DNA of 64,000 nt from Gammaproteobacteria bacterium LSUCC0096. Lineage in GTDB: Bacteria > Pseudomonadota > Gammaproteobacteria > Pseudomonadales > Litorivicinaceae. Within the stretch, counting starts at the first letter, position 1, and every line of letters starts with the position of its first letter. Positions 1 to 64,000 of the stretch are shown one piece after another. The notes under the pieces are model-generated. The model made no database searches, was not told where the DNA came from, and was given only the letters and a program-made list of their open reading frames with translations. Location of the stretch: the NCBI GenBank assembly GCA_008087055.1, contig VIEA01000002.1, positions 106,163 to 170,162 of the forward strand, written 5' to 3'. A program made the translations under genes and the position numbers.

Positions 1-720
1 CCATTTTTGGGTTGGCGAGGTATTCGGGTCACCCTCGATCATCCCGAAATTTTTCTAACGCAGATTCGTGCGATGCTGAGAGCTGATTCAGGTCTTGGCA
101 ATCTGCGGATTCTTTTGCCAATGATCACAACGCTTGAAGAGCTTCGTTCATCAAAGGCGCTCATCGAGCGTGTCGTGTTGGAGCTAACTGCAGAAGGCCA
201 TCCGGTTATAGCTCCACAGGTTGGTGTGATGATTGAAGTTCCGAGCGCTGTCTACATTGCGCCTGAATTAGCAAAAGAAGCTGATTTTCTCTCGGTTGGC
301 TCAAATGATTTAACTCAATATCTGCTAGCAGTGGACCGCACGAATGCGCGAGTTGCTGATATGTTTGACGGCTTTCATCCGGCAGTTTTGAGAGCGCTTG
401 AGATCACATCAAAAGCTGGGATTCAGGCGCAAATCCCCGTGGCACTTTGCGGTGAAATGGCCGGCGACCCACTGGCAGCGGTTCTGTTGGTGGGTCTCGG
501 ATTCAATGAGTTGTCGATGTCCTCGGCTGCGCTGGCGCAAGTCAAGCGTGCTCTAGGGGCCTTCAGTTCGGCAGAGTGTCGCTCGCTCGCAGCACAGGCG
601 TTAACGCGGGAATCTGGTGTTCAAGTATTACGAATAGTCGCCCAAGCATTCATTGAAAAGGATTTGAATTTGTTAGTCCCTCCAAATCTACGTGAATCCC
701 TTGAAGTGGGGATAGCATGA
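1..720 (+). CDS. ptsP: PtsP, PTS enzyme I-like phosphotransferase (C-terminal part, cut by window start)
   Basis: This is the C-terminal 239 residues of a PEP-dependent phosphotransferase of the enzyme I family; the frame is open to base 1, so the start lies outside the window. Residues 1-9 read PFLGWRGIR, the conserved entry to the PEP-binding barrel. SVGSNDLTQY and the CGEMAGDP loop, whose Cys is about residue 150 of the fragment, are the PEP-binding and catalytic motifs. PtsP (enzyme I-Ntr) is preferred over PtsI because the next genes are a TSUP permease, lgt, thyA and folA, the usual ptsP neighbourhood. PtsP carries an N-terminal GAF domain that cannot be seen here. It starts the nitrogen PTS phosphorelay in the cytoplasm. 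Its stop overlaps the next start (ATGA). Confidence 0.9.
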   Translation, partial: PFLGWRGIRVTLDHPEIFLTQIRAMLRADSGLGNLRILLPMITTLEELRSSKALIERVVLELTAEGHPVIAPQVGVMIEVPSAVYIAPELAKEADFLSVGSNDLTQYLLAVDRTNARVADMFDGFHPAVLRALEITSKAGIQAQIPVALCGEMAGDPLAAVLLVGLGFNELSMSSAALAQVKRALGAFSSAECRSLAAQALTRESGVQVLRIVAQAFIEKDLNLLVPPNLRESLEVGIA

Positions 721-1523
721 CAGAAGTATTCATTTATCTCCCGCTTGGTGTCGTTGCTGGAATTCTTGCAGGCCTATTTGGCATTGGTGGTGGGATTATT
801 TTTGTCCCCGTGCTGCTTTTGGGTTTCGAATTTATCGGTATGCATGGTGAAGTTATGGCTCACTTAGCTATCGGAACGAGCCTAGCTTGCGTCGTATTTA
901 CTGGATTGAGCTCGACCTTGGCCCATCACAGGAAAGGTGCAGTGATGTGGCCCTGGGTCATTAAGATGGGACCTTTTTTGATCTTTGGTGGTGTTATCGG
1001 CGGATGGACTGCTGATCAACTGCCTGGACAAATCCTTATCGTGATGCTGGGTACGTTTTTGCTCATCATGTCGTTTCAGTTGTTTATTAAAAACCAGGTG
1101 CATTCTGAGGGCGGGGTTATTCGCATGCCTTCGATTCCTATATTTGGTTTTGCAGGAACGTTTACGGGATGGATTAGTTCGATGATGGGTATCGCTGGTG
1201 GCGCATTAACCGTGCCCTTCATGACATCACATGGTGCACCGGTCCGTTATGCCATTGGAACAGCCTCAGCGTTCGGAATTCCGACCGCGTTTGCTGGAGC
1301 AATCTCATTTATCATCGCTGGTCTAGACCATCCTGAACGGCCTGATTGGGCCTTTGGTTATGTTTATTTGCCCGCATTTTTGGGGATTATTGCGACTTCG
1401 ACTTTATCTGCGCGTTTAGGCGCTCGCTTCGCGCATTCACTGGATCAAAAGTTATTACAGCGGCTATTCGCATGTTTCCTTGCGGTCCTGTCAATCCGGC
1501 TCATTTGGAACTCGGTAGCATGA
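717..1523 (+). CDS. TSUP (TauE/SafE) family membrane permease
   Basis: A 268-residue, very hydrophobic protein with about eight membrane segments. The Gly-rich stretch FGIGGGIIFVPVLL near residues 22-36 and a second repeat, MGIAGGALTVPF, near residue 157 form the internal duplication typical of the TauE/SafE/YfcA family. Members export or import small anions such as sulfite, sulfonates or organosulfur compounds; the substrate here cannot be told. It overlaps ptsP by 4 nt and lgt by 4 nt, so it is translated within the ptsP-folA run. A TSUP gene in this place is common in gammaproteobacteria and its link to lgt is unexplained. Confidence 0.88.
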   Translation: MTEVFIYLPLGVVAGILAGLFGIGGGIIFVPVLLLGFEFIGMHGEVMAHLAIGTSLACVVFTGLSSTLAHHRKGAVMWPWVIKMGPFLIFGGVIGGWTADQLPGQILIVMLGTFLLIMSFQLFIKNQVHSEGGVIRMPSIPIFGFAGTFTGWISSMMGIAGGALTVPFMTSHGAPVRYAIGTASAFGIPTAFAGAISFIIAGLDHPERPDWAFGYVYLPAFLGIIATSTLSARLGARFAHSLDQKLLQRLFACFLAVLSIRLIWNSVA

Positions 1524-2311
1524 CTTATCCATTGATTGATCCTGTTGCTTTGGACTTAGGATTCATCCAGATCCACTGGTATGGGTTGATGTATGTATTT
1601 GGTTTTTTAGGTGGGTATGGGCTTGCGATTTATCGTATTGATCGAGGCTTATTTCCGATTAATCGAGAGCAGATGTCTGATTTTTTAAGCTGGATTGCTC
1701 TGGGTGTGATCGTTGGTGGTCGCGCTGGATATATGTTTTTTTATCAGCCAGAGCGTCTGATTAATGACCCTCTGTCATTGTTTTATGTCTGGGAAGGCGG
1801 AATGGCTTTTCACGGTGGGTTGATTGGCGTGATCGCATTAACCTGGATTTTTGCGCGCAAGCATCAGGTTGCACCACTTGCTCTCGGTGATGCGTTGGCT
1901 CCACTCATTCCGATTGGCTTGGGTCTTGGGCGCCTGGGGAACTTTATTGGTGGAGAGTTATGGGGCCGACCAACCGATGTGCCTTGGGCCATGGTTTTTC
2001 CAAAAGCAGATGAGCTTGCACGTCATCCGAGCCAGCTTTATCAATTTGCTCTGGAAGGCGTTGTACTTTTCATTGTGTTGTGGCTCTTTTCATCCAAGCC
2101 AAGGAGACGTGGACAGGTGACGGGTCTTTTCTTGTTGGGTTATGGCGTATTTCGTTTTATGGTGGAGTTTGTCCGTGAGCCGGATTCACATCTTGGATTT
2201 ATCGCACTGAATTGGATGACCATGGGTCAATTGCTAACGTTACCCATGATTGCTATCGGTGTATGGTTATTGTTGATACGAAAGGGGTCGCTAGATGCGC
2301 GCATATCTTGA
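1520..2311 (+). CDS. lgt: Prolipoprotein diacylglyceryl transferase
   Basis: Transfers diacylglycerol from phosphatidylglycerol to the lipobox Cys of prolipoproteins, the first step of lipoprotein maturation in the inner membrane. The ATG at 1520 gives 263 residues beginning MTYPLIDP. An upstream in-frame extension is open but lies inside the TSUP gene and is not homologous. Family motifs present: HGG at residues 98-100, the Lgt signature [14 protein letters not shown] at 137-150, and HPSQLYQ at 169-175. About seven membrane segments are visible. It overlaps TSUP by 4 nt and thyA by 17 nt, so the three are coupled. Confidence 0.96.
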
Positions 2312-3128
2312 TTTGCTGCAACTCTTATTGGATGAAGGGACTGCAAAAGGAGATCGCACTGGCACAGGGACTTTGAGTCGTTTCGGTCATCAAATGCGAT
2401 TTGATTTGAATGAAGGCTTTCCTCTAGTTACAACCAAGAAAGTTCATTTGAAGTCGGTGATTCACGAACTTCTGTGGTTTATGCAAGGCGACACTAATAC
2501 ACAATATCTGCGTGATAATGGCGTATCGATTTGGGATGAGTGGGCGACAGAGGATGGCGATTTAGGACCATTGTATGGAGCTCAATGGCGTTCTTGGCCA
2601 ACGCCTGACGGTGAATCGATTGATCAATTGACTGAGGTGGTTGAGTCAATCAAAGTTCGACCGAACTCTCGACGTCTTTTAGTGTCTGCATGGAATCCGT
2701 CATTATTGCCTGATGAGAGCCAATCACCGCAGGACAATGTGCGAGCGGGTCGAATGGCACTAGCTCCTTGTCATACCCTGTTTCAGTTTTATGTCGCGAA
2801 CAGTCAATTGTCATGTCAGTTGTATCAGCGCTCTGCTGATGTTTTTCTCGGAGTGCCATTTAATATCGCAAGCTATGCGTTATTGACACATCTAGTCGCT
2901 GACCAATGTGGGCTCGGAGTTGGTGATTTTATTTGGACGGGTGGCGACGTGCATTTGTATCAGAATCATGTTGAACAAGCGCACGAACAGCTATCTCGTG
3001 AACCAAGGCCATTGCCTAGGCTGACTTTGATCCGGACACCCGATTCGATACTGGATTATCGTGAGGCTGATATCGTGATCGATGGATATGAGCCACACCC
3101 CCACATCAAAGCGCCGGTAGCAATCTGA
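2295..3128 (+). CDS. thyA: Thymidylate synthase
   Basis: Makes dTMP from dUMP using methylene-tetrahydrofolate as carbon donor and reductant. Nearly every conserved block is present, including DRTGTGT, the nucleophile Cys159 in [32 protein letters not shown] and the invariant C-terminus PVAI. The protein has 277 residues against 264 in E. coli. The difference is a roughly 13-residue insertion at about 137-150, before the catalytic Cys, a position where some thymidylate synthases carry a small-domain insert. It overlaps lgt by 17 nt and shares one base with the folA start, coupling dTMP synthesis to regeneration of its folate cofactor. Confidence 0.97.
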
Positions 3129-3634
3129 TGAGAATGTCTTTGATTGTCGCGCGAGCTGATAACGGTGTCATTGGGGTTGATAACCAACTCCCTTGGCATT
3201 TGCCGTGTGATTTAAAGTATTTCAAGCAGGTCACGATGGGGAAGCCTGTTGTGATGGGTCGAAAAACCTTTGAATCGATTGGGCGCCCACTTCCTGGGCG
3301 AACGAATGTCGTAATCACGCGTAATGCTGATTGGGTAGCACCTGGTGCACGGGTTGTTGGCAGTTTGGCGGATGCGTTGAAGCTCGCAACCGCGCAAGCA
3401 GGCCTCGATGGCGCAGATGAAGTGATGATTATTGGTGGAGCCACTTTATACCGCGAAGCGATAGAGCAAGTGGATAGGATGTATGTAACTCAAGTGCATG
3501 CGTCACCTGACGGCGACGCATTTTTTGAAGCACCCGATCAAGGGAAGTTCGCGCGAACTTCAGTTGAAGATCACGCCGGCGATGAAACGTCACCGGCCCA
3601 CAGCTATGAGGTCTGGGACCGGATTTCACACTGA
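3128..3634 (+). CDS. folA: Dihydrofolate reductase
   Basis: Reduces dihydrofolate to tetrahydrofolate with NADPH, recycling the product of the adjacent ThyA. The 168 residues start [16 protein letters not shown]. Active-site features include LPWHLPCDL with the catalytic acidic residue, MGRKTFESIG, LPGRTNVVITR and IIGGATLY, the NADPH and folate binding segments. The ATG at 3128 shares its A with the thyA stop; an ATG two codons later is an alternative. The stop codon abuts that of convergent ilvD with no base between them. Confidence 0.96.
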   Translation: MRMSLIVARADNGVIGVDNQLPWHLPCDLKYFKQVTMGKPVVMGRKTFESIGRPLPGRTNVVITRNADWVAPGARVVGSLADALKLATAQAGLDGADEVMIIGGATLYREAIEQVDRMYVTQVHASPDGDAFFEAPDQGKFARTSVEDHAGDETSPAHSYEVWDRISH

Positions 3635-5308
3635 TCAGTCCCCGTCGGTCACAGCTCCGAGACTGGCGGAAGACACCAAGCGTGCGTACTTTGCGAGAAC
3701 GCCGCGGTTTGGAGTTTCTTTTTCCATTGTCCACGACGCTTTGCGACGAGCGAGTTCTGAATCATCAACATCAACTGTTAATGCGTTTGTTTCCGCGTCG
3801 ATTGTGATGGTATCGCCGTCTTCGAGAAGTCCGATTGGACCGCCCACAGCTGCTTCAGGGGTGACGTGACCGATCACAAATCCATGAGAGCCACCGGAGA
3901 AGCGGCCATCAGTAATCAGTGCGACGTCTTTACCAAGGCCAGCGCCCATGATGGCACTGGTTGGTGAGAGCATTTCACGCATACCGGGGCCGCCTTTTGG
4001 TCCCTCGTAACGAATCACAATCACCGAGCCTTTTTCGATCTTTCCATCGAGGATTGCATTCAGCGCTTCTTCTTCTGAGTTGAAGCAGCGAGCCGTTCCT
4101 GTAAATGAAAGACCTTCTTTTCCAGAAATCTTTGCAACAGCTCCTTCAGGTGCAAGATTGCCGTACAGAATTCTCAGGTGACTGTCCTTCTTAACTGGAT
4201 TGTCGAATGCGCGAACAATGTCCTGTGATTCAGGGTATGGCTGCACATCGGCAAGGTTTTCAGCCATTGTTTGCCCGGTACAGGTCATTACATCGCCGTG
4301 CAATAACCCCCGATCAAGCAACATTTTCATCAAAGGCTGAATGCCACCAATTTCAATCAACTCACTCATCAAGTATCGCCCTGATGGTTTGACGTCAGCC
4401 AAAACAGGAACGCGTTGACCAATCGTAGTAAAGTCATCCAGGGTTACATCAATCCCCGCGCATTGCGCCATGGCCAACAAGTGAAGAACGGCATTGGTTG
4501 ACCCGCCAAGTGCGATGACCACAGTGATTGCGTTTTCAAAGGATTTCTTGCTAACAATATCGGATGGTTTGAGATCCGTCTCGATCATCCGCATAACAGC
4601 AGCGCCTGCGCGTTCGCAGTCTTCTTTTTTATCGCCTGATACAGCCTCTTGAGCGGAGGAGTTCGGGAGCGACAGACCGAGTGCTTCAATCGCGCTCGCC
4701 ATTGTGTTTGCTGTGTACATTCCGCCGCATGAGCCAGGCCCGGGGATCGCTGTTTTTTCCACAGCGATTAACTGGGAGTCATCAATAGTTCCTGCCGCGC
4801 GTTGTCCGACAGCTTCGAACACAGACACGATATCTCGACGCTCTGCCCCTGGTTTAATGGTGCCACCATAGACAAACACTGATGGACGGTTCAAGCGAAG
4901 CATTGCCATAACGCAAGCGGGCATATTCTTGTCGCAACCGCCGATAGTAACGACACCATCGAAACCTTGGCCGGCAACGACAGTTTCAATGGAATCACAA
5001 ATCACTTCACGGCTGACCAACGAGTAACGCATGCCAGGTGTTCCCATGCTGATGCCGTCACTGACTGTGATGGTGTTGAAGACGACAGCTTTCGCGCCGG
5101 CAGCATTCGCGCCAGCTTCAGCGTGATCAGCAAGTTCGTTAATGTGCATGTTACAAGGAGTCACCATGCTCCATGTACTTGCGATACCAATTTGCGGCTT
5201 TTTGAAATCTTCATCACCAAATCCAACCGCACGCAACATGGCGCGCGAAGGAGTTTGTGCAAGTCCATCGACGATGACGGACGAATAAGGGCGACGTTTG
5301 TCGGTCAT
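3635..5308 (-). CDS. ilvD: Dihydroxy-acid dehydratase, probable [2Fe-2S] type
   Basis: Dehydrates 2,3-dihydroxy acids to 2-keto acids in valine, leucine and isoleucine synthesis. The 557 residues fit the short IlvD class rather than the 616-residue E. coli enzyme. Three cysteines match cluster ligands: Cys52 in TPCNMH, Cys125 in GCDKNMP and Cys194 in GSCGGMYTA. The first is absent from E. coli [4Fe-4S] IlvD and marks the oxygen-tolerant [2Fe-2S] class of plants and mycobacteria (family knowledge). [12 protein letters not shown] near the C-terminus is the substrate-binding Ser region. It lies 8 nt after argA and is likely cotranscribed with it; AGGA sits before its ATG. Confidence 0.95.
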
Positions 5309-5316
5309 AGTGGGTC

Positions 5317-6606
5317 CTATAGTTCTTTTTTCAGGATCAGCGAATTTCGCTGGTAGTTATATAAAGCCTGCCGATTTTCGGGTAAGGCTTCAACAGACGA
5401 CATCTCAAAACCGCGTTCTTTAAACCAATCGCTTGCTTGAGTTGTCAATACAAAGAGCGTTTGAATTGATAGCGTGCGCGCTTGTTCTTCAATATGTTTC
5501 AGAAGTTTGGTACCGATAGACTGTTCCGTTGTTGCGTGGTCGACGGCAAGGGCGGCGAGCTCCGCGCATCCTGTCTCCAACGGGTAAAGAGCAGCAGATC
5601 CTAAGATGCGGCCGTCTTGCTCGATCACGAAGAAGTGGTTGATTTCGGCTTCCAGCTTATCGCGAGACCTCTGAACCAATGCGCCTTGCTCTTCCATCGG
5701 GGCGAGTAAATGAATCAGTCCAGGTAGGTCATCAACGCGGGCTTGCCGCACAGGCGCTGCAGGCTGTGAGGCGATGAGTGTACCTGTCCCATCAGTGGTC
5801 ATTAGCTCTGTTAAGATTGCTCCATCGATCCCTGCTCCGAGCAGATGACAGCGGCCAACGCCTCCCCTGACAGCTCGCTCTGCTGCGTCGAGTCGACGCT
5901 GCATTTCATTGTTCTGATGAGACCGGGTTGTTCCGACTAAAGCGAGCGCAAGTTCAGAGATACGTTCACCTTCGGTATCGGTACAGTGCGGTGTTTCGCC
6001 CATCAAAATCAGTTTGTCGGCATTGAGAGCAACAGCTGTTTCGGCCGCAACTTCTTCACTAGCAAGATTGTAGAGCTCGCCAGCCGGTGAATGTGCGAGA
6101 TGATCGAGATACACAACAGACCCGATTTCTAATTGTCTGCGAATACCTGATGCATCGATGCGCCTCACGGACCCCGTGAATTGATGGTTTACACCTTCGT
6201 GGATACCAAGGGGTTTGGCAGACACAAAATTGCCAGAGATCAATGAAGATTTGCCGCGGTTTCGGTGTTGTGCTCGCATGAAAAGACCACGGAACGTGAG
6301 TCGGTTTTGACTGACGAGATCGACAATGCGGTTGAGAAGAGGTTGGTCGGTGATACGACGATGGCCATGATAAGCGCTTTCTAATCCTTGCTCACCGATG
6401 TACGAGTCGATGGCATGCCGTGTACTCTGTATGAGAACAAGATGAACGCCCAGCGCGTTGAGCAGGACCAGGTCTTCCACCAAACGGCTGACAGAGGAAT
6501 CGGTCTGATCAGAATCTGACAGCAAAACAACAAATGTTTTGCCTCTAAACTGCTCGATGTAGGGGCCGGCTTCTCGAAGCCAGGCAACTAAGGGTTGCGT
6601 TTGAAT
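5317..6606 (-). CDS. argA: N-acetylglutamate synthase, apparent ATT start codon
   Basis: First step of arginine synthesis: acetylates glutamate. Two domains are visible, an amino-acid-kinase fold (about residues 20-260, with [12 protein letters not shown] and NLASEEVA) and a C-terminal GNAT acetyltransferase ending FKERGFEM...YNYQRNS. The first ATG/GTG/TTG in frame is a TTG at 6525, but homology to E. coli ArgA (RGKTFV and the segment before it) extends upstream to about 6580. In that stretch the only plausible initiator is ATT at 6606-6604, seven bases after a strong AAGAGGAG. That start gives 429 residues against 443 in E. coli. The next in-frame stop is upstream, overlapping the opposite gene's start. 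Confidence 0.9.
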
Positions 6607-6613
6607 GGTTAAA

Positions 6614-6621
6614 CTCCTCTT
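6614..6621 (-). promoter_or_regulatory. Shine-Dalgarno that fixes the argA ATT start
   Basis: On the minus strand the sequence AAGAGGAG is followed by seven bases (TTTAACC) and then ATT CAA ACG. This is an optimal Shine-Dalgarno and spacing for initiation at the ATT, and no ATG, GTG or TTG in any frame sits at that distance. The site lies in the 33-base gap between the argA and CYTH starts. Confidence 0.7.
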
Positions 6622-6639
6622 CTCACAGGGAATTGTGCG

Positions 6640-7506
6640 ATGAATCGGGCATCAACTCCAGACACGATTGAACTTGAACTCAAATTAGGATTGCGTGATT
6701 GTGATCCGTTGAGGGTTTCTCATGTGCTTGCTACGGTTTTGGGTGAGGTGATTCCAGGTCAGACGGAGCTGTTACAAAACGTATATTTTGACTGCGCTGG
6801 GTTGCTGCATCGATCGGGCGTCGCGATTCGAACGCGCTCTATTAATCAATCTCACGAGATGACGATCAAGATCCGAAAGCCAGACGAAGGTGGTTTGTCA
6901 CAGCGGCGCGAATGGAATTTTCCGATTGATACACCGGATCTTGATTATGCGCGTCTTGAGAGTTTGGATTTGCCTGTATCGATCGTTCCATTAATCCGTG
7001 AGAGATCACTTGACGTTGTATTTCAGAACGCTTTCGAACGAACCGACTGGCGCGTCACACGAGACAATTGTGATGTGATGATGTCCTTAGATCTCGGCTC
7101 TGTTCAAGTTGGCGATCGAGAGTCTCGAGTCTCGGAATTGGAGCTCGAGTTGCTCTCGGGTGACGTTGATTCATTAATAGCGCTCGGTTGCGAGATGTCT
7201 GATCACTTGCCCTCCTTCATGGGAGTTATTTCAAAAGCAGAGCGAGGTGATCGATTGATTCGCGACGCTGACCCGATGAAAGACCCGACACCTGATACCG
7301 AGGTGCATTGGCTACATTGGTTGAGTCGCGCATTGGACCCTTTGTCTGGACCCGCTCCAGATGAGGCTGCTCGGGCGTTGGAGGCAATGGGTGATCAGCA
7401 GGCCATTTCTCTCTATCGTGATGGCCTAATACGTGGAGAGCTTCCACAGGGGCTCGCCCGCTGGATGATTGCAAAATCTCTGGAGTCGATGAATGCAGCC
7501 AGTTGA
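6640..7506 (+). CDS. CYTH domain protein, probable inorganic triphosphatase (YgiF-like, no CHAD domain)
   Basis: A 288-residue protein whose N-terminus carries ELELKL, the ExExK signature of the CYTH (triphosphate tunnel) fold, followed by the alternating charged strands typical of the family (TIKIRKPDE, ELELELL). The E. coli gene next to glnE, ygiF, encodes a CYTH-CHAD inorganic triphosphatase of 433 residues. Here the CYTH domain ends near residue 205 and only about 80 helical residues follow, so CHAD is missing or vestigial. It likely hydrolyses tripolyphosphate or a nucleoside triphosphate; this rests on family and position. It overlaps glnE by 14 nt. Confidence 0.8.
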   Translation: MNRASTPDTIELELKLGLRDCDPLRVSHVLATVLGEVIPGQTELLQNVYFDCAGLLHRSGVAIRTRSINQSHEMTIKIRKPDEGGLSQRREWNFPIDTPDLDYARLESLDLPVSIVPLIRERSLDVVFQNAFERTDWRVTRDNCDVMMSLDLGSVQVGDRESRVSELELELLSGDVDSLIALGCEMSDHLPSFMGVISKAERGDRLIRDADPMKDPTPDTEVHWLHWLSRALDPLSGPAPDEAARALEAMGDQQAISLYRDGLIRGELPQGLARWMIAKSLESMNAAS

Positions 7507-10120
7507 GTATTCTAAGTTTTTAAAACGCTGGGTCGAAAAGTTTGATCCTGAACAGGCCTGGTTGGGTAATGCCGGCGCAACGCCACCTGATCAGGCTCAA
7601 ATTCACAGTTCTTGGCAACAGCTAGTCGAATTGAATACGCATGATTTTGATCGTGAAGCTCGCTTTCTGAGGAATCAAACGCAAGCGGGCCTGATCAATC
7701 GGTTATTGAGTGGACTTGACTCATTTGAAGATACGGTTCGGGTCACCACTCAAATGGCGGAATCGGCATTGGACGCAAGTCTCGCGCACCATCGAACAAT
7801 ACTCGAACAGGCTTTTGGTGTTCCTTCAAATCCAGCTTTTACAATTTTAGGTATGGGTAAATTGGGCGGACGAGAGCTGAATCTGTCATCTGACATCGAC
7901 ATCTTCTGCATTTTTGCAGAAGACGGCGAAACGTCCGGCCCTCGAGTAAGGGATCATGGAGACTACTTCACTCGTCTGACGCAACAGCTTGCCAAATCAC
8001 TTGATGCACAAACGGTTGATGGTTTTGTAGAGCGTGTTGATCAGCGTTTGAGACCGTGGGGCTCTGCTGGCCAACTCGCAATCCCAGTCGTTGCCTGCGA
8101 AGACTATTACGAAGTGCATGGCAGAGAATGGGAGCGATTCGCTTTGCTAAAAGCCCGTCCAGTCGCAGGCGATATTGAGCTAGGTGACGAATTATTGAAG
8201 TCGCTGAAGCCGTTCATGTATCGGAAATATCTCGATTTTGGTGTGTTTGAGTCGATACGCGATCTCAAATCGAAAATTGAGGCAGAAGTGCGACGGAGTG
8301 GCCGAGATAAAAACGTGAAAGTCGGGCGGGGCGGCATACGCGAAATCGAATTTATCGTCCAAGCAATGCAATTACTGCGCGGAGGTCAGATCCCAAGCCT
8401 GCAAGTCACCGGATTTCTAGATGCCTTATCGACGCTGATGACAGAGACCATCATCAGTGAGAATGACGGTATGCAACTCAAAGACGATTATTTGTGGCTT
8501 CGTCATGTTGAACATGTCATTCAGGCTGAAAATGATCAGCAAACGCAGGAATTGCCGTCAGATTGTGGGCCTTTGGCGTCGGTGATGGGCTTTGAGTCAG
8601 CTGTAGATTTTGAACGGAAACGCAACGAAGTGACGGATCGAGTTCATGAGGCGTTTGCTTCTTTCATGCGGGTTGAGCAGTCGCAAGACACGACTCAAGT
8701 CGCAATCAAAGACGACGTAAAAGAGCGGCTGGACGCGTTCCTTGATGATCCAATGTGTGATCGTCTTGAGCCGATTGCGCGATCTCGACTTATTACGTTA
8801 TTGGATCAGTTAGGGCCTGAGTTAAGTTCATATCCACTTGATGTGACAGAGCGGATGCTTCGGTTTATCTCGACCTGTACACGACGCAGCGTGTATTTGT
8901 CGCTTTTATCTGAAAATCCGGCGACGCGGGAGCGAATGCTCGATATCTTGAATCGATCATCTTGGGTTACTGAGCGGCTAATAGAGATGCCTGCTTTGTT
9001 GGATGAGCTGCTAACACTCGATGTGAGTGAAGCGTTGATGTCACGTGAGGCGATTTGCCAAGAATTATCGATGCGTTTGCAGCGGGTTGATCCCGATGAC
9101 CCAGAGCGCTTAACAGAAGTACTTGTGCAATTTGCTCGCGGCCTCGCATTTCGTGTTGCTGTTTTTGAGGTGCGTGGCGAGATTCCGTTAATGCAGGTAT
9201 CCGATCAATTGACCTGGATTGCTGAGGCAGTTGTTTCAGAGGTACTGCATTACGCATATCGAGAGGTCGAGAATAAGCATGGCCAACCTGTTGTCATTGA
9301 ATCTGATCGTGATGATGCGCTTGGCTTGTCAGTCCTCGGATATGGCAAATTAGGTGGGCTTGAAATGAGCTATGGCTCAGATTTAGATCTCGTTTTTGTC
9401 CACGGGATCGATCCCGATCAAATGACGGATGGCGATTTGGCGATTGAGGGCGGACTGTTCGTTAATCGCGTCGTACGCCGCGTGATTGCATTGCTTGAGA
9501 CAAATACACGGTTTGGTCGCTTGTATGAAATCGATACGCGATTGAGACCGTCTGGCCGTTCTGGATTGATGGTGGTCGGTCTGGATTCGCTGAAGAAATA
9601 TCTGGATGAGTCTGCGTGGACTTGGGAATTGCAGGCCTTCGTTAGAGCGCGCCCCGTTGCTGGAGACCAGTTCCTGAACGATCGATTAGCGGCGCTTCGT
9701 CTGGATGTTTTAAGCAAGCCTCGAGAACCGACAGCATTGTTGAAAGACGTGGTTGAAATGCGCGAAAAAATGCGCTCGCATTTGGGTAGCACTGCGGGCG
9801 ATTCTGGTTTTGATTTAAAGCACGATCGAGGAGGTATCGTTGATATCGAATTTATGGTGCAATATCAGGTTCTAGCATATGCAGAAATGCATCCCAAGCT
9901 TGCGACTTATACGGATAACATCCGACAGCTTGACGGACTTTCAGAGTCTGGGTGTATTTCGACAGTAGATGCAGATGCGTTGAAGAGCGCTTATGTCCAC
10001 TATCGGACGTTAAACCATGAAGCAATCTTGGCTGGCCGGGAAGGTCGTGTCGAAATCGCAGAGATTGGAAACGAGCGGCAGTTGGTTGAGAGTCTTTGGG
10101 CGCAGTGGATGTCTTCTTGA
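7493..10120 (+). CDS. glnE: Glutamine synthetase adenylyltransferase/deadenylase
   Basis: Adds AMP to, and removes it from, glutamine synthetase under control of PII. The 875 residues (946 in E. coli) contain both nucleotidyltransferase domains. The N-terminal deadenylase has GMGKLGGRELN with SSDIDIF near residues 120-138. The C-terminal adenylylase has GYGKLGGLEM with GSDLDLVF near 615-637. RHVEHVIQ and the RGGI(R/V)(E/D)IEF blocks after each domain are family hallmarks. Its start lies within the CYTH gene, a conserved pairing. The ntrC gene at the other end of the window belongs to the same nitrogen regulon. Confidence 0.96.
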   Translation: MQPVEYSKFLKRWVEKFDPEQAWLGNAGATPPDQAQIHSSWQQLVELNTHDFDREARFLRNQTQAGLINRLLSGLDSFEDTVRVTTQMAESALDASLAHHRTILEQAFGVPSNPAFTILGMGKLGGRELNLSSDIDIFCIFAEDGETSGPRVRDHGDYFTRLTQQLAKSLDAQTVDGFVERVDQRLRPWGSAGQLAIPVVACEDYYEVHGREWERFALLKARPVAGDIELGDELLKSLKPFMYRKYLDFGVFESIRDLKSKIEAEVRRSGRDKNVKVGRGGIREIEFIVQAMQLLRGGQIPSLQVTGFLDALSTLMTETIISENDGMQLKDDYLWLRHVEHVIQAENDQQTQELPSDCGPLASVMGFESAVDFERKRNEVTDRVHEAFASFMRVEQSQDTTQVAIKDDVKERLDAFLDDPMCDRLEPIARSRLITLLDQLGPELSSYPLDVTERMLRFISTCTRRSVYLSLLSENPATRERMLDILNRSSWVTERLIEMPALLDELLTLDVSEALMSREAICQELSMRLQRVDPDDPERLTEVLVQFARGLAFRVAVFEVRGEIPLMQVSDQLTWIAEAVVSEVLHYAYREVENKHGQPVVIESDRDDALGLSVLGYGKLGGLEMSYGSDLDLVFVHGIDPDQMTDGDLAIEGGLFVNRVVRRVIALLETNTRFGRLYEIDTRLRPSGRSGLMVVGLDSLKKYLDESAWTWELQAFVRARPVAGDQFLNDRLAALRLDVLSKPREPTALLKDVVEMREKMRSHLGSTAGDSGFDLKHDRGGIVDIEFMVQYQVLAYAEMHPKLATYTDNIRQLDGLSESGCISTVDADALKSAYVHYRTLNHEAILAGREGRVEIAEIGNERQLVESLWAQWMSS

Positions 10121-10137
10121 ATTGATTGGAAATAAAA

Positions 10138-11070
10138 ATGCAGCCGAACTTTGCTGATCGAGATGGATTAATTTGGTTTGATGGTGAACTCAAGCCTTGG
10201 CGTGATTGTCAGACGCACGTCCTGACACACACTTTGCATTATGGCCTCGGATGTTTCGAAGGAGTGCGTGCATATCAGACAGCAGATGGTGCTGCGATTT
10301 TCCGTTTGAGGGATCACACGCGTCGTTTATTCGATTCCGCGAAAATTCTCGGTATGGATATTCCATTTTCGATGGAGGAGATCGATGCTGCGCAGAAAGC
10401 AGCTGTTGCCTCGAATGATTTGGATCATGCCTATCTGCGACCCATGGTGTTTTATGGTTCAGAAGGGATGGGGCTACGTGCTGATTCTCTGAAAACTCAT
10501 GTAATCGTAGCCGCATGGGCTTGGGGCTCATACATGGGCGAAGAGAACATGAAGCGCGGAATTAAGGTTCGCACATCCAGCTATACTCGCCATCACGTGA
10601 ATATCACCATGACGAAGGCGAAAGCTAACGGCAACTACATGAATTCTATGCTTGCACTGCAAGAAGCGCTGACAGGTGGTGCGGATGAAGCATTGTTGTT
10701 GGATCCAGAGGGTTTCGTCTCTGAGGGATCCGGTGAGAATGTATTTATCGTTCGTGATGGCGTGATTTACACGCCTGAGCTTACGAACTGTTTGGATGGT
10801 ATTACGCGGAAGACTATTTTCAGGTTGGCCAAAGAGCATGGACTTGATGTTGTCGAAAAGCGGATCACCCGCGATGAAGTGATAATCGCAGATGAGGCGT
10901 TCTTCACAGGCACTGCAGCTGAAGTAACACCGATTCGTGAGCTGGACTCGCGTCCGATTGGCGCGGGCTCTCGTGGACCTATTACAGAAATGCTTCAGTC
11001 TGATTATTTCGACGTCGTACATGGCCGTAATGAGACATTCAGCGAGTGGGTCACACTCGTTAAGGACTGA
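10138..11070 (+). CDS. ilvE: Branched-chain amino acid aminotransferase
   Basis: PLP enzyme that interconverts valine, leucine and isoleucine with their keto acids. The ATG at 10138 (MQPNFADRDGLIWFDG) gives 310 residues, close to the 309 of E. coli; an in-frame TTG four codons upstream is possible but adds nothing conserved. Motifs: THTLHYGLGCFEGVRAY, the PLP Lys in TKAKANGNYMNSML, SEGSGENVF and FFTGTAAEVTPIRELD. The gene follows glnE by 17 bases and precedes waaF by 3, the arrangement seen in Pseudomonas. Together with ilvD it supplies branched-chain amino acids. Confidence 0.95.
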   Translation: MQPNFADRDGLIWFDGELKPWRDCQTHVLTHTLHYGLGCFEGVRAYQTADGAAIFRLRDHTRRLFDSAKILGMDIPFSMEEIDAAQKAAVASNDLDHAYLRPMVFYGSEGMGLRADSLKTHVIVAAWAWGSYMGEENMKRGIKVRTSSYTRHHVNITMTKAKANGNYMNSMLALQEALTGGADEALLLDPEGFVSEGSGENVFIVRDGVIYTPELTNCLDGITRKTIFRLAKEHGLDVVEKRITRDEVIIADEAFFTGTAAEVTPIRELDSRPIGAGSRGPITEMLQSDYFDVVHGRNETFSEWVTLVKD

Positions 11071-11073
11071 TTC

Positions 11074-12114
11074 ATGCCAACCTTAGTGGTTGGCCCGAAC
11101 TGGGTCGGTGACATGATCATGGCGCATGCTTTGATTTCGTTTCTGAAATCAAAGCGTCCAGACGACCCCATTCATATGCTCGCACCGAGCTGGAGTCTTG
11201 AAGTTGCCCGGCGTATGCCAGAGGTTGATCAAGTCATCGAGCTCCCTTTTGATCACGGTCAGCTGAAGCTGAAAGAACGTTGGGCATTTGCTCGTAAGCT
11301 TCGGTTTTCGCGTTATCACCGCGCATTTATTCTGCCCAACTCTTTGAAATCTGCGTTGATCCCCGCTATGGCGGGAATCCCCCGTCGTATCGGTTGGCGT
11401 GGAGAGTATCGATACAAGTTACTCACTGATCTACGGATTCTGCATGAGGCTCGTTTCCCGCGGATGATCGACCGGTATATGGCGCTTGGGTTTCCAGCAA
11501 ACCTTGCTCTGTCGGCGAATCAATTACCCGAAGCTCCTCCGCTTCCCCGTTTAACGATGGATGAAGCGTCACAAGCACATTTGGTTTCCACGCATGGACT
11601 CGACCCCTCTCGGTTGGTTGCTCTGTGCCCGGGAGCTGAATTTGGGCCCGCGAAACAGTGGCCACTGGATCGTTTTGCAGATCTAGCGACACGTTTAATT
11701 GATGCGGGACATCAGGTCATCTTACTCGGTTCGCCCAATGATGCCGATGATATTGAGTTATTGATCAACCAGATTGCGAAGTCAAAGCGCGAGAGTCTCG
11801 TGAACCTTACAGGCTTGACGTCGATTCCAGAAGCGGTTGATCTAATAGGCTTGTCAAAAGCTGTTGTGACACATGACTCTGGGTTAATGCATGTAGCTGC
11901 AGCGACGGGTCGACCACTAGTCGCGCTTTTTGGACCATCATCACCGACGCATACACCGCCACTGAGTGAGACGGCAGTGACTTTGACGCACCCCGTACCT
12001 TGCCACCCATGTTTTGAAAAAGAATGCCCATTAAAACACCAGGCATGTTTGTCTGAGCTTTCGGTTGATGAGGTATTCGACGCGTTGTTACAACAAATAC
12101 AGCGGATCGCCTAA
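11074..12114 (+). CDS. waaF: ADP-heptose:LPS heptosyltransferase II
   Basis: A GT-9 glycosyltransferase that adds the second L-glycero-D-manno-heptose to the LPS inner core on the cytoplasmic face of the inner membrane. The 346 residues match E. coli WaaF (348). Conserved parts are the start VVGPNWVGDMIMA, IGWRGEYRY, LCPGAEFGPAKQWP and the ADP-heptose site THDSGLMHVAAA with ALFGPSSPTHTPP. The C-terminal Cys-rich CHPCFEKECPL is usual for the family. The stop overlaps the waaC start by one base (TAATG). Confidence 0.95.
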   Translation: MPTLVVGPNWVGDMIMAHALISFLKSKRPDDPIHMLAPSWSLEVARRMPEVDQVIELPFDHGQLKLKERWAFARKLRFSRYHRAFILPNSLKSALIPAMAGIPRRIGWRGEYRYKLLTDLRILHEARFPRMIDRYMALGFPANLALSANQLPEAPPLPRLTMDEASQAHLVSTHGLDPSRLVALCPGAEFGPAKQWPLDRFADLATRLIDAGHQVILLGSPNDADDIELLINQIAKSKRESLVNLTGLTSIPEAVDLIGLSKAVVTHDSGLMHVAAATGRPLVALFGPSSPTHTPPLSETAVTLTHPVPCHPCFEKECPLKHQACLSELSVDEVFDALLQQIQRIA

Positions 12115-13076
12115 TGCGTGTTTTGGTGGTGAAAACATCCTCAATGGGTGATCTAGTGCATACATTGCCAGCATTGACTGATGCAACTGAAGCGCTCGGT
12201 GATATTCGGTTCGATTGGGTGTGCGAGCCTACTTTTGCTGAAATCCCACATTGGCACCCATCTGTTGGCGATGTGCTTGCGATTCCTTTACGACGCTGGA
12301 AAGGAAAGCTGCATCGCCTATTGTTTTCGAATGACCTTGCTGCCTATAAACAAGTACTCGGCGCAGAACGATACGACGTTGTCATTGATGCTCAGGGACT
12401 GATTAAAAGTGCATTTTTAATCACACGGTTTACTGATGGGCCAAAGCATGGATTTGATCGCCGTTCGGCAAAGGAGCGTTTGGCGGCGAGCGTTTACGAC
12501 GTGACCCATCGCGTCGACCGGTCGAAACATGCGATATCGAGAACTCGTGAGTTATTTGCGAAGTCGCTCGGATACCCTCTTCCAGAAACGGATCCAGATG
12601 CGTCTATTGATTTGGGGCGACCACAAGAGCTGGCTGATCGTTTAGTACTGGTGACTCAGACGAGTCGGCTACCGAAGTGTTGGATGAGTGATGGATGGAA
12701 AGCTGTTATTGAAGATGCACTTCCTCAGTTTTCTGACATTGTGCTGCCGGTGGGAAGTGATGCTGAATTCGAAGCGGTTTCAGCAATGACTACAGGCCTG
12801 CCCGTACGAATATTGAATCAAGCCTCGTTAAATGATGTTGCTTTTGAGATCTCAAATGCGCGCGCAGTGGTTTCTGTCGATACTGGGCTTGCGCATATCG
12901 CTGATGCATTGGGTATACCGCTGCTTGCATTGTATGGGCCGACAAAGCCTGGTCTTGTGGGACCTGTTGCTGAAACATCGCAAATCCTAAAAAGTCGAAC
13001 AGGAAAAATGGCTGATATCAGTGCATCTGACGTAATGGAATGGGTTAGTCAGACTGATACAGTGTCTGCCGTGTAA
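12114..13076 (+). CDS. waaC: ADP-heptose:LPS heptosyltransferase I
   Basis: GT-9 enzyme adding the first heptose to Kdo. The 320-residue protein begins MRVLVVKTSSMGDLVHTLPAL, diagnostic for WaaC, and contains VDTGLAHIADALGIPLLALYGPTKP at the nucleotide-sugar site (read as two blocks). It is coupled to waaF. In Pseudomonas, waaG and waaP usually follow; here the next gene is convergent and overlaps the last 32 bases of waaC, so the core operon ends early. Confidence 0.95.
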   Translation: MRVLVVKTSSMGDLVHTLPALTDATEALGDIRFDWVCEPTFAEIPHWHPSVGDVLAIPLRRWKGKLHRLLFSNDLAAYKQVLGAERYDVVIDAQGLIKSAFLITRFTDGPKHGFDRRSAKERLAASVYDVTHRVDRSKHAISRTRELFAKSLGYPLPETDPDASIDLGRPQELADRLVLVTQTSRLPKCWMSDGWKAVIEDALPQFSDIVLPVGSDAEFEAVSAMTTGLPVRILNQASLNDVAFEISNARAVVSVDTGLAHIADALGIPLLALYGPTKPGLVGPVAETSQILKSRTGKMADISASDVMEWVSQTDTVSAV

Positions 13077-13953
13077 GGTCTGGATTGGTCTTAAATCGTT
13101 TATGCATCCACATATACTGTGAGGGATGCTTTTTCAGCGCGTCTTCAATACGTTGATTGAGTGCGCGTGCATTCTCTAACTCATCCTCAACTGGATAATC
13201 ATTAGGCATCGGGACAAATGAGACGTGATAGGTGCCATTGTCGTCACGGTGTAGATCAAGGAAAACGCTGACTGCGTTAGACATTCGAGCGAGGCGAGCT
13301 GGCGTTGTTACTGTGCATGCAAGTCGCCCGAAAAACGGAGCGAATACAGAGCCTTTTGGCCCCATGTCTTGATCTGGTCCGAACCAAACCATGTCACCTT
13401 GTTTTAGGTGTTTAGCAATATCGCGCAATGCCCGGACATCGACCAGTTCAGCGTATCGTGCGCGACCACGACACACAGCTTGGTCAAAGATTGGATTATC
13501 GTTTGGGCGATAACTCACTACAAATCTGCCTGCGACGGCGTGCATGAGTGGGGCGACCAAGTCCAACATGCTGTAGTGTGGGCAGAGCAGTAACACCCCT
13601 TGATTTTCTTTCTTAGCTCGGTCGAGAAGTTCTTGGCCTGATACGACGATTTTGTCATCGACAAAATCGATGGGCCGATGCCAAGACCAAGCCGTTTCGG
13701 TTAGTCCGATTCCGTTTTGCTCAAAGCAGGCTTTGACAAGATTGCGTTGTTCGATCGGGCTTAATTCTGGGAAGCAGACAGAAATATTTCGTTCACAAAC
13801 AAGGCGGCGGTTTTTCGCTGTATAGAACAACAAAGTACCAATCAGGTGGCCGATAGCCACTCCAAGCCTTGGTGGCAGTGCGGCTAATAGTCGAATGAAG
13901 CCAAGTCCCAGCGGAACGAAAGAAAAGCCCATGTGTAATCCGGTTGGGTTCAT
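13045..13953 (-). CDS. Lipid A lauroyl acyltransferase family protein (LpxL/LpxM/HtrB)
   Basis: Late acyltransferase that adds a secondary acyl chain to lipid A or its Kdo-modified precursor at the inner membrane. The 302 residues contain a hydrophobic N-terminal anchor (about 14-46), the catalytic HX4D as His126-Asp131 in CPHYSMLD, the WFGPDQDMG segment and WMHKRFKT near the C-terminus, all typical. Sequence alone does not decide between LpxL and LpxM. The start could be 13953 or 13932 (MGFSFVPLG), both preceded by weak ribosome sites. It runs divergently from hldE and convergently into waaC. Confidence 0.88.
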   Translation of the reverse strand: MNPTGLHMGFSFVPLGLGFIRLLAALPPRLGVAIGHLIGTLLFYTAKNRRLVCERNISVCFPELSPIEQRNLVKACFEQNGIGLTETAWSWHRPIDFVDDKIVVSGQELLDRAKKENQGVLLLCPHYSMLDLVAPLMHAVAGRFVVSYRPNDNPIFDQAVCRGRARYAELVDVRALRDIAKHLKQGDMVWFGPDQDMGPKGSVFAPFFGRLACTVTTPARLARMSNAVSVFLDLHRDDNGTYHVSFVPMPNDYPVEDELENARALNQRIEDALKKHPSQYMWMHKRFKTNPDLTRQTLYQSD

Positions 13954-14003
13954 TGATGAAGCTCGGTACTATAACAAGCTTCGAATCATTAGAGAGATCT
14001 TCT

Positions 14004-15419
14004 GTGTCACATATCTTTTCCACATCGCGGGTTTTAGTCGTTGGCGATGTCATGTTGGACCGTTACTGGCATGGCGATGCTGGTCGGATCTCTCCTGAAG
14101 CTCCAGTTCCTGTTGTCCGGGTCACTCACGACGAGGCGCGTCCGGGTGGTGCGGCAAACGTGGCTTTGAATCTGTCGTCACTTGGTGCGACAGTGACTTG
14201 TGCTGGGCTTGTGGGCCATGACTCTGATGCGGATTTACTGGAACAGACCCTAACAAATCACAATGTGCATCCACTTTTCACGCGCGTCGACCACCGAACA
14301 ATTACCAAGCTAAGAGTCTTAAGTCAGGCACATCAAATGATTCGTCTGGATTTTGAAACACCATTTGATGCATCAAATGCGGAGTCGCTAGCTCAGGCAG
14401 TGTCACTTGATGGAATGACGGCGGTGGTTTTAAGTGATTATGCAAAAGGAAGCTTAGAGCCTCGTTTACTCATTCAAAAAGCACGTGCCGCCAAGATACC
14501 AGTGGTTGTTGATCCTAAGGGCACAGACTTTGAGAAATACCGAGGGGCCACTTTATTGACCCCCAATCGCACTGAATTCGAAGCAGTTTGTGGCACATGG
14601 GCCAATGATCAGGACCTGATTGAAAAAGGTCAGAAACTGATTAATGAACTTGATATCGACACAATCTTGGTCACGCGTTCTGAGCAAGGAATGACGCTGA
14701 TTATGCGTGATGGATCTGTGCATCAATTTGCTGCAACGGCGCGAGAGGTTGCGGATGTCACAGGTGCGGGCGATACGGTGATTGCGACTGTGGCGGCGGG
14801 CCTCGGTGCAGGTATGAGCATGGCTGAATCAGCTGAATTAGCGAACCGAGCGGCAGGAATCGTTGTATCGAAACTTGGTACAGCAACTGTCAGTGGTCGT
14901 GAACTCGAACGGGCTCTGGATGTTGATCACGGCATTTTTGATCACGTAGAAGATGCAGCCGCTTGGGCCGAACAATGCCGTGCTCAGGGTGAGAAAGTTG
15001 TCATGACGAATGGTTGCTTTGATATCTTGCATGCAGGTCATGTCGCCTATTTGAAAGAAGCTGCTTCGCTCGGTGATCGTTTGATTGTTGCTGTCAATTC
15101 AGACGCGTCGGTGGCTCGTTTGAAAGGTCCTGAACGCCCTGTAAATACTATTGAACGTCGCCTTCAGGTGCTCGCTGGCCTCGGTGCTGTCGATGCGGTT
15201 ATCGCATTTGAGGATGACACGCCAATTCCATTAATTGATGTCGTTCGGCCTGACATTCTTGTGAAGGGCGGTGACTACAAAACGATCGAGGAAGTCGTCG
15301 GTTACGAGCATGTGTTGGGCTATGGCGGAGAAGTTAAAGTTCTCGGTGAAGTGGCCAACCTTTCGACTAGCCACTTGATTGCAAAGATTCGTCAGACTGA
15401 CTCTGATTCAACTAACTGA
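14004..15419 (+). CDS. hldE: Bifunctional heptose 7-phosphate kinase / heptose 1-phosphate adenylyltransferase
   Basis: Makes ADP-heptose for WaaC and WaaF. An N-terminal PfkB-type kinase (VVGDVMLDRYW, RPGGAANVA, DVTGAGDTVI) is fused to a C-terminal cytidylyltransferase-like domain (MTNGCFDILHAGHVAYL). The GTG at 14004, seven bases after AGAGAG, gives 471 residues, close to the 477 of E. coli. An ATG at 13956 and TTG at 13944 are in frame but would overlap or nearly touch the divergent acyltransferase start. The last 28 bases overlap convergent gmhA, the isomerase that makes its substrate. Confidence 0.94.
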   Translation: MSHIFSTSRVLVVGDVMLDRYWHGDAGRISPEAPVPVVRVTHDEARPGGAANVALNLSSLGATVTCAGLVGHDSDADLLEQTLTNHNVHPLFTRVDHRTITKLRVLSQAHQMIRLDFETPFDASNAESLAQAVSLDGMTAVVLSDYAKGSLEPRLLIQKARAAKIPVVVDPKGTDFEKYRGATLLTPNRTEFEAVCGTWANDQDLIEKGQKLINELDIDTILVTRSEQGMTLIMRDGSVHQFAATAREVADVTGAGDTVIATVAAGLGAGMSMAESAELANRAAGIVVSKLGTATVSGRELERALDVDHGIFDHVEDAAAWAEQCRAQGEKVVMTNGCFDILHAGHVAYLKEAASLGDRLIVAVNSDASVARLKGPERPVNTIERRLQVLAGLGAVDAVIAFEDDTPIPLIDVVRPDILVKGGDYKTIEEVVGYEHVLGYGGEVKVLGEVANLSTSHLIAKIRQTDSDSTN

Positions 15420-15970
15420 CAGAGTGTGTGCATCATCAAGATGTGACACTCTTGAATGCGCGCTGTGTTAGTCGACGGGGCAGCTAGCACGTAATCAGCG
15501 ATCGCCTGCATCGCGCCGTCAGGTTTATCACCAACTAGTGCAACTGTTCGAATACCCTTGCTCTGGGCAACTTCCATAGCTTTGACGACATTCTTTGAAT
15601 TACCACTTGTTGAGATGCCAATGAGTAAATCACCTGATTGTCCGAGGCCTTCGACTTGTCGTGAGAAGACTTGGTCATAGCCATAATCATTACCAATGGC
15701 TGTGAGAGCAGATGTATCTGTGGTGAGCGCAATCGCAGCCATTGACTTACGTTCTTTTTCAAATCGACCAATAAGTTCTGCTGCGATGTGCTGGCTATCT
15801 GCAGCTGACCCCCCATTTCCGCAGAGCATGATTTTGTGGCCTGCTTTGATGGTTGATGACGCGACTCCTGCGACTTCAAGAAGTTCTTCCAAGCGTTTGG
15901 TGTCATTGATGAGGGCTTGTTTGGTATCAATGCTTGCCTGAAAAGTGGCTTTAATCGCGTCTAGGCTCAT
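15392..15970 (-). CDS. gmhA: Phosphoheptose isomerase (SIS domain)
   Basis: Converts sedoheptulose 7-phosphate to heptose 7-phosphate, first step of ADP-heptose synthesis. The 192 residues show CGNGGSAADSQHIAAEL and STDT-like TTDTSALTAIGNDYG, then GISTSGNSKNV, which fit GmhA better than its paralogue DiaA, although DiaA cannot be fully excluded. Position beside hldE supports GmhA. On the minus strand it is last after an FAD oxidoreductase and an aldo-keto reductase, with a 4-nt overlap to the latter. Confidence 0.88.
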   Translation of the reverse strand: MSLDAIKATFQASIDTKQALINDTKRLEELLEVAGVASSTIKAGHKIMLCGNGGSAADSQHIAAELIGRFEKERKSMAAIALTTDTSALTAIGNDYGYDQVFSRQVEGLGQSGDLLIGISTSGNSKNVVKAMEVAQSKGIRTVALVGDKPDGAMQAIADYVLAAPSTNTARIQECHILMMHTLCQLVESESV

Positions 15971-16743
15971 ATTTGAATCTCTGTTGGGAGTGCAAGACAG
16001 TTATTGCGCAGATGCACCGGATTAATGGTGCCAATGATAGCGGAAGTGATGTTTGGGTGGGCGAACAAGTCTTTAAAAATTTCGGGAATAGATGTTGTTA
16101 GATGGCCGCTTCCGAGGGCTTTCTTGACCAATAACCCCGCACCAAATCGTTTCGCTTCATCGATGAGTGGTTTTTCATCTTGAGTCTCAGGGTTCAGTGT
16201 AATCATCAAGCAATCCGCTCCCAGATCTAGAGCTTGACGCCCACCATCCAGTGTTTTGCCCGATAATCCGACTGCCTGAATTAGTCCTTGGTCTCGCGCT
16301 TTGATTAATGTGTGAAGTGCACCTTGATTTAGATGTTCGACATCCTTTCCATCAGAGTGCAGTAACACCACATCTAAACGATCGCGATTTAAGCGTTGAA
16401 GACTCTGTTCTAAGCTCTTGAGGATAGCGGTTTCTGAGAAGTCGTAATGACTTCCGGTATCACGATCGTAGGTTTCGCCAACTTTTGTGATGATCTGAAA
16501 ATCGCTCGAGATTTCTGGTAATAACTCACCGAGCCGAGCTTCAGAGGTTCCGTATGCTGGCGCTGTATCAAGACAGTTGATGCCCAAATCTGAAGCAATT
16601 GTGAGGAGCTCGATGACTTCTTGATCACTCGGTAATTCAAAATCGGTCGGATATTTCACATCCGTATTGCGTCCAATTTTGACGGTACCCAGACCAATCG
16701 GACTGAGCTTGAGCCCCGTTTGCCCCAGTGGTCTATGAATCAT
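15967..16743 (-). CDS. Aldo/keto reductase family protein
   Basis: A 258-residue (beta/alpha)8 reductase from the ATG at 16743. It starts MIHRPLGQTGLKLSPIGLGT and contains LDTAPAYGTSE with the catalytic Asp and Tyr, ITKVGE with the catalytic Lys, LLHSDG where a His usually sits, and SAIIGT for NADPH binding. The frame is open for 12 further codons, but the ATG at 16743 overlaps the preceding stop as ATGA. The substrate is unknown. It lies between an FAD oxidoreductase and gmhA with 4-nt overlaps on both sides, so the three are translated together. A similar pair is found near the LPS genes of Pseudomonas. Confidence 0.85.
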   Translation of the reverse strand: MIHRPLGQTGLKLSPIGLGTVKIGRNTDVKYPTDFELPSDQEVIELLTIASDLGINCLDTAPAYGTSEARLGELLPEISSDFQIITKVGETYDRDTGSHYDFSETAILKSLEQSLQRLNRDRLDVVLLHSDGKDVEHLNQGALHTLIKARDQGLIQAVGLSGKTLDGGRQALDLGADCLMITLNPETQDEKPLIDEAKRFGAGLLVKKALGSGHLTTSIPEIFKDLFAHPNITSAIIGTINPVHLRNNCLALPTEIQI

Positions 16744-17861
16744 ACCCACGGGTAATGACCTTCCGGCGCTTTTGACCACTGCGGTAGTGTTACAGGTTTC
16801 GATTTTTCATCAAAAAGCGGTAGGACTTGGTCGGCAAGTGCAGGCGCTAGGGCGAGCTTAGTCGGCCACGCTACAATCAGGTTGTTTAATTTAGAAACAA
16901 ATGCCGTGTCAGGCCGATTTCCTTCATGCGTGCTTGGCTCTGCTCGATTGATGCGGAAAACGTGGGTTGATTCCACCTTCGGTTCAAGCCAAGAGAGTGC
17001 TTCCGATAGCGCGCGTTTGGCATTGGAGCAGACTGTATCGTCATCTTCTCGAACCCCATCCTCTGCAAGCTGTCCTCCCAAATAGAGATACTGCGCTCCA
17101 TCAAATTCATGGGTTGAGACAGTTAGTTTGGGCTTGCTGCCACTGCCGAGTTGGTGACCAAATACTTTTGGAATGGGCTGCGCAAGTTTGCAGACTGCCA
17201 TTGCGAGTGGGCGTCGTTGCATTGCTGGATAGCCTCCTGGAAGCCCGGATAACAGCACTTCTGCTCCTTCACCAGCGGTTAAAATAACGTCCCCATGGAT
17301 CTGGCCTGCAGTCGTTTCCACACCAACGACTTTATCGTCTTGTGTGAGAAGTTGGGTGACTTTCGCCTTGAAGACTTGTCCATCCAAAATCTCGGCAAAT
17401 GCATGCACCAAGGTATCGAGCTTCAATACAGGCTCTGACAATCGATAGAGATGGCCTTTGAAATTAGGATGATTAAATGCCGCCTCGGATGTCGGATCAA
17501 TGCGCTCCATTCGAGATCGCATTGCTTTGCTTGCGAAGAATCCCAAAAGATTGGCAGCAATAGACTCGACAGACCATAACAGCTGATCTTCTCGTTCGAG
17601 TTGAACATGGCTCAGGTCTACCGTTCCCTCCCCCTTTAGAGCCTTTTGCCAACGCGCGGGCATTGCCCCAATTTCACTGGCTGCTTTGGTTAAGAGCCCA
17701 TCGAGTGCATACTTGGTGCCACCATGAATCATGCCTTGGCTCGCTAGGGTTTGACCTTGGCCAAGTGCATTTTTTTCGATAACACAGCATGGAATATTTC
17801 GCGCTTTCAGTTCAGCTGCTAGCCAGAGACCTGAAATACCGCCACCGACGATGATTTTCAT
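16740..17861 (-). CDS. FAD-dependent oxidoreductase (DAO/GlpD-like fold)
   Basis: A 373-residue flavoprotein. The N-terminus IIVGGGISGLWLAAEL followed by CVIEK is a Rossmann FAD-binding motif, and the rest resembles the amino-acid oxidase / glycerol-3-phosphate dehydrogenase fold, with DVILTAGEGAE in the middle and NNLIVAWPTKLALAP at the C-terminus. No substrate can be assigned. It opens the three-gene run with the aldo/keto reductase and gmhA. Its ATG is only six bases from the divergent waaA ATG, so promoters for each must lie in the other gene or in shared bases. Confidence 0.82.
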   Translation of the reverse strand: MKIIVGGGISGLWLAAELKARNIPCCVIEKNALGQGQTLASQGMIHGGTKYALDGLLTKAASEIGAMPARWQKALKGEGTVDLSHVQLEREDQLLWSVESIAANLLGFFASKAMRSRMERIDPTSEAAFNHPNFKGHLYRLSEPVLKLDTLVHAFAEILDGQVFKAKVTQLLTQDDKVVGVETTAGQIHGDVILTAGEGAEVLLSGLPGGYPAMQRRPLAMAVCKLAQPIPKVFGHQLGSGSKPKLTVSTHEFDGAQYLYLGGQLAEDGVREDDDTVCSNAKRALSEALSWLEPKVESTHVFRINRAEPSTHEGNRPDTAFVSKLNNLIVAWPTKLALAPALADQVLPLFDEKSKPVTLPQWSKAPEGHYPWV

Positions 17862-17867
17862 GCAGGC

Positions 17868-19112
17868 ATGCTAGCATCTTCAATTATGGGACGACATCTG
17901 TATTCACTGCTCTTGCTACTTTGTACACCACTTCTAATTGCGCATGTGGTTCGTAAGTATCGCCGAGAAAATCAAGACCCGATGGTCAGTCATCGGCTCG
18001 GCGTGCATGTACCTGATCAGATGGAGGGCTGTGTATGGATTCATGCGTGCAGTCTTGGTGAGGCTAAAGTTGGTTTAGAGCTTGCGCGAGCACTCATTCA
18101 ACATGATGCATCGCTTCGCATTTTTATGACAGCCACCACACCAGCTGGACTTGGCATCTTGGCTAAGAGTGAATTCACCTGTCATGTGTTTCCTTGGGAC
18201 TTTTCGTGGATTTGGTCCCGCTGGTTATCCAAACTTCGGCCGAAAGCATTAATCGTTATTGAGACCGAGCTTTGGCCCAATTTAGTTGACGCATGCCACA
18301 AGGCTTCTGTCCCTGTGATTCTCGCGAATGGGCGGTTGAGTGATCAATCAGTTCGAGGATATGAACGGTTTGTTTGGGTATCGCGACCGATGTGGTCCAA
18401 GGTCTCACGCGCTTTAATGCAATTTGATGGTGATGCTCATAATGCACATAGCCTTGGGGTTCCGGCCCATGCGATTTCAGAAGTTGGATCCATCAAGCTC
18501 GATCAATCTGCTCCTCAAATTTCTCGAGAGCGAGCAAATCAGATTACTGATTGGAAACAAGACAATGTCTTAATTTGCCTGATGAGTAGTCATGCCGACG
18601 ATGATGCGCTTTTCATAGACTGGGCTCAGCAACATCCTAAGTTACGGCTACTCATCGTTCCTCGTCACCCAGTTCGCGGACTTGAAATTAAGACTTTGGC
18701 TGATGAGCATGCGGTTGACGCGTGCCAAGTCTCAAAGGGAATTCTTGATAATGCTCAAATCCTGATCGGTGACACCTTTGGAGATATGGGTGCGTACCTT
18801 TCTGCATCTGATGTGATTGCTATTGGCGGAAGCTTTTCCAGAAAGGGAGGCCAAAACCCGATTGAGCCAGCGCTGATGAGTAAACCTCTTATTGCAGGAC
18901 CATCCATGCACAACTTCCAAGCTATCAGTGTTGGTCTGGAAGCTGCAGGTGCTCTTCTTCGCACCGATGCAGAGCATCTCTCTCAAGCTATTAATGAGGT
19001 ACTTGCGAAAGCTGATGTGATGGGGCGGGCCGCAAATGCTTGGGTTGAAGCAAATCGTGGCTCTACAGAGCTTCAAGTCCAAGCGATTTTGGCGCAAATC
19101 CCTGGCCGCTAG
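17868..19112 (+). CDS. waaA: 3-deoxy-D-manno-octulosonic acid (Kdo) transferase
   Basis: Attaches Kdo to lipid IVA at the inner membrane. The 414 residues start with an N-terminal membrane anchor (about 9-25). [13 protein letters not shown] contains the catalytic Glu of this GT-30 family, [11 protein letters not shown] is a hallmark, and [16 protein letters not shown] is the C-terminal CMP-Kdo site. Start uncertain: ATG 17868 or ATG 17886 (MGRHLYSLL), neither with a strong ribosome site. It overlaps convergent argH by 4 nt. With waaF, waaC, hldE, gmhA and the acyltransferase it makes a near complete Kdo-heptose inner core set. Confidence 0.93.
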
Positions 19113-20503
19113 CGAGCTGCTAGACGCGCTTTTGCTCGATCTGCTGCTGCCCTCACCTGATTTGGTGCTGTTCCACCAATGTGATCGCGTGCGTTGACTG
19201 ACCCTTCAACTGTCAGAACTTCAAACACATCATCATGAATTAGATTGCTGAAAGCTTGGAGTTCCGCGAGATCCATTTCTGAAAGATCGCGCTTGGTTTG
19301 GACGCCAAGCGCTACGGCTTGTCCAACCACTTCATGGGCATCTCGGAAAGGTAAGCCTTTGCGTACCAGGTAATCGGCCAGATCTGTTGCTGTCGAAAAC
19401 CCCCGAATTGCAGAGTCTTTGAGGATGTCTTTGTTGACCAATAATGATGGCATCATGTCGGCGAAGGCGCGAAGAGAACCAATGAGTGTATCGGCTGCAT
19501 CATAGAGAGGCTCTTTGTCTTCTTGATTGTCTTTGTTGTAGGCGAGTGGTTGCCCTTTCATCAAAGTAAGCAAGCTCATCAGGTGACCAAACATACGGCC
19601 TGATTTACCGCGGACAAGTTCAGGCACGTCGGGATTCTTTTTCTGCGGCATGATCGAACTGCCAGTGCAGAACTTGTCAGGTAGGTCGACAAATTGCCAA
19701 GCGGTGGAATTCCAGTTGATCAGCTCTTCTGAGAACCGTGACAAGTGCATCATGATGATGCTTGCGGCACTTAAGAATTCGATACCGAAATCCCGATCAG
19801 ATACAGAGTCGAGACTGTTTTCTGTTGGTTTATCGAATCCAAGGAGCTCAGCCGTGCGCTCTCGATTAATTGGGTAGCTCGTGCCGGCAAGAGCTGCTGC
19901 ACCAAGCGGGCATTGGTTCATCCGCTGTCTGCAATCAATCAGGCGGCCAGCGTCACGTTCTAGCATTTCATTCCATGCGAGCATGTGATGCCCAAAAGTC
20001 ACCGGTTGTGCTGCTTGAAGATGCGTGAAACCGGGCATGATGGTGTCTGCTTCACGCTCAGCTAACGTAATTAAACCAGTTTGCAGGCGAGACAGTTCGG
20101 ATATCGCGTGATCAATGGTGCCTCGTAGCCAGAGTCGAATGTCGGTGGCGACTTGGTCATTCCGAGAGCGGCCGGTATGGAGTTTTTTTCCAGTGTCGCC
20201 GATTAAGTCGATGAGTCGTGATTCAATATTCATATGCACGTCTTCGCGTGCAATCGACCAGGCCAATTGACCTGATTCAATTTCAGCTTTGATCTGCTGG
20301 AGGCCTTCGATGATGGTGTTACGTTCTGAGTCAGTTAGGATTCCCTGTTCAGCGAGCATCGTGGCATGCGCGATTGATCCTTGAATATCCTCGTGCGCCA
20401 TGCGTTGGTCGAATTCGACGGATGCAGTGAATGCTTGGACGAACGCATCGGTCGATTCCGAAAAGCGGCCGCCCCATAAAGCTTTGGGCGTTTCCTGACT
20501 CAT
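19109..20503 (-). CDS. argH: Argininosuccinate lyase
   Basis: Splits argininosuccinate to arginine and fumarate, the last step of arginine synthesis. The ATG at 20503 ([14 protein letters not shown]), after AAGGAG, gives 464 residues; the frame is open upstream but that extension covers the intergenic region and hemC start. [26 protein letters not shown] and the catalytic mobile loop [12 protein letters not shown] are all present. Its pairing opposite hemC is frequent in Pseudomonas relatives. Confidence 0.96.
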
Positions 20504-20555
20504 AGAGACTCCTTCTGTAAGCATCCAGTATACTTTGTGTAACAAAGGACCACAC

Positions 20556-21491
20556 ATGCAAAAAACATTAACTATCGCGACACGGAAGAGTCCATTGGCT
20601 CTTTGGCAGGCTTATCACGTTCGGGACCGTCTGCAAGCACATTTTCCTGAGTTGAGAATTGAGCTCTTGGAGATGACTACGCAGGGAGATGAGCGGCTCG
20701 ATGTTTCATTAACCAAAATTGGTGGCAAAGGAGTCTTCGTCAAAGAACTAGAAACTGCGCTTTATGATGGTCGGGCAGATCTTGCTGTGCATTCGTTGAA
20801 AGACGTCCCGATGGAGCTTCCCGGTGGTCTGGACTTGTGTTGTTTAACAGCACGTGAAACACCGACAGACGCTGTGGTCCATCGGGCTGGAACAACTGCA
20901 TGGGCTGGTTTTGCTGATATTCCTCAGGGCGCACATCTTGGTACATCAAGTTTGAGACGCATCGCCCAAATTCGTGCGTTACGACCAGACCTTAAATTAT
21001 CCCCAGTCAGAGGAAATCTAGGTACGCGTTTAAAGAAACTTGATACAGGTGAATTCGATGGTTTGGTGCTCGCGTCAGCGGGTCTAAAGCGGTTGGAGTT
21101 GGGTCATCGTATCGCATTTGAGACAGCTCCAGAGGAGATCTTGCCTGCATGCGGTCAGGGCATCCTTGGAATTGAGATTCGCGAAGATGATGCTGTCACC
21201 CGTGAAATTGTGATGACACTCAAGGATCCTGATGGAGAAACTGCAGGTCGTGCTGAGCGTGCTTTGAATCGGCATTTGAACGGTGGATGTCAGGTGCCGA
21301 TTGCAGCCTATGCGATCGAGCGTGATGGGCTGTTGTGGTTACGCGCATTGGTGGGTTCAGCTGATTGTGGAACACTTCTGAAAGCAGAGGGTTCGGCCGC
21401 AATTGATGACGCCGAGATCTTAGGGGTTCGCGTCGCAGAAGATTTGATTTCGCAAGGCGCGAGAGAACTTCTCGCTCAAGCGGGTTTGTAA
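20556..21491 (+). CDS. hemC: Porphobilinogen deaminase (hydroxymethylbilane synthase)
   Basis: Polymerises four porphobilinogens to hydroxymethylbilane in heme synthesis. The ATG at 20556 lies six bases after AAAGGA and gives 311 residues. Conserved: [52 protein letters not shown], and GGCQVPI with the Cys that binds the dipyrromethane cofactor. It heads the plus-strand hemC-hemD-hemX-hemY operon. A TATACT hexamer at 20528-20533 could be a -10 box, though I see no convincing -35. Confidence 0.96.
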
Positions 21492-22214
21492 TTGAAACTT
21501 TGGTTAAATCGGCTTCCTTCGGCGTTCCCGCGAGTCGCTGATGCGTTCACTGATGCTGGATTTGAGGTGATAGCACTGTCATGTGTCCAGTCCTATCCGT
21601 TGGATGTCTCGTTAAACTCTGCAATTGTCGATTTCGATCGGTTTGACCATATCGTTGTGACGTCTCCTGAGTCTGCACGGTTGTTGATTGATGCAGTGCT
21701 CTCACGTTGGGCACAGTGGCCAACTGATCAACAATTCTGGGCTGTTGGTGTCGGAACGGCGGAGTTACTCAAAAATGAGGTGCATTCGGTTAACACGGCT
21801 CCAAGCCCAGGTTCTGAATCACTTATGCAATTAATACGGAGAGAGATTCGGCCTGAGAGCCGCTTGTTGATCGTAAGTGGAAAAGATTCTGGTCGCCAAT
21901 TTTCTGAATTGAATTCGGTGTTACTTGATCCAGTTGTACATCTAGAGCTCTTCGAAGTCGCTCCTCGCATTGATCTAGAGCTTCAAAATGTGGATGCAGT
22001 CGGTGGAATCGTTCATGGATCTGCCGTTCTTCTGAATGGCTTTTTACAAATCGCAGAGACGCACGGTTTAGATGTATCGGATTACCTGCATTTTGTGACG
22101 AGTTCTGATGCGAAAGCACAATTACCTGCTGGAAGCCGTTATTATCAAATCAATTCGCCAACACCAGATGAAGTTCGATTGGCGATGCAAGGAGAGCCGA
22201 GTGTCAAAGACTGA
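21492..22214 (+). CDS. hemD: Uroporphyrinogen-III synthase (divergent)
   Basis: Cyclises hydroxymethylbilane to uroporphyrinogen III. The 240-residue sequence is poorly conserved, as usual for HemD, but has the two-lobed pattern with HIVVTSPESARLL, WAVGVGTAELL, RLLIVSGKDSGRQ and a C-terminal VTSSDAKAQL. The assignment leans on its place between hemC and hemX. The only initiator at the right place is a TTG directly after the hemC stop, so translation is probably coupled. Confidence 0.85.
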   Translation: MKLWLNRLPSAFPRVADAFTDAGFEVIALSCVQSYPLDVSLNSAIVDFDRFDHIVVTSPESARLLIDAVLSRWAQWPTDQQFWAVGVGTAELLKNEVHSVNTAPSPGSESLMQLIRREIRPESRLLIVSGKDSGRQFSELNSVLLDPVVHLELFEVAPRIDLELQNVDAVGGIVHGSAVLLNGFLQIAETHGLDVSDYLHFVTSSDAKAQLPAGSRYYQINSPTPDEVRLAMQGEPSVKD

Positions 22215-23313
22215 AGCAAAAACACCTGAAGTCGCTGAGGAAATCCTGGTCGACGATCAAGCTGAGTCTGATGAGGTGATGACCGACCGTAAAGATCGCC
22301 CACAGGCAGCGAGATCAAACGGATGGTTCGCCATTATATTGAGCGTTATTGCAACTGTTGCCGTGGGAACTGGAGGCTGGCTTGGGTGGAATGAGCTTCA
22401 ATCGATTACTCGAGCCACGCAATCTGTAGAAGCCTCTATCCAGGCGTTGAATTCAAAGATCACGCGATTAGAGAATCTTGAAGAGACCACTCGCATTCTT
22501 GATAAACAAATTCAGAAACTAAATTCCGATGTTGGTCGTGCGGATGCCCGTAATCAATCAGTAATCGATCGTGTAGAAATGGTCGCTGAGCAAATTGCCA
22601 AAGCCCAGGTCGATACGCGGAGCAGTTATGTTCTGGCAGAAGCTGAATATCTCTTGAAGCTCGCCGATCAAAGACTCCTTGTTGAGAAAAACCCAGAGAC
22701 AGCGGTGAATTTAATGCGTACTGCTCAAGCGCTACTTGGTCAGTTACAGGATGGTCGTTTGTTGTCTGTGAGAGAGCGTTTAGCGCAAGATCTACAGTCT
22801 TTGGCGGCGATTCAAACGATTGATATTTTAGGTATTCAGGCTGAGCTACTCGCTCTCGACTCCGTGTTAGATGACTTGCAGTTACCTGTGCGGCGTTTGG
22901 CTCCTGAGACAGAATCGGAAGCGGCTGTCGATGTGCAAAAGTGGCTTGGTGATCTCTCTGAATTTATCCGAATTCGTGAGGTGAATGCACCGATTACACC
23001 GCTTGTTTCAGCATCTGATGCTGGACGTGCGCGAGAGGTCCTCCGCTTGAGTCTTGAGCAGATTAAGGTTGCGCTGATTCGTGAAGACCAAGTCCTTTTT
23101 GATTCTGGCCTTGCTCAGGCAAAACGTTTATCGACGCACTTTTTCGATGTAACTGAAGGCGCTGGATTGAAAGTGATGACAGTTCTTAGTTCACTCGAAG
23201 GCATACAAATCGCTCGTGAAATCCCCGATGCAGCTCAGGGTCTCCGTGCATTGAAAGCCTATCGTGATGCACTGACTCAAGAACGTGTCTCTGGCTCAGT
23301 GGTGAAACAGTGA
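22201..23313 (+). CDS. hemX: HemX, uroporphyrinogen-III C-methyltransferase-like membrane protein
   Basis: Membrane protein of the hem operon with no proven enzymatic activity. The GTG at 22201, six bases after GGAG, gives 370 residues; longer in-frame starts lie inside hemD. There is an acidic cytoplasmic N-terminus, one membrane helix at about residues 43-62 (FAIILSVIATVAVGTGG) and then a long helical, coiled-coil-rich domain typical of HemX. It overlaps hemD by 14 nt and hemY by 4. It probably helps organise heme synthesis at the membrane. Confidence 0.88.
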   Translation: MSKTEAKTPEVAEEILVDDQAESDEVMTDRKDRPQAARSNGWFAIILSVIATVAVGTGGWLGWNELQSITRATQSVEASIQALNSKITRLENLEETTRILDKQIQKLNSDVGRADARNQSVIDRVEMVAEQIAKAQVDTRSSYVLAEAEYLLKLADQRLLVEKNPETAVNLMRTAQALLGQLQDGRLLSVRERLAQDLQSLAAIQTIDILGIQAELLALDSVLDDLQLPVRRLAPETESEAAVDVQKWLGDLSEFIRIREVNAPITPLVSASDAGRAREVLRLSLEQIKVALIREDQVLFDSGLAQAKRLSTHFFDVTEGAGLKVMTVLSSLEGIQIAREIPDAAQGLRALKAYRDALTQERVSGSVVKQ

Positions 23314-24149
23314 GTCGTCTCCTTAGAATTTCGATTTGGGTTTCAGTTCTTGGGGCGTTACTTACGTTTGGTTTGTATCTTGGTAACCGCGTAAAAGCTG
23401 ACCCCGGTTATGTTCTGTTTGCTTATGGTGGCTACACCATAGAAATGTCTCTGTGGGCATTTGTCATCCTGTTTATTGCCGTCACAGTCATTCTCTGGGT
23501 TGTATTTGGTTTGGGTGGAGCTATCGGTCGACTGCCATTGAGTGTATTTCGGGCGTGGGGTCGGATGCGTCACAGAAAAGCTGATTCCCGATTGATAGAA
23601 GGTGCTTTATGGTTGCGTCGCGATGAGCCAGCACGTGCCCTGTCGGTACTTAAGAAGGACGCGAGTTCTGAATCATTACCGGCGCTCCATTGGTTGTTGG
23701 CCTCAGAAGCAGCGAGACGAGTTGACCAACTCGATGAGTCCGAACGTTACTTGGAATCGGCCGAACGCTTGATGGCAAGCGTTCCAAAAGCTATTGCGCA
23801 TGATCCCAAGCCAACCGAATTCAAACTACTGATGAAGGCGTTAAAGAAAGAATGGCGCGAAGACTGGGCACTGGCCCTTGAAACAGTTGGTGATGAGGAT
23901 GCTCTGTCACGTTTAGCGCTTCTCAATCCGTTAGCAAAAGCACATGCTGACTCGGTTTCATTAGAAGTTGTTCAGGCACGTTTAGCGATGGCTGCAGGCC
24001 TCGATGCCGAAGCAAAACACCATATTGAACGTGCAAACGAGCTAGAGCCGGACAATCCGCTGGTCCATCTGTTGCGTGTTGAGATTGAGTCGGGGAGAAC
24101 AGAGGCGCTTGAGAAGCTCAGGCGCCGTCTGATTGAAGACGCGTCTTAA
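23310..24149 (+). CDS. hemY: HemY-like TPR membrane protein, short form
   Basis: Proteobacterial HemY: two N-terminal membrane helices (about residues 5-25 and 44-70) with the conserved [21 protein letters not shown] loop read in pieces, then tetratricopeptide-like helices. At 279 residues it is about 120 shorter than E. coli HemY (398), so part of the TPR array is missing though the frame ends normally. The GTG start overlaps the hemX stop (GTGA). Its stop overlaps that of convergent rho by 4 nt. Not related to protoporphyrinogen oxidase, also called HemY. Confidence 0.86.
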
Positions 24150-25405
24150 CGCTTCTTCATTGACTGGAAGAATTCTTCGTTTGTCGTTGTCGTCTTCATA
24201 CGGTCGACTAAGAACTCGATCGCTTGGAGGTCTTCCATTGAATCGAGAAGTTTTCTCAGGATCCACATACGCTGGAGCTCTTCTTCTGTTGTGAGAAGAT
24301 CTTCACGACGTGTTCCAGACTTACGAATGTTAATCGCTGGGAAGATACGCTTCTCGGCAGCGCGTCTTTCCAGGTTCAATTCTGAGTTACCGGTTCCTTT
24401 GAACTCTTCGAAAATGACTTCGTCCATTTTCGAACCGGTATCAACCAATGCGGTCGCAATGATTGAAAGACTGCCACCTTCTTCGATATTTCGAGCGGCA
24501 CCAAAGAAGCGCTTTGGACGTTCCAGTGCGTGCGCATCGACACCACCAGTCAGAACCTTGCCAGATGATGGCTGTACCGTGTTGTAAGCCCTCGCGAGTC
24601 GGGTGATCGAATCAAGCAAGATGATGACATCGCGTTTATGCTCAGTCAGGCGCTTCGCCTTTTCAATAACCATTTCAGCAACCTGAACGTGTCGAGCTGG
24701 CGGTTCATCGAATGTCGATGCCACAACCTCACCGCGGACAGTGCGTTGCATTTCAGTAACTTCCTCTGGACGTTCGTCGATGAGAAGTACGATCAAATAA
24801 CATTCTGGGTTGTTGCGCACAATGCTATTGGCAATGTTCTGAAGCATGATCGTTTTACCTGCTTTCGGAGGTGAAACGATCAACGCACGCTGACCCTTAC
24901 CAATTGGGCAAACCAAATCAATGATTCGCGCCGTTAAATCTTCGGTAGATCCATTACCTTGCTCCATCTTAAGACGTTTTTGCGGGAACAGAGGCGTTAG
25001 GTTCTCGAACAAAATTTTGTTCTTTGCATTTTCTGGCTTGTCGAAGTTGATCTCGTCAACTTTCAAGAGTGCAAAGTAACGCTCACTATCCTTTGGTGGG
25101 CGAATCTTGCCTGCGATGGAATCGCCCTTGCGGAGGTTGAAACGTCGGATTTGGCTCGGAGAGACGTAAATGTCATCAGGACCTGCGAGATAGCTTGAGT
25201 CAGCAGATCGAAGGAAACCGAAGCCATCCGATAAAATTTCTAAGACGCCATCACCGTAAATGTCTTCCCCGCTCTTCGCATGGGCTTTCAGGATAGAAAA
25301 AATGACGTCCTGTTTGCGGGATCGTGCGAGGTTTTCGAGGTTCATGCTCTCCGCAATCTCAAGGAGCTGCGGCATTGATTTTTTCTTAAGTTCTGTGAGG
25401 TTCAT
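24146..25405 (-). CDS. rho: Transcription termination factor Rho
   Basis: Hexameric RNA-dependent ATPase that ends transcription. The 419 residues equal the E. coli length. The N-terminal helical domain starts [18 protein letters not shown], the RNA-binding OSB fold contains [13 protein letters not shown] and [13 protein letters not shown], and the ATPase has Walker [22 protein letters not shown], Walker [17 protein letters not shown] and the Q/R loops. Rho matters here because many convergent gene pairs lack space for intrinsic terminators. A 137-base leader with two hairpins separates it from trxA. Confidence 0.98.
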
Positions 25406-25486
25406 GTGTTCTCTGAATCACCTGGGCACGGACCACAGGCGGTATTTGGGTTGGTCAATGTGTGTTTTCTGAAATAAAAAGGGAGT

Positions 25487-25529
25487 TGTGGAGGGCATCC
25501 ACACCGAAAGCTTAGGCGCTTTCGGTGTG
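25487..25529 (-). terminator. Hairpins after trxA
   Basis: An 11-bp inverted repeat (arms 25500-25510 and 25519-25529, CACACCGAAAG / CTTTCGGTGTG) follows the trxA stop on the minus strand. It is followed by a second small stem (GTGGA/TCCAC, 25487-25501) and, a few bases on, a T-rich stretch. This fits termination of trxA transcripts before rho, or a structured part of the rho leader; the two stems share a base or two, so they may exclude each other. Confidence 0.6.
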
Positions 25530-25542
25530 CTCGTCTAGTCTT

Positions 25543-25869
25543 TTAGATGTTTGAATCAAGAAATGCCGCAAGCTGGCTTTTAGACAGCGCGCCAACCTTT
25601 GTTGCTTCAGGTTCACCGTTTTTAAATAAGATGAGTGTCGGAATCCCACGAATATTAAATTTTTCAGTCGCCTCGCGGTGATCGTCCACGTTGAGTTTTG
25701 CGATCGTTAAACGCCCGGTGTATTCCGTGGCAAGTTCTTCTAGGACAGGTGCAATCATTTTGCATGGGCCACACCACTCGGCCCAAAAGTCCACCAATAC
25801 AGGCGTTTGCGCATCTTTGATCACTGAATCAAAGTTGTCATTTGTCAGAGTTGTAATTTGGTCGCTCAT
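25543..25869 (-). CDS. trxA: Thioredoxin 1
   Basis: Small cytoplasmic dithiol reductant, 108 residues. The active site is Cys33-Gly-Pro-Cys36 in [11 protein letters not shown]. The buried Asp in VLVDFWA and the cis-Pro in [10 protein letters not shown] are present. A good ribosome site, GAGG, precedes the ATG. It reduces enzymes such as methionine sulfoxide reductases and thiol peroxidase, both encoded further on. It follows hemB by 24 bases on the same strand and precedes rho, the usual trxA-rho order. Confidence 0.97.
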
Positions 25870-25893
25870 TATATCCTCGTTATGTTTCTTGTC

Positions 25894-27687
<1,794 letters not shown>

Positions 27688-27691
<4 letters not shown>

Positions 27692-28887
27692 TGATTTTTA
27701 GACTGATGGTTGCAACTGTTTTGCTTGCCAGTGTCCAGGTCGGTCAGGCCGCTGACTGGCACGCAGTAGAAGCCGATGCTAAAGGTCAGACTGTGTATTT
27801 TTATGCGTGGGGTGGTTCGTCAACGATTAACCAATATATCGAGCGTTGGGCGCAAATCGCCGAAGAACGCCATGATGTTAAAGTCGAGCACGTTAAAGTT
27901 GATGATATCTCTTTAGCGATCCAGGGAATACAAACGGCAAAACGTGTCGGTCGATCGGATCAAGGCTCGGTCGATGTCATGTGGATCAATGGAGAGAATT
28001 TTGCGCGGATGAAGGGCGATGGACTCTTGGGAGTTCCATTTGTCGGCGATCTTCCATCGTCGGGAGCGATCAATCTTGATGAGCCGACCATTGCCGCTGA
28101 TTTTTCGATTCCGACAGATGGACTAGAAGCTCCATGGGGTCGTGCTCAGCTAGTATTTATATACGATCAATCGCGCCTTTCTCAGCCACCGAAGTCGATG
28201 GAAGAACTACTCAACTACGCGAAAAATAATCCTGGGCGTGTGACCTATCCTGAGCCACCCAATTTTCACGGAACAACATTTCTAAAACAGGTTCTTTGGG
28301 AGACAACCGAACAGCAAGATTGGTTGAAGGAACCCTATTCGGAAGAGCGATTTCAGCGAGTGACTGCACCTATGTGGGCATATCTCGATGCCTTACACCC
28401 GCATTTGTGGCGTGGAGGGAAGGAGTTTCCCGATTCGGCAGAAGTGATGATGGATTTGTTTGCCGATGGGATTTTGGATATTGCACTGAGCTTCAATCCG
28501 AATGATGCGTCACAACGGATTCTCGATGGTCGGTTCGCGCCAACAGTTAGAACGTATATTCATGCGATAGGTACTGTTGGAAACACGCATTTTTTGGCGA
28601 TCCCGTTTAATGCGGGGTCACGCGCTGGGGCATTGGTTTGGATCAACCTTCTTTTAAGTCCAGAAGCACAGGCTGAGAAGGCAGATCCATCGGTTTGGGG
28701 TGATCCGACGGTAGTTGATCTGTCTCGATTAGACTCCAAAGACCGGAAATTTTTTGATTCGCTCGATTTAGGCCCTGCGACTTTATCAGCAGTGGATCGA
28801 GGGATTCCTTTGTCAGAACCCCATGCAAGTTGGGTTGAGCCGCTAGAGCGTGCATGGAAAGAGCGCTACTTTGGGAAGGCTCGGTGA
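27688..28887 (+). CDS. ynjB: ABC transporter periplasmic binding protein, YnjB-like
   Basis: A 399-residue extracellular solute-binding protein with an N-terminal signal peptide, likely cleaved after VGQA near residue 22. The mature start reads VYFYAWGGSSTINQYIERWA; WINGENF, TYPEPPNFHGTTFLKQ and a PFNAGSRAGALVWINLLLSP segment are typical of the YnjB family, which is distantly related to thiamine and iron binding proteins. The ligand is not established. It is coupled to the upstream TVP38 gene and downstream permease (GTGA overlap). Confidence 0.87.
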
Positions 28888-30497
28888 ACTGGATTGAACG
28901 ATTTTTCGTTCTTATTCTGATTCTTCCTATCATTGGGTTATTGGATGATGCACTCGGTCGTTATTCAGGTGTTTCCTGGGTTCAGGGTCTCGAACGTTTG
29001 TGGGATGAGCCAGCTCTGATCGACTCGCTCATACTCTCTCTATGGGTTGCGAGCGTGTCGCTCGTGATCTCTTTATTTATTGCACGTGCCATTTCTGCCA
29101 AAACTCTTCAGGCGAAGGATTCGCAGGTGTGGCGAAGTGTATTGCTTGCGATGCCACACAGTGCGCTTGCAGTCGGTCTATTATTGGCACTGTCCGCCGG
29201 AGGCGTCGGCTGGCGATGGATCGCAGTGTTTTTTGAGCTCCCACTCGACCAGCAATACTTATTCCCCAGAGACCCATGGGGGGTCGGCATGATTTTGTCA
29301 CTCGTGATCAAAGAAAGTGCATTTTTAATTGCCATTGCGATACCGATGACCAAACGTCTTCCGCTACGTTCCTATCAGGTGATAGCGCGACAAGCCGGTT
29401 TGACTCAAATTCAATTCCATCATCAACTCATTTGGCCTCAGGTCATCCGCTTGATGTATCCGGCGATCTTTGTGGTGTTTGTTTTCGGACTGACCAATCT
29501 TGAAGTCAGTCTGATTTTGGGCCCAGATCAGCCACAGTTGATCGGTGTTCGCTTATTTCAGTTGCTTACTGATCCCAATGCACTCAATCGACAGGCGGGC
29601 GCGCTTGGGTTGCTCATCGTGTTGGCCTTACTCCTTGCAGTTTGGGGCGTATTTCATCGATTGACTCGCCCATGCGTTAAGTACCGACTACCTGATGTGA
29701 TGGCCTTGACCTCCTGGGCAACAGTGTTGCGTTGGGCTCTCATTACCGTTACTTGGCTATCGATTGCGAGTTTACTGATTTGGGCTGTGACTTTGCGATG
29801 GAGTGTTTTTGAGCCATTACCGGATGTTTCATTGGCCGCTTTGACAAGCATAAAGAGTTTAGCGTCTCCATTCTGGGCGTCGCTGTTGATCGGTCTTACT
29901 ACTAGCGTAATCGCCATCGTGTTGGCTGTCTGTATCCTTGAGTATTTGGTGTCAAAAGGGCAGAGGCGATTACATTGGATTTGGTGGGCATTTCTCTGGT
30001 TGCCGGCACTTCCGATGGCATCGGGGCTGCTTGCGTGGATTTATTTTTTTGGGGGAAGCCCTGGTCTTTGGCCGGTGATCATAGGTCATACATTGATCGC
30101 GCTTCCGTATGTGATGATTGTGGTGAGTGATAGCTGGTTCGATCGTGATTGGCGTCATGAAATGCTCTTGAAACAAGCGAACTTGCCAGTGTGGCGGCGG
30201 ATATTTTTGATTTGGATGCCGCGAAACAGCCGATTACTACTGTTGGCATTCGCGCTCGCATTCGCTGTCAGTTGTGCTCTGTATACCCAAACGATGCTGC
30301 TTGGTGGTGGTCGCATCGAAACTCTCATGACGGAGCTGATGGTTACAGTCGGTGGAGAGCGGAGGTCTGCTGCTTTGACAGGGCTGGTTAATTTACTGTT
30401 ACCACTGATCGCTTTCGGGCTTGCTTTGTGGGTGAGCCGTATTTCCTGGCGCCATCGTACTGGGATGCAAGGAGAAGGGTATGCTGATTTTCGATGA
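28884..30497 (+). CDS. ynjC: ABC transporter permease, fused two-domain, YnjC-like
   Basis: A 537-residue inner-membrane permease with around 12 hydrophobic segments in two halves, each resembling a binding-protein-dependent permease domain (as in ThiP/FbpB). The GTG at 28884, after GGAAGG, overlaps the binding-protein stop; a longer in-frame start at 28854 lies inside ynjB. EAA-loop-like segments are near RQAGLTQIQFHHQLIWPQ (first half) and KQANLPVWRRIFLIWMP (second half). It overlaps the ATPase gene by 17 nt. Confidence 0.86.
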   Translation: MNWIERFFVLILILPIIGLLDDALGRYSGVSWVQGLERLWDEPALIDSLILSLWVASVSLVISLFIARAISAKTLQAKDSQVWRSVLLAMPHSALAVGLLLALSAGGVGWRWIAVFFELPLDQQYLFPRDPWGVGMILSLVIKESAFLIAIAIPMTKRLPLRSYQVIARQAGLTQIQFHHQLIWPQVIRLMYPAIFVVFVFGLTNLEVSLILGPDQPQLIGVRLFQLLTDPNALNRQAGALGLLIVLALLLAVWGVFHRLTRPCVKYRLPDVMALTSWATVLRWALITVTWLSIASLLIWAVTLRWSVFEPLPDVSLAALTSIKSLASPFWASLLIGLTTSVIAIVLAVCILEYLVSKGQRRLHWIWWAFLWLPALPMASGLLAWIYFFGGSPGLWPVIIGHTLIALPYVMIVVSDSWFDRDWRHEMLLKQANLPVWRRIFLIWMPRNSRLLLLAFALAFAVSCALYTQTMLLGGGRIETLMTELMVTVGGERRSAALTGLVNLLLPLIAFGLALWVSRISWRHRTGMQGEGYADFR

Positions 30498-31101
30498 AGT
30501 CTCGGTGAGTCGGGCTGGTCGGCAACTTTTTCAGCCAGTTTCGTTCGCGCTAGAGCCTGGAAAGATTATGACGCTGCAGGGTGAGTCAGGCCTCGGTAAA
30601 TCCACACTGCTGCATGCGCTGATTGATCAGGAAAGTGGGGTCGAGATCTCAGGACAGATCATCCTTGATGGCAATCCAATGGATCCTTCAAATCGGCTGA
30701 GTGCTGAGTCGCAGACTGTTTTTCAAGAGCCGTTACTCTTTCCTCATTTATCAATTGGCGCAAATATCGAGCTGTCGATGCATCAGTTACAAGGGGCATC
30801 TCATCGAGACCGCGTTAATCAATTGCTGAACCAAATCGGCCTGAGTGGGATGGCTGAACAGGATCCATTTCAATTATCACGAGGCCAGATGATGCGTGTC
30901 GCTGTCGCTCGCGCTTTAGCACCACATCCTCGTATCTTATTGCTTGATGAACCCTTAAGTGCGCTTGATTCAGAGACGCGCGAGCAGGTGAAACATCTGA
31001 TCTTTGAGCAAGTAAGGCATGATGCTGCTTATGGAGTTTTAGTGACGCATCATCCGGAAGATCGTCCACAAGGGGGAGATATGGTGTGTTTGATGCCCTG
31101 A
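30481..31101 (+). CDS. ynjD: ABC transporter ATP-binding protein, YnjD-like
   Basis: A 206-residue ATPase: Walker A GESGLGKST, Q-loop VFQEPLLFPHLS, a signature LSRGQMMRVAVARAL in place of LSGGQ, Walker B ILLLDEPLSALD and the switch His in LVTHHPED. Its small size matches YnjD. It powers the YnjBC importer, and its last 16 bases overlap the phosphatidyltransferase gene. Confidence 0.9.
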   Translation: MLIFDEVSVSRAGRQLFQPVSFALEPGKIMTLQGESGLGKSTLLHALIDQESGVEISGQIILDGNPMDPSNRLSAESQTVFQEPLLFPHLSIGANIELSMHQLQGASHRDRVNQLLNQIGLSGMAEQDPFQLSRGQMMRVAVARALAPHPRILLLDEPLSALDSETREQVKHLIFEQVRHDAAYGVLVTHHPEDRPQGGDMVCLMP

Positions 31102-31730
31102 TTGTGAAGCATCTCAAAGAGCCCCTGAGGTCTGCTGCTCGACCGCTTGCTCGAGCTGGTATCACTGCGACGCAGCTGACCTTGATTGGTGCATTAAGTG
31201 GGCTTTTGGCAGCAGTTGCGATCATGTCAGATGCGTTAATGATCGCTGCGGTTTTGTTTGGCATGAACCGTTTCTTGGATGGGTTAGATGGAGCGTTAGC
31301 GCGTATCCAAGGCCCAACCGAACGAGGTGCTTTTCTCGATATCATCTGTGATTTTTTAGTGTATAGCGCGATACCTCTCGCGTTCGCGGTTCGCGATCCG
31401 AATGTTGGTCTAGCCGCGGCATTTTTATTGTTTAGTTTTGTTGGAACTGGCTCGAGTTTTCTTGCTTTCTCCATTTTTGCCGCTCGTCATGGCTTGAAGA
31501 ACAAAGCGCTTAAAGACAAGTCGATCTACTACTTACAGGGTCTGACTGAAGGCTTTGAAACTACGGCAGTTTTGCTATTGATGTGCCTTGTTCCCGAATG
31601 GTTTGAGTGGCTTGCGTGGGGGTTCGGTGCGTTGTGTTTAATCACGACTGTCTCCCGGATTATCGAGGGAAATCGAGTCTTACGTGGCATTTCGACCCCA
31701 GAGCCTGATAGGCTTTCGGAAACCAATTAA
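31086..31730 (+). CDS. ynjF: CDP-alcohol phosphatidyltransferase family protein, YnjF-like
   Basis: Integral membrane enzyme of 214 residues with the full CDP-alcohol phosphotransferase motif DGLDGALAR-x8-GAFLDIICD near residues 65-90, in which all Asp ligands are present. It would join a CDP-linked lipid to an alcohol acceptor; the acceptor is unknown. GTG start with AGGGGGAG upstream, inside the end of ynjD. In E. coli ynjF closes the ynjABCDEF cluster; here the rhodanese gene ynjE is missing between D and F. Confidence 0.87.
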   Translation: MFDALIVKHLKEPLRSAARPLARAGITATQLTLIGALSGLLAAVAIMSDALMIAAVLFGMNRFLDGLDGALARIQGPTERGAFLDIICDFLVYSAIPLAFAVRDPNVGLAAAFLLFSFVGTGSSFLAFSIFAARHGLKNKALKDKSIYYLQGLTEGFETTAVLLLMCLVPEWFEWLAWGFGALCLITTVSRIIEGNRVLRGISTPEPDRLSETN

Positions 31731-31739
31731 GGAGTATGT

Positions 31740-32426
31740 ATGAAATCTTTGTTTCGGGGCGCTCTAATCGCGTCTTTGCTTGCGACTCCGGCGCTTGCGA
31801 ATGAACCTTCAACAGATTTAGAAAAATTAAGCTATAGCCTTGGGATCATTCTCGGCGAGCGTATTCAAAACGATTTTGGTGATTTAGACCCTCAATTCGT
31901 CCTCGAAGGCTTAAAGGACTCAAAAGAGCCAAAGAATTGGAAATTGGACCGCCCAGCAATTAATAAAGCAGTCCAGGACGCGCAGACGAAGGTTCGCGCT
32001 GAACAACAACGACAGGTAGAAGCAATGGCTGAAGCAAATCTCAAATCAGGCGAAGCCTTTTTGGCTGACAATGCAAAAAAAGATGGCGTGACTGTGACCG
32101 CTTCAGGGCTTCAGTACAAAGTGTTGGCTGAGGGTTCAGGGGATTCTCCAAAGGCGACAGATACTGTCAAAGTGCATTATGAAGGCCGCCTGATTTCAGG
32201 TGACGTATTTGATAGCTCAATCGCGCGCGGCGAGCCCGTCAGCTTCCCGTTGAATGGCGTGATTCCGGGTTGGTCTGAAGGCGTTCAGTTGATGAAGGTT
32301 GGATCGAAATTCCAGTTCACGATTCCATCAGCACTTGCTTATGGCCCTGCTGGTACAGGACCTATCCCGCCAAACTCAGTGCTTGTCTTTGACGTTGAGT
32401 TATTGGAAATCAATCCAGCAAATTAA
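31740..32426 (+). CDS. FKBP-type peptidyl-prolyl cis-trans isomerase, periplasmic (Mip/FkpA-like)
   Basis: A 228-residue protein with a signal peptide cleaved near LATPALA-N (residues 1-20), an N-terminal helical dimerisation domain (about 25-115) and a C-terminal FKBP domain with VHYEGRLISGDVFDSS, VIPGWSEGVQLMKVGSKF and IPPNSVLVFDVELL. It would catalyse proline isomerisation and act as chaperone for envelope proteins. AAGGAG lies five bases before the ATG. Its stop abuts that of convergent gshA. Confidence 0.92.
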   Translation: MKSLFRGALIASLLATPALANEPSTDLEKLSYSLGIILGERIQNDFGDLDPQFVLEGLKDSKEPKNWKLDRPAINKAVQDAQTKVRAEQQRQVEAMAEANLKSGEAFLADNAKKDGVTVTASGLQYKVLAEGSGDSPKATDTVKVHYEGRLISGDVFDSSIARGEPVSFPLNGVIPGWSEGVQLMKVGSKFQFTIPSALAYGPAGTGPIPPNSVLVFDVELLEINPAN

Positions 32427-34001
32427 TTAAGGCTGATTGATATAGGCGTCAACGAAGGCATCGAAAGAGCCTTCGTTCGATGCCGCAATGCGTTCTTCGG
32501 CTACAAGGCTTTCTCGCGCTTCGTGTTGCATAGCCTGTAGCTTTTCTCCTGTCGGAGCAACTGTCTGCCAACTGTTATGGTGCTGATTGGCTCGAGCCAA
32601 ACCAAATTCTAAATGCCCCTCTTTCAGAACCGCTTGTTCGATTTCATCTGATAGCAGCGGACATGTTCCCTCGAGTCGTAGGCGTGCATCATCGAGTGCG
32701 TCGGTGAAACTCTCTGTTTGAAAAGCTGAATTCAGTGCTTCTGCCACAGGGTCAAGTGATCCCAAGAATTCAAGACCTGCTTGCTTGAATGTTGATCGAT
32801 CATCAAAGCGTTGGTCCAGACGTCGACCAGCCCAACTGGCACGCGCATTGATTCCATTGATGGCAACACATTCTTCTGGTGAATTTAGAGGGCTATCTGC
32901 CAGTGCTGATGCCGTCATCAACAACGTGATCAGAGATGCTTCATGTTCTGAGATGCCGTTGCGTGCAAAAGGGTTTAGATCAATCGCGCGTACTTCTAAG
33001 TATTCGACTCCACGATTGATGAGGGCTCGAACTGGGCGCTCACCTGACTTTTGAACACGCTTCGGCCGAATACTCGAGTAGTACTCATTCTCGATCTGCA
33101 AAACGGCAGTATTGAGCTGCTTAAATCCTTGATCGTCTTTTAGCCCTAAACCTTCGTAGGTTGGCCAAGGATGGTGGACTGCTTTTGATAGCGTATCGCA
33201 GTAGGTATCTAACTGATTGAAGCAAATATTGATCGATTCTTGTGCAGCCGATTGGTAGCCAAGATCGCTCATGCGAAGACTCGTTGCGCCCTCGGCGAGA
33301 CGTGTGCGCCCAGAGACTTTGAACCGGTCAGTGGCCAGTAAACGGAAACTCTCATCAACCGATGGACTTGACCCGGTCAGCAGCATGATTAGCCATTGGA
33401 TACGGCGAAAGTTACGAATGGTCTGGAAGTATCCATTATCGCGAATTACGCGGCTATCTGCGCCATCAGGATGCCCATCGAGTGCGGCTTTCCACGACCA
33501 GAAATCATCGCTGAAAGAGAGATTGAAGTGCACGCCTGCAATGGTTTGCATTTGTCGACCATAACGAAAACCGAGTCCCCGGCGGTAAACGGTCTTTAGA
33601 CGGCCAATGTGTGAGTCTCCGTAGTATGCCAGGGGAATATCTGAGTCCGAGTCAGGGAGCCGGCATGGCATTGATAGTGGCCAAATACGCTCGTTCCCGA
33701 GAACGGTGCTGGCAAAAGCATGGAGCTCTTCAAGTTCTTGGATAGCTGCTTGTGGCGATGCATGTGTGCCGGTAACAAACTCCAATAACGCCTCAGAATA
33801 GTCGGTCGTGATATGAGGGTGAGTGAGCGCAGAGCCAAGTGCTGTTGGATGTTCTGTTTGCGCGAGTTTGCCGGTATCTCGATCGACGCGGAGGCCTTCT
33901 TTTTCGAGCCCAAATCGCATCCCGACAAGATGTTGGCTCAAAGCATCTAAATGAGATTCTTGAATAATATGCGAAGAGATCGTGGGTAGTTTTAGTTGCA
34001 C
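32427..34001 (-). CDS. gshA: Glutamate-cysteine ligase
   Basis: ATP-dependent first step of glutathione synthesis. The 524 residues are near E. coli GshA (518). Seen: FGLEKEGLRVDR (ATP/Mg binding), TDYSEALLEFVTG, YGDSHIGRLKTVYRRGLGFRYGRQMQTIAGVHFN (in blocks), and EVRAIDLNPF. A GTG start overlaps the last ten bases of the preceding pckA-like gene, with GGA six bases upstream, so gshA is the sixth and last gene of the operon starting at ptrB. Confidence 0.94.
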   Translation of the reverse strand: MQLKLPTISSHIIQESHLDALSQHLVGMRFGLEKEGLRVDRDTGKLAQTEHPTALGSALTHPHITTDYSEALLEFVTGTHASPQAAIQELEELHAFASTVLGNERIWPLSMPCRLPDSDSDIPLAYYGDSHIGRLKTVYRRGLGFRYGRQMQTIAGVHFNLSFSDDFWSWKAALDGHPDGADSRVIRDNGYFQTIRNFRRIQWLIMLLTGSSPSVDESFRLLATDRFKVSGRTRLAEGATSLRMSDLGYQSAAQESINICFNQLDTYCDTLSKAVHHPWPTYEGLGLKDDQGFKQLNTAVLQIENEYYSSIRPKRVQKSGERPVRALINRGVEYLEVRAIDLNPFARNGISEHEASLITLLMTASALADSPLNSPEECVAINGINARASWAGRRLDQRFDDRSTFKQAGLEFLGSLDPVAEALNSAFQTESFTDALDDARLRLEGTCPLLSDEIEQAVLKEGHLEFGLARANQHHNSWQTVAPTGEKLQAMQHEARESLVAEERIAASNEGSFDAFVDAYINQP

Positions 34002-35506
34002 TCAATTTCCAAGGCTTTTAGCCATCGCTCTGGGTCATTGGTCCGCTGTAATTCATCCGTGATAGCTTGGATCAAACGTGACTCGTTCGTTGTGTAATCG
34101 CTCGACTCTGGCCAGCGATCTTTAGGATGCCATGGTCCGGCAGTCTCTGATTGACCCGCCGGAACAGACAAACCGAGGGATCCAAACGGTTCCCAATCAG
34201 TGCAGTAATACATACCCGTGATAACAGCACTTTCTTCTGACGCTGACAGTGGATCACCCTTGCCTGCTTGCCCACCATGCCACCCGGCGTTGACCAGGAA
34301 GCAACGGGTGTCATGTGCTTCAAGCAAGTCTTCCAAAATGAATACATAGTCATCGAGATTCCTCGGTAACAGCGTATCCATAAACCCTGGCGTGAATCGA
34401 ATATCGATTTCAGCTTGGCGTTCTTCGAGGGGTCCAAGGTGATTGCCGTAGCCTAAAATAAACCACGCGAGACATTGTTCTCGAGTGATTTTAGCCAGTG
34501 GAGGCAGTACGCCAAGAGGGTCCGTAGTTAAAATCACAAGTTGGCTTGGGCCGCGCGTATCAGATTCTTGAGTCGCATTGAGACGAGTGAGAGGTACAAC
34601 CAGGTGTGTGGGTGTTCGGATATCTGAGTCGATATCCGGATCTACAAATAGGGGTTCGCGATCGCTTCCAAGCGCTAGATTTTCAGCAATTGTGCCGAAC
34701 CGCAATGCCTCATCTAGGCTGATTGGCAGGTTATGATCGAGGTGAAGTCTGCAGCCATCAGCTAGACGATGTAATCCTTCATTTGACCAAGAAAGGCCCC
34801 GGTCACCAATAAGTTGCCCGCAACGCAATGCCCATGTTGTCTTTTGCGTCCCAGCAGGGCCGAGAAATAGCGTGATCTCCCCGTCACCTTGGGCAGCCGC
34901 TCCATGCAGGGGCAGCGTATCTTTTTCAGGAAGCAGAAGGCCTAAGAGTGTCAGAAGGGTACGACGCATCTCTCCAGTCGTCAGATCTCCGCCCATTAAA
35001 ATTCGGCGTTTGCCAACGTGGATTAAAATTACACCGCCGCCGTCGCTCAAAATTTCTGCGTCACCAAAGCTTTCGATTGGCGCCCAGATTAATTTCCATT
35101 CCGGTTTTTCGCGCGGATTGAACTCAGTCGGGATATGACACAAGTGATGACAACTCATGGCATGCCAGGCACTTAAGGTCGTAATCTCGAGTGGTACTGC
35201 AATGTCTGCATCGACGCCCATGTGGGCATGAATTCGGTAGCGATCACGCTCGACAACATCATCTTTGACCCTCTGCCAAATTGATTTAAAGACGCCGCTA
35301 TCAAGCAAGTGGAATTGAGCATCTGCGCGAATGACGTCGCTGACGGAGGGCTCATTGACGATGAATCGTTGAATTTCCGTATTGCGTTCGGTTGATACAG
35401 CCAATGCACCCTTGGCGGACAGTTGGCCCTCGCCTAAAGCGAGCGCGTGTTCAACCAGTTCGGCTAAGGTAAGATCGTCGAAACGACTCGACCCATCGGT
35501 TTTCAT
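33992..35506 (-). CDS. Divergent PEP carboxykinase (ATP) homologue, probably not a normal PckA
   Basis: A 504-residue intact frame that aligns along its length with ATP-type PEP carboxykinase: GALAV near residue 33, GGDLTTGEM (172-180), LLLPEKDTLPLHG, a P-loop GPAGTQKTT (216-224), GVLPPLAKITREQC and FLVNAGWHGG. Its place after hslO is that of pckA in Pseudomonas. Catalytic residues have changed: E. coli Tyr207 is Thr176, Lys212-Lys213 are Arg181-Arg182, Asp269 is Arg236, and the P-loop reads A-G-T-Q-K where S-G-T-G-K is expected. The TGRSPKDKY substrate loop is not recognisable. His201 and the P-loop Lys remain. It may be inactive, altered in substrate, or regulatory. It overlaps hslO (4 nt) and gshA (10 nt). 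Confidence 0.82.
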   Translation of the reverse strand: MKTDGSSRFDDLTLAELVEHALALGEGQLSAKGALAVSTERNTEIQRFIVNEPSVSDVIRADAQFHLLDSGVFKSIWQRVKDDVVERDRYRIHAHMGVDADIAVPLEITTLSAWHAMSCHHLCHIPTEFNPREKPEWKLIWAPIESFGDAEILSDGGGVILIHVGKRRILMGGDLTTGEMRRTLLTLLGLLLPEKDTLPLHGAAAQGDGEITLFLGPAGTQKTTWALRCGQLIGDRGLSWSNEGLHRLADGCRLHLDHNLPISLDEALRFGTIAENLALGSDREPLFVDPDIDSDIRTPTHLVVPLTRLNATQESDTRGPSQLVILTTDPLGVLPPLAKITREQCLAWFILGYGNHLGPLEERQAEIDIRFTPGFMDTLLPRNLDDYVFILEDLLEAHDTRCFLVNAGWHGGQAGKGDPLSASEESAVITGMYYCTDWEPFGSLGLSVPAGQSETAGPWHPKDRWPESSDYTTNESRLIQAITDELQRTNDPERWLKALEIECN

Positions 35507-36393
35507 TGTAGCGTGTCAGACCCCGGTGGCTGATCAGAGAGTAGCCATTCTAAGTCAGCCTGATCATATTGGTATACCTGTCCGCAAAAATGGCAATCAA
35601 CAGTCACTGAAGGTTGTTCAGCAAACAGTTGTTTTACTTCCATTTCACCCAGTGCCCTGATGGCTCGAGCAGATCGTTCTTTTGAACAAGAGCACCCAAA
35701 TTCGATGCCCCAGGGATCGAAACTTCGAGGACTGAGCTCATGAAATAGTTTGTAGATCATGAGTGGACCGGCCTCTTTTGCTAGCTCTTGTTCAGTAATT
35801 GTATCCGCGAGTGTTAAAAGTGTTTCCCAGTTTGAGTGCCCTTCAAGCGTTTGCCCGCCCTCTTCTGGAATGCGCTGGACAAGAAGTCCACCGACGGTTG
35901 ATTGGTCACTTGCAAGCCATAGCTTGGTATCGAGCTGCTCAGAATTTTCAAAGTAGTGATTGATACATCCCGAAATTGAGCCTGATTCCAAGGGCACAAT
36001 GCCCTGATACCGCTCACCTTGTTTTGGATCGACTGTAACGGCCAAGTAGCCTGTTCTAACAAGCTCCTCAAAGGTGGTTGCGTCACCAACATTATCCCAC
36101 TGAGCGGTTGACCGAATGAGGCCTTCCGAAGAGCACTCTGCAACCATCATCGTGACCGGCCCAGAGCTCTTGATTTGAAGAATCATTTCGCCATCAAATT
36201 TGAGCATATGGGACAAAATACAGGCTGCAGCAACAAGCTCTTCACATAACATTTTTACGGGCAAGGGCATCTTTTGATGATCAAGCATGTCGTTCTTAGT
36301 CTTGCCAAGGCGTACCGTCATCAGTCGAGCATCTGGTGCCTCATCACACATGTAGCGGCGGACTGCATCGTGATCAGGTGTCAGATCAGTCAT
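35503..36393 (-). CDS. hslO: Redox-regulated chaperone Hsp33
   Basis: Cytoplasmic holdase switched on by oxidation that releases zinc and unfolds a linker. All four zinc cysteines are present: Cys234 and Cys236 in FGCSCSKE, Cys267 and Cys270 in DCHFCGQ. The 296 residues match the family. The ATG overlaps hslR by 8 nt, and the stop overlaps the pckA-like start (ATGA). hslR-hslO adjacency is conserved from E. coli to Pseudomonas. Confidence 0.95.
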   Translation of the reverse strand: MTDLTPDHDAVRRYMCDEAPDARLMTVRLGKTKNDMLDHQKMPLPVKMLCEELVAAACILSHMLKFDGEMILQIKSSGPVTMMVAECSSEGLIRSTAQWDNVGDATTFEELVRTGYLAVTVDPKQGERYQGIVPLESGSISGCINHYFENSEQLDTKLWLASDQSTVGGLLVQRIPEEGGQTLEGHSNWETLLTLADTITEQELAKEAGPLMIYKLFHELSPRSFDPWGIEFGCSCSKERSARAIRALGEMEVKQLFAEQPSVTVDCHFCGQVYQYDQADLEWLLSDQPPGSDTLQ

Positions 36394-36775
36394 TAAAAAT
36401 TCCCTTTAACTTTGTCATTTGGCGACGTTCTCGTTTATTTGGACGGTGATCCGCTGGCTGGAATCCCGCACGGGAAAATCGATTTAAATCTCGTTCGGTT
36501 TCGCGCTTTTGAATCGACTCCGCAGTTTCTTCATAGAGGAGTTGTGCTTCAGATGCTGGGCGCCGATCTTCTCGTACATCTCGAACGATAATGACCATAT
36601 CGGTTTGCCCTCGCGAAATTTCAATCTCGATTCCAGGTGTTACCACTTTCGATGGCTTTGCTTTGACGCCATCGATATGAATTTTCCCGCCATCAATTGC
36701 ATCGCGCGCGAGTCCGCGGGTTTTGAAAAAGCGCGCTGCCCACAACCATTTGTCAAGCCGCACTCCTCCACTCAT
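36386..36775 (-). CDS. hslR: Ribosome-associated heat shock protein Hsp15 (S4 domain)
   Basis: A 129-residue RNA-binding protein with an N-terminal S4 domain, VRLDKWLWAARFFKTRGLA, read from residue 5, and a basic C-terminal tail (RPNKRERRQMTK). Hsp15 binds the free 50S subunit carrying a nascent chain and helps rescue stalled translation. It overlaps yrfG by 4 nt and hslO by 8 nt. Confidence 0.93.
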   Translation of the reverse strand: MSGGVRLDKWLWAARFFKTRGLARDAIDGGKIHIDGVKAKPSKVVTPGIEIEISRGQTDMVIIVRDVREDRRPASEAQLLYEETAESIQKRETERDLNRFSRAGFQPADHRPNKRERRQMTKLKGIFND

Positions 36776-37452
36776 TGTTGTGCTAAAGCCTCTAACTCAG
36801 GGATCAGTACGTCAAAGTCGTCGATACCTTGTTTCCAGGTAGTGCGTGGCGGTTCAGATAAATTCGGATGCCGGATTTCGATGATTTCCCTGATGCCAGC
36901 GCGATCGGCGGCTTCGAGAACCTTCGGGGAATCATCCATAAATACTGCACGATTTGGGTCGATTGAGTATTCCTCAAATAAAGCTGTCCAAAAATCTGGA
37001 TGTTCTTTTGCGACGCCATATTGATGGCTTGAAACGATGCCGTCGACCAATGCTCCTAAAGGAACAATCTCGAGCTTCAGCTGAATCACGTCAGGGTGCG
37101 CATTCGTAGCAATTAAGGTTCTCAGTGGCAACGGCCGCAGTGCCTCTAGAAACCGCTCCGCATGGGGTCTGAAGCGAATAAGATGGGCGAGCTGTTTTTT
37201 CGCTTCAATCAGATCTATACCAAAAAATTGAGCCCAGTAGTCTGTGCAGTACCAAGCGAGCGTTCCTTCGTGTTTTTTTAACTCTGTTCGAAACCGATCA
37301 CGAATCTCGTCTTCTGATTCCCCTGTCAGTCCTGCGACAACCGAGTGTACATTTTTTAACCAGAAGGTTGCGTCGTAATGCAGATCGAGGAGTGTACCGT
37401 CCATATCAAGTAGGACGTCATCGATCGCTTGCCAATTTATGTTAAAGGGCAT
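36772..37452 (-). CDS. yrfG: GMP/IMP nucleotidase, HAD superfamily
   Basis: A 226-residue HAD phosphatase from the ATG at 37452 (MPFNINWQAID), which follows AGGGG by seven bases; a longer frame to 37548 lies within ptrB. HAD motifs: DMDGTLLDL (I), IATNAHP (II), the Lys of YGVAKEHPDFW (III) and FMDDSPKVLEAADRAG (IV). YrfG hydrolyses GMP and IMP; the assignment rests on similarity and the yrfG-hslR-hslO order. It overlaps ptrB by 11 nt. Confidence 0.88.
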   Translation of the reverse strand: MPFNINWQAIDDVLLDMDGTLLDLHYDATFWLKNVHSVVAGLTGESEDEIRDRFRTELKKHEGTLAWYCTDYWAQFFGIDLIEAKKQLAHLIRFRPHAERFLEALRPLPLRTLIATNAHPDVIQLKLEIVPLGALVDGIVSSHQYGVAKEHPDFWTALFEEYSIDPNRAVFMDDSPKVLEAADRAGIREIIEIRHPNLSEPPRTTWKQGIDDFDVLIPELEALAQQ

Positions 37453-39496
37453 GAGGCGCCCCTTGCGGTAAGTCGAATAGCTGGACGACTGCCTGATAAA
37501 TACGAGCGATATCATCGAGACCGGCGTAGCGTCCACTTGGGCCCCCATGCCCTGCGTTTAATTCGGTGTACAACAGAAATGGTCCTCCCTCGGCTATTGC
37601 TTGGAGATGATGAATCCATCGCGCAGGCTCCCAATACGTGACACGTGGATCCGTCAGCCCAGCGGTTGCGAGAATACAAGGATAGGGCCTCTTTTCGACC
37701 ATCAATGTTGGTGAGAAATGATGCAGGCGACGTTTGGCATCCATTGATTCAATCGGGTTCCCCCACTCTGGCCACTCGGGTGGTGTCAGTGGTAATTCGG
37801 CGTCGAGCATTGTTTCAAGTACATCGACAAAAGGAACATCTGCAATCACCCCTTTGAATAGTTCCGGCCGGCGCATGACAGTTGTACCTACTAATAACCC
37901 CCCGGCACTGCCTCCGTGCAGAATAATGTTACCTGCAGATGTCCAGCCTTCCCGAATCAATGTCTCCGCAGCACCAATGAAATCATCAAAGGATTTATCT
38001 TTATCGGCCATTCGGCCAGAGCGATACCATTGATATCCATTTTCCATTCCGCCACGAACGTGTGCCGTGACGTGGATGACACCTCGAGTCAGCAGTGTAC
38101 GTCTGCTTGCACTAAAGCCAGGCGTCAAGCTCATGCCATAGGCTCCATAGCCTGTCAGTAGCACTGGACTCGTCGGGTTTGGCGTGATGTCTTTGTGATG
38201 GACAATCGTGAGCGGAATCTTTTGCCCGTCGCCCGAAATGCCATACGAGCGCTGAACCACGTAGTTGGATTCGGTATGGCCATTGGGTGGGGCGGATACT
38301 TTCAGTTGTTTAAAGTTCCCTGTGGTCAGATCAATTTCACGAACCTCTGGAGGCATCGCTGGTGTTGAGATACGCATCCGAATCGTATCGCGGCTAAACC
38401 CGGGTAGCGGATCGAGGTGTGCATCATGAATTGACGTCGACAAGTGAAGTTCTTGTCTGATTTCGAACTTTGAAGGGTTTGGTTCAACAATCAGATACCG
38501 ACCACACCCTTCTTCGGAGTATTCAATTACCCAGTGCTTCGCGAGCACTTCATAATCACTAAATAAAGCCCCTTCTTTGGGCACCCAAAGGGTCTCCCAA
38601 CATTCTGGATTACTGCGACTCTCTGTTGTTGGGAGGGGTGCTCGATATAGCGCAAAATCCTCATGCTCATAATTGCCCCGGATGATTAGATAGGGGTCGA
38701 CATGTTCGAGTTCGTATTCAATGCCTTCGATCCAATCTGTTACGGCGATAGGGGTCAGGTTTTCGAGGTCTGCCGGTAACAAGAAGCTTTGGTTTGTCTG
38801 ATGATCGTGTATATCGATCGTGATCCAAGCATCAGAACTTGTTTTACCGAGACCAATAAAGCGGCCGGGATGCTCTAGTTGATACACTAGTTGATCATCT
38901 ATTTGATCTGTCCCGATCGTGTGGCACCAGACGGTACTTGGACGCTGGTGTTCATCAAGGCGTGTATAGAGAAGCTTGCGACTGTCGGTACTCCACTCAA
39001 AATCACCACGACAATCAGTGAGAGGTGTTTCAATTGGTTCTTGAGAGCCTGCTTGGAACAGGGTCAATGTATAGCGTTCAGAGCCCTGTCGATCTTCAGT
39101 GACAGCAAATAGCTCATGATTAGGAGAGTGATCAGCGGCGCCAATATCATAGTAAGGATGGTTGGCTGCGCGTTCATCGCCGCACAGTAAAATTTCGAGA
39201 TCATTTGTTTCTTTCTGTCTCAAGAAATCTGGATGTTCGGCGCCTTCGATAAAGCGTTGCCAGTACGTGTAGTCGCCATCTTCGACTGGGACTGAATCAT
39301 CGCGATCAAGAATGGTGGCTTTCAGTTCATCGATGATCCATTGGCGTGAGTTAGGTCCGCCAAGCCACGATTCAGCGGTTTGATTCTGAACTTCGAGAAA
39401 GCTTCGAATCTCGCTCGGAAGTGATTCTGGCTCTTCCAGAACCTCCTGCCAGTTTTCGGCTTTTAACCACGCATTGTCTTTCGTTGGGCTTTGCAT
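37442..39496 (-). CDS. ptrB: Oligopeptidase B (prolyl oligopeptidase family)
   Basis: A 684-residue serine peptidase cleaving after basic residues in short peptides (E. coli 686). The N-terminal beta-propeller covers about 1-400. The C-terminal alpha/beta hydrolase has YGAYGMSLTPGF, THVRGG-like AHVRGGMENG, the nucleophile in GGSAGGLLVG, and a catalytic His in NAGHGGPSGRY. It is the first gene of the overlapping minus-strand run ptrB-yrfG-hslR-hslO-pckA-like-gshA. Confidence 0.94.
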   Translation of the reverse strand: MQSPTKDNAWLKAENWQEVLEEPESLPSEIRSFLEVQNQTAESWLGGPNSRQWIIDELKATILDRDDSVPVEDGDYTYWQRFIEGAEHPDFLRQKETNDLEILLCGDERAANHPYYDIGAADHSPNHELFAVTEDRQGSERYTLTLFQAGSQEPIETPLTDCRGDFEWSTDSRKLLYTRLDEHQRPSTVWCHTIGTDQIDDQLVYQLEHPGRFIGLGKTSSDAWITIDIHDHQTNQSFLLPADLENLTPIAVTDWIEGIEYELEHVDPYLIIRGNYEHEDFALYRAPLPTTESRSNPECWETLWVPKEGALFSDYEVLAKHWVIEYSEEGCGRYLIVEPNPSKFEIRQELHLSTSIHDAHLDPLPGFSRDTIRMRISTPAMPPEVREIDLTTGNFKQLKVSAPPNGHTESNYVVQRSYGISGDGQKIPLTIVHHKDITPNPTSPVLLTGYGAYGMSLTPGFSASRRTLLTRGVIHVTAHVRGGMENGYQWYRSGRMADKDKSFDDFIGAAETLIREGWTSAGNIILHGGSAGGLLVGTTVMRRPELFKGVIADVPFVDVLETMLDAELPLTPPEWPEWGNPIESMDAKRRLHHFSPTLMVEKRPYPCILATAGLTDPRVTYWEPARWIHHLQAIAEGGPFLLYTELNAGHGGPSGRYAGLDDIARIYQAVVQLFDLPQGAPHAL

Positions 39497-39536
39497 GGGC
39501 GTAGTGTACGCTAGCCACTCGATATTGTGAGGTCTT

Positions 39537-40442
39537 ATGGCAGTCGCCGATTGGATTCGTATAGCGATCCTCTCACTTGTGTGGGGTGGATCGTTTTTCT
39601 TCGTGGAAGTGATGCTTCAAGCGATGCCGCCAATGACCAGTGTTCTTGGTCGTTTAATTGTTGGTTTAGTTGGGCTGGTTTGCTTATTAAAGATTTTGGG
39701 GCATTCCTTAAAACCATTGGTTCAGCAGTGGCGCCCATTTGCTTTGATTGGGCTGATCAATAATGCGGTTCCGTTCAGCTTGATCAGTTTTGGTCAGACT
39801 GAAATCACAGGCTCATTGGCATCGATTATTAACGCATCAACGCCAATCATGACTGCTTTGGTGGCGCATCAGCTTACGACCGACGAGCGTCTTTCATTGC
39901 ACAAAACGCTGGGAATCGGATTTGGATTTTGTGGTGTTTTGGTGTTGTTCGGGCCTGCGGCGTTTGATGGAAGCACCTCATTGATAGGAATGGCTGCGGG
40001 TTTAACCGCAACCATTTGCTATGCCTTTGGCTCAGTGTATTCGAAACGGTTGAAAGCCAATCCACCGATGTTAAATGCGACGGGTCAGGTTTTTTATGGG
40101 ACTCTTTGGATGTTCCCAGTGGTCATGATGATCGATCAGCCATGGATGCTTCCGATGCCGGGATTGGGCCCTTGGTTGGCTATGATCGGTATCGGTTTGT
40201 TGTCAACGACGCTTGCCTTTTTTATCTATTTTCGCGTTTTGCAGACTGCCGGCGCGAGCAATGTGGTGTTAGTCACTTTTCTAGTTCCCGTGAGTGCGTC
40301 AGGGTTAGGTATCGCTTTTCTTGATGAGCAGCTTGAGTTACAGCACATCGTTGCATATTTCCTGATTGCTTCTGGGCTTGCTGTTATTGATGGGCGAATA
40401 CTTGCAAAGCTGAGAGTTTTTCGACTAAAGTCGCATCCGTAG
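39537..40442 (+). CDS. EamA/DMT family transporter
   Basis: A 301-residue membrane protein with ten predicted helices and the internal EamA repeat: LSLVWGGSFFFVEVMLQAMPP (first repeat, read in part) and LTATICYAFGSVYSKR with YFRVLQTAGASNV in the second. Drug/metabolite transporters of this type export amino acids or other metabolites; the substrate cannot be given. It starts after GAGG, runs divergently from ptrB with a 40-base gap, and ends 27 bases before msrAB. Confidence 0.88.
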   Translation: MAVADWIRIAILSLVWGGSFFFVEVMLQAMPPMTSVLGRLIVGLVGLVCLLKILGHSLKPLVQQWRPFALIGLINNAVPFSLISFGQTEITGSLASIINASTPIMTALVAHQLTTDERLSLHKTLGIGFGFCGVLVLFGPAAFDGSTSLIGMAAGLTATICYAFGSVYSKRLKANPPMLNATGQVFYGTLWMFPVVMMIDQPWMLPMPGLGPWLAMIGIGLLSTTLAFFIYFRVLQTAGASNVVLVTFLVPVSASGLGIAFLDEQLELQHIVAYFLIASGLAVIDGRILAKLRVFRLKSHP

Positions 40443-40469
40443 AGTGAGGAATCGTTAAACGGAGTTTCG

Positions 40470-41540
40470 ATGAAAAAAACACTCATGGCCTTGTGCTTCC
40501 TAGGCTCATCGTTGTCGTTTGCTGAGACAGAAAAAGCGACTTTCGGTGGTGGCTGTTTTTGGTGTTTGGAACCGCCCTTTGAATCGATCCATGGCGTGAG
40601 CTCTGTCGTGTCAGGGTATGCTGGTGGATCTGTGCCTAACCCAACCTATGCTCAGGTGACCTCCGGCCAAACCGGCCATATTGAAGTGGTCGAAGTAGTC
40701 TTTGATCCACGTATCGTTGATTACCAGACATTATTGAATACCTTTTGGCGACAGGTTGATCCGACTGATGCCGGTGGGCAGTTTGTTGATCGTGGATCCC
40801 AGTACCGAACCGTGATTTTTACGCATTCGGAGTCGCAGCGCGCGCTTGCAGTTGAATCGAAAGAGCGTTTGAATGCGGCCCAAATTTTTGATGCTCCAAT
40901 CGTCACTGAGATTTTGCCTGCGCCAACATTTTATGAGGCTGAGGATTATCACCAGGATTATTACAAAACCAATGCGCTGCAGTACAAGTTCTACCGATAT
41001 CGTTCGGGACGAGATCAGTTTTTAGACCGTGTGTGGTCGAAACATCAAAACTTCCAGATATTTGGTAACGGAGGTTTGAAAAAGAGCGCGTATAGAAAGC
41101 CAGGCATAGAAGAAATTCGCGCCCGATTGACGCCGCTTCAGTATCAAGTGACCCAGGAAGATGGTACGGAGCCGCCTTTCCAAAATGCTTTTTGGGATCA
41201 GAAATCTGACGGTATATACGTCGATGTTGTGAGTGGTGAGCCATTATTTAGCTCGTTGCATAAATACGATTCGGGAACTGGTTGGCCTTCTTTTTGGCAA
41301 CCGCTTGAGCCGCAACATATTGTTGAGAAAGATGACACCAAGCTTTGGATGAAGCGTATTGAGGTACGGTCGAAATTTGGTGATTCGCACCTTGGCCATG
41401 TATTTCCGGATGGTCCTGCGCCGACTGGTTTGCGTTATTGCATCAATTCTGCAGCCCTCGAATTCATTCCTGTATCGCAACTTCAGGCCCGAGGGTATGA
41501 AAAATATTTAACGCAATTTGAGAATGCGTTGAATCAGTGA
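40470..41540 (+). CDS. msrAB: Exported MsrA-MsrB fusion, methionine sulfoxide reductase
   Basis: A 356-residue two-domain protein that repairs both S- and R-methionine sulfoxides. A short signal peptide (residues 1-18, cut near LSFA-E) points to the envelope. MsrA (about 22-190) has the catalytic Cys29 in GGGCFWC; MsrB (about 212-345) has [20 protein letters not shown] and the catalytic Cys near residue 323 in [10 protein letters not shown]. The MsrB zinc CxxC pairs are absent, as is usual in fusions. No N-terminal thioredoxin-like domain like that of Neisseria PilB is present, so the reductant must be another protein. Confidence 0.93.
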
Positions 41541-41601
41541 TTGAAAGGATCAAAAACGGTCCTATCATCGATGTACTGACACATAACAATGAGGATGCCC
41601 C

Positions 41602-42099
41602 ATGCCAGTCACTATCTCTCACCGTGGCGATATGATCGAAGTAGACGGAAGTCTGCCTGCAGTTGGATCAAAAGCCCCAGATTTTTCACTTGTGGCGAAC
41701 GATCTGTCTGAAATCACTCTGGATTCATATGCCGGAAAGAATCTGATTTTGAATATTTTCCCATCGATTGACACACCGACTTGCGCAAAGAGTACCCGCC
41801 GGTTCAATGAAGAGTTATCAGCACTTGATAATACGAACGTGCTTTGTGTGAGTGCTGATCTTCCATTCGCACAGGCTCGTTTTTGTGGTGCTGAAGGCCT
41901 CGAGCGCGTTGAGACTGGATCAACTTTCAGATCAACATTTTCTAATGATTATGGTGTGACGATTCTGTCGGGTAAGTTGGCGACTTTAACCACTCGTGCG
42001 GTTATCGTCATTGGACCAGATGGTGTGGTTAAGCATGTCGAATTGGTTCCTGAGATCGGTCAAGAGCCCGATTACGACGCGGCACTCGCATCACTTTAA
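41602..42099 (+). CDS. tpx: Thiol peroxidase (Tpx, atypical 2-Cys peroxiredoxin)
   Basis: Reduces hydroperoxides using thioredoxin. The 165 residues contain the peroxidatic Cys61 in SIDTPTCAKSTR and the resolving Cys95 in ARFCGAEG, both in the family context. GAGG precedes the ATG. Its stop abuts that of the convergent ModE-like gene. Confidence 0.95.
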   Translation: MPVTISHRGDMIEVDGSLPAVGSKAPDFSLVANDLSEITLDSYAGKNLILNIFPSIDTPTCAKSTRRFNEELSALDNTNVLCVSADLPFAQARFCGAEGLERVETGSTFRSTFSNDYGVTILSGKLATLTTRAVIVIGPDGVVKHVELVPEIGQEPDYDAALASL

Positions 42100-42444
42100 C
42101 TATTTGAGTAACGAGGCGATTGATCTACGAGTCGCCTCTGTTGCTTCCTCGGCTTCTTCCGTTAGCCGTTCATATACGTCGATGATTTGATTAGCCATGT
42201 CGGTCAATTCACTGCCACCACCTGACTGTCCACCCGTGTGTGTAACCAATACTGGCTCTTTCAAAGAGTCATTCAATTCTTGAATCAAAAGCCATGCGCG
42301 TCGATAGGACATATTGATCGACTTGGCCGCTTTCGATAAGGAATGTTCTTTTTGAATCGCTTTAAGGAGGGCAATTTTCCCTGGGCCCAAGAGTGTGTCA
42401 TCGTCGCCGAGCACGAGCTTAAGCTTGAGTCGTGGCGCAGGCAT
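42100..42444 (-). CDS. ModE N-terminal-type winged-helix regulator
   Basis: A 114-residue protein made of one LysR-like winged helix as in the N-terminal domain of ModE: LLGPGKIALLKAIQKEHSLSKAAKSINMSYRRAW (in blocks), LVTHTGGQSGGGSELTD. It lacks the C-terminal molybdate-binding (TOBE) domains of ModE. Such single-domain proteins are presumed DNA-binding regulators of molybdate-related or other genes, but no mod genes are in the window. It lies two bases after the secreted Cys protein on the same strand. Confidence 0.85.
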   Translation of the reverse strand: MPAPRLKLKLVLGDDDTLLGPGKIALLKAIQKEHSLSKAAKSINMSYRRAWLLIQELNDSLKEPVLVTHTGGQSGGGSELTDMANQIIDVYERLTEEAEEATEATRRSIASLLK

Positions 42445-42446
42445 TA

Positions 42447-42794
42447 TTAGCAGTCTCTGTCTGTCACCTTTCGCGTTGTTTTGCGAGGGTGTAATACGTA
42501 GCAGGTTCCAATTTCATTATCTCCGCGTGTTACAAACATGCGGTACGGGTTACTCGAGACGGTCACATTGAGCGGCTCACCGTAGGAGCGTTCGAAGGAC
42601 GCCGATGCACCGCCAAGAACCAGTAAGGCACACTTTGTCATCGATTTATGAGTCACACTGACACCAACCTCCCGTAGGTTATTTACGATGTCTTTGCAAA
42701 ATTCCTGGCTTGTGTCCGAGCGAGTGAAGTCACGACCGGCAATTGCAGTAGTGCTCACCAATACGAGACTTATTAGGGCAATGAGTTTTTTCAT
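42447..42794 (-). CDS. Secreted small protein with four cysteines, unknown function
   Basis: A 115-residue protein with a clear signal peptide (MKKLIALISLVLVSTTAIA, cut before G20). The mature part has four cysteines, Cys33, Cys55, Cys98 and Cys115 (the last residue), an even number suited to two disulfides in the periplasm. I recognise no family. It sits between a 52-residue membrane protein and the ModE-like regulator on the same strand, 38 and 2 bases away. Confidence 0.7.
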   Translation of the reverse strand: MKKLIALISLVLVSTTAIAGRDFTRSDTSQEFCKDIVNNLREVGVSVTHKSMTKCALLVLGGASASFERSYGEPLNVTVSSNPYRMFVTRGDNEIGTCYVLHPRKTTRKVTDRDC

Positions 42795-42832
42795 ACCCGA
42801 AGCCTAACAAGCCTTTGACTGACTGAACAGTG

Positions 42833-42991
42833 TCAGTGAGTCATTCCGTGATGGTTTGAGTCTGATGGCTTGCTACTTGCGATTAAATGCATGACTTTTA
42901 CAACGCCCCAGCCCATGACGCCAATCATAAGTGCCACGATGACAAGGCTTGGCCACAAGGTATTAAAGGTTTCAACATCGATTCCAAACAT
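42833..42991 (-). CDS. Small membrane protein, 52 residues
   Basis: Short frame starting MFGIDVETFN after AGGAGAG eight bases upstream. One hydrophobic helix, about residues 14-34 (PSLVIVALMIGVMGWGVV), is followed by a polar His-rich tail (SNHHGMTH). No family is recognised. It is in line with the secreted Cys protein and the ModE-like regulator and may lead that operon. The 87 bases between it and uup hold nothing I can name. Confidence 0.55.
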   Translation of the reverse strand: MFGIDVETFNTLWPSLVIVALMIGVMGWGVVKVMHLIASSKPSDSNHHGMTH

Positions 42992-43078
42992 GGGATTTCT
43001 CTCCTCATTTCACTGGCTCAAGGTTAGACCTCTGTGCTAGTGCTGGAGTGCCCCATAGATCTGAAAACTTGATCAAGA

Positions 43079-44968
43079 TCAGTTGGCGCGCTCATCGAGC
43101 TCCATAAAGCGGAAAAACTTAACCTCTAGATTGGTTTGCAGTGTCTGATAACGCGCAGTTTCTGCAGCCGCATGCTCTGGATCTGCTTTAAAAAAATCAG
43201 GGTTCGCCATGGTCTCTTCAAGCGTTTTGATTTGCGCTTCCATTTGCTCTATTTCGATACTCAGCGCGTCATATTCACGTTTTTCGTGGAAGGCGAGTTT
43301 TTTCTTGGTTTCGGGTTTTGGTTGGGCTTCAACGTTTTGTTGCTCGACTGGTTTTTTCTCGACAGTTTTTTCGGTAGGCCGTTGTCTAAGCCAGTCACTA
43401 TAACCACCAACATATTCGCGAAGCGCATGATCTGGATCGAAGGACCAGATACCTGTGACGACTGAATCAAGGAAGTCTCGATCATGACTGATGATAATCA
43501 ATGTTCCTTGATAGCTAAGAAGCGTATCGCGAAGAATATCGAGAGTTTCGAGGTCGAGATCGTTGGTGGGCTCGTCCATGATTAATAGGTTGGCAGGCTT
43601 TAAGAAGAGCCGAGCCAGTAAAAGTCTATTGCGCTCGCCGCCCGATAGCATACGAGTTGGTCCACGTGCACGCTCGGGTGAAAATAGGAAGTCTTGCAGA
43701 TATCCAATGACGTGCTTTTTACCGCCACCAACTTCGACGAAATCTGAGCCATGTTGGAGATTATCGATGACCGAAGCGTCGTCATCGAGAGTCTCTCTTA
43801 GCTGGTCGAAGAGCGCGATTTCAAGATTCGTTCCGAGTTTGGCCGTTCCCGATGTTGGATCAATTTGACCAAGAAGCGTTTTAATCAGTGTACTTTTGCC
43901 TGCGCCGTTCGGCCCAATCACCCCAATTCGATCGCCACGGAGTACTGTTGTTGAGAAACCTTCAAATAGTTTTTTCTCGCCAAGGGTCAGACTCAAGTCC
44001 TCTGCCTCGATGACGAGCCGTCCAGATTTTGAAGCATCAACGAGTGTGAGATCAGCTGTTTGTTGACGTTCCCTGCGTGCTGCGCGGTCGCGTCTCAGTT
44101 GTTCAAGTGCACGAACTCGGCCTTCATTACGAGTCCGTCTTGCTTTAATGCCTTGGCGAATCCACTCTTCTTCTTTTGCGAGTTTTTTGTCAAACGCTGC
44201 AAATTGATCAGCTTCTGCAGCAAGTTCTTGGTCGCGCCTCTCGAGGTAAGTCTGATAGTTGCACTCGTAACTTCTCAACGTACCGCGGTCTAACTCGACA
44301 ATGCGAGTGGCGAGTGCATCGAGAAACCGTCGATCGTGAGTGATGAATAAAACAGCCCCTTGGAACAATCGAATCTGTTCTTCCAGCCATTCGATTGCCG
44401 GAATGTCTAAATGGTTTGTCGGCTCGTCGAGAAGTAATAAGTCAGGCTCAATGACGAGGGCTCTTGCGAGTAACACGCGTCGTTTCATGCCGCCCGAAAG
44501 CGCATTGAATTGCGTATCAGGGTCCAAGCCGAATTTAGATAGAGTTTGGTCGACCATTTGTTCGACACGCCAACCATTCGCTGCTTCGAGCGCATGCTGG
44601 CATGATTCAAGCTCTTGCATGTTTTTATCTGAGGGGTCTTCAGATATGGCCTTCAATACCTGGTGGTAGCGTTCAAGCATTGGTGTTAAATCACCAAGAC
44701 CTGAGGCAACGACGTGAAATATGGTTCCGTGAGTCCCGGAGGGTACGTCTTGAACAAGTCGCGCGACTTTGAGACTGGAGCTTTTATTGATCTCACCCGA
44801 ATCTGCAAGAATTTCTCCTGCAATCAACTTCATCAGCGTCGATTTACCTGCGCCATTTCGACCAAGTAATCCGATCCGTTCTTTTGGCTGAATTTTGAGA
44901 CTGAGATCCTCGAGAATGGCTGGGCCACCAAAGCTCACCTGAATATTTTGTATGGACAGAACACTCAT
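43079..44968 (-). CDS. uup: ABC-F ATPase Uup
   Basis: A 629-residue soluble protein with two ABC domains: Walker [10 protein letters not shown] and GPNGAGKST, signatures LSGGMKRR and LSGGERNR, Walker [13 protein letters not shown] and [12 protein letters not shown]. The linker is basic and Arg-rich, and the C-terminal 65 residues are a coiled coil ([17 protein letters not shown]), characteristic of Uup. ABC-F proteins act on the ribosome; Uup affects translation and transposon excision. The ATG at 44968 overlaps the trmL stop (ATGA). Confidence 0.92.
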
Positions 44969-45429
44969 GCAACGCCCCCTTCGAAGCCAAGTTGACGCCA
45001 TGCTTCGTAAAGGACGATGGCAACAGAATTTGAGAGATTGAGACTTCGATTATTCGGACACATCGGAATACGAATTACGTCAGTCACGAGGTTGTGATTG
45101 CGCACGTCTTCGGGAAGACCGCGTGTTTCTGGACCAAAGAGGAGGGTATCGTCTGCTTGATAACTGATCGACTCATAGGATGTAGTGCCTTTGGTTGAGA
45201 GTGCAAAGATGCGTCTTTGAGGTGCATTGATGTAATGCTCCCATGACTCAAACTCTTTGACGCGTGCGAGATCGTGATAATCCAATCCGGAACGTCTGAC
45301 TGATTTTTCATCAAGAGAAAATCCAAGCGGGCGGATCAGGTGCAGTTGACTGCCGGTATTCGCACACAAACGAATAATATTTCCTGTGTTGGGAGGGATT
45401 TCAGGTTGATAGAGGCAGACTGTAAGCAT
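44965..45429 (-). CDS. trmL: tRNA (cytidine/uridine-34 2'-O)-methyltransferase TrmL
   Basis: SPOUT methyltransferase modifying the wobble base of tRNA-Leu. The 154 residues contain [21 protein letters not shown] (in part), [11 protein letters not shown] and [23 protein letters not shown], the SPOUT knot. It is coupled to uup, so two translation-related proteins share a transcript. Confidence 0.93.
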
Positions 45430-45562
45430 GGCGAGACGATACGCGCGTTACCAAAGAAAGGGAAGTCTGCTTAAGCGGTTCCAAAATGGAACGGATCAAG
45501 CATCCCAACAGCCCTTTTTTTCTCGAGTCACGGCATAGATTATTAGGAGATAGGAGGCGCTT

Positions 45563-46435
45563 ATGCAGTCAGTCGAAACACAGATCATTCCGCGGACATC
45601 AGATATTGGGAATCTCGAAGTGAAACGTGCATTACCATCACGTGAAAGACGATCCGTGAGTTCGTTCGTATTTTGGGATCAATTTGGTCCGGGCGAACTC
45701 ATTCGTGATGTTGGGCTTGATGTTCGACCTCACCCGCATATTGGCCTTTCGACATTCAGTTACCTGTTCACAGGAACCATGCAGCATCGAGATAGTTTGG
45801 GTAACGATATGATTATTGGCCCGGGTGCGGTTAATCTGATGACAGCTGGCTCCGGAATCGTGCATTCCGAGCGATCGGATGCTGAGTCTCGGGCAAATAT
45901 TTCTCAGCTATTTGGAATCCAAAGCTGGCTGGCATTGCCGCAGTCTCTCGAAGAATTAGCGCCAAGTTTTGACCACTACGATGAGTCGAGTCTTCCTGGA
46001 TTTTCCGATCAGGGAGTCCATGGCAGAGTGCTGCTTGGCGATTGGTGTGGCCTCAAAAGCCCAGTGGCTTTCCCGTGGGATTCTTTGTATGTGGATTTAC
46101 AGATGTCTGAAACTGGAGTCGTGCAGTTTCCAAAAGGTCACCAAGAAAGAGCTGTTTATAGTGCGCAGGGTGCTATTGAAGTTGATGGAATTCGATATCC
46201 TGAATCAGAGTTGTTGATTCTGGCTCCCGGAAAGGATGTGCGCATAGAGGCCCCACATGGTGCTCGGGTTTTGGTATTCGGTGGTGAACCTCTTGATGGG
46301 CCGCGGCACCTCTGGTGGAACTTTGTGTCATCGAGTAAGGACCGAATTGAGCAAGCAAAAACTGACTGGGTCGATGGTCGATTCGCTCAGGTTCCAGGAG
46401 ATGATGAGTTTATCCCACTGCCTGAGAACAGTTGA
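45563..46435 (+). CDS. Pirin family protein
   Basis: A 290-residue bicupin of the pirin family. The metal-binding N-terminal cupin includes DVRPHPHIGLSTFSYLFTG, in which the His residues bind iron, and the later SGIVHSER. The C-terminal cupin contains RVLVFGGEPLD and RHLWWNFVSSS. Some bacterial pirins are quercetinases; no substrate is implied here. AGGAGG is nine bases upstream. It overlaps the convergent acyltransferase by 49 nt, the longest convergent overlap in the window. Confidence 0.9.
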   Translation: MQSVETQIIPRTSDIGNLEVKRALPSRERRSVSSFVFWDQFGPGELIRDVGLDVRPHPHIGLSTFSYLFTGTMQHRDSLGNDMIIGPGAVNLMTAGSGIVHSERSDAESRANISQLFGIQSWLALPQSLEELAPSFDHYDESSLPGFSDQGVHGRVLLGDWCGLKSPVAFPWDSLYVDLQMSETGVVQFPKGHQERAVYSAQGAIEVDGIRYPESELLILAPGKDVRIEAPHGARVLVFGGEPLDGPRHLWWNFVSSSKDRIEQAKTDWVDGRFAQVPGDDEFIPLPENS

Positions 46436-47244
46436 TTTCTGAGCCAGTGAGCAAGTGCTTGCTCTGGGATATCAGGAATATTTTCATTTTCTATGATGGG
46501 CAGCAATTCAAAGTCAATTGGCTGGTCAAGGCGTCTTCTGATCTCATGCATGTAGAGGCCTAGGCGTAATGTCAGAGCGGTCCGAGATGCCTGCTGAAAG
46601 AGTTTCGAGTTTGACCCTTCAAATCGAATGGGCAGTACATCGCAACCAGACGCTTTAATGAGTCTGCCGACAAGTGGTTTCCATGCATCATCCTCAACAG
46701 GTGCGCCACGTTTTTGAGACCAAGATACTCCACCTGCGGGAAACAGAGCGACGACACCACCATTTTTGAGAGTATGAATTGATTGTCTACGGGTCTCGAC
46801 GTTGAGTTTTGTGGCTTGTCGGCCCGGTTGAAATTCAATTGGCAGGATATTGGGATTGAGCGAAGGCTCTTGTCTTAAAACACCGTTTGCGATGACTCGA
46901 AAGTCGGGATCGAGTCGCGATGCGATCCAAGCGAGTGTTACGCCATCGGCAACGCCAAATGGGTGGTTTGCAATTAAAAGGAGACCTTGACCCGAGCGTC
47001 TCGTCGGAATCTGCATGTGTTCTGTTGACGGACCGCGACACCCTAGATGATCTAGCGCAACATCCCAGACATCGGGGGTCTGGAATATTGTTGAGGCTGT
47101 CTGGAATTCTCGATAGCGGCGCATCAAGCGTCCGCGACCTGTTAGCGCTTCCATCGTTTTGATTAGGATCCGTTGTGGGATTGGCATCCAATCCTCGGCA
47201 TAAGAAATAGGTTGTGGTTTCACTGTAAGTTCATCAAACGTCAA
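46387..47244 (-). CDS. PlsC-like phospholipid/glycerolipid acyltransferase
   Basis: A 285-residue protein with the acyltransferase motif NHPFGVAD (His94, Asp100; an H-x5-D variant of the usual HX4D) and FPAGGVSW as the second block. This subfamily includes lysophospholipid, ornithine-lipid or glycine-lipid O-acyltransferases and is often labelled hemolysin-related; which it is cannot be told. No obvious membrane helix. Starts 51 bases from the divergent PHP gene. Confidence 0.78.
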   Translation of the reverse strand: MTFDELTVKPQPISYAEDWMPIPQRILIKTMEALTGRGRLMRRYREFQTASTIFQTPDVWDVALDHLGCRGPSTEHMQIPTRRSGQGLLLIANHPFGVADGVTLAWIASRLDPDFRVIANGVLRQEPSLNPNILPIEFQPGRQATKLNVETRRQSIHTLKNGGVVALFPAGGVSWSQKRGAPVEDDAWKPLVGRLIKASGCDVLPIRFEGSNSKLFQQASRTALTLRLGLYMHEIRRRLDQPIDFELLPIIENENIPDIPEQALAHWLRNQLFSGSGINSSSPGT

Positions 47245-47295
47245 GACACTGCAATAAAACCTTCATAGACTAACGAAATCAAGTAGGAGGAAAGA

Positions 47296-48075
47296 ATGAG
47301 GCATCTAACAGATACGCATGCACACACAGTGGCGAGTACGCATGCATATTCTACGGTTGAAGAATATTTCCAAGCTGCGGCAGATAAGGGGCTGCAGTTA
47401 TTCAGTATTACTGATCATGGTCCAGAGATGCCGGATTCGCCTCACCCGTGGCATTTTGGAAATATGCGTGTATTGCCGCGCATTCGTTATGGGGTCGCGA
47501 TGCTTAAGGGAATTGAAGCAAATATCCTCCCGGCTGAGCATCGTCCATTGGATGTCAATGCGACCTTGATGAGTTTTATGGATTTTGGAATAGCGAGTTT
47601 TCATGAACCTGTATTCCCCCCGTCAGATCGTAAAACCCATACACAGGCGATGATTGCGGCTATGGAAACAGGCCTTATACAAATCCTTGGCCACCCGGGT
47701 AATCCAAACTATCCGATCAATATCGAAGAGGTCGTTCGTGCTGCTCGTGATAACAATGTGTTGATTGAAATTAATAATTCATCCTTTGTAAGTTCAAGGC
47801 TTGGTAGCGAACCCTACTGTATTGAGATTCTTGAGACAGTACAGGCACTTGACTGGAAGGTGGCCCTATCGAGTGATTCCCATGTTCACTACACGGTCGG
47901 TGATGTTGACGTCGCACTTGGTAAAATTGAATCGATTGGATTTCCAGACGACAACATCGTGACTTTAAATGCTCGCCGTCTTATCGAATTTCTGAGCGAG
48001 CATGGGAAGCCTGTTGCTCGGGAGCTTTCGGATTGGTTGGATGAACTCGAAGTTCCAGATATTCTTGAATTGTAG
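47296..48075 (+). CDS. PHP-domain phosphatase, YcdX-like
   Basis: A 259-residue PHP hydrolase. Metal ligands appear in order: DTHAHT, SITDHG, KGIEANIL, SFHEPVF, ILGHPG, EINNSS and SSDSHVH, matching the trinuclear zinc site of YcdX. E. coli YcdX is a phosphatase linked to swarming. The ribosome site AGGAGG is well placed. It stands alone with no evident operon partner. Confidence 0.9.
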   Translation: MRHLTDTHAHTVASTHAYSTVEEYFQAAADKGLQLFSITDHGPEMPDSPHPWHFGNMRVLPRIRYGVAMLKGIEANILPAEHRPLDVNATLMSFMDFGIASFHEPVFPPSDRKTHTQAMIAAMETGLIQILGHPGNPNYPINIEEVVRAARDNNVLIEINNSSFVSSRLGSEPYCIEILETVQALDWKVALSSDSHVHYTVGDVDVALGKIESIGFPDDNIVTLNARRLIEFLSEHGKPVARELSDWLDELEVPDILEL

Positions 48076-48161
48076 TGTTCTGTAGCAGGTTCATCTACCG
48101 GATATTTTGAGTTCTACAGCACGAAGCGTATGCTCGCGCTTTGCTTGTCGGATATTCCCTT

Positions 48162-48920
48162 ATGGAACTTGCGGGTCTCGAAATATTTATTCTGATTGGT
48201 GTGGCACTACTGGCCGGTGCGATTAACACAGTCGCAGGTGGTGGTTCGAATCTCGTACTTCCAACTTTGATGATTATGGGTATGCCGCCTGAAGTTGCTA
48301 ACGCAACAAATCGAGTGGGTATTTTTGTTGAATCTGTTGTCGCAATTTCTGAATTTAAGCGGCATAAAAAATTAGAGACGTTCGATCTCAAAGCCATACT
48401 CATTCCGATGGCAATTGGTGGCTTTCTTGGCTCGCTTGCAGCTGCATTCGCTCCACCTGATATTCTCAAGCCTTTATTGATTGGGACAATGATCTGTATG
48501 TCTCTATTGGTTTTATTTAAACCGGCTGTGGTTTCTCCTCCCACAGGCACAGAAGTGCGGAGGGTGAGTGAGACTCCGTCAGCATGGGTTGGCTTATTGG
48601 CTGCAGGTTTCTATGGTGGATTTATTCAGGCGGGTGTTGGGTTTTTACTTTTGGCATCTATCGCAGGAACTTTGCGTTATGACATCGTACGAGCAAATGC
48701 TATTAAGTTAGTATGCACCTTCGTATTTACGCTGGTCTCGCTGGGAATTTTTATATGGCAGGACCAAGTTGCTTGGGTTGAAGGTTTGATTTTGTCGGTT
48801 GGTTATGTTGCCGGGGCCTATTTTGGAGTCAAGCTCGCCGTCTACACCGATCCTAAAGTACTTCGATGGTTTCTATTCGTGGCCACTCTGCTTGCAGGCG
48901 GAGCAGCCATTTTCTCTTAG
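48162..48920 (+). CDS. TSUP (TauE/SafE) family permease, second copy
   Basis: A 252-residue membrane protein from the ATG at 48162; a TTG at 48141 is possible. It has the TSUP repeats AGAINTVAGGGSNLVLP near the N-terminus and GFYGGFIQAGVGFLLL in the second half, with about eight helices. Only distantly similar to the TSUP protein at the window start, so not a recent duplicate. The substrate is unknown. A hairpin lies just after its stop but reads as a terminator for the opposite strand. Confidence 0.86.
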   Translation: MELAGLEIFILIGVALLAGAINTVAGGGSNLVLPTLMIMGMPPEVANATNRVGIFVESVVAISEFKRHKKLETFDLKAILIPMAIGGFLGSLAAAFAPPDILKPLLIGTMICMSLLVLFKPAVVSPPTGTEVRRVSETPSAWVGLLAAGFYGGFIQAGVGFLLLASIAGTLRYDIVRANAIKLVCTFVFTLVSLGIFIWQDQVAWVEGLILSVGYVAGAYFGVKLAVYTDPKVLRWFLFVATLLAGGAAIFS

Positions 48921-48926
48921 GCAAAA

Positions 48927-48949
48927 GCGGATAAAGATATTCTATCCGC
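48927..48949 (-). terminator. Rho-independent terminator of the zinc-ribbon gene
   Basis: A perfect 7-bp stem, GCGGATA/TATCCGC, with a 9-base loop. On the minus strand it is followed by CTTTTGCC. It sits seven bases after the stop of the minus-strand zinc-ribbon gene. Confidence 0.6.
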
Positions 48950-48956
48950 CAGTGAG

Positions 48957-49322
48957 TTAGCCGAGTATGAGCCAGATGACGACAGCAACAATAACTGCAC
49001 CAACGATGTATTTAACCGTTGAGCTTTCTTCCTCGTCTGCATGTGGTGCAGTTGACGCTGCTTGTTGTGGCTGGCTGGCTGGTGCCGTTTCTGCGACTGG
49101 AGCTTTAGGAGCTTCCGGCGCTGCCTTAGGCTCAGCTGCTACTTTTTCTGCTGGAGTTGCTTTGGCTTTTGGTGCCGCACTTTCAACACAATTGATACAA
49201 CGGCGACCTTGGGCTTTTTGTTCACCCGAAACCGTGTAGGCCGTGGTTTTATCGATTTCTACGCCGCAAACAGAACATGTACGCACAAGTAATTTCCTTT
49301 TGAAGGTATCAAGTAGTTGCAT
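48957..49322 (-). CDS. Zinc-ribbon, Ala/Pro-rich, C-terminally membrane-anchored protein
   Basis: A 121-residue protein with three parts. Residues 14-46 hold two CxxC pairs (Cys16, Cys19; Cys42, Cys45), spaced as a zinc ribbon. Residues 47-98 are a low-complexity Ala/Pro/Glu linker. Residues 102-120 are a single hydrophobic helix ending the protein (VGAVIVAVVIWLILG). It would thus be tail-anchored with the ribbon in the cytoplasm. I recognise no specific family. No strong ribosome site precedes the ATG. Confidence 0.7.
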   Translation of the reverse strand: MQLLDTFKRKLLVRTCSVCGVEIDKTTAYTVSGEQKAQGRRCINCVESAAPKAKATPAEKVAAEPKAAPEAPKAPVAETAPASQPQQAASTAPHADEEESSTVKYIVGAVIVAVVIWLILG

Positions 49323-49444
49323 CGTAAGAGATTATTTATGTCGATTTCAACGATTTAGGAAATATCGATGCGGTTTTATGCCCTTTTCTTGATCTAGTCA
49401 GGTAAATCGGTTTCCAATGCATGTGGGAATAATAGGAGTTTGTG

Positions 49445-49579
49445 ATGGCAGATGAAGACAGGATCAAAGAGTTTTTAAAACTACAAAAACAGATTAAGCA
49501 GGATCCTAAGCGGATTGCAGCCGTAATTAAGCAATGGATGGCGGAAGATACGAAACCAACCAAACGGCCAAAGAAGTAG
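49445..49579 (+). CDS. 44-residue protein resembling the FliF C-terminus
   Basis: Short gene with AGGAG six bases before its ATG. It begins MADEDRIKEFLKLQ, then QDPKRIAAVIKQWMAED at about residues 18-34, and a Lys/Pro tail. From memory, the end of the Salmonella flagellar MS-ring protein FliF, which binds FliG, reads DPRVVALVIRQWMSND; the match in spacing and chemistry is close. There is no membrane segment and no flagellar gene in the window. A second small gene starts nine bases after its stop. The function is inference only. Confidence 0.65.
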   Translation: MADEDRIKEFLKLQKQIKQDPKRIAAVIKQWMAEDTKPTKRPKK

Positions 49580-49588
49580 GGGATAACC

Positions 49589-49759
49589 GTGGTAGAAAAG
49601 CATTCGCCCATGCAAAAAGTCTGGTGGTGGGTCGTTACGCTTTATTACTTAACTCGTGATATCGATCAGGCGATCAAGAGACTTCAGGCGCGTCAAGCGT
49701 GCTCGAAAGGCCAGTGTGGCTTGCCAAGCTCGGATGGTAAAAATCATTATGGTGATTAA
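49589..49759 (+). CDS. 56-residue small protein, Trp-rich N-terminus
   Basis: GTG start after AGGGG, nine bases downstream of the FliF-tail-like gene. The sequence has a short aromatic hydrophobic run (VWWWVVTLYYLT, residues 11-22), an amphipathic basic helix (RDIDQAIKRLQARQA) and two cysteines (Cys38, Cys43). It may sit at the membrane surface. No family recognised. It ends directly before a 14-bp inverted repeat. Confidence 0.5.
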   Translation: MVEKHSPMQKVWWWVVTLYYLTRDIDQAIKRLQARQACSKGQCGLPSSDGKNHYGD

Positions 49760-49760
49760 A

Positions 49761-49790
49761 AAGGCCGCTTGGTTTTAACCAAGCGGCCTT
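49761..49790 (-). terminator. Perfect 14-bp hairpin terminator
   Basis: Inverted repeat with 14-bp arms (AAGGCCGCTTGGTT / AACCAAGCGGCCTT) and a 2-base centre. On the minus strand it is followed by TTTTTAATC, fitting termination of the 51-residue gene, whose stop is eight bases away. On the plus strand it follows the 56-residue gene and may also stop that transcript, although only a short T run follows there. Confidence 0.8.
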
Positions 49791-49797
49791 CAAGTCA

Positions 49798-49953
49798 TTA
49801 GAATTTAATCCCTAATAAAAAACGCGCAATCAACCCTTTTTTACCGATTTGATGGCTAGACAACATTTTTCTTTTTTTCTGGTCTTGGATCTCTTGCTCA
49901 ACGATTCTCACGTATGAACCGAGCAATCCGCGACCAACACCGACTGGAATCAT
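49798..49953 (-). CDS. 51-residue basic small protein
   Basis: Starts MIPVGVGRGLLGSYVRIVE at 49953 after GAGGAG and AAAGGA; the frame is open to 50019, but the upstream part holds the likely promoter. The composition is basic (QDQKKRKMLSSHQIGKKG) with a Gly-rich start and a hydrophobic end (LIARFLLGIKF). No family recognised. It has its own strong terminator, which supports a real transcript. Confidence 0.5.
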   Translation of the reverse strand: MIPVGVGRGLLGSYVRIVEQEIQDQKKRKMLSSHQIGKKGLIARFLLGIKF

Positions 49954-50238
49954 TTCCTTTCTCCTCGTGGTTCGCAGACAACGTTCAATGAGAATACTCG
50001 CAACATGTGCATAACGCAATATCTGCGCTAAATAAAAATTTTTAATTTAGAATCATTGAGTAATGGTCATGCGTATCCGATAGACGGGTCGTCGTGTCTA
50101 TGTCAATCACGTGATATTGATTCAATAGTGGTCCAGTCTTTCGCTCATTGCTGCCTCTGGACTGAGGTCGAGAACCGCTACCAGGGTTGAAAATGAGAGT
50201 TGGAGTCCGACATCTAGATAAAAACGATGAGGTGAAGT
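49954..50238. other. 285-base intergenic region between divergent small genes
   Basis: No gene is supported here. It holds the leader and probable promoter of the 51-residue gene (minus), an A/T-rich block with AAAAATTTTT near 50035, a 10-base palindrome ATCACGTGAT at 50106-50115, and an inverted repeat GTCCAG (50131-50136) / CTGGAC (50157-50162) upstream of the 63-residue gene. These could be operator or RNA structure. Confidence 0.4.
49991..50019 (-). promoter_or_regulatory. Possible sigma-70 promoter for the 51-residue gene
   Basis: On the minus strand TTGCGT, 17 bases, then TATTCT. Four of six -10 positions and the TTG of the -35 match consensus. It lies about 38 bases before the ATG at 49953. 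Confidence 0.35.
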
Positions 50239-50430
50239 GTGTCGAAAACTCAGTGTGAAGTGGAAATTCTGGTTCGGGGAGCTCACGATCAAATCATCGC
50301 CGGTTTAATGAAGCTCAATGTCGATCAATTACGTGAGGGTCTCGAGTGGAGTCGAGCAAATTATGGAAAATTAGATGTGGAGCGATTGTTAGAAATGGCG
50401 ATCGAGTTACATGAAAACGCAGAGCCTTAA
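50239..50430 (+). CDS. 63-residue acidic small protein
   Basis: GTG start six bases after GAGG. The sequence (MSKTQCEVEILV..., ending LLEMAIELHENAEP) is soluble and helical in its second half, rich in Glu and Leu, without membrane segment or signal. No family recognised. It ends 27 bases before the DUF457-type membrane gene on the same strand. Confidence 0.55.
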   Translation: MSKTQCEVEILVRGAHDQIIAGLMKLNVDQLREGLEWSRANYGKLDVERLLEMAIELHENAEP

Positions 50431-50457
50431 CGATATCCGAATCCCAGAGAGGTTCAG

Positions 50458-51465
50458 ATGGATTCGGTGACCCAGGCGGTTCTAGGGGGAGCTGTCAGCT
50501 ATGCGATATTGGGCAGGCGCCTCGGGAAGCGTGCCGCGATTTATGGTGCGGCTTTAGGGACTTTGCCCGATCTTGACGTTCTCATCGATTTTGGTGGCCC
50601 AATCGAAAATATGACTCACCACCGTGGTTTCTCACATTCGTTTTTCGTTCAAGCTTTTATTGCTCCTTTATTAGCCTGGCTGTTTGTTCGGCCGGAGCGG
50701 TTGTCCGAAGCGCTTTTTCTTCGATGGTGGCTGGCGATTTTCCTGTGTTTCGTGACGCATAGTTTGGCAGATTTGTTTACGGTCTATGGTACTCAGGTCT
50801 TGTGGCCATTATCAGTACATCCGTTTGCACATTCGTTGTTGTTTATTATTGATCCGCTTTACACGTTACCTTTGGTGATCGCGTTTGTTGTTACGTTAGT
50901 TGGTAAAAGCATTCATTTTAACGTGTTGATTAATAGCCTGATGCTTGCAGTGTCTACAGGCTATTTGATTTGGAGTGCAAGCGTTAAGGTACTGATTGAT
51001 GACAAAGCGTTGGCTGCTCTTAACTTACGGGGCATTTCCCCTACAACATACGAGTCCACGCCTGCACCTTTCAATACGCTTCTGTGGCGAAGTGTTGCGA
51101 TAGACGGCGATTACTATTACGAAATCTGGACATCAATTTTTGACGAAGTCGATCAGGTGCAAATCCAGCGCTATTCCCGGAATCTTGATTTACTGAAGTC
51201 TGTTTCACATCACCCAAGCGTTCAACGATTACAGTGGTTTACCAAGGATCAATACAAGGCCTGGGAAAAAGGGGATCAGATATTTTTGAGTGATCTCCGC
51301 ATGGGTGTTGAAGGAGCGTATGTTTTTAATTTCGAGGTCGCTAAAAAGGAAGCTGAACAGACCGTGATCGGAAGTTTTGACCGACTAGAGGAGCGACCAC
51401 AACTAAATCGTCTGCAAAAGGTTTGGCAGAGAATTTTTAATCCCGCCGTTGAAATCTCTTTGTGA
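50458..51465 (+). CDS. DUF457/YdjM-type membrane-bound metal-dependent hydrolase
   Basis: A 335-residue protein. The first 175 residues are a membrane domain with MDSVTQAVLGGAVSYAILGR, GTLPDLDVLIDF, THHRGFSHSF and THSLADLFTVYG, the His/Asp pattern of the YdjM/DUF457 family of putative membrane-bound hydrolases. The C-terminal half is a soluble domain of mixed sheets. The enzyme's substrate is unknown. AGGTTCAG sits just upstream of the ATG. Followed by 116 bases without a supported gene. Confidence 0.8.
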   Translation: MDSVTQAVLGGAVSYAILGRRLGKRAAIYGAALGTLPDLDVLIDFGGPIENMTHHRGFSHSFFVQAFIAPLLAWLFVRPERLSEALFLRWWLAIFLCFVTHSLADLFTVYGTQVLWPLSVHPFAHSLLFIIDPLYTLPLVIAFVVTLVGKSIHFNVLINSLMLAVSTGYLIWSASVKVLIDDKALAALNLRGISPTTYESTPAPFNTLLWRSVAIDGDYYYEIWTSIFDEVDQVQIQRYSRNLDLLKSVSHHPSVQRLQWFTKDQYKAWEKGDQIFLSDLRMGVEGAYVFNFEVAKKEAEQTVIGSFDRLEERPQLNRLQKVWQRIFNPAVEISL

Positions 51466-51581
51466 TGAGCGAACTAGATTACCCGAGGGAAATTCTTGCT
51501 GCATAAGCAAACTGTGCTTCAACCTTGAACAGTTGAGACTATCTCCCCACTATTTCATTGTGAAATAAATTAGGAAGAATG

Positions 51582-51668
51582 ATGGAAGACACGGGACAGA
51601 TTCTACTATGGGTTGGGATCGGATTATTTCTCGCGCTCGCAATTGCTGATACCGGTCGACAAGACTAA
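51582..51668 (+). CDS. 28-residue single-pass membrane microprotein
   Basis: Short frame MEDTGQILLWVGIGLFLALA then IADTGRQD, with AGGAAG five bases before this ATG; another ATG lies directly upstream. One transmembrane helix spans residues 7-22. Its TAA shares its last base with the start of the next small gene (TAATG), which argues for real, coupled translation. Confidence 0.5.
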   Translation: MEDTGQILLWVGIGLFLALAIADTGRQD

Positions 51669-51808
51669 TGATTAGTTCAGGTGAGCAAGAGAAGGATCCT
51701 AGCGAGGCTTTAGAAGAGAATATGAAGCCAGAGGGTTATCCAAAGAGCAATTCTAAGACTCCAGACGACGACAAGTTTTATTACCCGGGAAGTGACCCCC
51801 AAGAATGA
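51668..51808 (+). CDS. 46-residue hydrophilic small protein
   Basis: ATG overlaps the stop of the membrane microprotein by one base and its own TGA overlaps the next ATG (ATGA). The sequence is acidic, Pro/Ser rich and likely disordered (GEQEKDPSEALEEN, ending KFYYPGSDPQE). No family recognised. Support comes from the linked overlaps on both sides. Confidence 0.5.
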   Translation: MISSGEQEKDPSEALEENMKPEGYPKSNSKTPDDDKFYYPGSDPQE

Positions 51809-52185
51809 AAAAGCCAGATCGTGTAGCAGATAATAAGTTGACGATGCCTTATGGTGATAGTGTCAGTGCGCCTGCGATTACAGAGGTAGATACCTCTGGA
51901 TACCGTGAAATTAAATCGAAGGAAGCATCGGCTAAACTGCGCGGCCGTTACGAGGAATTGCAGGAAGAGTTCCGTCAGTTGGTTGCGACGTCTGAAGATA
52001 CTCAGAGGATGTACGAAGCGTCCGTCAGTTTCGTTCCAATCGTGGGTAAGGTTTATCACTTGTATCGACGTGAAAATGGAGATGAATGGGTCAGCATGAT
52101 CTCGCCAGAGGATTTCGGCTCTTATTATCACGAGTATTTAGGAAGTTATCGGCTAGCGACTGATTCGGTATGGGTCAGAGTTTGA
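51805..52185 (+). CDS. DUF2452 domain protein
   Basis: A 126-residue soluble protein. The C-terminal half, with SVSFVPIVGKVYHLYRR then EWVSMISPEDF and YHEYLGSYRLA, fits the DUF2452 family as I know it; the function of that family is unknown. A Glu/Arg helix (KLRGRYEELQEEFRQL) precedes it. It is the last of three overlapping frames and converges on tRNA-Phe with 28 bases between. Confidence 0.72.
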   Translation: MKKPDRVADNKLTMPYGDSVSAPAITEVDTSGYREIKSKEASAKLRGRYEELQEEFRQLVATSEDTQRMYEASVSFVPIVGKVYHLYRRENGDEWVSMISPEDFGSYYHEYLGSYRLATDSVWVRV

Positions 52186-52213
52186 CTGGCTCGGATGTAT
52201 GATAGTGCAGAGA

Positions 52214-52289
<76 letters not shown>

Positions 52290-52332
52290 TCTACGAGTAG
52301 GTCGCGTATTGAACAGAAATACGCGAACGCTG

Positions 52333-52605
52333 TCAACTTGAAGGTGGCACATATCCTTCGGGTTTCGCGTAATTCTGGTTATCAAAGAAGCGATGCATCT
52401 CTTCGGTAAGGAATTTGCGCGCATCTGCATCCATAAGGCTCAAGCGGTGTTCATTAATTAGCATGGTCTGGTTTGCCTGCCACTCTTTCCACGCTTTCTC
52501 GGAAATATTTTCAAAGATTTCTTGGCCAGTGGCGCCAGGGAGAGGGGGAACCGGTAATCCGGGCAATTCTTCTTTGTACTTTTTGCAAAAAACCATGCGT
52601 GTCAT
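52333..52605 (-). CDS. yggX: Probable Fe(2+)-trafficking protein YggX
   Basis: A 90-residue protein with [14 protein letters not shown] at the start, the conserved Cys7 and the [17 protein letters not shown] helix. YggX protects iron-sulfur clusters from oxidants. Its start overlaps the stop of mutY by 4 nt, a conserved pair; MutY itself carries a [4Fe-4S] cluster. Confidence 0.95.
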
Positions 52606-53630
52606 AAGACGTCCTTATTCAACAGTAGTTTTTGTATGGGGGCCGGCACACCCTTTTGAAAGACACTCAATAAGTGCCACTCTCCTAAAGAAAGGATGTC
52701 ATTGGAATGGATTTTCAACCGGTAGTGTTCTAAGCGTACTTTAAAGTGACTAAAGGCATGTGTTAGCTCACCTTGATAATTTGCGTCTAATACATCTCTG
52801 ATTTCGAGCCGCTTTCCTATTTCAGATAGAGATGAGCCAATAGGAGGTGTAAAAAGCCCTCCCCAGATTCCGCTCATGGGTCTTTGCATCAATAAAGTCT
52901 CGTTATGCTCATTGATGACCTGTAGGACAACCCATGTTTCATCGGGTCGCTGTTTAACGCGTTTTGGCTTAGGAAATTGAGACACTTCTCCACGTTGTAA
53001 TGCTAGGCAGTCATCGGAAAAAGGGCACCGAGGGCATGCTGGACTGTTTCTGCGACAAATGAGTGAACCCAAGTCCATCATCGCCTGTGTATGGGTGCGC
53101 GCATCATTCCCAGACTGCGGTGTTAATTCGTCGGCAAGTTTCCAAAGAGTTTTTTGTGCATCAGCTTTCGATAGGTCGCCATCAATGCAAAACAAACGCG
53201 ACAAAACCCGTCTCACATTCCCATCTTGGATAACGCCGCGTATCCCAAATCCTAGTGAGAGAATGGCGCCTGCTGTTGAGCGGCCGATTCCTGGAAGTTG
53301 AATCAAACTATTCAGATCTTTTGGAATGTCACCGTTGTATTGATTGACAACAATGTTGGCGGCTTTGTGCAGATTCCGGGCTCGTGAGTAGTAACCGAGG
53401 CCAGCCCAATGCGATAACACTGAGTCTAGAGAAGACTTGGCGAGATCGTTCACGGTTGGAAAGTCTTGCATGAACTTTTGAAAATACGGAATGACCACCT
53501 GAACCTGGGTTTGCTGCAACATGATTTCGGAAATCCAGGTCGCGTAAGCCCCTTTATGTTGCCAAGGAAGGTCATGTCGACCGTGTAGTGTTTGCCAGGC
53601 CGCCAGGCGCTGTGCAAAATGATCGATCAT
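52602..53630 (-). CDS. mutY: Adenine DNA glycosylase
   Basis: Removes adenine mispaired with 8-oxoguanine. The 342 residues contain the helix-hairpin-helix [12 protein letters not shown], the catalytic Glu in [11 protein letters not shown], and the [4Fe-4S] ligands in [17 protein letters not shown] with C-x6-C-x2-C-x5-C spacing. The C-terminal NUDIX-like domain recognises 8-oxoG ([12 protein letters not shown]). It overlaps asmA and yggX by 4 nt each. Confidence 0.96.
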
Positions 53631-55510
53631 CGATTCAACAGATTTTTGAGTAGCTCAGATCCCTGATTATCGAGATTCTTTTTGAGCGCATCTTCGACCG
53701 ATGATTTTAATTTTTGCTCAGCAGCTTTCAGTTTCTCATTGGCTTGTTTTTTCAATTCTTCTTCAGCCGCTTTTGCAATCACCTTACTTAGTGCTTTTTC
53801 ATCGAGAGAGCACTGAAGTGATTCGTTACGCAATTGGCCTCGACAGGATAGCGGTAACGATACGCCTTTAAGTATTTCGGGCGCTGAACACGAACCAAGT
53901 ACGCCATCAGCAGGTACTTTGATAGTTCCTTGGATATTTGAAGCAGTGGAGACAAGGCTAATACGCCCTGTCCCCTGAATCATGAGATTGGCTACCGTTG
54001 CATCCATGGAGTCGATGACGGCGATCCCTTCTTGGAAATCTGCTTTGATAGCGAGTGTGTCAGCAGTATCAGCATTCAAACTGTTTTGTGTTGAAACTGT
54101 TTGGCAAATTGCATCGGATACGTTGAGTGGTCCCAAAAAGGCATTTTGAATTTTTACACGGAAAGGACCGGATACTGACGCCATCATCTCGTCGACAGTT
54201 CGTCCGGCTGCTCGCAAATCAAACGATGATTGCAGTGAGCCAGATAGCGTATCGAGTGGCTTTGAAAACTGAAATTGAGCTAATTGCAGCCCGTTGATTG
54301 TTCCCGTGATATTGGTTATCTGCGGCGCAATTAGGTGTGTTCCAGCTGCACGAAGCTTACCTCCAAACAACGTCGCATCTAAGCGACCTAGAGTTATCTC
54401 ATCTGATCCGACGCCGAGATCGACTCCGACTTCCGTTAATTCGCGCTGATCGATTGTTAGAGAGCCAATATCCAGTTTATAGGTCCCAGGTAAAACTGGT
54501 GGTGGGCTGGACTGTTGCGAGGGATGTGTTGAAGTATTCGTCAAATAGCCATCCAAGTTCAGTTGATCGGCTAAGAGCTCCAAATCGAGATTTAAGGGAT
54601 TTAAGTTAACGTCTACGCGTCCATCGATCGATGTTTCATCAAGTGTCATCGAAAATGGTTTCAGGCTCAGAAGATCATTGGATACTTTGAGACCGGTCTC
54701 AAGAGTGAAACGGTTGAATCGGTCGAGTTCATTGGTATCTGGGATCGAGAAATTACCTGCTCTGAGCCATTGCCTGAGTGATAACTCAGCCACTAAAAGC
54801 TGACCCTCTCCACTCACTTGTCCTGATTTGGCCGCACTTAAATAACCAGAGTAGTCAAGCGTTAACTCCCGCGATCTTAAAGCGATATTGCGTACAGTGA
54901 CCCCATCAAAGGTTGCCGTCGGAATAATTTCGGCATCTACTTCGAGCGGCGCTTGTTGTTCATTGAACTCAATGTAAGTCGAGAGATTGAGATTACTTGC
55001 CGTCGCTGGACTCAGAGAATCCACGGAAAAATTGAATCGACTTAGAGTCAAACCTGGGTGCAATCCGGTGATTTCGCCGTCTTGAACTGCGAGCTGCCGA
55101 ATGAGGATCGTCCGGTCTGCACTATTGGATGCGGTTTCTGTTTCAGATTGTCTTGAATCGCTGGCGCTGAAATCGAAACGGACTTTTGGTGAAATTGCCG
55201 TTAATTCGTCGATGACAACGGTATCGGATAAAGCTGACAAAATTGAGAGGGAACCCTGCAGTTGATCGGCTTCAAATGCCCAATTCGTAGAGCTTGCTTG
55301 GACATTTTCCACGGTAATTCCGAACCATGGCCAAAAAGTCCAAGCGATATTTCCGTCTAACTGCAGCGAGATTTGTTGTTTCTTTGCCGTATCGACTAAC
55401 GTTGGTTTGAGGTCATTTGGGTCCAGAATTTGGGTGATGTAGGCCACAGAAGCGGCAACAGCAACAACTGCAACCATCACTAGTAGAAGCAAAGCTTTGA
55501 AAATTCGCAT
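53627..55510 (-). CDS. asmA: AsmA family protein
   Basis: A 627-residue envelope protein. An N-terminal membrane anchor (residues 5-25, LLLLVMVAVVAVAASVAYI) is followed by DPNDLKPTLVDTAKKQ and IAWTFWPWFGI, conserved in AsmA, then long beta-rich repeats of the bridge-like lipid transport type. The C-terminal 70 residues are Lys/Glu-rich coiled coil. AsmA proteins affect outer membrane assembly and LPS level. First gene of the asmA-mutY-yggX run; divergent from hisB with 71 bases between. Confidence 0.9.
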   Translation of the reverse strand: MRIFKALLLLVMVAVVAVAASVAYITQILDPNDLKPTLVDTAKKQQISLQLDGNIAWTFWPWFGITVENVQASSTNWAFEADQLQGSLSILSALSDTVVIDELTAISPKVRFDFSASDSRQSETETASNSADRTILIRQLAVQDGEITGLHPGLTLSRFNFSVDSLSPATASNLNLSTYIEFNEQQAPLEVDAEIIPTATFDGVTVRNIALRSRELTLDYSGYLSAAKSGQVSGEGQLLVAELSLRQWLRAGNFSIPDTNELDRFNRFTLETGLKVSNDLLSLKPFSMTLDETSIDGRVDVNLNPLNLDLELLADQLNLDGYLTNTSTHPSQQSSPPPVLPGTYKLDIGSLTIDQRELTEVGVDLGVGSDEITLGRLDATLFGGKLRAAGTHLIAPQITNITGTINGLQLAQFQFSKPLDTLSGSLQSSFDLRAAGRTVDEMMASVSGPFRVKIQNAFLGPLNVSDAICQTVSTQNSLNADTADTLAIKADFQEGIAVIDSMDATVANLMIQGTGRISLVSTASNIQGTIKVPADGVLGSCSAPEILKGVSLPLSCRGQLRNESLQCSLDEKALSKVIAKAAEEELKKQANEKLKAAEQKLKSSVEDALKKNLDNQGSELLKNLLNR

Positions 55511-55581
55511 GACACCCTCTGTCGTCAGTCAGACCCAGTACCGCTATACTACGGTGTTTATAACGGCTTAAGGAACAGGCC

Positions 55582-56175
55582 ATGGCAGATCGTATTGCCT
55601 CAGTCGAACGAAATACATTAGAAACGCAGATTCAAATCAAGCTAAATCTTGATGGAACTGGTGTCGGTGAGTTTAAAACTGGCATTCCCTTTTTCGAGCA
55701 TATGCTTGATCAGGTATCGCGTCACGGATTAGTCGATCTACTAATTCAGGCAACCGGCGATCTAGAGATTGATGATCACCACACAGTGGAAGATGTTGGG
55801 ATTACCTTAGGCCAGGCATTCGCGGAAGCGGTTGGTGATAAGAAGGGTATGACGCGCTATGGCCACGCTTATGTTCCACTCGATGAAGCATTGAGCCGAG
55901 TTGTCATTGATTTTTCTGGTCGCCCAGGCTTGTTTTACGACGTGCCCTTCACGCGTTCAGTTGTGGGTGGCTTTGACGTTGATTTATTCCGGGAATTTTT
56001 CCAGGGATTTGTAAATCACGCCCAGGTCACTTTGCACATCGATAATCTGAAAGGTGACAATTCTCACCATCAAATTGAGACAGTTTTCAAAGCCTTTGGA
56101 CGTGCTTTACGGATGGCTTTGAGTCCAGATCCACGGATGAGCGGCATTATTCCGTCGACCAAAGGATCGCTGTAA
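55582..56175 (+). CDS. hisB: Imidazoleglycerol-phosphate dehydratase
   Basis: Sixth step of histidine synthesis. The monofunctional form of 197 residues lacks the N-terminal phosphatase of the E. coli enzyme. Manganese-binding His clusters are [11 protein letters not shown] and [28 protein letters not shown] lies just before the ATG. It leads the hisB-hisH-hisA-hisF operon; the 71-base upstream gap has a TATACT hexamer near 55543 but no clear -35. Confidence 0.96.
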
Positions 56176-56817
56176 ATGACCCAAACAGTCGCCGTAATTG
56201 ATTACGGGTCTGGCAATTTGCATAGTGTGGCAAAGGCGGTAGAGCATGCAGGTGCATGTCGCGTGCTTGTGACGTCTGATGTAAACGAGATCCAATCGGC
56301 CGATCGTGCCGTGCTCCCGGGAGTTGGCGCAATGGGTGACTGCATGCAAGGGCTTCAAGATCGGGGACTTCAGTCCGTTGTACTCAATGTCATTCGTGAG
56401 AAGCCGTTGATGGGTGTCTGTGTTGGCATGCAGATCCTCACTGAGTTTGGTGAAGAGAGTGCTGGTGTCAACGCGTTAGGCGTATTTCCGGGGCACATCA
56501 CACAGTTTTCTAAATCCATGAAAAACCCACAGGGAGAAGCTTTGAAGGTGCCTCACATGGGTTGGAATGAAGTCCATCAACGGTCACATCCGATGTGGGC
56601 CGGGATTGATGACCGAACTCGTTTCTATTTTGTGCACAGTTATCGGTATGCCGATGCCAACGCAGACTGCGTCGTTGCCACTTGTGACTACGGTTCCCCG
56701 TTTGCGGCTGCACTATCGAAGCCGAATGTATTTGCTGTTCAGTTTCATCCAGAAAAATCACATGATGCTGGCATCCATCTTTATCGCAACTTTTTAACTT
56801 GGGACGGAACATGCTGA
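56176..56817 (+). CDS. hisH: Imidazole glycerol phosphate synthase, glutaminase subunit
   Basis: Class I glutamine amidotransferase that feeds ammonia to HisF. The 213 residues have the oxyanion PGVGAMGDC, the nucleophile Cys in GVCVGMQIL and the catalytic His/Glu in [11 protein letters not shown]. Its ATG directly follows the hisB stop and its end overlaps hisA by 7 nt. Confidence 0.96.
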
Positions 56818-57542
56818 TTATTCCCGCTATCGATTTGAAAAATGGGACCTGTGTGCGCTTACGTCAAGGCCGCATGGATGATGCGACGGTCTATTCTGAT
56901 GATCCGGTGGCGACTGCTTCGCGCTGGGTTGACGCAGGTGCTGAACGTTTGCATGTGGTCGATCTTGATGGAGCTTTTGCGGGTAAGCCTGAAAATAAAG
57001 AAGCTGTTGCTGGCATTCTTGCAAAGCACCCGGATCTACCTGTCCAACTTGGTGGCGGAGTTCGAGATCTTGCGACCGTTGAAGCGTACCTGGAACTCGG
57101 TCTGTCATGGGTGATTATTGGAACACAGGCCGTCAAAGAACCCGAATTTGTTGCCGAAGCATGTAAGCAATTTCCTGGGCATATCATTGTTGGCGTTGAT
57201 GCCAAAGATGGTTGGGTTGCAACTGAAGGTTGGGCCGAGGCGAGTACTGTGTCAGCTGTTGATGTTGTGAAGCGATTCGCAGATGTTGGAGTGTCTTCCG
57301 TTGTTTATACAGATATTGGCCGCGATGGCATGCTGTCTGGTGTCAACATTGAGGCAACAGCTTCGCTTGCAAGAGAGACTGGGTGCCCAGTGATCGCATC
57401 AGGTGGTTTGAAAGGTTTAAGTGATGTGACCCAGTTAATGGAAGTTGAATCTGACGGAGTAATTGGTGCAATTACAGGCCGAGCGATTTATGAAGGCACA
57501 CTGGACTTAGCTGAAGCGATTGCGCTAACGGAGTCCAACTAG
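56811..57542 (+). CDS. hisA: Phosphoribosylformimino-AICAR ribotide isomerase
   Basis: Amadori isomerase of histidine synthesis, a TIM barrel of 243 residues from the ATG at 56811 ([20 protein letters not shown]). The catalytic Asp is in PAIDLKNG and the second in [13 protein letters not shown]-like earlier frame start at 56799 lies in hisH. Its stop shares one base with the hisF start. Confidence 0.96.
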
Positions 57543-58303
57543 TGGGGTTGGCAAAACGCATCATTCCCTGTCTTGACGTCGACCAGGGCCGGGTTGTTAA
57601 GGGTGTTCAATTCGAAGATATCCGTGATGCGGGCGACCCGGTTGAGGTCAGCCGTAGATACAATCAAGAAGGCGCTGATGAAATTACCTTTCTCGATATC
57701 ACGGCGAGCCACGAGAACCGGGCAACGACTTACGAGACGGTTTCTCGAATGGCAAGTGAGGTCTTTATACCGTTAACTGTCGGTGGTGGCGTTAGGAATA
57801 CTGACAATATCCGCGATTTGTTGCTGGCTGGAGCCGATAAAGTATCGATTAATACGGCCGCAGTTTTTGAACCTGAATTTGTTAAAAAAGCCGCTGACAA
57901 GTTTGGCTCGCAGTGCATTGTAGTCGCGATTGACGCCAAGCAAGTTGAGCCTGATCGATGGGAAATTTTTACGCATGGCGGACGCAAGCCAACGGGTCTT
58001 GATGCTGTTGAGTGGGCAGTGAGAATGGTCTCTTATGGTGCGGGCGAAATTTTGCTGACATCGATGGACCGGGATGGCACACGCGATGGTTTTGATCTGG
58101 GTTTGACGCGATCGGTAGCAGATGCTGTCACTGTTCCTGTGATTGCGTCTGGTGGTGTCGGTAATCTCGATCATTTGGTTGATGGGGTGATAAAAGGCCA
58201 CGCTGAAGCCGTTCTTGCGGCGAGTATCTTCCACTTCGCGCAGTACACGATTGGCGAAGCGAAAGAAGCGATGGCTAAAGCTGGAATCGAAGTTCGACTC
58301 TAA
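57542..58303 (+). CDS. hisF: Imidazole glycerol phosphate synthase, cyclase subunit
   Basis: Forms imidazole glycerol phosphate and AICAR from PRFAR and ammonia. The 253 residues have catalytic Asp residues in [15 protein letters not shown] and VVAIDAKQ, and the phosphate sites GGVRN and SGGVGNL. GTG start. Its end overlaps convergent ctpA by 4 nt. Confidence 0.97.
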
Positions 58304-59553
58304 CGAACGAGCAACTGAGATCCGCGCAAGAGGTTATACGCGTGCAAGAGTTGATTGTCTTCGGTCAACCGATCGACGATTTTGTCGCCGCTTCCCGACT
58401 GCTTGCTGGCATTCTCAAGATGCTTCGGCAAGTCTGCTTCTCGAATTCGAGTGTCAGATTCGATTAACGCTTCGCCCTCAGACACTTGAATCGTTGGTTG
58501 GATACCTGTCGCTTGAATCGAACGACCACTTGGCGTGTAGTAGAGAGCTGTAGTGAGCTTGAGAGCGTATTTATTTTCAAGAGCTAGAATCGTTTGTACT
58601 GATCCTTTGCCGAATGAAGGGGTTCCAATCAATACCGCGCGCTCGTGGTCTTGTAATGCGCCGGCAACGATTTCCGCCGCAGATGCTGAGCCGCCATTGA
58701 TGAGAACGACAATGGGCTCATTGGCCAGAACTGTGGCATTGGTTGCTTCATATTTCGAATCTAAAAACTCATCACGACCCTTTGTGCTGACGATCAAGCC
58801 CTCGTCAATAAAGGCATCAGTAACCTCAATAGCAGCAGATAAGACACCGCCTGGATTGTTTCTCAAATCAAGGATTAAGCCATTCAGTTCGCCTTGAGAT
58901 TGCAGATTGCCGATTGCTTTAATCAAATCGGGCCCCGTTCGATTCTGGAACTGTGAAATTCTCAGGTAACCAATACCATGCGGTAGCATGTCATGCTTCA
59001 CACTTGTTACGCGAATCACTGCGCGCTCGAGTGACACAGAAACTTCCTGAGGCTGACCTTCAACTTCTCGAAGAATACCGAGGGTGACTGCCGACCCTAG
59101 AGGCCCTCTCAGAATTTCGATGGCCTCTTGAAGACTGATATCTCGCACGGGCTCTTCATCAACATGCGTAATAATATCTTTTGCAAGAATTCCTGCGCGT
59201 GATGCTGGTGAATCATCAATTGGTGCGATGACTTCGATGAGGCCGTCGACCACGTCCATTTCAATCCCGATGCCGCCAAACGATCCAGATGTGGAATCGC
59301 GAAGACTCGAGACATCTCGTGGTTTGAGGTACCCCGAATGCGGGTCAAGCTTGGTTAGCATCCCGTTGATGGCGTAGTTCAAAAGTGTTTGGTCATCAAT
59401 CTCTTCAACATATTCGCCTTTGATGTGCTCGTAGACTTCGATAAACGCACGCAATGCATCCAAGGATTCGACATCAGACGGTTTGTCTGAGGCTTGGGTA
59501 GCCACTGACACGACTAGAAGAAAGCTCAGAATATTTTGATTTATTTTCATCAT
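58300..59553 (-). CDS. ctpA: C-terminal processing peptidase, S41 family
   Basis: A 417-residue periplasmic serine peptidase with an N-terminal signal sequence (to about residue 21), a PDZ domain near 85-165 ([23 protein letters not shown]) and the S41 catalytic core: the Ser in [14 protein letters not shown] and the Lys in [11 protein letters not shown]. CtpA trims peptidoglycan hydrolases and other envelope proteins; the neighbour EnvC, an amidase activator, fits. It follows envC by 4 bases. Confidence 0.93.
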
Positions 59554-59557
59554 GTTC

Positions 59558-60640
59558 TCAGTTTAACCATGAGCTTGGATTGACGGGCTTTCCATTTCGA
59601 GTCACTCCAAAATATAACGCTGTCACATCCAGACTACCTGTATTTCCAGCAATCGCAATCACTTGCCTTGCCAAAACGGCTTGACCAGTTTCGACTTTCA
59701 AGCTCTGGTTATGACCATAGATTGTTGCATGACCATCATTGTGGGCGATGACTACGACGAGTCCATAGCCGAGCAGATATCCTGCATAAGCAACTTTGCC
59801 GGCTTGTACGGCCTTCACTTCACTATTGTCCGTTGTACTGATGACAAGCCCTTGCCAGTCGCCAAAGCCGTCTTGTCGATTTTGCCCAAACCGTCGCAGG
59901 ACGCGTCCATCGACTGGCCAACGCATCTTCCCTTTGAGTGGTTCCAGTGCTGCGCCACCGGAGCCAAGTTGCAACGATTTAATTCTGCGATCAAGAGATT
60001 GAAGATCAGAATTTAAAGCATCTTCACGTTGTTGCTTGGTCTTCAGTTTGCGACTAATACTCGCGAGTAGTTGACGCTGATCGCGGGTTCTCTGTGATAA
60101 CGCATCGCGTGTATCGGTTAGATCGAGTAGGGTTTTTTGTGCAATTTGTGTGTTTTGTTCTTGCTCTAAAAGGAGTGAGCGAAGGTCGTTCGCTGTGAAC
60201 TCAATTGCACGAGCATTTTTCTGTCTGGCATCCAAAAGGAAGGGAAGATAGTCAGCGAGTTCATTGTCATTTGTGGCATCTGATCTCAGCGTAGACCCGG
60301 TCACGTAGTAGGTAACAAGTTCAGTCCGATATTGCTCGACTAATCCTTTCAGTTCTTGAGTGACTAGGCCAATGCGTTCTTCGGTTGTTTTTTGTGTTTC
60401 AGTTAACTCTCGAAGCAGTTGTTCGGAGGAGGAGATTTCACGAGTGAGTTTTTTTGATTCTGAGTTCAGGCGATTGAGCTCAGATTCAATAATTTTCAGC
60501 TTTTTCGTATCGAGCTGAACATCTTGTCGAAGGTTCTGGAGTTGTTGCTCAGCTCGTTGGCGTTGTTCTTCAGCATCGCGAATTTCGCTCGCCTGGCTTT
60601 GAATGCTCCAGAGAGCGATCAACAACCAGATGAGACGCAT
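59558..60640 (-). CDS. envC: EnvC-type murein hydrolase activator
   Basis: A 360-residue periplasmic protein: signal peptide (residues 1-17), long coiled coils (about 20-220, rich in Gln/Glu/Leu) and a C-terminal LytM/M23 domain (about 245-358) with GWQGLVI-like DWQGLVIST and YGHNQSLKVETGQ. The first His and the Asp of the metal site are not evident, as in EnvC, so it should activate amidases at the septum rather than cut peptidoglycan. Shares one base with gpmI. Confidence 0.9.
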   Translation of the reverse strand: MRLIWLLIALWSIQSQASEIRDAEEQRQRAEQQLQNLRQDVQLDTKKLKIIESELNRLNSESKKLTREISSSEQLLRELTETQKTTEERIGLVTQELKGLVEQYRTELVTYYVTGSTLRSDATNDNELADYLPFLLDARQKNARAIEFTANDLRSLLLEQEQNTQIAQKTLLDLTDTRDALSQRTRDQRQLLASISRKLKTKQQREDALNSDLQSLDRRIKSLQLGSGGAALEPLKGKMRWPVDGRVLRRFGQNRQDGFGDWQGLVISTTDNSEVKAVQAGKVAYAGYLLGYGLVVVIAHNDGHATIYGHNQSLKVETGQAVLARQVIAIAGNTGSLDVTALYFGVTRNGKPVNPSSWLN

Positions 60641-62169
60641 CAGAATTTAAGTAGCGACCGGCCGGTCATTTCTGCGGGTTGGTCTAAGCCAAGCAGTGCG
60701 AGCACTGTTGGTGCTACGTCACGTAATGCTCCTGCCGATAGACCCGACGCGTTGACAGGATTTGCGCCCAACCAAATTGGTACGGGTCCTGTGGTGTGTG
60801 CGGTAAATGGCTGTCCGTTATCAGGATTGACCATCTGCTCAGCATTTCCATGGTCAGCGGTGATAAGGCATGCCCCTCCCACTGAATCGCATGCTTCCAG
60901 TACACGCCCAACTGATTGGTCGAGTACTTCAACTGCTTTAACGGCGGCATCAAAATTACCGGTATGGCCAACCATGTCGCCATTTGCGTAGTTGCACACA
61001 ATCAAATCGAATTTCTGCGATGAGATGGCATCAACAAGGTACTCTGTGACTTCAGGAGCGCTCATCGCAGGCTGCAAATCATAAGTCGCAACTTTGGGAG
61101 ACGGAATGAGTTCGCGGTGCTCCCCATGAACCAGGCCTTCTTTACCACCGCTGAAGAAAAATGTGACGTGCGCATACTTTTCAGTTTCTGCGATACGTAA
61201 TTGCGATAAACCTGCCTCTGAGACAACCTCACCTAAAGTATTTATGAGGGTCTCAGGCGGGAAGGCCACATGAACATCCAGATCATCAGCATATCTTGTG
61301 AGTGTGGAAACAGAGACTTCTTGAATCCAGTTCGGACGATTAAGTTCGGGAAGTGTTTTTGCTGTTAGAGCTTTTGTGATTTGTCGTGCGCGATCGGCCC
61401 TGAAGTTCATAACAATGACGATATCCTCAGGGCGCATTTCCCATGATTCACCAAGGCGTGTTGCCTTAACGAACTCGTCGTTTTCACCACGCTGATAGGC
61501 TTGTTGAAGGCCTTCGACAGCTGTCCCGGCTGAAAACTCTGCCTGGCTTTGTGTGATGAGATCAAACGCACTTTGAATACGGTCCCAATTATTGTCGCGA
61601 TCCATCGCGTAGTATCGGCCGCAAAGGCTTGAGAACTTATAATTGGTATGTACAGTTTCAAGCCGTTGGAATCGAACCAGTGATGGCTCTGCTGATTGCG
61701 GAGGCATATCGCGACCATCTAAAAATGCATGCAGGCGGGTCATCGGTACGCCGAGCGAATCCGCGAGGCCGATCATTGCTTCAATATGATCTTCGTGGCT
61801 GTGGACGCCGCCTGGACTCAATAGACCAAGGATATGAAGAGTCCCGCCCTGGGCCTTTGCTTGTCGGCAAGCGCTGACCAAAACTTCATTCGTATCGAAG
61901 TCGCCTTCGTCGATAGCTTTGCTGATCCGGGTGAAATCTTGGTACACGATCCGGCCAGTTCCGAGATTCATGTGACCCACTTCTGAATTACCCATCTGGC
62001 CTTTTGGAAGACCGACTGCCTCCCCTGATGTCTCTAATTGCGCACTAGGAGCATTTTTAGTCAGATGGTCAAATGTTGGAGTCTTTGCATGATGAATGGC
62101 ATTGTCATCCGCCGCTTCGCGGAGACCGAAGCCATCCAAAATCAACAGTACAACGGGTTTAGGTCTCAT
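60640..62169 (-). CDS. gpmI: 2,3-bisphosphoglycerate-independent phosphoglycerate mutase
   Basis: Interconverts 3- and 2-phosphoglycerate in glycolysis/gluconeogenesis. The 509 residues have the metal ligand Asp12 in LILDGFGLR, the phosphorylated Ser62 in MGNSEVGHMNLG, DGRDMPP, and the C-terminal NYANGDMVGHTGN and TADHGNAEQM. It leads the gpmI-envC-ctpA run, an order shared with Pseudomonas. Confidence 0.97.
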   Translation of the reverse strand: MRPKPVVLLILDGFGLREAADDNAIHHAKTPTFDHLTKNAPSAQLETSGEAVGLPKGQMGNSEVGHMNLGTGRIVYQDFTRISKAIDEGDFDTNEVLVSACRQAKAQGGTLHILGLLSPGGVHSHEDHIEAMIGLADSLGVPMTRLHAFLDGRDMPPQSAEPSLVRFQRLETVHTNYKFSSLCGRYYAMDRDNNWDRIQSAFDLITQSQAEFSAGTAVEGLQQAYQRGENDEFVKATRLGESWEMRPEDIVIVMNFRADRARQITKALTAKTLPELNRPNWIQEVSVSTLTRYADDLDVHVAFPPETLINTLGEVVSEAGLSQLRIAETEKYAHVTFFFSGGKEGLVHGEHRELIPSPKVATYDLQPAMSAPEVTEYLVDAISSQKFDLIVCNYANGDMVGHTGNFDAAVKAVEVLDQSVGRVLEACDSVGGACLITADHGNAEQMVNPDNGQPFTAHTTGPVPIWLGANPVNASGLSAGALRDVAPTVLALLGLDQPAEMTGRSLLKF

Positions 62170-62292
62170 TTAATGGTCCAGAATTCATCGAATCTTACGG
62201 ATCTAGGCAAGGATCTGACGAGGGACCCGTGACTTCGTCAGCGACATCATTATACTCGACGACTCAATTTGGATCACGGTCTCTCATCATTT

Positions 62293-62718
62293 ATGCAGGA
62301 TTTTATCGGATTTGCTCAGGAAAACTGGGCCCTTATGGTGTTATGGGTCTCTGCGGCCGCAACGCTGTACTACACGGAAACAAAAAAAGCGGGCAAATCA
62401 GTGAATACAACTGAAGCGACACGGATGATTAATCGTGAAAACGCGCTCATCCTTGATATCCGCGAGCAAAAAGACTTTACGCAAGGTCATATTGCAGGCG
62501 CTTATAATCTTCCTGCGAGTGTTTTTGATAAAAAGGTCTCTGAGATTGATCGTCATAAAACACATCCGGTGATCGTCGTTTGCAAAATGGGTACTTCTGC
62601 AGGATCAATTGCTAAAACACTTAAAAAACGCGGTTTTGAAAACGTCGTGCGTCTGGCTGGTGGTATGTCTGAATGGACGGCAGCCTCTTTGCCGACCAAG
62701 AAAGGAAAATCATCATGA
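62293..62718 (+). CDS. Membrane-anchored rhodanese-like protein
   Basis: A 141-residue protein from the ATG at 62293 (an upstream TTG at 62269 is possible). One N-terminal helix (WALMVLWVSAAATLYY) precedes a rhodanese domain with LILDIREQKDFTQGHIAGAYNLP and the active-site Cys in VVCKMGTSAGS. It may carry sulfur on that Cys. The rhodanese-grxC-secB order is conserved; its stop overlaps grxC (ATGA). Confidence 0.9.
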   Translation: MQDFIGFAQENWALMVLWVSAAATLYYTETKKAGKSVNTTEATRMINRENALILDIREQKDFTQGHIAGAYNLPASVFDKKVSEIDRHKTHPVIVVCKMGTSAGSIAKTLKKRGFENVVRLAGGMSEWTAASLPTKKGKSS

Positions 62719-62984
62719 GCAAAGTGGTTATGTATACCACTGGAATTTGCCCATTTTGCATTATGGCCAAGCGAATCTTTGATGATTTGAATGTGGCCTA
62801 TGAAGAAATTCGGGTGGATAAGCACCCTGAAAAGCGTCAAGAGATGATGAAAATCACCAATCGACGCACAGTGCCTCAAGTATTCATCGGCGACCGACAT
62901 GTAGGTGGTTGTGATGATACGCAGGACGCGCTCCGCTCGGGGCAACTTAAAGAATGGTTAAAGGAAGCAGGTATTCATGTCTGA
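62715..62984 (+). CDS. grxC: Glutaredoxin 3
   Basis: An 89-residue dithiol glutaredoxin with active site Cys12-Pro-Phe-Cys15 (CPYC in E. coli), TVPQVFIG with the cis-Pro, and GGCDD for glutathione binding. It uses glutathione, whose synthesis starts with GshA encoded in this window. The ATG at 62715 is coupled to the rhodanese gene, and the end overlaps secB by 8 nt. Confidence 0.95.
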   Translation: MSKVVMYTTGICPFCIMAKRIFDDLNVAYEEIRVDKHPEKRQEMMKITNRRTVPQVFIGDRHVGGCDDTQDALRSGQLKEWLKEAGIHV

Positions 62985-63411
62985 AGAAGTAGCACAGAAT
63001 TTTTCGATCGCTCGAGTTTACACGAAGGATTTATCGCTCGAGTCACCAAAAGCGCCAGAGATCTTTGAAAAACAATGGAATCCAAAGCTCGGACTTGAGG
63101 TAGATGTAACCAACCAAAAGCTGAATGACACGTTATATGAAGTCGTGTTGAAGCTTGGTGTTACAGTGAAAACAGACGATGAAGTTGCCTTTCTTATCGA
63201 GATTCAACAAGCAGGCGTATTTGTTTTGCAAGGATTTGATGAGGCTACGGTTGAGCACGTTTTGGGCTCAATGTGTCCGAATATTTTATTCCCCTATGCA
63301 CGCGAGACAATTGATTCATTGGCCGTGAAAGCGACATTCCCTGCGCCAATGCTTGCACCAATTAATTTTGATGCGCTTCTCGAGCAGCGTAAGCAACAAA
63401 CAACGAACTAA
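62977..63411 (+). CDS. secB: Protein-export chaperone SecB
   Basis: A 144-residue tetrameric chaperone that keeps preproteins unfolded and hands them to SecA. Conserved: FSIARVYTKDLSLESPKAP (in part), EVVLKLGVTV, QAGVF and the C-terminal block CPNILFPYARETIDSLAVKATFPA in segments. GGTATTC precedes the ATG weakly; translation is probably coupled to grxC. Its stop overlaps ntrC by 4 nt. Confidence 0.96.
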   Translation: MSEEVAQNFSIARVYTKDLSLESPKAPEIFEKQWNPKLGLEVDVTNQKLNDTLYEVVLKLGVTVKTDDEVAFLIEIQQAGVFVLQGFDEATVEHVLGSMCPNILFPYARETIDSLAVKATFPAPMLAPINFDALLEQRKQQTTN

Positions 63412-64000
63412 TCGTCGTTTGAATCTGTATCCGCAAACCCGAGTTCTTTGAGTTTGCGGGTCAGCGTATTTCTACCCCAGCCTAATTTCTCTGCCGCTTC
63501 TTTTTTACGACCCGCAGTATCTGTGAGTGCAACCTCAATCAGAGTTCTCTCAAACTCTTCGGTCAGTTTTCCAATGACTTCGCCTTCATGGGATTTAATT
63601 AAACTTGCCGCGCGCTCGCGAAGAAGCCCAGTCCAAGTGAGAGCCGATCGCTGCGCACCTTCTATTGGTGAGGTGACTTCAGGTGGTAAATCCTGAATCT
63701 GAATTTGCGGGTTTGGCGCCATTACAGATAACCAGCGGCACATATTTTCAAGTTGTCGGACATTACCTGGCCAGTTGAACTCCGCGAGTGCGCGTTTGGC
63801 ATCGTCACCGAGGTGTTTGGGTTCTGTATTAATCTCGCGAGCAGCAAGTGCCAGGAAGTGCTCGGCAAGCGCAGGGACATCTTCTCTGCGGTCTCTCAGT
63901 GCCGGTAATTGAATGCGGATGACATTCAGTCTGTGGAATAGGTCCTCACGAAAAAGACCCTCTCTAACCCGCTCTTCGAGGTTCTGGTGTGTCGCAGCAA
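63408..64000 (-). CDS. ntrC: Nitrogen regulator NtrC (C-terminal part, cut by window end)
   Basis: Sigma-54 activator of nitrogen genes; about 196 C-terminal residues are visible and the frame is open to the window edge. The AAA+ domain shows EDLFHRLNVIRIQLPALRDR in blocks, with FNWPGNVRQLEN following. The C-terminal Fis-type DNA-binding helix is GRKKEAAEKLGWGRNTLTRKLKELG. NtrC over another sigma-54 activator is chosen from the C-terminus and the secB neighbourhood. The N-terminal receiver domain is outside the window. Confidence 0.9.
   Translation of the reverse strand, partial: AATHQNLEERVREGLFREDLFHRLNVIRIQLPALRDRREDVPALAEHFLALAAREINTEPKHLGDDAKRALAEFNWPGNVRQLENMCRWLSVMAPNPQIQIQDLPPEVTSPIEGAQRSALTWTGLLRERAASLIKSHEGEVIGKLTEEFERTLIEVALTDTAGRKKEAAEKLGWGRNTLTRKLKELGFADTDSNDD

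Follow-up and report, generated by a model that had tools for sequence, protein, structure and literature searches.

A selection-maintained homologue of PEP carboxykinase with replaced active-site residues in the marine OM252 group

PEP carboxykinase (PEPCK) is a textbook gluconeogenic enzyme with a near-invariant active site. The locus described here raises the question of what becomes of such an enzyme when most of its substrate- and metal-binding residues have been replaced together and the gene is nevertheless retained. The gene lies within a stretch of 64,000 nucleotides (the window) of Gammaproteobacteria bacterium LSUCC0096 (GCA_008087055.1, contig VIEA01000002.1, positions 106,163-170,162). 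A preliminary description of this DNA had reported an intact 504-codon frame in the position of pckA that can be aligned with PckA, and had concluded that the product cannot be a normal PEPCK and should be either a pseudoenzyme or an enzyme with a new substrate. Gene order, the open reading frame and a Pfam match confirm the first statement, and the sequence tests that were run are consistent with the second. It is well supported that the gene is functional and maintained by selection and, as judged from sequence, that its product would no longer be a PEPCK.

Genomic context, family membership and distribution

The gene order yrfG-hslR-hslO-pckA-gshA (Table 1), with a convergent fkpA beyond, is found in all genomes of the genus in which the locus is assembled. 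Because this order matches that of E. coli (yrfG-hslR-hslO-(yhgE)-pck) and the hslR-hslO-pckA arrangement of many canonical Pseudomonadales, the divergent gene is considered the positional orthologue of gammaproteobacterial pckA. Adjacency of pckA and gshA also occurs in one canonical relative. The translational coupling between hslO and pckA had been described as kept. However, the ATGA overlap, which is also present in other members of the genus, is newly acquired, since the two genes are separated by ~93-421 bp in the canonical relatives measured. At the other end of the gene, the GTG start of gshA appears to lie inside the 3' end of pckA (33992-34001), a 10-bp overlap suggesting further tight coupling. 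The vicinity of gshA and hslO also contains an msrA-msrB-like fusion (methionine sulfoxide reductase; window positions 40470-41540), followed by a tpx-like peroxidase gene (41602-42099), both named by eye.

Table 1. Window positions of the divergent pckA, its neighbours and its altered sites
Feature	Position	Strand	Remarks
pckA (divergent PckA orthologue, 504 aa)	33992..35506	-	ATG at 35506, stop at 33992, 504 codons; supported by ORF, Pfam, orthologues and AlphaFold fold
hslO (Hsp33)	35503..36393	-	Upstream of pckA; stop/start ATGA overlap with pckA
hslR (Hsp15)	36386..36775	-	Upstream of hslO
yrfG-like HAD hydrolase	36772..37548	-	First gene of the conserved run
gshA (glutamate-cysteine ligase)	32427..34001	-	Downstream of pckA
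C-H-H-L-C-H cluster, residues 119-124	35135..35152	-	Derived, conserved
Arg181-Arg182 (E. coli K212-K213)	34961..34966	-	Invariant in 17 orthologues; synonymous CGN codons
Arg236 (metal ligand D269)	34799..34801	-	From alignment; all four CGN codons used across the 17 orthologues
P-loop GPAGTQKT, residues 216-223	34838..34861	-	Lys222 and Thr223 kept; coordinates counted from 35506

The Pfam family PEPCK_ATP (PF01293) matches residues 10-430 of the protein (E 8.8e-68; 229.5 bits, cut-off 26.5), while the NCBIfam PckA models match far under their cut-offs (NF006823, 249 vs 815 bits; TIGR00224, 170 vs 590 bits). Across the order, full-length canonical PckAs score ~620-705 bits, whereas members of the genus score 203-235, and in a sample of the class (369 genomes, 93 of them over the cut-off) the window protein is the sole full-length match below 400 bits; a phylum-wide survey (398 genomes) served as background only. 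The divergent protein is ~30% identical to canonical PckA, whereas PckAs from different families of one order are 72% identical. Within the genus the orthologues are 58-97% identical to one another, compared with 26-33% to the canonical relatives, which share at least 63% among themselves. The window genome (1.94 Mb, 99.4% complete) contains neither a second PF01293 match nor a match to the GTP-type PEPCK family (PF00821), and the search for a canonical pckA proposed in the preliminary description hence came back empty.

Orthologues are found in 19 of the 21 other genomes of the genus, and the two genomes without a match also lack a detectable hslO. All conservation counts given below are based on 17 full-length orthologues, each with an intact frame of ~500 codons, which form the predicted clade with shared substitutions beside hslO. 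They derive from an isolate, single cells and metagenome-assembled genomes (MAGs), and an origin by chance or artefact is rejected because these 17 assemblies of differing type agree. The relatives that carry names (uncultured Litoricola, Litorivicinus and strain HIMB30) place the genus in the OM252 group (PMC8269220). A scan for short motifs in 84,980 species of bacteria and archaea, which distant relatives would escape, found relatives in the OM252 group only, and viral contigs searched with a profile of the genus clade yielded none.

Active-site residues and predicted structure

Residues were mapped in an alignment of the 17 genus sequences with 18 canonical Pseudomonadales PckAs and 5 E. 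coli-type PckAs, and are numbered on E. coli PckA. PCKs are defined by the motifs KK, KT and GDD (Aich and Delbaere 2007; PMC2684135). In the divergent protein the P-loop (kinase-1a) pair Lys254-Thr255 is present as K222-T223 (Ser in 3/17), although within GPAGTQKT instead of GLSGTGKT. The PCK-specific KK motif is absent, with RR in 17/17 sequences, and the kinase-2 GDD motif reads GDR, or GER in 2/17. The TGRSP substrate loop and R65 are missing due to a 3-residue deletion, and the positions of K288 and R449 also fall within deletions. Furthermore, Y207 is replaced by T176 (Ser in two orthologues), R333 by H301, E297 by P261 and H271 by L238. The equivalents of H232 (H201), D268 (D235; Glu in 2/17), E210 (E179) and W273 are kept. 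The alignment thereby reproduces every change listed in the preliminary description, namely Thr176, Arg181/Arg182, Arg236, the altered P-loop and the loss of the TGRSP loop, and adds to them the changes at R333, K288, R449, E297 and H271. The canonical set contains 114 invariant residues, 38 of which are kept, 35 are exchanged for another fixed residue or a fixed gap and 41 are variable. From GEM-RR to GDR-W the alignment to canonical PckAs is near-gapless, and therefore no shifted residues supply the lost Lys and Asp, which answers an objection foreseen for the metal site.

Compared with the ATP-dependent PckA (PF01293; E. coli, Thermus thermophilus and the 513-aa type of Pseudomonadales), the divergent protein thus shares full-length homology, the predicted fold, the position after hslR-hslO and the equivalents of the P-loop Lys/Thr, His232 and Asp268, but differs in KK, GDD, the TGRSP loop, Y207, R333, K288 and R449. 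Rare PCKs without the P-loop Lys or, in Aeropyrum pernix, without the second Lys of the KK motif have been reported (PMC2684135). Those are single changes, whereas in the divergent protein replacement affects most of the substrate and metal residues at once, spares the P-loop Lys and extends throughout a genus. A further divergent full-length PckA with a changed metal site, a changed R333 and a long stem (3.8 changes/column) occurs in three genomes of the gammaproteobacterial family f95. It carries K212N, H232Y, D268N, D269E and R333Y and keeps R65, Y207, K213, K254, K288 and R449; because its changes differ from those described above, it represents an independent case. PckA homologues on viral contigs (31 sequences; 37-63% identity to the canonical query) have the canonical residue at every active-site position checked. 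IMG/VR contigs classed as viral, some of 107-188 kb, contain many PckA homologues of ~490 aa whose active sites are intact where checked, and which are possibly phage-encoded PEPCKs.

Residues 119-124 form a derived C-H-x-L-C-H cluster. Cys119, His120, Cys123 and His124 are invariant in 17/17 orthologues; at the six cluster positions canonical PckAs have G/A/V, a variable residue, N, L/M, F and I/V. Of the 16 derived conserved Cys/His residues, five are clustered in this stretch of six (permutation p ~1e-4, post hoc), and the proteins of the genus contain 18-23 His residues compared with 6-19 in canonical PckAs. The cluster is a possible metal or redox site. A c-type haem site, suggested by the C-x-x-x-C-H spacing, was considered and dropped because inspection of the N-terminus by eye gave no evident export signal.

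The AlphaFold model obtained with a 43-sequence alignment (pLDDT 88.3, pTM 0.89) has its best solved match in Thermus PckA (1xkv; Z 42.0, rmsd 2.2 over 481 residues), with further matches to the E. coli enzyme (Z ~38-40) and to GTP-type PEPCKs (~27). Foldseek matches to ATP-type PEPCKs have E values of 1e-44 to 1e-35. The structure prediction called for earlier thus returned a PEPCK fold. An alignment of 14 genus sequences only gave a pLDDT of 41, and the model became usable after the 31 viral-contig homologues were added. Since the alignment included canonical PckAs, the full PEPCK fold that the protein is predicted to adopt is expected rather than independently proven.

Selection and evolutionary history

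Pairwise dN/dS of the divergent gene within the genus (dS < 2) has a median of 0.053 and a range of 0.02-0.22, compared with medians of 0.086 for hslO, 0.093 for gshA, 0.056 for hslR and 0.043 for fkpA. Relaxed selection, i.e. a ratio near 1, which had been named as a sign of decay, is not seen. The codons of R181, R182, R236, R253 and H301 vary synonymously among genomes while the residues are fixed, and therefore the replacements themselves are maintained. Invariant columns are concentrated in the active-site segments (32/43, compared with 164/454 elsewhere in the sequence; odds ratio 5.1, p 2e-6), a conservation of P-loop and active site that may be partly structural. In a likelihood tree the genus forms a clade with 100% support on a stem of ~5 changes/column (saturated, the exact length being uncertain), with terminal branches of 0.01-0.47. 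The protein changed in a single burst along the genus stem, followed by stasis. Loss of catalytic residues in a frame and fold under purifying selection, one of the marks of a pseudoenzyme, is what is found here.

In the sister genus gshA follows hslO after ~140 bp without a pckA in between, and a search of its three genomes gave no PckA match. PEP synthase is over the cut-off in the window genome and in 8 of the 12 family genomes searched, malic enzyme is present in all family genomes searched, and PEP carboxylase is present in the window genome. Malic enzyme and PEP synthase are able to substitute for PEPCK (PMC8100219). A plausible history is that the divergent gene derived from an ordinary gammaproteobacterial pckA at the ancestral site after hslO. 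PEPCK activity would have become dispensable in the ancestor of the family because PEP can be formed from C4 acids by malic enzyme and PEP synthase. The gene would then have been lost in the sister genus, while in the genus studied here the protein would have been rapidly rebuilt and fixed for another role.

Possible functions and significance

The preferred reading, to which we assign a probability of about 0.56, is that the protein is a regulatory or scaffold pseudoenzyme that responds to a nucleotide or anion and has lost PEPCK function. Lys222 and Thr223 of the P-loop would still hold phosphate groups, either of a nucleotide or of some other phosphorylated ligand; as the nucleotide contact R449 is deleted, nucleotide binding is itself something we infer. 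Arg182 and Arg236 would occupy the former metal site, so that no catalytic Mn2+ would be bound, and together with Arg181, Arg253, His246, His255 and His301 they would form a basic anion pocket. Oxaloacetate would neither be bound nor decarboxylated any more. The protein would be co-translated with Hsp33 and the glutathione synthesis enzyme, and perhaps carry a metal- or redox-sensitive site in the C-H-x-L-C-H cluster. Because the link to hslO and gshA is the ancestral position, it is weak evidence for a role in a stress operon.

The pseudoenzyme is favoured over an active kinase or phosphotransferase with a new substrate, a less probable reading that nonetheless deserves serious consideration. 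Such an enzyme would bind ATP-Mg2+ on Lys222/Thr223, use Asp235 as a base or Mg2+ contact and accommodate an acidic substrate in the Arg/His pocket. HPr kinase/phosphorylase and related kinases have a related P-loop fold, and chemistry of this kind would be compatible with the retained P-loop and first Asp. The retained P-loop Lys/Thr, Asp235 (Glu in two orthologues), His201 and Glu179 fit residual phosphotransfer as well as they fit a pseudoenzyme, and both the newly fixed basic residues and the conservation of the cleft above the rest of the protein speak for this reading. However, two of the three metal ligands have become Arg, the contact R449 is deleted and a substrate candidate is lacking. 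In addition, no match to an HPr kinase family was obtained with Pfam or NCBIfam (E up to 1), and the best 50 structural matches listed are all PEPCKs with no HPr kinase among them, which does not amount to exclusion.

Continued PEPCK activity by means of different residues, with Arg for Lys and other acids for Asp269, is very improbable. In its favour, the predicted fold is kept whole, purifying selection is strong, the gene encodes the sole PEPCK homologue found in the genome and published OM252 genomes have been described as gluconeogenic (PMC8269220). Nonetheless, the R65 loop, Y207, K213, D269, K288, R333 and R449, which canonical PckAs retain with few or no exceptions, have all changed, whereas the residues checked persist even in divergent PckAs encoded on viral contigs. 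No shifted replacements emerge from the alignment, malic enzyme and PEP synthase offer another route to PEP, and pckA is absent from the locus in the sister genus. Least credible of all is a decaying gene that drifts after PEPCK became useless. This would agree with the loss of canonical residues, the absence of the gene in the sister genus and a frame-broken copy in one MAG of the genus (M30B13). The breaks in M30B13, however, span the 3' part of hslO as well as the 5' half of pckA and leave the last 218 codons intact; they are probably a local assembly error. As the changes are fixed in 17 orthologues with full-length frames, with synonymous codon variation and dN/dS of ~0.05, the gene is neither decaying nor an artefact, and decay is rejected, provided that the selection signal stems from the protein itself.

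Searches of the open literature turned up no earlier account of a PEPCK that lacks its metal and substrate residues throughout a clade and is nevertheless maintained by selection. More tentatively than the pseudoenzyme reading itself, it is possible, though less likely than not, that the only PEPCK of the genus became a protein of new activity or a metal- or redox-sensing regulator, built on the Arg/His anion pocket and the C-H-x-L-C-H cluster and co-translated with Hsp33 and glutathione synthesis, which would constitute a new function of the PEPCK fold. Gluconeogenesis is listed for the OM252 group in a paper whose main text makes no mention of pckA (PMC8269220), and gene-based claims of gluconeogenesis through PEPCK in this widespread marine group may rest on a misannotated gene. 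Canonical relatives, a sister genus without the gene and one genus with a rebuilt gene together form a natural experiment, and the divergent protein makes testable what the PEPCK fold does when Arg replaces its metal ligands.
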